37,542 bases of DNA, from assembly GCA_009776805.1 (NCBI GenBank), contig WRNB01000001.1:34288-71829 (forward strand). Direction: 5' to 3'. The notes under the pieces are model-generated. The model was not told the origin of the DNA. It searched no databases and saw only the letters and a list, made by a program, of their open reading frames with translations. This document shows positions 1 to 37,542 of the stretch, one piece after another; position 1 is the first letter of the stretch; the number at the start of each line of letters is the position of its first letter. The DNA comes from Candidatus Bathycorpusculum grumuli (GTDB taxonomy: Archaea > Thermoproteota > Bathyarchaeia > Bathyarchaeales > Bathycorpusculaceae). Both the position numbers and the translations under genes were made by a program.

Positions 1-711
1 ATCACGGTAAGTAGCAGTAGAGATAGCAGTTACGTTACCAGTAACATAACAATTCACTATAGTTGCAACCTCACCACTACTCCCAATTAAACCACCCGCA
101 CAACTACCAGCACCAACAGCGGTTATATCACCCGTAACATAACAATTCATTATAGTCACATCACCATTACTACAGCCAATTAACCCACCAGCATTAGCAC
201 TCCCATAAGAAGAATCAGTAATTATATCTCCTGTAACATAGCAATTCAGTATAGTTGCATCACCGTGGATATAGCCGACTAAACCGCCCACGTAACTAAA
301 GTTAAAATTAGCATTTGAACCATCAGAATTCATGTTTACACCCACATTTTTAATTGTCACACCATCAACATTAATAAGTCCAAATAACCCGGCAAACATG
401 CTATTGCTGTTTTCTAGCATGTACAGATTGTTTATGCTATAGCCTTGACCATCAAAGGTACCTCTAAAATCATCAATAGCCAACCATCCATCAACAATAT
501 CTATGTCATTATCTAGAACGTAATACTTATCAGCACTATCTTCTCCACCGATACCTGCAAGCTGCACAGCAGTTTGAATATGTATAGCATCATCAGGCAC
601 ACCATTTAACTCTACAGCACCATTAGCATATGTTACACCCATCAAAGGAACTAAACTTGTACACAAAACCACCACAAGAAACTTGAACATAACACTATTG
701 CCTATTTTCAT
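1..711 (-). CDS. Secreted GLUG-repeat adhesin-like protein, C-terminus truncated by window edge
   Basis: Minus-strand translation from ATG at 711-709: MKIGNSVMFKFLVVVLCTSLVPLMGVTYANG... (signal peptide), then repeats such as VGGLVGYIHGDATILNCYVTGDI / AGGLIGCSNGDVTIMNCYVTGDI / AGGLIGSSGEVATIVNCYVTGNV. Absent from the ORF track because it runs off the edge. Confidence 0.85.
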   Translation of the reverse strand, partial: MKIGNSVMFKFLVVVLCTSLVPLMGVTYANGAVELNGVPDDAIHIQTAVQLAGIGGEDSADKYYVLDNDIDIVDGWLAIDDFRGTFDGQGYSINNLYMLENSNSMFAGLFGLINVDGVTIKNVGVNMNSDGSNANFNFSYVGGLVGYIHGDATILNCYVTGDIITDSSYGSANAGGLIGCSNGDVTIMNCYVTGDITAVGAGSCAGGLIGSSGEVATIVNCYVTGNVTAISTATYRD

Positions 712-1706
712 ACATAACCATCCATACCGTATAAATTCAACATTTTACAAGTTGTTACTGTTGGTTGTTTTCGGCTCTTTGGTTGATAAAAGAGCAAAAC
801 TGCAACAATCGTAACTATGGCAGCAACTCCAATAAGCAAAAGATAAATGTCACTGCCTCTATTTTCGTTAGGCGCGTTATCATTCTCGCCGTTTAAAGCT
901 GTATTTGAACCAATAGATATAACGCCAGTTCCCTTAACAGTGCCAACATTGTATACATCACCATTTTTTGTAGCTGTATTGTCAAAGATAGAACCTTTAT
1001 TCATATTGAAAGTGCCTTTATTATACGCGCCACCACCTATACCAATAGAGTTTGTCGTGTCTGGACAATTATTGTTACTAATCTCACCATCTTCCATTAT
1101 AAAAGTACCTGTATTGTACACGCCACCACCTTCCGTAGCGGTGTTGCCAGAAATTACACCACTACCTGGCATTATATCATTTGATGATCTCATCGTAACA
1201 GTGCCCTCATTATACACTCCACCGCCATGTGTAGCTGTGTTACCTGAAATTTCACAAACAAGCAAATCAAGCATACCACCCTGCTCAACATACACCCCTC
1301 TACCAGTATCGCCTTCTACATGAGTAATAACAATACCATTCCAAAGCGACAAACTCCCACCATTCTTAACAATAATGGTATCCATACCATTACATCCAAT
1401 CAAACGGTTGCTCACCAATCCAATAAACTTGCCAGCAGGAATTTCAAGCGACTTTTCAAGTTTAATATCATTTGCAATACCAATTATATACCAATCATCT
1501 GGAGCTGCACTAATAGCCTCTCTAAGTTCAACCTCATTTTCAACATAAACATTAATCATATTTCCACACCACACCTGACCATTAGTCTCAGAGATAAGTG
1601 AGAAAGAAACCAGCGTTATCATAAAGATCAAAGAAACAAAAGCCTTTTTACTACAAATATCGCACAAATTAGAATTAGGCTGAACATTCACGAGGTTATT
1701 ACTCAT
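708..1706 (-). CDS. Membrane-anchored adhesin-like protein with parallel beta-helix type repeats
   Basis: N-terminal hydrophobic segment, repeats of the form ISGNTATxGGGVYNxGTF, C-terminal TM helix (IYLLLIGVAAIVTIVAVLLFY) followed by basic residues. Confidence 0.85.
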   Translation of the reverse strand: MSNNLVNVQPNSNLCDICSKKAFVSLIFMITLVSFSLISETNGQVWCGNMINVYVENEVELREAISAAPDDWYIIGIANDIKLEKSLEIPAGKFIGLVSNRLIGCNGMDTIIVKNGGSLSLWNGIVITHVEGDTGRGVYVEQGGMLDLLVCEISGNTATHGGGVYNEGTVTMRSSNDIMPGSGVISGNTATEGGGVYNTGTFIMEDGEISNNNCPDTTNSIGIGGGAYNKGTFNMNKGSIFDNTATKNGDVYNVGTVKGTGVISIGSNTALNGENDNAPNENRGSDIYLLLIGVAAIVTIVAVLLFYQPKSRKQPTVTTCKMLNLYGMDGYV

Positions 1707-2827
1707 TTTTCATGCCTCACACATTTTATTTAAGCTTTTGTTCAAATTAACTTTTTTGGTTGATAAAGAAAAAAAATGTGATGTATGTGTACTGTTATGT
1801 TTTTGTTTCTTTTTGTGAATAAATGAGAAAGTCAGTAACAACACAACCAAAGCGTGTTATGTCCCAAATTAAGTGAAGAAATAGTTGTTTTTTACAGAAC
1901 CAAGTTTATGGTCAGCCAACAACACTTTTATGCATAAGAGACGATTCTGAAAACCTAATGCTTCGCCTGACAAGTCTGCTGCACCAAGTACATAAAGACA
2001 AGTGTTTACGCTCAACACGACAAGTATTACTTGCCAGTACACAAAACTCCCTTTCGGCACAATATCATGATAAGTAAAAACATCATCAAAAAATGCAGTC
2101 ATATCTAGGTTTTAACTCTATAGTAAAGTCCGGTTTTCTTGTAAAACTTCACTTTTACGTGTACTAAAAGTATGTGCTATAATTTCTTAGGTGTCATGAT
2201 TTGTTGCATGGCACAACCATCAAAATGTTTTTTTGTAGTAAACTTTCTCATATTTCATCCATTTATAGTCGTATTTTTAATGGTTTGTTGAGATTTATAT
2301 GTTTTAGGTTGAGGTTTGTGTGGTGTTTTTGTTTTTTTAAAGCTGTTATCACAGTGTTTGGGTTTGTGTTTAATTTTTGTGAAATATTGTGATTTTCGTT
2401 GTTGTTTGTGGTGTGTTTTAGTGTGTGTTGTTTGGTTTGCGGTTTGGCTCCGTTGTTTGTGTGTTGTGTTTAAAATGTTTTTTGTGTGTTTTGCATTTGA
2501 GTCGTGGGGTTTTATTTTTTTTGTTTTCTTATTTTTACAATATTTTTGTTATTGTGGTGTATGTATTTGGTGTCTGTTTTTATCATATTGTTTGTTTTTG
2601 TGAGTAATTAAGTATAATCATCAGCTTAATAAACTACTTTGATACGTGACCGAATAGTGATATTTCTATTAGTGTTAGCATTATCATTTTTATCAATCCA
2701 ACTCCTATAGTATTTGAGGCATATTATAGCTCAAACTAGTTGATGATAATTACAATAACAGTAACTTTAATACTCTATTTACTTTTTATCTTTTCAAAAA
2801 ACAAGAAAAAAATTGGTTAAAAACCTG

Positions 2828-2953
2828 TTACTCTTTTTCTTTTTCTGTTTCGTCTTTATTGTGATAAACGTAAAGAAAGATTAACATTATAGCAACTGCT
2901 GTTGCACCCATTAAGATATACTGTAATATTGTAAAGTACGCGTCTAAATCCAT
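2828..2953 (-). CDS. Small single-TM protein, 41 aa
   Basis: Minus-strand ORF MDLDAYFTILQYILMGATAVAIMLIFLYVYHNKDETEKEKE* with AGGTG-like ribosome binding site just upstream of the ATG; below the ORF-track length cutoff. Confidence 0.6.
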   Translation of the reverse strand: MDLDAYFTILQYILMGATAVAIMLIFLYVYHNKDETEKEKE

Positions 2954-2998
2954 TAAGATTCACCTTATGTTATCTACACTTTACACACATTTAAATAT

Positions 2999-3409
2999 TT
3001 AAAGGGTCGCTTTTTTCCATTCATCCATAAGCATGTTATAGTTCTCATCGCCGGTGTTAATAAGTTCAAACCAGTTTAGGTTCTGCGCGATCTTTTGAGC
3101 AAAAAGATGGTAACACATGTGAACCTTCTTGTCTAAAACTCTGAAATAAAAATCATCACAAGTACAAAATTCTGCTTCAGGCATAATTAAATAGTCTCGT
3201 TCACGACCAACAACAATCCAAACTATACGCATGCTGGGTTTAAAAAAATATTTTTTAACTCTATTCTCTTTAAGTGTGTCTAATGCTTTGGTGAAACGTT
3301 GCCCAAAAAGCTCATAGAGTTTATTTATATTTTCGCCTGAAAGTTTGCCTGACGTTTTAGCTTGTTTACAAATGGCGTTTAAAGTTTCTATTTCAGAGTT
3401 ATCAGTCAA
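2999..3409 (-). CDS. SWIM zinc finger domain protein
   Basis: CTCDDFYFRVLDKKVHMCYHLFAQ fits the SWIM CxC...CxH pattern. Confidence 0.75.
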   Translation of the reverse strand: MTDNSEIETLNAICKQAKTSGKLSGENINKLYELFGQRFTKALDTLKENRVKKYFFKPSMRIVWIVVGRERDYLIMPEAEFCTCDDFYFRVLDKKVHMCYHLFAQKIAQNLNWFELINTGDENYNMLMDEWKKATL

Positions 3410-3459
3410 CGGTTCACACTATAATTAATATGTAAAGATGGAGAATTTAGCTTTTTAGT

Positions 3460-4056
3460 TTAGTTTATGTCAATTGGGTCGCCTTTAGGAATATTTGTCG
3501 GATTTAGTTTGGGTATAACAACTTCTAAAACACCGTTTTTATAGGTTGACTTTGCTTTTTTTGCACAAATTTTAGCTGGTAATTCCACTTCTTTGTAATA
3601 TTTGTGTTGTATAGTATTTACTGCGATAGTTATTGTATCATCAGTTCCATACAATTTAATATCCGTTTTTTCAACATTTGGAAGCTCAGCAACAACATGA
3701 ACTTCATCAATATTCTCTACTACGTCAACAAGCATTTCGCGTTCCTTTTTTGTTTCAGGTTCGTTATTAATTTTTATATTCTCAAATTTTTGAATGTCTG
3801 GTTTACCATTAACACTATTTTTTATACTATACCCATATACATATGGACCAAATTCTTTAAACCCATCTTTATCTTGTAATTTGTGTTCTTTACTGTATTC
3901 TTTAGGAATTTTTTCCTGAAAACTATTAAACCCATCTTCCATTATCTTTTCAATTTCTTGAAACATCTTTTCTACGTCACTAAGAAATGACTTCTCAGGT
4001 TGTGTACGACGTTTTTTTGGCCATTCGGGGAAATCATCATTATCTTCTGCAGACAA
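3460..4056 (-). CDS. Hsp20/alpha-crystallin family small heat shock protein
   Basis: C-terminal ACD-like segment: VHVVAELPNVEKTDIKLYGTDDTITI...YYKEVELPAKICAKKAKSTYKNGVLEVVIPK. Confidence 0.85.
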   Translation of the reverse strand: MSAEDNDDFPEWPKKRRTQPEKSFLSDVEKMFQEIEKIMEDGFNSFQEKIPKEYSKEHKLQDKDGFKEFGPYVYGYSIKNSVNGKPDIQKFENIKINNEPETKKEREMLVDVVENIDEVHVVAELPNVEKTDIKLYGTDDTITIAVNTIQHKYYKEVELPAKICAKKAKSTYKNGVLEVVIPKLNPTNIPKGDPIDIN

Positions 4057-4135
4057 AACTAACTACCTAACTAACCTGTTAATTTTTCGATTCCAATAAA
4101 TTTTGTGCCCAAAACTATGAAAAAATGTTTTAGTA

Positions 4136-4960
4136 TCAGGTTTTAATCAATCCGAGAATTGTTTCATGAATTTTAGTGTTGCCAGAAGCTACAAATTTTA
4201 GAGTCTGTTTTGGGTCTAATTTCACATTAACTGGTTGATTATCTACACCAGTTACCAAACCGCCTGCCTCTTTAAGTATTAAAAAGCCTGCTGCTCCATC
4301 AGTGGTACGTAGTTTTCCTCTTATATCTACGAAAGCGTCAGTTAAACCGTTGGCAACATAACATAATTCTAAAGCGTTAGCACCATAATGTCTGATGTGT
4401 CTAGTTTGGTGGATTAAATTAGTCAGTTTGGATGCAATATCTGTATCTTTGTAAGTGTTAAGATCCATTCCAAGTACGGCTTCTTGAAGTGATGTTATTT
4501 GCGAGGTTTTGATTTTTTCTCCATCGCGGTATGCTCCTTTGCCTTCCTGTGCCATGTAAGTAATGTCATGATGCAAATCAGTGACTAAGGCAGCGTAAAC
4601 ATCTGTCATGATTGGTTTTTTTGAAACTGCAATTGATGAAGCGTAAAACGGTAATCCACGTATCAGATTTGTTGTGCCGTCAATTGGGTCAATTGTAATG
4701 TGACATTCTTTTGGATTGTTGCCGTATTCTTCAAAACCTGATTCTTCACTAATTAATGAAAATGAAATTCCATGACTTTGTAATGTGTCAACGATAGCTT
4801 TTTCTGCGGCTAAGTCTACCGGTTTCATGTTGTCTCCGCCTGCACCTTTTCCAAGATACGGTTGTGGTTCATTTAAGGTTTTAAAGTGTGGTTTTATTGC
4901 TTTTTTAATATTATCTTTGCAGTCAGTTAAAATTTTAAACCAGTCTTGTTGTGAATTCAT
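4136..4960 (-). CDS. Inositol monophosphatase / archaeal FBPase family protein
   Basis: IMPase motifs ISEESG, IDPIDGTTNLIRGLPFYASSIAV and TTDGAAGFLILKEAGG. Likely start is MNSQQDW (4960) rather than the track start at 5020. Confidence 0.9.
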   Translation of the reverse strand: MNSQQDWFKILTDCKDNIKKAIKPHFKTLNEPQPYLGKGAGGDNMKPVDLAAEKAIVDTLQSHGISFSLISEESGFEEYGNNPKECHITIDPIDGTTNLIRGLPFYASSIAVSKKPIMTDVYAALVTDLHHDITYMAQEGKGAYRDGEKIKTSQITSLQEAVLGMDLNTYKDTDIASKLTNLIHQTRHIRHYGANALELCYVANGLTDAFVDIRGKLRTTDGAAGFLILKEAGGLVTGVDNQPVNVKLDPKQTLKFVASGNTKIHETILGLIKT

Positions 4961-5312
4961 TTTGCTCTTCCTATTTAGGTGTAATAATGTAACAACTTGA
5001 TAAAGGCTTCTTTGAATCAATGGTTGTGTTGATGTAGAATTATTGTTTGGTTAGTTTATATTTGCTTTATTAAAAAATGTTGTAGTCTTATGATTTTATA
5101 AATAAGCATAATTTGTTAAAACTATGTGGAAAATAGTTTAAAAGATAGTTTAATGTATAGTTATGTAATTCAGTTTTTGTTTGTTTTATTTAGATGTTGT
5201 GATGTATCTTTGTTTTTTAAACTAGAAAAACCATCTCGTACCACAATGTATTTAAGTTTGGAAAAAAAGCTACTTAAACCGCATCTTAAAGTGTAAATTT
5301 AGGAGTAAAGTT

Positions 5313-5588
5313 ATGTCTGAAGCAAATACAGTGTTGATTGGCAAAAAACCAACAATGAATTATGTGCTTGCTTGCATAACTTTCTTTCATGGTGGCACTA
5401 AAGAAGTTACTATCAAAGCGCGAGGAAAAGCAATTAGTCGGGCAATTGATGTGGCTGAAGTTGTAAGACGCAAGTTCATTCCAGGCGTAAAAATTAAGGC
5501 AATTACAATAGGAACTGATCAAATTTCGCAAGATGAGAAAACACAACTCAGCAACGTAAGCACAATTGAAATAACTCTCAAACGCTGA
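5313..5588 (+). CDS. albA: DNA/RNA-binding protein Alba
   Basis: IGKKPTMNYVLACITFFHGGTKEVTIKARGKAISRAIDVAEVVRRKF is characteristic of Alba. Confidence 0.95.
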   Translation: MSEANTVLIGKKPTMNYVLACITFFHGGTKEVTIKARGKAISRAIDVAEVVRRKFIPGVKIKAITIGTDQISQDEKTQLSNVSTIEITLKR

Positions 5589-5654
5589 ACGTTTAAGTAA
5601 CCTGTCTTTGCTCTAAAGGTACTCCTAAATTACAATAAACAAGGCGATTCAAAC

Positions 5655-6164
5655 ATGAAAACCGAACTATGCAGTTTCTGTTTAAAAAGTGGCATGCTAT
5701 GCCCAAAGTGTTCTGCTAAAGTGAAAGCTGGAGAGATCAGTGAGTTAGATCTTAGAATCGCCAAACTATTGCTAAATATGGAAGATAAATATTCTACACT
5801 TCAGAATGTTTGTTTCTATAAAGCAGTTGAAGTTGAAAAAACATTGGCAATTCTTGTCGGACATGGTGATGTACCACGCTTGCTGGGTTACGGCGGAAAA
5901 ATCGTCAAAGCCCTAAGTGACGAAACAAGAAAGAACGTGCGAATACTTGAATACGGTGTTGATGACCGCAAATTCCTCGAAGATCTATTTGTACCATTTA
6001 GCATCTTGACAATAAATACTATATGGCTGCCTGATGGAACAACAGAAACCCGTGTCATTTTAAAACGCAAACGCGGACAACAATTACCTTTCGATTTGTC
6101 TACATTGAAAGGTATTGCTCAGAGCGTAAAGAAAATATCTATTCGTGTTGAATTTGCAGATTAA
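5655..6164 (+). CDS. KH-domain NusA-like transcription factor, immediately upstream of aspS
   Basis: N-terminal CSFCLKSGMLCPKC zinc motif, then KH-like region (VGHGDVPRLLGYGGKIVKALS). Confidence 0.75.
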   Translation: MKTELCSFCLKSGMLCPKCSAKVKAGEISELDLRIAKLLLNMEDKYSTLQNVCFYKAVEVEKTLAILVGHGDVPRLLGYGGKIVKALSDETRKNVRILEYGVDDRKFLEDLFVPFSILTINTIWLPDGTTETRVILKRKRGQQLPFDLSTLKGIAQSVKKISIRVEFAD

Positions 6165-6178
6165 AGGTTGAAGTACCC

Positions 6179-7498
6179 ATGAATATGGATTGTATTGGAG
6201 ACTGGGTGAGAACACATAGTATTGATAAAGTTTCTCAAGAGATGGATATGCAAAGTGTTACCCTATTTGGTTGGGTTCAAGAAATACGCAACCTCGGTGG
6301 TATACGATTCATAATCCTGCAAGACAGCACTGGCACAATTCAGATAACAATACTAAAAAAACATGTAGCACCTGAAATACTGCAAAATTCCAACTTTTTA
6401 CAAAAACGCTTTAGCATAGCTGTAAAGGGCACAGTTAAAAAAACAAACATGACAACACGTGGTATCGAAATAATTCCAACACAAATCAAACTTTTAAACA
6501 CTGCAATTGAACAATTACCCATAGATATAACTGGTAAAACACCTGCAAACATCGAAGCCAGACTTGACGCAAGAGCACTTGATTTAACAACTGAAAAAAC
6601 ATTAGCGGTTTTTAAAATCCAACATACTGCATTGCAAGCAATCCGCGATTTCTTATTTGAAAAAGGCTATCTCGAAGTTCATACTCCAAGAATTATCGGT
6701 TCTGCAACTGAAGGTGGTGCAGAACTTTTCAACGTAAAATATTTCGATCAAACTGCATATCTAGCACAAAGTCCGCAACTGTACAAAGAACAATTAACAA
6801 TGAGTTTGGAAAAAGTCTTCGAAGTAGGACCATTTTTCCGAGCAGAAGAATCTCATACTAGACGACACTTAAGCGAATTCACAAGCATAGATATTGAACA
6901 AGCATTTGCTAACGCAGATGACGTGATGACTCTTTTAGAACAAGTTATACATTATGTTTTTGTAACAGTCAAAGAGAAATGCGCAAATGAATTATGTACG
7001 CTTAAATACAATTTTGAAACTCCACAGCTTCCCTTTAAACGTTTAACTTACACAGAAGTTCTTAACAGTCTAAAAGAACGTGGTGTAGATATTCCTTGGG
7101 GTGAAGACATCTCAACTGAAGCATTTCGTGAATTGGGTAAACTTTACCCATTTTTCTACTTTGTAACCGATTGGCCCTCAAAAGCCAAAACTTTCTATAT
7201 TAAACCACGAAAAGATAATCCTGAAATTTGTGAAGGTTTTGATCTTATGTGGCGTTATATTGAACTTGTTTCTGGTGGAACAAGAATTGAGCATAAAGAT
7301 CAACTTATTGACAGAATGCAGGAAAAAGGTTTGAATCCTGAATCTTTCAAGTATCACCTTCAAACATTTGATTGGGGTATGCCTCCTCATGCTGGTTGGG
7401 CTATTGGTCTTGAACGTTTAACAATGATTCTTACAGGTAGAAAGAATATTCGTGAAGTAACATTGTATCCACGTGATAGAGTAAGACTGTTACCATAA
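6179..7498 (+). CDS. aspS: Aspartyl-tRNA synthetase (archaeal type)
   Basis: OB fold N-terminus (VTLFGWVQEIRNLGGIRFIILQDSTG), class II motifs (EVHTPRIIGSATEGGAELF, FEVGPFFRAEESHTRRHLSEFTSIDIE, GWAIGLERLTMILTG). Confidence 0.97.
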   Translation: MNMDCIGDWVRTHSIDKVSQEMDMQSVTLFGWVQEIRNLGGIRFIILQDSTGTIQITILKKHVAPEILQNSNFLQKRFSIAVKGTVKKTNMTTRGIEIIPTQIKLLNTAIEQLPIDITGKTPANIEARLDARALDLTTEKTLAVFKIQHTALQAIRDFLFEKGYLEVHTPRIIGSATEGGAELFNVKYFDQTAYLAQSPQLYKEQLTMSLEKVFEVGPFFRAEESHTRRHLSEFTSIDIEQAFANADDVMTLLEQVIHYVFVTVKEKCANELCTLKYNFETPQLPFKRLTYTEVLNSLKERGVDIPWGEDISTEAFRELGKLYPFFYFVTDWPSKAKTFYIKPRKDNPEICEGFDLMWRYIELVSGGTRIEHKDQLIDRMQEKGLNPESFKYHLQTFDWGMPPHAGWAIGLERLTMILTGRKNIREVTLYPRDRVRLLP

Positions 7499-8402
7499 AA
7501 CTTTTTAATATTATTTTTTTATTTTTGTCTATTTAACACATTTTTTATAAATAAACTATCAAAAGTAAATAAAAACATTGTAAAAATAACGTGTTTAGTG
7601 AAAAAACAAACAAATACAATGTATGTGCTAACTTTATTTAGTAATTAATATTAAGCACAGTCCGAAATGTTTGGCAGTGGTTCATGACAGTGGTAGAGCA
7701 TTTTTAACTTCTTGGCGTTTTGTGAGGTGTTGCTAAGTCCATTTTGCCAATCTTTTTTCGGTATCTTTTTGCATTTTTTTAGGAAAAAGGTTGATAAAAT
7801 GTTAAATTACTTTATCCACAAAATTATTCTATGTTATTTTCCATTGATGCAGGAATGGAATTCGGATCAACGATTTTAGGTCCATGTATTGTTCTATTTA
7901 GTTCCCAAAACGGTAAGGACACACCATGCGATATAAAAAACGTTTTATCACAAACTTTTTATTAAGAAAATAAAACGTTACTAACTAATGTAGCTGGATT
8001 AAATATCCAATTAAGTGGTATAAGCCGTCAAATTTTCATGATTATTTGCGTAAATTAAAAAACTGATTACATATACACAAAAAGTTTTTATCAGTACCAT
8101 CAATAAGGTCAACGTTTTAGTTTCTTCTCCAGTTTTTGTTTTGCCTATTTTCTCTTCCATAAAATATGTTATGCCTATGAATAAACTCGTTAGTTAGTCG
8201 TTTTTAGAGTTTTCGTATTGCAGTCGAAATTGATGATTTAATTATAGTTAAGAAAGAAAATTTTGTTGATCTACTTTATAAAATTGACGATATAGTGGGT
8301 ACTTTATTCTGTGTGTCAATTGAGGTAATCAAATAAATTGTCAAGTTCAGACAAAAGATATATTTGACAGTTAGTGGCTAAAGGGTAGAAGGTAATATTA
8401 AC

Positions 8403-8564
8403 ATGCCAATCTTAGATCCAGTTAAGAAAACGATTGCTCAAAAAAATAGGTTATACATGAAAATTTGCCGTGACTGTGGAGCTCGAAACGCAGAAACAGC
8501 ATTGAAATGTCGTAAATGCAAATGTAAGAATTTACGTTGGAAGAAACGAGAAATAGTAAAATAA
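8403..8564 (+). CDS. rpl40e: 50S ribosomal protein L40e
   Basis: Read directly: MPILDPVKKTIAQKNRLYMKICRDCGARNAETALKCRKCKCKNLRWKKREIVK*, with a CxxC...CxxC zinc ribbon. 53 aa, missed by the ORF track. Confidence 0.92.
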   Translation: MPILDPVKKTIAQKNRLYMKICRDCGARNAETALKCRKCKCKNLRWKKREIVK

Positions 8565-8675
8565 TATTTTTTTATACATACTTTCAAACAGTATGTTTTG
8601 CTATTTCTAAAAACTGTTTTCACTTTTATTATTGTTACTGTTTAGGACAGTTATGTTTGCTGTCAGTTCGCGGCT

Positions 8676-9290
8676 TTAAAGAATTTTAGCGAGTGTTTCA
8701 AGATTAAAAATAGTGTTTGCACAACCATTTTTTATTAATGGTATAGATTGTACAGCTATATTCATATTACTTAATAGTGGTCGTAACATCCCTGCCTCTT
8801 CGCCGCATGCTATGCCTACAACTCCATCATATTTTGTGTTATTAAAAATTTTAGGGATGCAACTACCGCCTGGTAAAATAAACACGTCGTAACCTTTTTC
8901 TTTAGTTATTTTATCTGCTTGATTAATTAGACAGTTTTCTGAACAGTGTGAACAAATATAAGTTGGAATATCGGCATCAAAAACTGCTTTACAGCGACTA
9001 TCTAAGTACTGTCTTGAACAATGAGGTAGTAAAAGTGCACGTTTTTTGCTTTCTAAAAATTTATTGCGGTCAACAATGTTTGCTGCTTGCATATTTATAA
9101 AATCATGAAGCAAAACTACAGCGTCGTTGATGTTAAGTCCTGTTATTTCATCAATTTTGAATTTTTTAATCATGTTAACAGACGTGTTTAATGCTGTCGT
9201 ATGTATGCCCGTTTGATAGCTCACCGTTGCAAGTTCGGTGAAGAAAAATTTTGGTATCTTGGATAAGTCGAAAGTAAATTTGTAGGGCAT
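8676..9290 (-). CDS. DUF116 family protein
   Basis: Cys-rich LLPHCSRQYLDS...YICSHCSENCLINQADKITKEKGYDVFILPGGSCIPKI...GVVGIACGEE is typical of DUF116. Confidence 0.8.
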   Translation of the reverse strand: MPYKFTFDLSKIPKFFFTELATVSYQTGIHTTALNTSVNMIKKFKIDEITGLNINDAVVLLHDFINMQAANIVDRNKFLESKKRALLLPHCSRQYLDSRCKAVFDADIPTYICSHCSENCLINQADKITKEKGYDVFILPGGSCIPKIFNNTKYDGVVGIACGEEAGMLRPLLSNMNIAVQSIPLIKNGCANTIFNLETLAKIL

Positions 9291-9663
9291 ATACTACATA
9301 TAGAATAGCCCGCTTAAAAAAATACCTACGAATTATTTCGTTTCTGTTGGTTATCTTTTGTATAGGTAACCTTTTTGGTTTTTCAGGTATGTGTTTATCT
9401 GTTAAATTTTTGTTTCTTTGGTGTAATGTATTTGTTGAGTTGTATTTTGTGCCGCGTTTATTTTCATAGTTAGGGAAAAATTGTTTTGTAAACACATCTT
9501 TTTTCTTAATAATTCTTTAGTTGTATAACTTGTTATGGGTAGTCTTTGAAAATTCACGTTTTATGTTTCAAATCAATAAAAACAAAATAAATACAGTAAT
9601 TGTAACATACAATTTTTCCCACTTCATTTTTATTATTAACGACTAAAAGTTTTTGGAAGTTGC

Positions 9664-10353
9664 TTATGCACTGTGTTGATCAAAATTATGGTTCAGGTAA
9701 TTCAAGTTTTTTATCAAATAAATATAGCTTTTTCCTAACTCTTTTTTGTCTACTTTTGAAACTTTAGTAACTTCATTAAGTGTTTTTGACAGTTTGTATT
9801 GTTTGCATGTCAAATAAAGTGTTGCTGCTGCTAAACTTTGAATTGAGTGCCCTCGTGTTAAATGTTCTTTTATTGCTTCTTGATAAATAGTTGATGCAGT
9901 TTCTAAAACATTCTTTGGTAAATTTAGTTTGTTGGACATTTTTGCGATCTCAGATAATGCAAAAACTAAATCATGATCTGACGCATTTGTGATTTTTATA
10001 CGCCTATGCCATTTGCGTAATTTGTACATATGAGTTTTTTGGATTACAGGATTTTTCTCGTAATTATCTTTGGTGTGCCAGTCAATAACTGTTTTTGATT
10101 CTTTATTGTGTATAGTGTATGTTAAGGGTGTATTATTGGCTGTTTGGTGTTTTAATTTTTGTTTGGTGTTACTTTTTTTTTCTATGATTGTTTGTTGGAT
10201 GACAAATCCGCAATCCATACAAATAGTTTCAGCGTATTCAGGATCATGTATTTTTCTTATACTGCTACATTTAGGACATGCTTGGGTTTCTATGGTTTCA
10301 GTTTTTACAGATAAATTTTTTTCGGATAGTTTTTTACTATCCTTAGTAGTCAT
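9664..10353 (-). CDS. tfb: Transcription initiation factor TFB, C-terminally truncated (one cyclin repeat)
   Basis: Zinc ribbon CPKCSSIRKIHDPEYAETICMDCGFVI and one cyclin repeat (YKLRKWHRRIKI...SIQSLAAATLYLTCKQYKLSKTLNEVTKVSKV). Ends before any second cyclin repeat. Confidence 0.88.
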   Translation of the reverse strand: MTTKDSKKLSEKNLSVKTETIETQACPKCSSIRKIHDPEYAETICMDCGFVIQQTIIEKKSNTKQKLKHQTANNTPLTYTIHNKESKTVIDWHTKDNYEKNPVIQKTHMYKLRKWHRRIKITNASDHDLVFALSEIAKMSNKLNLPKNVLETASTIYQEAIKEHLTRGHSIQSLAAATLYLTCKQYKLSKTLNEVTKVSKVDKKELGKSYIYLIKNLNYLNHNFDQHSA

Positions 10354-10642
10354 ACTTTTTGCTCCGTTGTTTTGAGGGTAGTAAATATAATGTTTTGTTC
10401 AAAAGGTCTGTCGGATTTTTTATGGTTGGTTTAATTACTGCGTATGATGATGATACGGGGCCGATAATGTCAAAAATTTTGCCTACTGTAGTTAAATTTT
10501 CGTCAGCAATTTCACAACCAATTTTTGGAGGGTTTTCTGTCTTTATGATGATATTGTTTGATGGTGTAATGTTTAATACTTTGCCAATTCTTTGCACTTT
10601 TATTTCCCTCAGAAAAGCATCGAAATTAATGTAAGTACACAT
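10343..10642 (-). CDS. gar1: H/ACA RNP protein Gar1-like
   Basis: RIGKVLNITPSNNIIIKTENPPKIGCEIADENLTTVGKIFDIIGPVSSSYAVIKP, adjacent to TFB as is common in archaea. Confidence 0.85.
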   Translation of the reverse strand: MCTYINFDAFLREIKVQRIGKVLNITPSNNIIIKTENPPKIGCEIADENLTTVGKIFDIIGPVSSSYAVIKPTIKNPTDLLNKTLYLLPSKQRSKKYDY

Positions 10643-10758
10643 TTAAAGTTTTCGTTTTCTTGGTTGATTAGTGGTGTACCTGTGTTTTTTAGTAGAAAAC
10701 TTATTTAATGAGAGTCGTTGATATGCTTTTACCTTAAAAAAGGGTGAGGTCAAGAAAT

Positions 10759-11136
10759 ATGACAAAACCGTTCTATGTAAAAATTGATGTCCCACAAGAA
10801 GTCGTAGATGCAGCCTATGAAGCCCTATCAGCCGCTTCAAAATCTGGTTCAATTAGAAAAGGAACTAACGAAGCCACAAAAGCTGTTGAGCGTTCAATAG
10901 CAAAGCTTGTTGTAATAGCTGAAGATGTTGATCCTCCAGAAGTTATTGCACATTTACCTTTACTTTGTGATGAAAGGAAAATTCCTTACGTGTTTGTTCC
11001 AACAAAAGAAGCATTGGGAAAAGCAATAGGTATTGATGTTCCCTGTGCGTCTGCTTGTATAATTAAAGATGATGCTTCAGGCTTAATAAAAGAAATAATT
11101 TCGCGACTTGATCAGGTTAAACGAGGAACTCAGTGA
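10759..11136 (+). CDS. rpl7ae: 50S ribosomal protein L7Ae
   Basis: [62 protein letters not shown]. Confidence 0.97.
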
Positions 11137-11369
11137 TGAGTAGTAAAGAAGAACGCGCTGCGGCACAGGAAGAATTAGTTCCTGCAGAAATTATACAGGT
11201 CATCGGGCGTACAGGCGTTACCGGTGAAATCACACAGGTCAGGGTGCGCATCATGGAAGGCAAAGATAAAGGGCGAATTATTACTCGTAACGTTAAAGGT
11301 CCAGTAAGAGCACAAGACATTTTGATGCTCCGCGAAACTGAACGTGAAGCAAAGAAAATCACGAGATAA
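11136..11369 (+). CDS. rps28e: 30S ribosomal protein S28e
   Basis: [56 protein letters not shown]. Start at 11133 (GTG) or 11136 (ATG). Confidence 0.95.
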
Positions 11370-11393
11370 ATATCCAACGGAGAATTATAAGCC

Positions 11394-11591
11394 ATGCCAA
11401 AAGCAAGAAAATGTTCATTTTGTGGTAACGATTTCCCAGCGGGTACAGGCATGATGTACGTTAAAAATGACGGCTCCATTTTATGGTTTGATTCAAGTAA
11501 ATGTAAGAAAAGCAGCTTGAAATTCGGCAGAGATGCTCGAAAATTGAAATGGACCGAATATTATGGTAAAGAAGAAAAAGGTAAAGCCTGA
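11394..11591 (+). CDS. rpl24e: 50S ribosomal protein L24e
   Basis: KCSFCGNDFPAGTGMMYVKNDGSILWFDSSKCKKSSLKFGRDARKLKWTEYY. Confidence 0.95.
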   Translation: MPKARKCSFCGNDFPAGTGMMYVKNDGSILWFDSSKCKKSSLKFGRDARKLKWTEYYGKEEKGKA

Positions 11592-11764
11592 TAGGTTTCA
11601 TAGTACGACATCAACCAACCCTGTTTTTTTATTTTAAAGTTTTAAAAATGTGTTAAACTTGTTTATTATACCGTTTATAGTTGATTTGTTTGTTGGTATT
11701 TGAATACGTTTTTTATGTAGCAACGCGAGAAATTTTTTATCATATGTTTGGCGGGTTTAAGTTG

Positions 11765-11898
11765 GTGTGATTTGTCATTAAGCGATTTTTCACACGATTT
11801 CTTTATAATATTTGCTTAATATTCACAAAACTTTGATTTGATGTTTCACTATGTATAGTGATAAATAGATTGTAGTAAAACTTTTAGTCACTTGCTAT
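11765..11898. repeat. Diverged direct repeat, copy 1 (partner 13340-13473)
   Basis: Shared stretches CATTAAG, CTTTATAATATTTGC, TTTGATGTTTC.CTATGTAT.GT, and GTAAAA.TTTTAGTC in the same order and orientation at both sites. Confidence 0.8.
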
Positions 11899-12110
11899 AC
11901 CTGAGTCAAACAACATACTATCTTCCTCTGCTTATCTTGATGGTAGATTAAATTGGAATAAACCCTTAAGAGTACATCAAAACACCATATTACTACAAAA
12001 GACTAATTGAGAACAGAAAATAACAAAAACCAGAAAACACAAGCAATTTGAAACCTGCATATTTGGTTCTTCACGGATAATTAGTGATTTCGGAAAACTG
12101 TGTGGTGTGG

Positions 12111-12959
12111 TTATTGGTTGTGGGCCGGGTTGTTGTTTGGGGGTTTTAGGTGTTTTTTAGTGAACATCGCTATCACAGCTATAGTGACACCTGCAAAGAG
12201 GAGTGCGCCAACCCACAACAAAAAGGATGGCTGAAACACAAAATTTGGTAGCTGTGATTGATTATTATCAGATGTTGTAGACTGACTGGGAATGGTTGTT
12301 GTTTGTGAAGGTGATAACGTCAAAGTTCCATCAGTTATAGTGATTGTTTGAATTTTACTCCACCCACTTTCCGCACCAGATGTAATATAACTGTGACCAA
12401 ATTGTCCACCTGCACTCATTTCATACTCTTTATACCCCGTTACTGCTTGAACACGACAATCTATTTGAACATCACCAGTGTACCTATCTGCAGACTCTGA
12501 AATAACCGTATAGTCAGAATCAGACGGAACCATATAGACATCACTAACATAAGCAAAATTACCATTTGGATCAGAAGCACCAAACCCCCATCAGTCTTTG
12601 TCTTCCCCAAAATGCCCCTTAAATTGAATTACATAATACAAGTTAATTTCGTGACCTGTTGCATTAGTGTAAGGTGTAAAGGGTTGATTTTTTATTGTAA
12701 CTTCCAAGGTTTTACGACTTACGTGGTAACCGTTTTCGGTATATGTGTTTTCTTTTCCTGTATATTGATCAATATAGGTTGTAGTAATTGGTGGTATATC
12801 GTAAGAGTTGTCAATGAGTTTTATGTTGAATTGGGGAACAGATGGCTTAGATACTGCCTGCACATTTACAGGCGTAATCGTTAGAACCAGTAGACTTGAC
12901 AGTAACAAAACAACAAGTGTTAATGTCAAAGTTTTATTTGCAGAGTTCATAATTAACAC
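12111..12959 (-). pseudogene. Secreted, C-terminally TM-anchored surface protein interrupted by one in-frame TGA
   Basis: Two track ORFs (12591-12959, 12111-12533) are in the same frame. The 19-codon gap has no other stop after the TGA: ...GHFGEDKD*WGFGASDPNGNFAYVSDVYMVPSDSDYTVIS.... Signal peptide in the first half, TM anchor in the second. Confidence 0.8.
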
Positions 12960-13339
12960 TGGTAGTTGAAGAAATAAATATCTTTACCCAAACCATCCCC
13001 AGTAGTCAAAAATTTTTAAAAACCAATATACAATCTACATGATCTCAAAGAACATGATAACCCATGTGATTTTGGAAGGTCTATTTGATGAAGATTTTGT
13101 ACTATATTTTTGCCGTCTGCGGCAGTTCGTTCCAAAATGGAGCATACTGATTTTTCGTTTATTCACCGCTTTCAAATATGTTCTTCAAGTGTTTGAGTAG
13201 GGTGTTGTGTGGGTTTTTGGGTTTTGTGTGTTTTGTTAGATTGTAAAGTTGTTAAGTGTGGATGTGTTGGTGGAGGGTTATTATATTGTTGTGATGTGGT
13301 ATCATTGGCAAAAACTATGTTTACAATTATACTAAATTA

Positions 13340-13473
13340 ATGTGGATTGGCATTAAGTTATTTTTCGCATGTTGTCTTTATAATATTTGCTCTTGATATT
13401 AACAATCTCTGTTTTGATGTTTCGCTATGTATGGTGGTAAATGGAGTGTGGTAAAATTTTTAGTCGTTTGTTA
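13340..13473. repeat. Diverged direct repeat, copy 2 (partner 11765-11898)
   Basis: See copy 1. Confidence 0.8.
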
Positions 13474-13564
13474 TGTTTTGTGTTTGATGTTAAGTGTTGT
13501 ATTTGCTGTTTACGCACTTGTATTGATTTTATGGCTTTAAAACTTTTATTTTTATTACGTTTTA

Positions 13565-13597
13565 CGTAAAATTTAATCGTTTACTCGTAAAATTTAA
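13565..13597 (+). promoter_or_regulatory. Candidate operator/promoter of lysine operon: two CGTAAAATTTAA direct repeats 21 bp apart
   Basis: CGTAAAATTTAA at 13565-13576 and 13586-13597, overlapping palindrome TTTACGTAAA (13561-13570). TATA-like TTTAAATA lies in the second repeat, ~40 bp before the dapA ATG. Confidence 0.5.
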
Positions 13598-13639
13598 ATA
13601 TGTATTTGTGTTACTCATCTCCTACAAAGAGGATATCAA

Positions 13640-14677
13640 ATGTTCACATTTAGCGGCTGTACAACAGCTCTAATAACACCAATGACTGCTAATCATCAAG
13701 TAGACTACGAAGGCTTACAACGCCTAATAGATTTCCAAATTCAAGAAGGCGTAACTGGTTTACTTGCCATGGGAACAACAGGAGAATCACCAACTTTAAA
13801 CTGGGAAGAGCACAGTAAAGTAATTGAAAAAACCAGCGAATATACCTGCAAACGATGTTTTACAATTGCCGGTACCGGAAGCAATTCAACACAAGAAGCA
13901 ATAGCTGGAACACAACACGCAAGAGACGCAGGCATAAATGCTGTTCTTCTTGTAGACCCATACTATAACGGCCCCAGTTCAATGGAAATTCGCAGAGAAT
14001 ACATCGAACCCATAGCAAAACAATTCTCTGACGTACAAATAATTCCATACATCATACCTGGACGAACTGGAACTCAACTCTTTCCACAAGACCTAGCAAT
14101 ACTACATAAACAATATCCAAACGTACGTTGTGTAAAAGAAGCAACAGGTGACTTGGAAAATATGATATTAACAAGAAAACTCTGCGGAGAAGACTTTGAA
14201 ATTCTTAGCGGTGACGATGACAAAACCTATGCCATGATGATAAACCCAAAAATAAAGGCAACAGGCGCAATATCTGTAATATCTAATATTACACCTCGTG
14301 CAATAGCAGACATGATTCAATATATACTCGATGGAAACATGGAAGCGGCAACCATAATCCAGCAAGCCCTTCAACCACTCTTCAATATTGTTACTGTAAA
14401 AACACAAGAATCAACACCTTACGGTTTAGTTACATGTAGAGCAAGAAACCCACTTGCTACTAAAACACTGATGAATATTATGGGTATGCCATCAGGACCA
14501 TGCAGACAACCATTAGGCAAAATGACACATACAGGTATCCAAACTGTTTTGACAAACGCTCGCAAAATCTATGAAGTAAACCCGCAAATACTTGAACCAA
14601 TAGCTGATTACTTTGATGTAGATCTCACAGAACGTTTGTATAACGAAAAATACCTATCGGGGTTGACCTATGCTTAA
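13640..14677 (+). CDS. dapA: 4-hydroxy-tetrahydrodipicolinate synthase
   Basis: TTALITPMTANHQVDYEGLQRLIDFQIQEGVTGLLAMGTTGESPTLNWEEH; Schiff-base region VRCVKEATGD; SGDDDKTYAMM. Confidence 0.95.
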   Translation: MFTFSGCTTALITPMTANHQVDYEGLQRLIDFQIQEGVTGLLAMGTTGESPTLNWEEHSKVIEKTSEYTCKRCFTIAGTGSNSTQEAIAGTQHARDAGINAVLLVDPYYNGPSSMEIRREYIEPIAKQFSDVQIIPYIIPGRTGTQLFPQDLAILHKQYPNVRCVKEATGDLENMILTRKLCGEDFEILSGDDDKTYAMMINPKIKATGAISVISNITPRAIADMIQYILDGNMEAATIIQQALQPLFNIVTVKTQESTPYGLVTCRARNPLATKTLMNIMGMPSGPCRQPLGKMTHTGIQTVLTNARKIYEVNPQILEPIADYFDVDLTERLYNEKYLSGLTYA

Positions 14678-15464
14678 ACTCTGTGTCGCAGGCGCCGCAG
14701 GAAGAATGGGTATAGCAATTATCAAAACTGCCTACTCTAAAGGTATTCAAACAGTTGGTGCTATAGAATCTTTAAATTGTCCTGTTGTAGGAAAAACTCT
14801 CAGAGATATTGGAATATCTGACCAAGACACAAAAATATTGAGTTGTGATCAACTTGCAAGTGCACTTTCAGATGCTGATGTTTTCGTCAGTTTTACATCC
14901 CCAATAGCTGACTTACAAAATATTCCAATAGCCGTAAATCAAGGAAAACGTGTAATTCTTGGTACCACTGGCTTTACATCGGAACAAAATTCTACAATTA
15001 TCAACACACTAAATGGAAAAGTCCCTGCTGTATTTTCTCCAAACTATAGCGTAGGTATAAACATCTTCTTCAAATTGGTAGATATACTCAAGGTTTTTCC
15101 ATCAGAATACGACTTTAGCATAAACGAAATTCATCACACAGGCAAAAAAGATGCTCCAAGTGGAACCGCTAAAAAACTCGGGGAACTCATTTCAAATATG
15201 CGAAATTACACAAAAACCATTACAGGACGAGACGGTATGAGTTCAAGACTGCCTGATGAAATGGAAATCACTTCAATGCGAACAGGAGGCGTTTCTGGTA
15301 TTCACACACTAACCATTGCAGGACCACATGAAATGCTACGGATTGAACATACAGCATTTTCCCGTGACACACTTGCCCAAGGAGCGGTTTATGCAGCTGA
15401 ATGGTTAAGTAAACAAAACGTGCCTAAAATATATAGCATGGCTGACGTTTTAGGACTAACTTAA
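14670..15464 (+). CDS. dapB: 4-hydroxy-tetrahydrodipicolinate reductase
   Basis: Rossmann N-terminus CVAGAAGRMGIAII; signature EIHHTGKKDAPSGTA. Confidence 0.96.
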   Translation: MLKLCVAGAAGRMGIAIIKTAYSKGIQTVGAIESLNCPVVGKTLRDIGISDQDTKILSCDQLASALSDADVFVSFTSPIADLQNIPIAVNQGKRVILGTTGFTSEQNSTIINTLNGKVPAVFSPNYSVGINIFFKLVDILKVFPSEYDFSINEIHHTGKKDAPSGTAKKLGELISNMRNYTKTITGRDGMSSRLPDEMEITSMRTGGVSGIHTLTIAGPHEMLRIEHTAFSRDTLAQGAVYAAEWLSKQNVPKIYSMADVLGLT

Positions 15465-15533
15465 TCAGTTTTTTTATCCGTTAACTTTTTTTATTAAGAA
15501 CATATACAAAATAATAACATAGGAAGAATAAAT

Positions 15534-16592
15534 ATGTCGGTGAAACGTAAAGTCGCCATTTTAGGTGCAACTGGGGCCGTTGGACAACGGTTTATACAAT
15601 TACTACAAGGGCATCCTTGGTTCCAAATAGAAGTACTTGCTGCATCAGAGCGGTCAGCAGGTAAAAAATATAAAGATGCATGTCCTTGGCTTATGGAGAC
15701 AGAACTGCCAAAACAAATTGCTGAAATGCCAGTTGTAAATGCCGATGTAGAGTCAGTAGAACAGGCTGGATCGGTAGATTTAGTGTTTTCTTCACTTCCA
15801 GGCGATCTTGCTGGATCAGTTGAAGCACAATTTGGTGCTCTTTATCCTGTTTTCAGTAAAGCAAGTGCTCATCGTATGGACAAAGACGTTCCTTTAATTG
15901 TTCCAGAAATTAATCCTGATCACATTGAAATGGTTAAGATTCAACAAAAACTACGTGGTTGGAAAGGTTTTATTACAACTGACCCTAATTGTAGTTCAAT
16001 TCAACTTGTAATTACACTAAAACCTCTGATGCAATTTGGTCTAAAACAAGTTATGGTGACTACAATGCAGGCATTAAGCGGTGCAGGTTATCCAGGTGTT
16101 CCTTCTTTAGACATTCTTGATAACGTGGTTCCTTTTATTTCAGGTGAAGAAGAAAAAATGGAAATAGAGTCACTTAAAATTTTGGGTAAATATGATGGTT
16201 GCACTGTGCAAAATGCTGAGTTTCAACTTAGTGCGAGTTGTAATCGTGTAAATGTTGTTGATGGACACTTAGAATCCGTTTTCATAAAACTCGAACAAAA
16301 TCCGACTATAGACGAAATTGAAGATGTGTTAGCCAAATTTCAAGGTGTTCCCCAAAATCTTAAATTGCCAAGTGCACCAGTTAACCCGATTGTTGTACAG
16401 CATGAGAAAAATCGTCCTCAACCTCGTTTTGATCGTGGTGCAGGCAATGGCATGAGTGTTGTAGTTGGCAGAATACGCAAGGACCCAATTATGACTTTTA
16501 AATATACGTGTCTGGGCCATAATACCATTAGAGGTGCTGCAGGTGGTGGCATTTTAAGTGCTGAACTGTATGTTTCTAAAGGATTGGCTTAA
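15534..16592 (+). CDS. asd: Aspartate-semialdehyde dehydrogenase
   Basis: KVAILGATGAVGQRFIQLLQ; active-site TDPNCSSIQLVITLKPL. Confidence 0.96.
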   Translation: MSVKRKVAILGATGAVGQRFIQLLQGHPWFQIEVLAASERSAGKKYKDACPWLMETELPKQIAEMPVVNADVESVEQAGSVDLVFSSLPGDLAGSVEAQFGALYPVFSKASAHRMDKDVPLIVPEINPDHIEMVKIQQKLRGWKGFITTDPNCSSIQLVITLKPLMQFGLKQVMVTTMQALSGAGYPGVPSLDILDNVVPFISGEEEKMEIESLKILGKYDGCTVQNAEFQLSASCNRVNVVDGHLESVFIKLEQNPTIDEIEDVLAKFQGVPQNLKLPSAPVNPIVVQHEKNRPQPRFDRGAGNGMSVVVGRIRKDPIMTFKYTCLGHNTIRGAAGGGILSAELYVSKGLA

Positions 16593-16627
16593 TTTGTATG
16601 TTATGACAACAATGTTTGGTGTGATTG

Positions 16628-17920
16628 ATGGTTAAACGTAAACTTTGTGAACCCTTAAAAGAATCCAAAGGTAGTTTGTACTTTGATGGGTTTTCAGTTG
16701 AAGAATTAGCACACAAGTATGATACCCCACTTTACGTGTTAAGTGAGAAGCGAATTCGTGAAAACTATAATCGATTATATGATGCTATAGCGAGTAAATA
16801 CAAAAATGTACGTATTTATTATGCTTGCAAGGCAAATACTAACCTTACGGTGTTAAAGATTTTACAATCTGAAGGTGCATATCTCGATGCGGTTAGTCCT
16901 GGCGAGGTTTTTATGGGTTTAAATAGTGGTTTTACTCCAGATAGCATTCTTTTCACAGGAACAAGTGTTCGAAATGATGAGCTTAAGTTTCTTGTTGATG
17001 CTGGTATAACAGTAAATATCGACAGTCAAAGTGAACTTGATCGTTTGCTTAAAATTGCTGTTCCTTCAACAATTTCTGTACGTGTTAACCCAGAAGTTGT
17101 TGCTGGACATCATGATCACTGTATTACTAGTGGACCGCAAACAAAATTTGGTTTATGGGAAGAAGATGCTCTAAAAGCGTATGCTACTGCAAAGAAGGCA
17201 AGAGTTGAACATTTTGGTATTCATATGCATATTGGTTCAGGTATTTTAGATTTTGACCCATATGTTCAGGCAGTGGAGAGACTTTTAGGTATTGCTAAAA
17301 GAGTTCACGATGAGTTAGGAATAGATTTTGAATTCATTGATATTGGTGGAGGTATTGGTGTTCCTTATCATCCAAATGATGATAATTTTGATTTATCGAT
17401 ATTTGCTTCTAGAATAGTTTCGTTGTTTAAATCTAAAGTGAATGAATATCATTTAGGTAAACCATTTTTGCACATTGAACCGGGTAGATATCTTGTTTGT
17501 GATGCAGGTATTTTGTTAACTACTGTTAACACGGTAAAAGTTACTCCTCATCGCAAATTTGTTGGTGTAGACTCAGGGTTTAACACGTTAGTGCGTCCAA
17601 CAATGTATGGGTCTTATCACCAAGTTTTGGTAGCTAACAAATTAAACGATAAATGTAGTGAAGTTTTTGATGTCGTTGGTCCAATATGTGAGTCAGGTGA
17701 TATTTTAGCTAAAGATCGTGAATTGCCACTGGTAGCTGAAGGTGATGTTTTAGTGGTTCTTAATGCTGGAGCTTATGGTTTTAGTATGAGTTCTCAATAT
17801 AATTCTCGTCCACGTGCAGCTGAAGTTATGATTCGACAAGGTAAATCTGTGATAGTTAGAGAGCGAGAACAGTTCCAAGATTTGTTAACAAGTCAACGAA
17901 TGGTGCAACGGTGTGAGTAA
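16628..17920 (+). CDS. lysA: Diaminopimelate decarboxylase
   Basis: YYACKANTNLTVLKILQSEGAYLDAVSPGE; HMHIGSGI; IDIGGGIGVPY; GPICESGDILAKDRELP. Confidence 0.97.
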   Translation: MVKRKLCEPLKESKGSLYFDGFSVEELAHKYDTPLYVLSEKRIRENYNRLYDAIASKYKNVRIYYACKANTNLTVLKILQSEGAYLDAVSPGEVFMGLNSGFTPDSILFTGTSVRNDELKFLVDAGITVNIDSQSELDRLLKIAVPSTISVRVNPEVVAGHHDHCITSGPQTKFGLWEEDALKAYATAKKARVEHFGIHMHIGSGILDFDPYVQAVERLLGIAKRVHDELGIDFEFIDIGGGIGVPYHPNDDNFDLSIFASRIVSLFKSKVNEYHLGKPFLHIEPGRYLVCDAGILLTTVNTVKVTPHRKFVGVDSGFNTLVRPTMYGSYHQVLVANKLNDKCSEVFDVVGPICESGDILAKDRELPLVAEGDVLVVLNAGAYGFSMSSQYNSRPRAAEVMIRQGKSVIVREREQFQDLLTSQRMVQRCE

Positions 17921-18770
17921 TATGCAATTTTGGAAAATGCATGGATTAGGAAACGACTACATTGTGATTGATAATCGTGATGAAAATATATTCGACAAAA
18001 CCATTTCAGCTTTAGCTAAGCAACTTTGTACGCGTAGATTTTCAGTTGGTGCGGATGGATTGTTGCTTGTTTGTAATTCAAATGTGGCTGATGTAAAAAT
18101 GCGGATTTTTAACTCTGATGGTAGTGAAGCAGAAATGTGTGGTAATGGTATTCGTTGTTTTAGTAAATATTGTTATGAAATGGGTATTATCAAAAAGTCA
18201 GAGTTTAAAGTTGAAACTTTGTCAGGCATAAAAAACATTGTTTTAACTCTGCATGGTGATCAAGTCCTAACTGTTAGGGTTGATATGGGTGCACCAAATT
18301 GGGATCGCAAATCTTTACCAATGACTGGTGAGGGTGTTTGTATAAATTGTAATTTAATTGTTGATAAGGTAATATATAACGTAACTTGTTTATCTATGGG
18401 TAATCCTCATTGTGTTATGTTTGTTGAAAATGTTGATAAAACTCCAGTTGAATATATTGGATCTCTTGTGGAAATTAATGAGGTTTTTCCTAAACGTACT
18501 AATGTAGGTTTTGTACAAGTGATAGGTAAAGACGAACTTAAAGTACGTGTTTGGGAACGTGGTTGTGGCGAAACTCTTGCATGTGGTACTGGAACTTGTG
18601 CTGCTGTTGCGGTCGCAAACAAACTTGGTAAAGTTGGTGACAAAGTTACTGTTCACGTGTTAGGTGGCAACTTACAGGTTGAAGTTGGTGAGCATAACCT
18701 GTTTTTAAGTGGTGCTGCAGAAAAAATTTACAAAGGAACTCTAATTGGAGAAAACTATAATGAACTTTGA
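17913..18770 (+). CDS. dapF: Diaminopimelate epimerase
   Basis: FWKMHGLGNDYIVID; SDGSEAEMCGNGIRCFSKY; ERGCGETLACGTGTCAA. Confidence 0.97.
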   Translation: MSNMQFWKMHGLGNDYIVIDNRDENIFDKTISALAKQLCTRRFSVGADGLLLVCNSNVADVKMRIFNSDGSEAEMCGNGIRCFSKYCYEMGIIKKSEFKVETLSGIKNIVLTLHGDQVLTVRVDMGAPNWDRKSLPMTGEGVCINCNLIVDKVIYNVTCLSMGNPHCVMFVENVDKTPVEYIGSLVEINEVFPKRTNVGFVQVIGKDELKVRVWERGCGETLACGTGTCAAVAVANKLGKVGDKVTVHVLGGNLQVEVGEHNLFLSGAAEKIYKGTLIGENYNEL

Positions 18771-19920
18771 ATATGCCGAAAGAGTTAGACGGTTACCTCC
18801 GTATCTATTTGCTGAAATGGAAAAAATTCAAAAAGAAAAGAAAGCTCAAGGAATTGACTTAATATCTTTGAGTATTGGTGATCCTGATCTTCACCCGCCA
18901 GATTTTGTGATTGAAGCGTTGGCTAAAGAAGTGTCTAACTTGAAGAATCATAATTACTCCTTTAGTCAAGGTGAACCCGATTTTCGAGAAGCAGTGTCAG
19001 TTTGGTGTAAGACCCGTTTTAATGTAGATGTTGCACATGACCAAGTGGTTGCGTTGTTGGGTTCTAAAGAAGGTCTTGCAAATATTGCTCGTGCTTTTAT
19101 TAATCCTGGTGATAAAGTGCTTGTGCCTAATCCATCTTATCCAGTGTATGCTAATGGTAGTACTATTCTTTGTGATGGTACAGTTGTGCCAATGCCGATG
19201 CTTGAAGATAATAATTTCCAACCAGATTTGGATGCAATTGATGTTGATAATGCACGTTTGATGTTTCTTAATTATCCTAATAATCCTACAGCTGCGGTTG
19301 TTGATAAAAAATTCTTAAAAAAAGCTGTAGATTTTGCTAAAGATAATAATATAATTCTTTGTTATGATAATGCGTATTCAGAAATTACGTATGATGACTA
19401 TCGTGCTCCAAGTATTCTTGAAGTTCCAGGTGCTGATAAAGTTGCAATTGAATTTCATTCTTTGTCTAAAACTTTTAATATGACTGGTGATCGAATTGCG
19501 TTTGCTGTTGGTAATAAACAACTTGTTGCTGGTTTAACAAAAATTAAATCTCAAATTGATTCTGGACCGCCAGTTTATATCCAAAAAGTTGCAACCACTG
19601 CTTTAAGTGTTTATAAAAATTGTGGTCAACCAGAATTTTTGCGTAAAAATAATCAACTTTTGCAAGAGCGGCGTGATTTACTTGTTAATACGTTGACAAA
19701 AATTGGTTATCCATGTAAAGTGCCAAAAGCAACTTTTTATGTGTGGGTTAATTGTAAAGGTGATTCAATGAAGTTTGCTGCTAAATTGCTTGATGTTGGT
19801 GTCGCTGTAACTCCAGGTGTTGGTTTTGGTAAATATGGTGAAGGGTATATACGTATTACGTTTACTCGTCCAAAAGAGCGTATCAAAGAAGCTTGTGAGC
19901 GTATCGCAAGTGCTTTCTAA
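18760..19920 (+). CDS. dapL: LL-diaminopimelate aminotransferase
   Basis: PLP aminotransferase with ISLSIGDPDLHPPDFVIEAL and HSLSKTFNMTGDRIAFAVGN. Family plus operon context support DapL. Start MNFEYAE after GGAG. Confidence 0.85.
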   Translation: MNFEYAERVRRLPPYLFAEMEKIQKEKKAQGIDLISLSIGDPDLHPPDFVIEALAKEVSNLKNHNYSFSQGEPDFREAVSVWCKTRFNVDVAHDQVVALLGSKEGLANIARAFINPGDKVLVPNPSYPVYANGSTILCDGTVVPMPMLEDNNFQPDLDAIDVDNARLMFLNYPNNPTAAVVDKKFLKKAVDFAKDNNIILCYDNAYSEITYDDYRAPSILEVPGADKVAIEFHSLSKTFNMTGDRIAFAVGNKQLVAGLTKIKSQIDSGPPVYIQKVATTALSVYKNCGQPEFLRKNNQLLQERRDLLVNTLTKIGYPCKVPKATFYVWVNCKGDSMKFAAKLLDVGVAVTPGVGFGKYGEGYIRITFTRPKERIKEACERIASAF

Positions 19921-20172
19921 CATTTTTTATATGTGTAGATGGTTTTTAAATTGTTAGCTCTATAGTGTTTATGGTGAGGTGAGGTAGGTTTTGTTGGGTT
20001 GTAGGTTTTAGGAGTGTTTCAATATAGTTGGTGTTAAATGTTTTTTTGTTGTGTTGTTTGTTTGTTGGTTGGTTGTTGTGGGTGAAGTAGTGTGGTGTGG
20101 TGGTTGTTTTTTTGTGGTGTGAATTTTTTGTCAAACTGTGTTGTAGTGTTAGTTAGAAATGAATGGTGATAG

Positions 20173-21279
20173 TTACCTTTTGAGGTATGTCACATTTTTT
20201 AGGTATGCCATTTCTATGCCTTCTTTTTCAAAAGCTTCTCTTATAGCTAAATTAATTTCTTGTTGGACTTCAAGGTAACTGCCATAGTCTGGTGCGTGGA
20301 CGAAATAGCTGATGAAGAATTTTAGGCTGTATTCACCAAATTCGTTAAATTTTACAAATTGCGGTGATGCTCCTTTAACGTTTTTTATTATCTCTGTGAT
20401 CATTGGCGAAATTTTTTTAAGCTTCTCATTTGGTGTATCGTAATTTACGCCGATGTTGAAGACTATTCTTCTTTTTTGTAGTTTTCTAAAGTTTCTAATA
20501 TATATTGTAGAGAGTTCTTTGTTTGAAACTACTAATTCTTCGCCTTGTAAGAGTTGGAGTCTTGTGGTTAGGATGCCAATGTTTTTAACTGTTCCACTGT
20601 GTTCATTTATGTAAATGTAGTCGCCTATTTCAAATGGGCGGTCAATGTAAACGTAAATTGCGCTAAATAGATCGCTTAAAGTGCTTTGGAGTGCGAAAGC
20701 TAAGATGATGCCGCTGATTGTTGCATTAGTAGCTATGGATTGCCATAGTCCTGTTAACCCTAACAAATTTGTAATTGTTAAAGCTGCAATAATGAAAATG
20801 ATTGCTGTTATAACTTGTTTGATTACAAACGTTGCATGTTTATTGTTTTTTCCACTTTTTTGCGTTGTTACATCTGCAATTTGATCAATAAAAATTTTTG
20901 CAACTTTTGAAATAGCATATGCTGCAAGCAATATTTGTATAATTAAAAATAAACTATCTAATACATAATTGTACGGTTTAAGAAATGACAATGGAGACAC
21001 TGAAAATCGGATAACTAAAATTCCAATTAAAATTATCATAACCGTTTTCATAGCTTTCGCTATTTTGTCATCCAAGTTTGTCGCAGTTTTTGCTGTCCAA
21101 CGATTAACATATTTGTTAATAATAGTGTACGAAACTAAACCTGCTAATCCAATTATAATGAATATTAAGGTTGAAACCAAAATTTCTGCACTCGTAGCAC
21201 TAATATTTAACGTTTTTTGAATTGTACTACTTAAGCTAGCAATAGCTGAGGCATTAGTGACAGTTTCATCTAAACTCAT
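20173..21279 (-). CDS. MscS-family mechanosensitive channel
   Basis: Several TM helices then MscS core (LQSTLSDLFSAIYVYIDRPFEIGDYIYINEHSGTVKNIGILTTRLQLLQGEELVVSNKEL). Confidence 0.92.
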   Translation of the reverse strand: MSLDETVTNASAIASLSSTIQKTLNISATSAEILVSTLIFIIIGLAGLVSYTIINKYVNRWTAKTATNLDDKIAKAMKTVMIILIGILVIRFSVSPLSFLKPYNYVLDSLFLIIQILLAAYAISKVAKIFIDQIADVTTQKSGKNNKHATFVIKQVITAIIFIIAALTITNLLGLTGLWQSIATNATISGIILAFALQSTLSDLFSAIYVYIDRPFEIGDYIYINEHSGTVKNIGILTTRLQLLQGEELVVSNKELSTIYIRNFRKLQKRRIVFNIGVNYDTPNEKLKKISPMITEIIKNVKGASPQFVKFNEFGEYSLKFFISYFVHAPDYGSYLEVQQEINLAIREAFEKEGIEMAYLKNVTYLKR

Positions 21280-21396
21280 TTAACTCAAAATCCTCTCTTT
21301 AATATTTCTTGAATTACAAGGATTCAGAGCGCATTAAGTAACTCACATAAATAAACATCTTTCTTAATAAATGAAAAAAAAGATTGAGTAGCTACC

Positions 21397-22329
21397 TTAT
21401 TTTGCAGCAGCTTTTGCAAGTTTTTTTAGAATGGCTTCTTTTGCTATAGTGTAAGCAATTGAATAATCAAAAAGCCCCTGCGCTTCAGACGTTGCACGAG
21501 TAATCATTTCTGTTTCAGTTTTAAGTTTTAATTTACCAATTGATAAAGCACCAATCCCAAAAACACCTGGTTTTAATTCGATATTGTCATCGTTGGAACC
21601 TAAACCTTCAACACCTAAAGGTTTAATCGCGTTAATATCTGCAATAATTTTACATTTTGTTGCCGAATCGATATCTGTTTTAGTTAACAGTTGTACTCCG
21701 CCTGCACCTGCTGCAAGAATAATTTCAGCATCACGTATTGCGTCTGTTGTTTGTTCTGGTTTACTAACTTCAACAACTTTGACTCTTTGTGCACACACTT
21801 CACTGTTGATTTTGTCAGCAATAACTTGACCTTTGGCAAGACTGCGGCTGGTGATTGTAACATCTGCTTTTTCTGCAGCATAAATACGTGCAGCTGTTTG
21901 ACCAACTGGTCCAGTGCCTGCAAGAACTGTAACTTTTTTGCCTTCAAGAGAACCTAAATTTTTTTCCATAGATGCACCAAATGTTTTTGCTACTGCTGCT
22001 GCAGCTGTTGAATATCCTCCTCTTGGATCAACAATAATACTGTTTCCCCATGGAGCTGACTTCATGGCATTTTGTGTTGCAGCGACAACTTTTTCTACTT
22101 CTTCAAAGTTACTTCCGTTGATGAAAATTTTTGTGTGAGCCGCACCTACTGGACCACGTGGGAACAGTAAATCAAAGACAATCTTTGGAGCATCTTCGCC
22201 TGTTACATTTTCATACTTAAATATCATGGAGTCTGGAAAACAATCAACTGCTACTAGCAAGTCAAATGGACTGCAATATTTATCTGTATCAAGAAAAACG
22301 AAAACTGTTTTGTAATTTTGTTGTGCCAT
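21397..22329 (-). CDS. Methylenetetrahydromethanopterin dehydrogenase (MtdB/MtdA-like, NAD(P)-dependent)
   Basis: FVFLDTDKYCSPFDLLVAVDCFPDSMIFKYENVTGEDAPKIVFDLLFPRGPVGAAHTKIFING; nucleotide-binding VTVLAGTGPVGQTAA. Likely start MAQQNYK after GGAG. Confidence 0.85.
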   Translation of the reverse strand: MAQQNYKTVFVFLDTDKYCSPFDLLVAVDCFPDSMIFKYENVTGEDAPKIVFDLLFPRGPVGAAHTKIFINGSNFEEVEKVVAATQNAMKSAPWGNSIIVDPRGGYSTAAAAVAKTFGASMEKNLGSLEGKKVTVLAGTGPVGQTAARIYAAEKADVTITSRSLAKGQVIADKINSEVCAQRVKVVEVSKPEQTTDAIRDAEIILAAGAGGVQLLTKTDIDSATKCKIIADINAIKPLGVEGLGSNDDNIELKPGVFGIGALSIGKLKLKTETEMITRATSEAQGLFDYSIAYTIAKEAILKKLAKAAAK

Positions 22330-23471
22330 ATTTTTTACACCTACTCCTCTTGGAATGTAGTTTAACAATTTAAGAATTATCTACAAACAATAACTAAAGA
22401 GACAAATAAACAAGTAAATTAAAGCTATACACTATTTGTTATGATGAACTTGATTAACGCGCCAAGGTTGACAAATTTGACAGATTATTTTTGTTTGATT
22501 ATGGAAAATATGGCGTCACTACATTTTAGTTTTGTTTTTACTTACTCGGTTTAACCGAAACCAAAAACGAACAATTTTTCTGCACACTTTACAAATAATT
22601 TTACTTGTAAGATACTAACAGTCTACAAAAAAAGAATGCTATTTGACATGTTGGTTCAACAAAGAGTGATTATTGGGAAATAGTGAATAACAATGAGGAA
22701 CTTGAAGTATAATAGTTTTCTTGTTCAAAAATTTTGGTTAAACCTGTAATTGGTTTTGACGTCGTTAGGGTATGTTACTATGTTTGAGTCTATCATTTTA
22801 TAAAACTGTTTTTATCCTGAAACGTAACCTCACAAAATGTATAAAGGAATATTGTAACCTGAATTCCCGAAAAAATTTTAACCTACAGGAACCGGCAAAC
22901 CAAACGCCTCAAACAAAACCCGTTACAGCTTAGGTTTACTATACTAGAGTTTCTTATTACGTTATAATAACCCCTGAAATCATCTAATAGATGTTATAGT
23001 GACATTTTATCCAACAATTGGCAGCTCCTTCACTGTACATGCATGGGCTTGGATTACTTCAACTGGCAGTGGTGGCGGCTGGGAATATCTGTAATCTGAA
23101 AAATAACTATAGCAACGTTTTGTACATTGCTATGCATTTTTCTCTTTTTTCCAAAGTTAACACGCAAAAGAGTTGGTGTGCATTTAAATCTCGGTGAAAA
23201 TATGCGTCTTATTATACGCTCATTTTCCGCTAAGACGCATCTTTTTGTACCATTTTTTGGAAAATAGTGCCACAAATACACGTATGTATCTGTATGTTTA
23301 CACATGTTACTATTGTCTTTGTATTTTGTTTTATTTGTTGTGTTTTGTTGTTTGGTTACAGTAGTATTGTGATTGTTGGTGTTGATTGATGAAGTTGTGA
23401 ATTGGAGTCTGTATTTGATGAGTTAATGACACGTATCGTTGGTTATATTTACCATGTTTACAGTTGTACAA

Positions 23472-24626
23472 CTAAATATGCACCTTTTTCTTTATCGATA
23501 CCACAACAAGTGCCAAACCAATTATTATAACTAAAACAGCAACAACAAAACCCCACAAAGTATCCGAAGAATTTGACTGCTCAAAGGATTTATCCAAAGG
23601 AAATTCAGGGGTACCTAAATGACCTGTTTCCCAACAATAAGCAATCTCACCAGTATCCCCCCAAACACCAACCTGAACACCGTCAATGTTATCTATATTT
23701 TGGTTAAAATAAAATCTGGCCTGCCACATAGGATAAAGAACCAAAGCATCCCTGTCTTTACTATAACTTGTACCCACACCTTGCTCAAGAAGTTCATTAT
23801 TTAAAGGATTATTATACAACTGCCCCGGAATCATGTTAAGACCTATGTCAGACCGCTCCAAATCCCACTCAATATTAACATCATTCTCACCTAACACAAA
23901 GAAAGTGTCACAAAATATTTGAGCTACCTCAAAAGCAAAATCCGTAAATTCTGCTTTAGACAAAGTATTCACATCACAAACACTATAAAGTCCAAAAGTA
24001 TCACTAAAAACAATATGATCATCAGTAATCTCTATTGACAAAGACTTGTTTGGAAGCTCAACACCATTAGCAATGCTGCCAAGTCCAAAACTCTGTTTTG
24101 ACACATAAAGTGACAGATCATCTGAAGACACTTTTGTTGGAAGATTACTTGATACTGTATTAAATAAATCTAAACCTGCGAACTTGTCTACAGTAAATAT
24201 GTCATATTTTTGTGCAAAATCCATGTATCGCTCAAAAAAACTCTGCAACTCTCCAACTGAACCCTTAAAAGGTTCTATTGCATAATGAAAAGAAGTGTCA
24301 GCACGGATGTTAACCCATTCTGGAAAACCATTATAAAATTCACTCATCACAGTTACTACATCACCTTTTGTGTCAACAAGCCAAAAACCACACTGTTCTA
24401 CCTCAACAGTTTCACCATATCTATAGGTTGTACCATAATAGGTGTGGCCCTCCATTTTATCATACTTTGATAAATCAAGTCCGATGACATCTGTTAGAAG
24501 AGCAGGTAATTTTTCCTCAGCAGTAAATCCGCTAACACCAACAACACCTCTGCTACAAACAGAAACAAATAAAGAACAAACTAGCAAACTTAGTATAAAT
24601 GTTCCAACAATTTTGTATTTTCTCAT
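23472..24626 (-). CDS. Signal-peptide, C-terminal TM-anchored extracellular protein, family unrecognised
   Basis: N-terminal hydrophobic leader and C-terminal LWGFVVAVLVIIIGLALVVVSIKKKVHI. Confidence 0.7.
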   Translation of the reverse strand: MRKYKIVGTFILSLLVCSLFVSVCSRGVVGVSGFTAEEKLPALLTDVIGLDLSKYDKMEGHTYYGTTYRYGETVEVEQCGFWLVDTKGDVVTVMSEFYNGFPEWVNIRADTSFHYAIEPFKGSVGELQSFFERYMDFAQKYDIFTVDKFAGLDLFNTVSSNLPTKVSSDDLSLYVSKQSFGLGSIANGVELPNKSLSIEITDDHIVFSDTFGLYSVCDVNTLSKAEFTDFAFEVAQIFCDTFFVLGENDVNIEWDLERSDIGLNMIPGQLYNNPLNNELLEQGVGTSYSKDRDALVLYPMWQARFYFNQNIDNIDGVQVGVWGDTGEIAYCWETGHLGTPEFPLDKSFEQSNSSDTLWGFVVAVLVIIIGLALVVVSIKKKVHI

Positions 24627-24644
24627 TATAATACACCTTCAATA

Positions 24645-25745
24645 TTAATTTGGTAAGACCATATTTCCTTTGCCAAGTACTCGCAGTTTACAATAAAACC
24701 AATAATTTGGGAAATCTTGACTGTTCATCCATTGACCAGTATTAAGTATTGAACTATTAAAATTATAGTCCGTATTAGTTCCTGATACCTTTCCAAAACC
24801 CATTTTCGCAGCATAATCAAGTGAATCTCTTATTGTTTGATGAGCACCGTTATTTTCATAGCCTAAGGCACACCTGTAAAAATAGTACACAAAAAACAGG
24901 TACTCTAAACTAGTGCTGCTGTTAATAGCAGGCGGTTTATCACCCATGAATGGCGAAGTATTTTCCCAACCTATGTACGTGTAACTACCTGATGTACTGC
25001 TATAACCATTTATATTCATGCCAGTGGTGCCAGTCCAAGCATAAGGCATCCCCACACTGTTATAACCAATATTAGGTCCAATCATCACTAAATGGTTGTA
25101 ACCATATTGAGTATTTGGATTACTAGGTGGTGGGTTTGTAGGAGTTGGAGCAGGCCAAGTAACTCCTGAAATATTCTGCCAAGCACCATTATTACCCCAA
25201 TAAAGACCACCATTACCACAAGTCCACATAAACGTAAAATAGTTCTTACTATTCCCATAAGAAGTAGCGTGATTATATATCTCATAATCAAAAACATAAG
25301 AGTTAGTTACATTAGTAAAACAACCAAAATACCCGTAAGGAGATGGCGAGTTAGGAGCAGATGGATGATTAAAATCGCCAACCCACCAATTTGTTGACCA
25401 GTCAAAATTATAACTTGGATTAGCAACTATGTCAAGTACATTATAAACGTTAGTGGTAGTTGTTCCACCTCCTGAAACTGTTCCACCAGCATAATTATTC
25501 AGACGCTCCCAACCATTACTACCACTAGTACTGGGAAACATGTCATAAATTTGATTGCTTACAGTTTGCTCTCTGACATATTCTGTTGAATTATAACGTG
25601 ACGTACCGTTTGCATAATTTAAGTTATTTAGGTTGCCCCATGTAGCAGATAATTTTTTTGCACTTACTGGTTTAACATCAATAATTATGAAAGAAGTTAA
25701 TAACAATGCGGTTATAAGCAGATAAACACCAAATTTATTCGCCAA
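24645..25745 (-). CDS. Secreted Asn/Gly/Tyr/Trp-rich protein, family unrecognised
   Basis: Signal peptide MANKFGVYLLITALLLTSFIIIDVKPVSA. Long intact ORF. Ends 18 nt before the 23472-24626 gene, so likely co-transcribed. Confidence 0.7.
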   Translation of the reverse strand: MANKFGVYLLITALLLTSFIIIDVKPVSAKKLSATWGNLNNLNYANGTSRYNSTEYVREQTVSNQIYDMFPSTSGSNGWERLNNYAGGTVSGGGTTTTNVYNVLDIVANPSYNFDWSTNWWVGDFNHPSAPNSPSPYGYFGCFTNVTNSYVFDYEIYNHATSYGNSKNYFTFMWTCGNGGLYWGNNGAWQNISGVTWPAPTPTNPPPSNPNTQYGYNHLVMIGPNIGYNSVGMPYAWTGTTGMNINGYSSTSGSYTYIGWENTSPFMGDKPPAINSSTSLEYLFFVYYFYRCALGYENNGAHQTIRDSLDYAAKMGFGKVSGTNTDYNFNSSILNTGQWMNSQDFPNYWFYCKLRVLGKGNMVLPN

Positions 25746-26151
25746 TTTTACTCTCCTCGTATTTAATCTCCTTTTGACAATTCAAAACCATTTTTTTTAA
25801 GATACATGTCTATAATATAACTATTTTGGCGCAGCGTCATAAAATACTTTGCAGCAGTTCCGAAAATGTGATTTGTTGAGTAGTTTCAGCTCTGTTTTTT
25901 CTTCTAAACGACACAAAAGTCAACTCTCACACACCATTAATAACAATGACAAAATAAATCTAACAAAAAATAAAAACAACAAAAACCACGCAACAATATA
26001 CCAACCAACAGTTAAGAGTACTTAAAAAAACAGTAGCAATCAAAAAATATATAAAAATATATAATAAATAGAGAGAAATTAGGTACACTTAATATTTTAA
26101 AACCAAAAATAACGTTATAGTGTAAAATTAAGTAAATGAATCTCTGAAAAA

Positions 26152-26421
26152 CTATAGGCGAGGATCATCTATTTGCTCTTTAAGCTCTTGAAGGGTGTAA
26201 CGGTTAGCGTCGATATCTGAGTGGTAAAATACAAAAAGATCATCAGCAACAAAATATCCTTCGTTAATTTCTATGTCGCGACCGTATTTTTCAAAGTCAA
26301 AATAGTCATACACTGTTAAATTATTACCTAGTTTGCATTGTTCAAGAGCTTTTTTTAAGTCAGAATTAATTTCTTCTATTATGGCGTAGCCGAGTTTTTC
26401 TTCTTTACTTCCCCAAGGCAA
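26152..26421 (-). pseudogene. ArdA-like antirestriction protein, C-terminal fragment
   Basis: EEKLGYAIIEEINSDLKKALEQCKLGNNLTVYDYFDFEKYGRDIEINEGYFVADD resembles the ArdA C-terminal region (E..LG...VEE...YFDYEAYGRD). Upstream coding is cut at the terminal repeat beginning ~26416. Confidence 0.5.
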
Positions 26422-26624
26422 CCTCCGAAAACCTCTTAACTAGCATGTACATTATATGCAATAAAGACAAAGCAGGGAAACACGTATGGGCCAACTACAC
26501 TTATTTGGAATACAAACACAACTAGAGACACCCTCCGAAAACCTAATTTTTCCAAAAATTACATGCTAAAAACCGTGCAATTATGTTGCTTGTTTTTCTG
26601 AAATGGGGTTTTAGGAGGTTGCCT
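26416..26624. mobile_element. Inverted-repeat element(s), family A (MITE-like)
   Basis: AGGCAACCTCCGAAAACC at 26416 and its inverted partner GGTTTTAGGAGGTTGCCT ending 26624. The internal part 26527-26623 matches the reverse complement of 33561-33656. Confidence 0.7.
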
Positions 26625-26685
26625 ATGTGACAAAAGTAAGTTTAACTGTTATCGTTTGTCAGTTTATTTTTTTTCTTTACATATT

Positions 26686-27723
26686 CTATTTTCTAGATGT
26701 AAAAAATAAAACTACCCCGCTAATTACTACAATTACAATTACAACACCTACCCACATAATAACCCCACTCCTTAAATCAAACTCATCACCAACTGACTCA
26801 TCAGCGTCAATGAATGTTTCATTATTTCCACCAGTCAAACCAGTATTACCTCCAAAAAATCCTTCACTACCACTATGTCCCGGAGACCAACCCTGACCAG
26901 TATCAGAAGATTCACCAACACTACCCTCAAGCACATTATCACCCTCATTGCTAGCAGTATTACCAGAAATTACCCCACTCTGCCTATCAAAAACACCCAG
27001 CCAACAATGAACACCACCACCATAACTAGCTGTGTTACCAATAATTTTACCACCTGACATGTTAAAAGTCCCTATACTAAACACCCCACCACCCATTCCT
27101 GCAACATTACCTGAAATCTCACCACCAAACATTCGAAAAACACCTGTATTATCCACACCCCCACCAGAGTTAGCGGTGTTATTACAAATCACACCACCAT
27201 GCATCTCAAAAACACCCGAGTTATCCACGCCACCACCACTCAACGCAATCTCAGGAATTGTAGCAGCATTACCTGAAATTTCGCCACTATACATAAAAAG
27301 TTGACCATTTCCGCTAACACCTATCCCTCGACCAAATGTGCCATCAACATGGGTTATGATTATACCATCAAGCCTCAACACTCCGTCTCCAATAATAATG
27401 GTGTTGGAAGCTTCACTAATTAGTTTGTAAAATCCACTATTTTTGTTGCTTGTTAGGGTAATGTCTCCGTGTTCAATGTTAAGTGTTGATGTTAGGGTGA
27501 TGTCGTTGTCTAGGATTATGGTGATAGGTCTATTGTTGGAAGCGTTTTTTGTGGCGTTTTTGAGTTCATTTTCATTTTTAATATGTGTCGTATTTTCCAT
27601 AGTTTCACTGGAGCCATTTGCAATTGTGTTTGTAGGTAGAGAGGAAATTAAAACTGTGATTATTAGAAAAGTTAATAGAAAAATTTTGAGAGAAGTGTTA
27701 AACTTGTTCATATTTGTGGTCAC
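26686..27723 (-). CDS. Membrane-anchored adhesin-like protein with beta-helix repeats
   Basis: Signal region, repeats ISGNxAxxxGGGVxNxGVFxMxGG, C-terminal TM GVIMWVGVVIVIVVISGVVLFFTSRK. Same architecture as 708-1706. Confidence 0.85.
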   Translation of the reverse strand: MTTNMNKFNTSLKIFLLTFLIITVLISSLPTNTIANGSSETMENTTHIKNENELKNATKNASNNRPITIILDNDITLTSTLNIEHGDITLTSNKNSGFYKLISEASNTIIIGDGVLRLDGIIITHVDGTFGRGIGVSGNGQLFMYSGEISGNAATIPEIALSGGGVDNSGVFEMHGGVICNNTANSGGGVDNTGVFRMFGGEISGNVAGMGGGVFSIGTFNMSGGKIIGNTASYGGGVHCWLGVFDRQSGVISGNTASNEGDNVLEGSVGESSDTGQGWSPGHSGSEGFFGGNTGLTGGNNETFIDADESVGDEFDLRSGVIMWVGVVIVIVVISGVVLFFTSRK

Positions 27724-28351
27724 CGTTTATTATATGGCTGTTGTTGAATTAAAAAAGATTGGTTGTTTGAGTGGTTTGTGGTTGTTTTTTGGTTATTATT
27801 CAGGTGGTGGTTAGGAGGGTTAGTGGTTGTTTCAAGTTGTTTGGTGTGGTGTTTTTTGTTTTTATTTTGTGTAAGTAAGATTAGTATTTGTACCTAGAAA
27901 AGATAGCGGGAACTACGGATTAAGTGTATTACAACTTTTCTTTTGACAGAGAAATTAGTGTCATTAGTGTTAGCAATAACTGTTATGTTGATTTTGTTAA
28001 GTTGACAAGTTTTATGGGTTGTTATAAAGTAAGGTGTGGATACAGTTTTTGGGAAGCTATACATAGGGACAAAATATCCCTAGATAGAAATGGTTGGCGA
28101 AAGCTGTAAAATTAGAAAAAACATAAGTTGCATAGTGCAAATCCAAAAAATCAAATTTTTGTCTAGTGCATATTCCAAAAGTATGGAGTGATTTCGAGAG
28201 CAGGGTTTGGAATTAAGTCGGTCGGTGGAATCGCCCATGTTATCACTTTTTTGTTGCTTTCGTTATACTGTGGGTTGATTGTGTTTGTATGAATTACTTT
28301 AAATAATCTTGTATTATCTGGTATTATGTTTCGTGATTTGGAGATGTTTCG

Positions 28352-28588
28352 ATGGTAAAAAACATTATAGAGTTAGGTGAAGAGGAGAACAGGGTAATTA
28401 ACATCGTTAAGGCAAAGTATGGGTTTAAGGATAAGAGTCAAGCTTTACGTGTTATTATCAAACACTATGGGGAATCAGAGCTTGAACCCCAGTTAAGACC
28501 CGAATTTATAGCAGAAATCGAGGAGACTGTTAAAAAGGGTAAGTTTGTTAAAGTTGATGATTTCGAGGCAGAATATGGGTTAAAGTGA
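28352..28588 (+). CDS. Type II antitoxin-like protein (DUF2683/RelB-like)
   Basis: LGEEENRVINIVKAKYGFKDKSQALRVIIKHYGE (ribbon-helix-helix-like) directly preceding a RelE-like gene. Confidence 0.7.
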   Translation: MVKNIIELGEEENRVINIVKAKYGFKDKSQALRVIIKHYGESELEPQLRPEFIAEIEETVKKGKFVKVDDFEAEYGLK

Positions 28589-28595
28589 CGGTTGT

Positions 28596-28856
28596 TTGTA
28601 TAGTCTTGAGATTGAGGAACAGGTTTCTAAAACTTTTCATAAGCTTTTAAAAAGAGATCGTGTTCAGTTAGAGGCTATAAACAAGAAAATACGTCAAATT
28701 CTGGTTGATCCGTATCAATTTAAACCTTTAAAACATCCATTGGATGGTTTTCGCAGAACACACATTAATTCTTTTGTTCTCATATATTGTGTAGTAGAAA
28801 AGTCATCAACTGTTCAAATTGTGCAATACACCCACCATGATAAAGCATACGTTTAA
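28596..28856 (+). CDS. RelE/ParE-family toxin-like protein
   Basis: SLEIEEQVSKTFHKLLKRDRVQLEAINKKIRQILVDPYQFKPLKHPLDGFRRTHINSFVLIYCV; TTG start; 7 nt after the antitoxin stop. Confidence 0.75.
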   Translation: MYSLEIEEQVSKTFHKLLKRDRVQLEAINKKIRQILVDPYQFKPLKHPLDGFRRTHINSFVLIYCVVEKSSTVQIVQYTHHDKAYV

Positions 28857-29179
28857 ACTATCTGCTCATTTTTGTCTCTAGTATCCCACACACGAGAAAC
28901 GCACGAAAAAACAGTCACCACCAAACACCAACCAATAAACCCAAAAAACACAAACAAAAAAACTAAAAAGACAAAACCTGCCCCAAATACCCACCAAGAT
29001 TACAACAAAAACAAAACAACACCAACACAAACAAACACAAAAAACTCAAAAACAACCAACAAAACACACCCAAAATACAAAACACACCACAACCCAACAC
29101 CCAACAACAATCCACCCTAAAAACAACAACCAACCACCAACAAAAACACTCAACACACCAACAACCCTAACAACCAAAA

Positions 29180-29890
29180 CAACCTCGCTTGCATTTAATG
29201 GTAAGCTGCTGATGAAGTAGCGTTTTTCTTTGGTGGTTGCTCCATTTTTAGATGTTGTGGTGCGTTGTACCATAACTATGGATCGTAAATCCTTCCATTT
29301 GTTTTTTTGTGTTAAGGTTTTTATTTTGGTGCTTTGCCAATACTTCCTAATCTCCAGCCTCGAGCTTTTTCTTCGGTTTTGTGGTATGCGCGTTTTGTTA
29401 GAAATTGTGGGTTTGAAAACAGTGTTTGTACAGCTTTATGGAAATGTTTGTGATTAGTCTTCAAAGTTAAAGCGTATTGTCCGTCTTTTTTGCGAATTAG
29501 TGAAACGATGTTTCGTTGGGTTGTCATGGCGTCAGTGGTAATTATGTAATTTTTTATATTAAAACGGTTAATTAAATTTGGTATGGCAGTTATTTTTTTT
29601 GATTTATTTTTGGTAAGTTTTTGGCATAAACTAAAACTGTTTTCGTTTATCATGTCAACAATGTGGTTTGGGGTTTGTGTTGGGGTTTGTGTTCCGCATT
29701 GAGTTTTGTCGTCTTTGTTTAAAGGTTTTAAGAGTTTTTCTTCTTCGCCACTATTTAGGAGTTTGTTGAATTCTTTTTGTAGGTTGTCAAAATATTTTTT
29801 TATTATGGTAAGGTGCGTTTGGTGGTTTGGGGTTTGTGTTGGGGTGAGTTTTTGTAGAGTTTGTTTGTGTTTTTTTGTGAAGTATTTCAT
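29180..29890 (-). pseudogene. ISAs1-family transposase relic
   Basis: KKITAIPNLINRFNIKNYIITTDAMTTQRNIVSLIRKKDGQYALTLKTNHKHFHKAV matches the ISAs1 core pattern. C-terminal piece in a second ORF (TTKEKRYFISSLPLNA). Frameshift between them and N-terminal domain mostly missing. Confidence 0.8.
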
Positions 29891-30435
29891 TTTTTTGAAG
29901 TTGTTTGTGTTGTCTGTGGTGGTGATTAGTGTTATTGTTATAGTTTGTTTTGTTTGTGTTTTGTTTTTTCTTGTTGGTGTGTGTTGGTGATTGTTTTGTT
30001 GTGTTTTGTGTGTTTTGTGTGTTTTGCGTGTGATGTATTTGTGTTGATTGTTTATGAATTATTTGTTATCTTATATGTTGAGCAATTGTATTTGATGAAT
30101 AATGTGGGTTTATTTGTGTTTTTTGTGTTTGTTGTTTGTTGGGGTTTTTGTTGTTTGTAAACGATTTGTTTAACTTTCATACGTTCTACGTGGTCTTTCC
30201 ACTTTTTTATTGAAATCAATTTTTTTGATTCAGCCGATAGTAACATCGCTATTTGCATGTAGAGACTGTGTCAAATTATTATAGGTGTTCTCAAAATCAG
30301 CTATCCGTTCAGGATTGTTTAACATCCAATAGAAATCAAAACTTTCTTCAACTGAACTAACACACAAAAGTAACTTGCAACAAAGAAAGATTTAGATATT
30401 GTTGAGTTGTATGTGAGCTGATAAGTGGGATTTCA

Positions 30436-30645
30436 ATGGATAAAAACCAAAATGAAAAGAAAAATTTGCGTGAAGATACATATGTTGCCACAGGGTTATG
30501 TTTAGGACTTGGTATTGGTGCGGCTTTTGGTGTGCTTTTTGATAATTTAGCGATAGGAATAGGTATGGGTATGTGCATAGGTGTCGCTATTGGTTCTTTT
30601 ATAAAGCAAAAGAAAAAGGATGATAATAAGGGAAACAATAACTGA
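30436..30645 (+). CDS. Small glycine-zipper membrane protein
   Basis: VATGLCLGLGIGAAFGVLFDNLAIGIGMGMCIGVAIGSFIKQKKK, small-xxx-small hydrophobic pattern. Confidence 0.55.
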   Translation: MDKNQNEKKNLREDTYVATGLCLGLGIGAAFGVLFDNLAIGIGMGMCIGVAIGSFIKQKKKDDNKGNNN

Positions 30646-30755
30646 AAATAGTAATGTGTCAAAAAGTTAACCGATTAGCAGACAGCAGCAAATTTTTCAT
30701 GATTAGATTTGGTTGAAGAAATCGGTTCAGGGATGGGCGGATTTTAGCGGTTTAC

Positions 30756-31013
30756 GTGCCGGATAATTTTGAGTTAGATGATTATTTTATGCGTGTTACC
30801 TTTAGGTTTGAAAATATCGCATCAGATGATGTGATAAGTGATGTGATAAGTGATGTGATAAGTAAAGAGAATCTGGTTTTTGAGGTAATTAGGGCAAATT
30901 TGAAGATTACAAAACCGCAAATTGCAAAAGAAACAGGAATTCCATTAGGCAGTATTGATCGTATAATTAAAGCCTTAAACGAGCAAGGGGAGGTTAAAAG
31001 GGAAAACTGCTAA
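30756..31013 (+). pseudogene. C-terminal fragment of an AlbA_2-type regulator (linker plus wHTH)
   Basis: FRVTF-like lead-in, DVISDVISDVIS linker, then winged-helix region (VIRANLKITKPQIAKETGIPLGSIDRIIKALNEQGEV) like the 33706-35049 C-terminus. Confidence 0.6.
30828..30863. repeat. 12-bp tandem repeat x3 (GATGTGATAAGT), encodes DVIS linker repeats
   Basis: Three perfect copies counted. Confidence 0.95.
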
Positions 31014-31177
31014 CAAAAGCGGAACTTGGGAACTTGGGCTAAAACTTGTGATTTAGCGTCTTGTTGTTCTTAATACGAGATACGCGAACTGACAAAACAT
31101 TGTTGCTTCGACAAACATCATTTCTCATCATTCCGATTTTTCATATCGTCTGCTTCAATTCTATATTTGTCTTTTAT

Positions 31178-31429
31178 TCACTTTTCAATATCCTTAGTTG
31201 ACGGCAACGCATCTGCCAACTCTTGCGGTACAAAATCAGAAAGCCTATACTCACTCACATCAATAGGTTTGTGTATATCACGCAACGTGTATTCTGCGGT
31301 CAACTTGTCTCGCTCTTTACAGAGCAAAATACCAATCGATGAATTATCGGATTTATGCTTGAGCATATCATCAACCGCTGAAAGATAAAAATTCAACTTC
31401 CCTATGTTATGTAAAGCTTCACATAACAT
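31178..31429 (-). pseudogene. DUF1016/YhcG-type nuclease C-terminal fragment
   Basis: HNIGKLNFYLSAVDDMLKHKSDNSSIGILLCKERDKLTAEYTLRDIHKPIDVSEYRLSDFVPQELADALPS. Confidence 0.75.
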
Positions 31430-31432
31430 AGG
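31401..31432. repeat. 32-bp near-perfect palindrome at head-to-head YhcG junction
   Basis: CCTATGTTATGTaAAGCTTcACATAACATAGG, 12-bp perfect arms with AAGCTT centre. Confidence 0.9.
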
Positions 31433-31700
31433 TCAGATTGATTTCTACGTTAGATATTTCGAAGATAAAGTAAAATTGCCAGAGGACAATCTAACAATTG
31501 GGATTATTTTCTGTGCAGATAAAAATGATACGATGGTAAAATATTCGGTGTTGTCTGTTAATGAGAAATTATTCGCTTCAAAGTACATGTTTTATCTGCC
31601 GACAGAGGAAGAACTAAAACGTGAGTTAGAGCGTGAACGTGAGCTTATTGAGCGGCAAGCTGATTTGAATACAGTTAAGGCTGATGGTATAGCACATTGA
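31404..31700 (+). pseudogene. Second, different DUF1016/YhcG C-terminal fragment
   Basis: HNIGQIDFYVRYFEDKVKLPEDNLTIGIIFCADKNDTMVKYSVLSVNEKLFASKYMFYLPTEEELKRELERERE. Confidence 0.8.
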
Positions 31701-31743
31701 TTTTTTATAGGCGATTGCTATAGTGTAATCACGTGATAATGTC

Positions 31744-32662
31744 TTGGCTAAACCGATATCAAACGACAAACGAGCCGCCATCGTCAAACATATGCAAAAA
31801 GGAAAAAACACAAAAGAAATAGCAGAATGGCTACTCGTCAGCACACGAACAGTAGAACGCATCTGGCAAAAATACAAAAAACAAGGCTACTACGAACCCG
31901 AACCACTAAACTGCGGACGAAAACCCCTAGTCAACACAACAACCATGGACAAAGTAGTAGAAAAAATCCAAGAACAACCAGACATAACACTCCAAGAACT
32001 AATAGACACATTCAAGTTACCCATAAGTCAATCTGCCCTCTGCAGACGCCTACGCAAACTGGGACTAACTTTTGAAAAAAGAATCTCCATCCAAACAAAC
32101 AAAAAACTCCAAAAGTAATAGAAGCACGCACAACCTATCGTAAAACACAACAAGAACTAAACACTTCAACCACTTATTGGCTTGATGAAAGCAGTGCTAA
32201 TTGTGGCATGACACGTCTTTATGGTAGGTCTTTTTCGCATGAACGTGTGGATGATTATGTGTCTGATGTGCGTTTTGAGTGTATTTCAATTGTTGGTGTG
32301 TTGGGTTTAGAGGGGGTTGTGGCTTTTTTGTTGTTTAAGGGTTCTTTGAATGGTTGGTTGTTTGGTGAGTATGTAAAGTATTGTCTTGTGTCAGTTATGA
32401 AGTGTGGTGAGTGTTGGTTTTGGGTAATTTTTCGGTTTATAAGGTTAGGGGTGTGTTGGATTATTTGGTTTTGTTGGGTGTGAAAATTGTGTTTTTGGTT
32501 GTGTATTTTTCTGATTTTTATCCTGTAGTGTTTGTTTGGTCAAAAATTAAGGTGTATTTGTGTAAGGTGGAGGTTAGAGCTGTTGTTGTTTCAGAAGTAT
32601 TAGTTACGATAACTGGTGCTGATGTTGAAGGTTGGGTTAAACACTGTGGTTATCGACTATGA
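31744..32662 (+). pseudogene. IS630-family transposase relic
   Basis: N-terminal HTH (KHMQKGKNTKEIAEWLLVSTRTVERIWQKYKKQGYYEPEPLNCGRKP); then in other frames WLDESSANCGMTRLYGRSFSHERV, GNFSVYKVRGVLDYLVLLGVKIVFL, FSDFYPVVFVWSKIKVYL, DVEGWVKHCGY. Confidence 0.88.
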
Positions 32663-32687
32663 AAAGTCAAACTGCTATGGCATGTTA

Positions 32688-32927
32688 TTATTCAAGATCC
32701 TTTTCGGTATGTTTGCGTTCTAAAAATTTATCAACTGACATTTGTGGATAAGCAGATAGTGAGCCGCGTAATTTGTTGATGTAGTCTATTTCTTGTATTG
32801 GTATGAGGTGAATTTCGCCGTTAGTTTGTTGTACTTTTATTTTTTCGGTTTTGATTAATTTGGATAAGGCTTTAGGTAAGGTTTTTGTGTTTAGTACAGT
32901 TTCAGTCATGGCAATCACCATTTTTAA
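32688..32927 (-). CDS. Orphan antitoxin-like protein (Phd/YefM-like)
   Basis: AMTETVLNTKTLPKALSKLIKTEKIKVQQTNGEIHLIPI...LRGSLSAYPQMSVDKFLERKHTEKDLE resembles antitoxins ending SVDKFLERKRADKELD. No toxin gene adjacent. The exact start is uncertain. Confidence 0.55.
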   Translation of the reverse strand, partial: LKMVIAMTETVLNTKTLPKALSKLIKTEKIKVQQTNGEIHLIPIQEIDYINKLRGSLSAYPQMSVDKFLERKHTEKDLE

Positions 32928-33050
32928 ACAGGGACTATTTGGGTTTAGCATATTTAACGGCATCATTATATTATAACCCGTTAATCTCTACAGTATTTAT
33001 GTTGTCAAATGTAGCGTATATATATAGCTCTGTAAAGGTCAGAAACAAAT

Positions 33051-33294
33051 GTTGTAACCTGAATTTCCCGGAATATTTTAACCTGCATTTTAAAAAGTGT
33101 ATAATAGAGTTCTTTTTTCAAAAATAACCGTTTATCGTCAGTATCGTTGTTAGTGTGTGGGTTAAAATAGTTTAATCTATTGAAGTTGATGAAAATTGTG
33201 TAAAGTTTATTTTGTGCCCTATTTCAGAAATCGGGTGTGTTATGGGTTTTTTCATTTTGTAGGTTAAAATTTACACTGGAGTTCAGGTTGTAAA
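33051..33294. mobile_element. Inverted-repeat element, family B (MITE-like)
   Basis: TTGTAACCTGAATTTCCCGGAATATTTTAACCTGCA at 33052 and the inverted form TAGGTTAAAATTTACACTGGAGTTCAGGTTGTAAA at 33260-33294. A solo copy of one end is at 22853-22890. Confidence 0.6.
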
Positions 33295-33560
33295 CTTGAA
33301 AAGTATAAGAAAATTTTATCAAGTCTACTCACCATCAATCCAACAAACAGGGTCTGCTCAAATTCAAAAAGGGCAGACGCTATCTGCCCAATTCAAACTA
33401 ACTTGGTCACATTACCAACTTTTAATGCGAATTGAAAATGATGATGTCCGCCATTTCTACGAGCTTGAAACTGTGAGCCAACAATGATCAGTTAGATAAC
33501 TACAACGCCAACTGGTAGTTCGCTTTATGAGCGATTAGCCCTTTCCCGTGACAAGGATAA
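33293..33560 (+). pseudogene. DUF1016/YhcG N-terminal fragment
   Basis: VNLKSIRKFYQVY...GQTLSAQFKLTWSHYQLLMRIENDDVRHFYELETVSQQ*SVR, then frameshifted TGSSLYERLALSRDKDK. Confidence 0.8.
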
Positions 33561-33656
33561 GGCAGCCTCCGAAAACCCCATTTCAGAAAACTATGCATAG
33601 TTACACTGTTTTTGGTATGTGATTTTTGGGAAAAATATGGTTTTTCGGAGGTCGCC
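33561..33656. mobile_element. ~96-bp inverted-repeat element, family A (MITE-like)
   Basis: GGCAGCCTCCGAAAACC...GGTTTTTCGGAGGTCGCC. Near-identical layout in reverse orientation at 26527-26623. Confidence 0.75.
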
Positions 33657-33705
33657 TATATCGCTAATTATACAATGAGCATGGGTATTAGGTTGTTTGT
33701 TTTTA

Positions 33706-35049
33706 TTACTGTTTTACTATCCAACGTCCACCTCTTGCAGAGCCTACACGTTCAATCAGCCCTAACTCTTTTAGCGTGGAAATGTGAGCCTGTACATTAC
33801 GTGGAGCAATTCCTATTTCTTTAGCTAACATTTTTGCAGTAATTTTCGGATTAGCCCGGATTAGTTCAAAAATTTTAGCTTGCAAAACCGTTATACCCTT
33901 ATTTTCTACGATGCTTTCTACGATGCTTTCTACGATGCTTTCTACGATGCTGTTATTGGTGTTAAAACCAATCATTACCTCATTTGGTCGTACACGATAG
34001 AACGGTTCAGACATGTTTTGTTCTTTACAGGCCTCAAGTATCTTTTCAATACCGCGTCCCCAAGCCTCAATCTGTCCAGAGCGGAAAAAAGTGTTTGCAA
34101 CCAAGGGATTATACGGCTTTGAAGTATGAGCGGCAAACAAGTCTTCAATTGTCCAGTTTTCGGGTAATTTGCCATCGTTGTAAATTAGTACCTTGTCTTT
34201 GTAGATGTGTATGTGAATTGGGTTGCCTGTGCTGTAATCTTTGTGAACAATTGCATTTAACACTGCTTCACGAAATGCTGAGCGTGGCACAGGGTATGTT
34301 TCTATTCGGTGAATGCCTTTGTAGCTGATGGTTCCTTTGAAGTATTTGAGGTACACTAAATCAACGACTTTATCGGCCATTGTTATCAGTGGACCGTGGA
34401 TTTCGTCTTGATAACTCAAATCTGCTGTGGTCTTGAAATAGCCAATTTTAACTGATGTGCCCATTACATATTGTTCGGGGTTTTGGTGAAACAGCATAAT
34501 TGCCGCTCGTTTAAGGTAATCGGGTTCGGTTAGATTCAGATTGTCCAGAAGCATTTTATCACTTATGCGAAGATCAGCCTCAGTCATTTTGTTGCTGTCG
34601 ATGGCCATTTTTCTAAACGCTTTGAATGCGTCGCTTTCGAAATCTTCAAATTTAACATGAGGTATGGGAACGCCGTCCCAAGTTTTACCCAGAGTCTTGA
34701 GCATGAATGTGTCGAGTTGGGTGCCGTTAAGTTCTTGGGTTGTTGTTCCTGAGCGGATATAGTATTTGCCATTGCAGCTTACTGGGAAGGTGTATTTTTG
34801 AACGGTTATAACGATGTACTGTTTACCGTTTAGTTGTCGTAATTCAATAGTTGGTATGATTCCCATGGTGCTTCGGGTTTTGTTTGGCAGGTCTTCTAAG
34901 AGTTTTTTTGGGTTAGAAACTCCGATGATTTCTCCGTTGTTCTGACGGCCAATTTCTAGTACACCGCCGTCTGCGTTTGCAAAACCGCAAATTGTGTTTA
35001 GGTATTTATCATGCCAAGTTTGTTTCCATTCAAGATTATGTGTTTCCAT
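33706..35049 (-). CDS. AlbA_2 (schlafen-like) ATP-binding regulator with C-terminal wHTH
   Basis: ETHNLEWKQTWHDKYLNTICGFANADGGVLEIGRQNNGEIIGVSNPKKLLEDLPNK; HKDYSTGNPIHIHIYKDKVLIYNDGKLPENWT; wHTH at the C-terminus. Confidence 0.9.
   Translation of the reverse strand: METHNLEWKQTWHDKYLNTICGFANADGGVLEIGRQNNGEIIGVSNPKKLLEDLPNKTRSTMGIIPTIELRQLNGKQYIVITVQKYTFPVSCNGKYYIRSGTTTQELNGTQLDTFMLKTLGKTWDGVPIPHVKFEDFESDAFKAFRKMAIDSNKMTEADLRISDKMLLDNLNLTEPDYLKRAAIMLFHQNPEQYVMGTSVKIGYFKTTADLSYQDEIHGPLITMADKVVDLVYLKYFKGTISYKGIHRIETYPVPRSAFREAVLNAIVHKDYSTGNPIHIHIYKDKVLIYNDGKLPENWTIEDLFAAHTSKPYNPLVANTFFRSGQIEAWGRGIEKILEACKEQNMSEPFYRVRPNEVMIGFNTNNSIVESIVESIVESIVENKGITVLQAKIFELIRANPKITAKMLAKEIGIAPRNVQAHISTLKELGLIERVGSARGGRWIVKQ
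33904..33951. repeat. 12-bp tandem repeat x4 (TTCTACGATGCT), encodes SIVE linker repeats
   Basis: Four perfect copies counted; translated on minus as SIVESIVESIVESIVE. Confidence 0.95.
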
Positions 35050-35559
35050 CGTTACACCTCCAGTCGTTATTTGAGTAATGTTAAATGCAATAGTTCACTG
35101 GTTAATCAATATATTTTTTTCTCAATAACCACTCTATACATTTGGTATTTTGTGGGTTAAATTCTGTGAAAGTTGTAGAATTATTGTTTGTTTTGTTTTC
35201 GCCTTAGTCACGGTAGGGAATTATTGAGGTGATTCTTTGAATTTGTAAGAACGTGTTGTGTTAGACAGGTTTTGGGGGTTTTAAATACTTCTGGATATTG
35301 GTAGGGTGCTTCCTTTGTGGAACTCTTGTTTGTTGATTGCTGGCTGGCATTACGGCATATTTAACGTCCATGGGAAAAACCCGTTTTTCTTCTCAGTGTA
35401 AACTCTATTTGTTGTCAAAAATTCTAAAAATCAAAAACGGGAAAACACTAAAAACAGCTTATTTGCACAAAACACAGCGGGAAAACACCAGCAAACAACA
35501 AACAAACCAATAACTGCGGCCAATACAATTAAACGAGCCTAAAACAAACCAGAAAAAAG

Positions 35560-36351
35560 CAAGCGTAAAATGGGAAAACAGAAAAACAAACAACAACAAA
35601 CAAGAAAACGCCAAAAACAATGTATTTACGTAAAATGTAGTGGGAAAACACTGACAAACATAAAAACAAACCCAAATCAACCAATACACTTCTACAAATC
35701 CAAATCACCCACATTCCTATACAACTATACCAAACAATACACCTACCACAGTCAACCGACAAGATTCCACAGAAGCACAAACAACCCGAGTGGCCACTTT
35801 TCTACAGTTGCTCAAAGAAACTCATGTGTGACCTGGTGAAATCTGGCATTGTATTGCAGATGACTTTGATTTTGAAACCAATACTGTAACTATTACTCCT
35901 GAGAAAGGTAGTAATCCGCGTATTTTTAATATGAGTCAAAAACTTCTGGGTATGTTGTATAATTTGCCTAAAGATTACGGGAAATGTATGTTTGCTACGC
36001 TTGAGATGAAGCTTGATTATTTTGGACAAGCTATGAGAAGCAACGTAACCGTTTAGCTGTTAAACTGAATAATCCGTGTATAAAGAAAATTATGTTTAAG
36101 ACTTTGTGAACTTGGGGTGGTACTTATGATTATCATAAGGCTAAAGATCTGCTTTACGTTATGAAACGGCTTGGGCACAAAAATTTGAAGAATATTTTGA
36201 TTTATATTTAGTTGGAAGAGGTGTTGTTTAAGGGTGAAGTTGATTATGTTTCTAAGGTTGTTAAGTCTGAGGTGTGTGTTTTGATTGAGGTTGGTTTTGA
36301 TTTTGTGTGTGATTTTGATGGGCATAATTTGTTCCGGAAAAAGAAGTGTTA
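35560..36351 (+). pseudogene. Tyrosine recombinase (XerC/D-type, archaeal) relic
   Basis: VATFLQLLKETHV*...DFDFETNTVTITPEKGSNPRIFNMSQKLLGMLYNLPK; then KQRNRLAVKLNNPCIKKIMFKTL*TWGGTYDYHKAKDLLYVMKRLGHKNLKNILIYI*LEE. Several frameshifts/stops. The conserved R...HxLGH-type box is partly destroyed. Confidence 0.85.
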
Positions 36352-36407
36352 ACGTCTAAAATTCTATTTATCGTCATTGGACAAACCTACTGCAGTTTCT
36401 TTATAAA

Positions 36408-36431
36408 TGGTGCAGGGGGTGGGATTCGGAC
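36408..36431 (-). other. tRNA 3'-end remnant, likely integrase attachment site
   Basis: Reverse complement is GTCCGAATCCCACCCCCTGCACCA: T-loop-like CGAAT, acceptor strand and CCA. The rest of a tRNA cloverleaf is absent. The track ORF reads GAGGGIRTND, the well-known spurious antisense-tRNA translation. Confidence 0.65.
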
Positions 36432-36592
36432 TAATGATTACGTGGCGACATCGCTACAAGCAATGTTTCTTTCTGCAACTACCCTTCTTTTTTTTAAGCG
36501 AACATGTGAAAACCTTTATAATGAGTAATTAGTAAAACATACTGAGTAAATTGCTGTGTACGCAGAAACACATTGACCATCAGGAGATTCCT

Positions 36593-37542
36593 ATGTTCAA
36601 AAGAAAACTAGTCACCCAACTCGTGGACAGATTAAACGAACCACGCCGATTTATCCAAATCGTAGTCGGCCCAAGACAAACAGGCAAAACAACCGCCGTA
36701 CTACAAGCCCTCAAAGAAATAAATAAACCCACACATTTTATCAGCGCAGACGACCCCACACTTATTTCAACAGAATGGCTCTACAATGAGTGGGAACAAG
36801 CCCGCGCACTTGCAAAAACCCAAGAAGCTATTCTTGTAATTGATGAAATACAAAAAATCCGCAAATGGTCATCCATAGTAAAGCTTCTTTGGGACGAAGA
36901 TAATCGATTGTTTACGCCTTTGAAGGTGGTTCTCACGGGTTCTTCTTCTCTGCTTTTACAAAAGGGTCTTTCCGAATCTCTTATGGGCAGGTTTGAAATA
37001 CTTTATTCGCCTCATTGGAATTATTCAGAATGCAGAGAAGCATTCGGATATAGTCTTGAGGACTTTTTATTTTTTGGAGGCTACCCTGGTGCCGCTGCGC
37101 TTATAAAAGATGAAGAACGCTGGGCTAGATACATGGGAACATCTATTGTGGAACCAACTATTTCACAGGACATTCTCATGATGGAAGAAGTCCGTAAACC
37201 CGCTTTGCTTCGTTCGCTTTTCATGCTCGGCTCAATATACAGCGCGCAAGAATTGTCTTTTACTAAAATGCTTGGACAACTTTCAGATGCAGGAAATACT
37301 GTAACTTTGGCACATTACCTTGATCTTTTAAATAAAGCAAATGCGCTTGCAGGTTTGCAGAACTATTCAGGTAACAAAATTCGTACTCGTAAGAGTTCTC
37401 CAAAGTTTATGGTGTATGACACTTCGCTTATGACATATACGGATGGGACTAATAGGCGGCGTTTGCTTGATAATGCTGCTGATAGGGGTCGTCTTGTTGA
37501 GTGTGCGGTGGGTGCTTATTTGCTTGCAAGGGGGCAGGAGGA
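36593..37542 (+). CDS. AAA ATPase with DUF4143-type C-terminal domain, truncated by window edge
   Basis: MFKRKLVTQLVDRLNEPRRFIQIVVGPRQTGKTTAVLQAL (Walker A), ILVIDEIQKIRKWSSIVKLLWDED (Walker B), VVLTGSSSLLLQKGLSESLMGRF, LEDFLFFGGYPGAA. Not in ORF track. Confidence 0.92.
   Translation, partial: MFKRKLVTQLVDRLNEPRRFIQIVVGPRQTGKTTAVLQALKEINKPTHFISADDPTLISTEWLYNEWEQARALAKTQEAILVIDEIQKIRKWSSIVKLLWDEDNRLFTPLKVVLTGSSSLLLQKGLSESLMGRFEILYSPHWNYSECREAFGYSLEDFLFFGGYPGAAALIKDEERWARYMGTSIVEPTISQDILMMEEVRKPALLRSLFMLGSIYSAQELSFTKMLGQLSDAGNTVTLAHYLDLLNKANALAGLQNYSGNKIRTRKSSPKFMVYDTSLMTYTDGTNRRRLLDNAADRGRLVECAVGAYLLARGQE

Follow-up and report, generated by a model that had tools for sequence, protein, structure and literature searches.

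Mobile elements of 'Ca. Termiticorpusculum' are compositional dipoles that switch from A/C to G/T near the element midpoint

The mobile elements of 'Ca. Termiticorpusculum', a genus of termite-gut Bathyarchaeia, are compositional dipoles, in intact and dead copies alike. In each strand of these elements the 5' half is rich in A and C and the 3' half is rich in G and T, and the switch between them lies near the geometric midpoint. Strand-biased mutation is normally linked to chromosome replication or transcription. No description of element-centred dipoles was found in the open-licence literature, and as far as could be checked this element-centred mutation pattern is new. The element described first lies in a 37,542-nucleotide stretch of contig WRNB01000001.1, hereafter the window. 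The source genome, of 2,287,482 bases in 173 contigs, matches in both numbers the MAG Th196P4_bin19 (WRNB00000000), which was obtained from Termes hospes and belongs to phylotype 4 of 'Ca. Termiticorpusculum', with 35.6% G+C and a coding density of 74.9%, the lowest in the published table (PMC7886697, Table 1).

Results

The window carries an IS630-family relic of 988 bp on the plus strand (31690-32677; midpoint 32183.5), bounded by TATAGCA-type terminal inverted repeats. The left repeat (31690-31717, plus strand) and the right repeat (32650-32677, minus strand), detected by an inverted-repeat search (TAGCACATTGATTTTTTATAGGCGATTG versus TAGCAGTTTGACTTTTCATAGTCGATAA), match at 22 of 28 bases, and the same search gave a perfect match (28/28) for the relative L217. 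The ends of the window relic read TATAGCA, with the TA target kept on the left and TG on the right. The range given in the preliminary description, 31744-32662, fell slightly short of this repeat-bounded element. The open, A/C-rich orfA (31744-32118, plus strand) encodes the helix-turn-helix DNA-binding part of the transposase (Pfam HTH_28, HTH_23 and HTH_Tnp_IS630). This half-length ORF scored 23.7 against PF01710 (cut-off 21.3) and 51 bits against NF033545, below the cut-off of 100; the intact IS630 copy L043 scored 122.8 against NF033545 and 70.3 against PF13358. The catalytic orfB (plus strand) is degenerate: as aligned to the intact L205 and the near-intact L201, its start lies at 32178-32483 and its end, past a frameshift, at 32411-32662.

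The open frame of the A/C half and the retained first catalytic Asp (WLDESS, 32178-32195) were confirmed, as were the two other motifs first noticed, GNFSVYK (32423-32443) and VVYFSDFYPVV (32498-32530), in which the second Asp is Gly and the Glu is Val. Since the DDE triad is incomplete, with the first Asp alone remaining, the window copy is a relic and no active member of its family. The Asp-to-Gly change is present as described, but it is also found in L202 from another genome; of the Pro-to-Val changes in the VVYFSDFYPVV motif the first alone is real, the native motif of the subgroup being PVYSPDFNxxE (L201, L202, L205). Intact relatives, too, have two ORFs, orfB lying in the -1 frame, and the stop at 32118 alone is no sign of decay; the window orfB has one further frameshift beyond this arrangement. 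The helix-turn-helix orfA, the DDE orfB in the -1 frame, the TATAGCA inverted repeats and the length of about 1 kb are those of IS630 (IS630/Tc1/mariner superfamily). The relic is an ordinary IS630 element, and the unusual part is its mutation pattern.

The base composition of the relic flips in its middle. The left half (31690-32174) has a G+T content of 0.32 (A 0.43, C 0.25, G 0.15, T 0.18) and the right half (32175-32677) one of 0.74 (A 0.19, C 0.07, G 0.31, T 0.43), roughly the reverse complement of the left. The six G+T counts per 60 nucleotides on which the flip was first noticed are exact (13 at 31921, 19 at 31981, 13 at 32101, 31 at 32161, 44 at 32221 and 51 at 32281). The maximum-likelihood change point within the repeat-bounded element is 32174 (keto content 0.32 to 0.74) with a likelihood ratio of 184, indicating that the flip is not due to chance. 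This change point is within 10 bp of the midpoint; the boundary first placed near 32190 is a real break, but it marks the midpoint of the element and no site-specific feature of the insertion.

The same flip was observed in relatives of the relic. All six copies of its IS630 subgroup examined in the source genome run from A/C to G/T, and so do the IS630 copies of other genus members searched. For two intact, non-identical IS630-type copies of the source genome, L043 (18601-17457) and L098 (11593-12720), third-position G/T rises from 0.10 and 0.13 over orfA to 0.98 in orfB, indicating that the shift is largely synonymous. In the averaged profile of 28 IS630 copies the keto content rises from 0.28 to 0.69 inside the element, the flanks staying near 0.5, and the 3' half exceeds the 5' half in keto content in all 26 copies with both halves readable. 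Because intact copies across the genus carry the flip, the composition break is ancestral to the elements; the strand-biased A/C-to-G/T substitution proposed in the preliminary description is real and strong, but is not purely a decay following insertion. Unlike the genus copies, IS630 elements are flat in seven phylum genomes outside the genus (G277, G325, G243, G319, G136, G236 and G295), and a mild keto rise was seen in two other genomes, G211 and G172. An intact IS630-like gene is also flat in the genus member G023, which has both EndoV and UDG and whose MAG is listed at 6% contamination, and the repeat-bounded copy L218 is without the dipole, the dipole of one copy having been lost.

Substitutions on the window lineage were tabulated on both sides of the break, as the preliminary description had suggested, with polarity taken from the majority of L201, L202, L203 and L228 and therefore approximate. 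The right half is biased as expected, amino-to-keto changes being 21/92 against 3/251 for keto-to-amino (Fisher p 1.6e-10), with extra C>T, A>G and A>T. The left half is mutated in the mirror direction, with extra G>A and T>C (keto-to-amino 19/139 against amino-to-keto 4/267; Fisher p 1.3e-6), which overturns the claim that the G/T half alone was affected. Biased substitution thus continued on the window lineage, mirror-wise in both halves, after the ancestral break. The L201 and L203 lineages move in the opposite way, toward less dipole, and those of L202 and L228 show no net drift. The same signature extends across the source genome: in repeat pairs drawn from 1.65 Mb it falls on one strand, and transitions run in one direction at ratios of up to 134:4 in single pairs (p 9e-35). 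For 82 asymmetric pairs the rates were C>T 30.4%, A>G 17.9% and A>T 6.2%, against 3.6% for the reverse G>A and 2.3% for T>C; the pairs were chosen for their asymmetry, and the rates describe the spectrum and not the frequency of the process. The bias is mostly made up of transitions and A>T, C>G being rare. Strand-specific A>G and C>T changes with a minority of A>T underlie the dipole and are ongoing in individual copies.

Other transposon families were named by Pfam (IS481/rve, IS110, ISAzo13, IS91, DUF772, IS5-like, IS1 and UPF0236), the name ISAs1 reflecting sequence resemblance alone. The flip was also found in IS481, IS5 and ISAzo13 elements, and was less clean in ISAs1, IS1 and UPF0236 copies. 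In a set of 16 repeat-bounded dipolar elements, small and IS630-heavy (IS630 0.99-1.23 kb, IS481 1.02 kb with perfect repeats, ISAzo13 1.28 kb and IS5 0.85 kb), the change point lies at 0.476 +- 0.074 of the element length, IS630 having its ORF junction near the middle as well. The set was picked by end-repeat quality and a defined element; L218 was left out, and so were the ISAs1-like copies because their apparent end repeats are unreliable. These 16 elements span 850-1284 bp with differing gene layouts, and the midpoint switch appears in single-ORF and two-ORF types.

In the ISAs1-like copies the switch is off-centre and its place varies between copies. The window contains one such relic of the same polarity (29321-29890, minus strand; no Pfam match), around which (28801-30300) the sharpest switch in the window is located, G+T on the plus strand rising from 0.19 near 28950 to 0.87 near 30000. 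A near-identical G/T block (0.97) of about 300 bp, from the C-terminal part, is common to three ISAs1-like copies of the genome. The IS91-type relic L059 (9817-11000) is almost monopolar in G/T (up to 1.00), unlike the two-sided DDE elements, as a single case. Generic queries for IS200/IS605 elements, as a single-strand control, gave none in 1.65 Mb of the source genome. A dipolar, multi-copy frame of 385 codons with no Pfam match (L082, 14897-16051, with relatives in L099, L084 and L045) may be an undescribed mobile element.

Compositional patches also exist outside the recognised elements. Keto content in 300-bp windows has a standard deviation of 0.106 in the source genome, 7% of the windows being below 0.3 or above 0.7, and the patches fade out within about 1 kb. 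Small samples (40-80 kb per genome) from G016, G011, G007, G033 and G048 gave 0.058-0.071 and almost no extreme windows. Host genes carry kilobase keto patches of either polarity, indicating that mobility cannot be the sole source of the bias; two layers can be told apart, patches tied to location and a dipole inherent to the elements. Third-position G/T differs by 0.3-0.55 between the halves, in either direction, in glyA (L029, 4535-5869) and the genes for lipoate ligase (L051, 9024-9848) and CTP synthase (L053, 5219-6889). For glyA it changes from 0.08 to 0.54 in the source genome, and is 0.04-0.20 in G020 and G027 and about 0.2-0.5 in most other members. Gene direction was ruled out as a cause, the keto meta-profiles being flat around gene starts and stops.

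Several further features of the window were recorded. Isolated stretches strongly rich in either G/T or A/C (2101-2700, 13051-13500, 19801-20250 and 35401-35850) are possibly unrecognised element relics. Two minus-strand proteins without Pfam match (26686-27723 and 708-1706) have repeated GGGV/SGNTA motifs similar to adhesin repeats of the polymorphic outer-membrane type, and the composition of the former also shifts in mid-gene. An intact 447-codon ORF (33706-35049, minus strand) contains repeated VESI units near its C-terminus, with a TTTCTACGATGC repeat at about 33915-33950.

The genes for repair of deaminated bases were compared among genus members. Such repair in archaea is described as beginning with UDG, EndoV or EndoQ (PMC5045986). 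UDG gave no match in the source genome (G000) and is present in 28 of 32 genus members, being absent from G000, G022, G026 and G028. EndoV was not found in G000 either; it is intact in 12 genomes, and no dipolar IS630 copy occurs in any of them. In G012 (C26, 7790-8342) the EndoV gene is fragmented and interrupted by stop codons, apparently a loss under way. G000 retains an EndoQ-like gene, which scores below the family cut-off (TIGR00375, the EndoQ family). Loss of EndoV and UDG is not sufficient, because G026 has a match to neither and yet its glyA locus is flat, and the loss of both is confounded with phylogeny. UDG loss was rejected as the cause of the C component, since UDG-bearing genomes show similar C depletion and dipole, and the genus members gave no signal for a lack of NucS, additional DinB or an unusual cytidine deaminase.

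Discussion

The dipoles point to a mutation process that strikes both strands of mobile DNA in mirror image. An order of A/C on the left and G/T on the right survives reverse complementing, so that a process treating both ends alike gives the same polarity for any gene direction, and the mirror symmetry about the midpoint together with the stop at the element ends suggests a process that works from both ends of the element. Our tentative preference, put at somewhat below an even chance, is that the 3' half of each strand is deaminated in a strand-specific way while the element is mobile, and that loss of repair perhaps contributes. The element would be free as linear DNA, and resection of its 5' ends would turn the 3' half of each strand into single-stranded DNA; exposed A and C would deaminate to hypoxanthine, read as G, and uracil, read as T, and abasic bypass would give some A>T. 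The element would then be made double-stranded again, and the scars would remain for want of deamination repair. The window relic would be an ordinary IS630 pushed to the extreme by such exposure and then lost through the frameshift and the catalytic changes. Whether the mobile elements of the genus pass through an intermediate with the 3' half of each strand exposed and its A and C mutated, so that a mirror-image scar results from each transposition and the elements come to be half A/C and half G/T, is a bolder proposal that we regard as possible but rather doubtful.

Exposure of the 3' halves with deamination of A and C fits the polarity, the midpoint, the element boundary and the spectrum. 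It predicts that cut-and-paste elements are dipolar and single-strand movers monopolar; elements of the IS91 type are expected to move as one strand, and the almost monopolar relic counts in its favour, albeit with one example. Against it count the off-centre switches of ISAs1, the dipole loss in L218, the drift of L201 and L203 toward less dipole, and the flanks of IS630, which lack the opposite dipole that a break at the donor site should leave. The lack of UDG in G000 and of intact EndoV where IS630 copies are dipolar speaks for it, but the confounding with phylogeny, the flat glyA locus of G026, the retained EndoQ-like gene, the similar C depletion of UDG-bearing genomes and the patches in host genes weigh against it.

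Mirror symmetry and midpoint are equally accounted for by errors in gap-filling, in which a wobble-prone polymerase leaves G.T and T.T mispairs in each half and the tracts meet in mid-element. A>G, A>T and C>T are the G.T and T.T mispairs of one nascent strand, and there is a Y-family polymerase. If synthesis simply ran inward from the flanks, however, G/T would be enriched in the wrong halves, so that synthesis outward from the centre is needed, and DinB and NucS occur throughout the genus, including where no dipole is seen; we consider this account unlikely. A slightly lower probability is given to transcription-coupled asymmetry, with divergent transcripts from mid-element exposing opposite strands in the two halves, sense in the right one and antisense in the left. 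Archaeal transposons are known to have sense and antisense transcripts, and any element carrying a divergent promoter inside it would be expected to have the same polarity, but the genome-wide keto content is independent of gene direction and of distance to gene ends, and the midpoint is the same in elements with one ORF and with two, across different families.

Selection for A/C-only and G/T-only halves, for instance against internal promoters or for a hairpin between the halves, is improbable. The pattern is kept in intact elements, and the roughly complementary halves fold somewhat more stably than local shuffles (z=-3.0), but the halves are linked by short imperfect inverted repeats only, IS630s outside the genus lack the dipole, and relics and repeat copies still diverge in the same direction, which suggests dead copies gaining substitutions; hairpin selection is a weak explanation. 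Strand-biased decay of the window copy after insertion, confined to the right of about 32190 as first proposed, agrees with the right-half bias on its lineage (21/92 versus 3/251) but is refuted as a complete account by the break in intact relatives and the mirror-wise mutation of the left half, and is very improbable. Least probable of all is a targeted mutator of a known type (repeat-induced point mutation, a cytosine deaminase like APOBEC, or a diversity-generating retroelement): the repeats are densely mutated in a strand-coordinated way, but repeat-induced point mutation and APOBEC alter C only and diversity-generating reverse transcriptases A only, whereas here A>G (18%) and A>T (6%) stand beside C>T (30%), the commonest change, and G000, like almost every genus member, has a single PF00383 match.

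The same-strand excess of C>T and A>G is that of a strand-coordinated deamination cluster, and kataegis at resected breaks likewise shows clustered same-strand deamination-type changes with one strand-switch point. In contrast to kataegis, A>G and C>T occur together here, the changes are inherited and repeated over evolutionary time and centred on mobile elements, and the polarity is the reverse of what a chromosomal break should produce around it. The GC/keto skew of replication origins has the same left-to-right switch from A/C to G/T and the same mutational direction, but the dipoles are on a scale of about 1 kb, element-bounded and in many copies. Origin skew has one or a few switches; a global origin-like polarity was ruled out by the 32 upward and 35 downward keto jumps in 0.79 Mb, both signs being equally common. 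Fungal repeat-induced point mutation also mutates repeats heavily, but it converts C to T only and is not element-centred, whereas adenines are changed here too.

If true, a bias anchored at the midpoint would be a fossil record of DNA exposure during mobility, legible from sequence alone, and mobility-linked hypermutation would be a process not previously described and recognisable by composition alone. The source genome may also serve as a natural test of the loss of hypoxanthine and uracil repair in an archaeon. For annotation of such genomes, caution is required, as G/T-rich or A/C-rich ORFs of low similarity can be mutated transposases.
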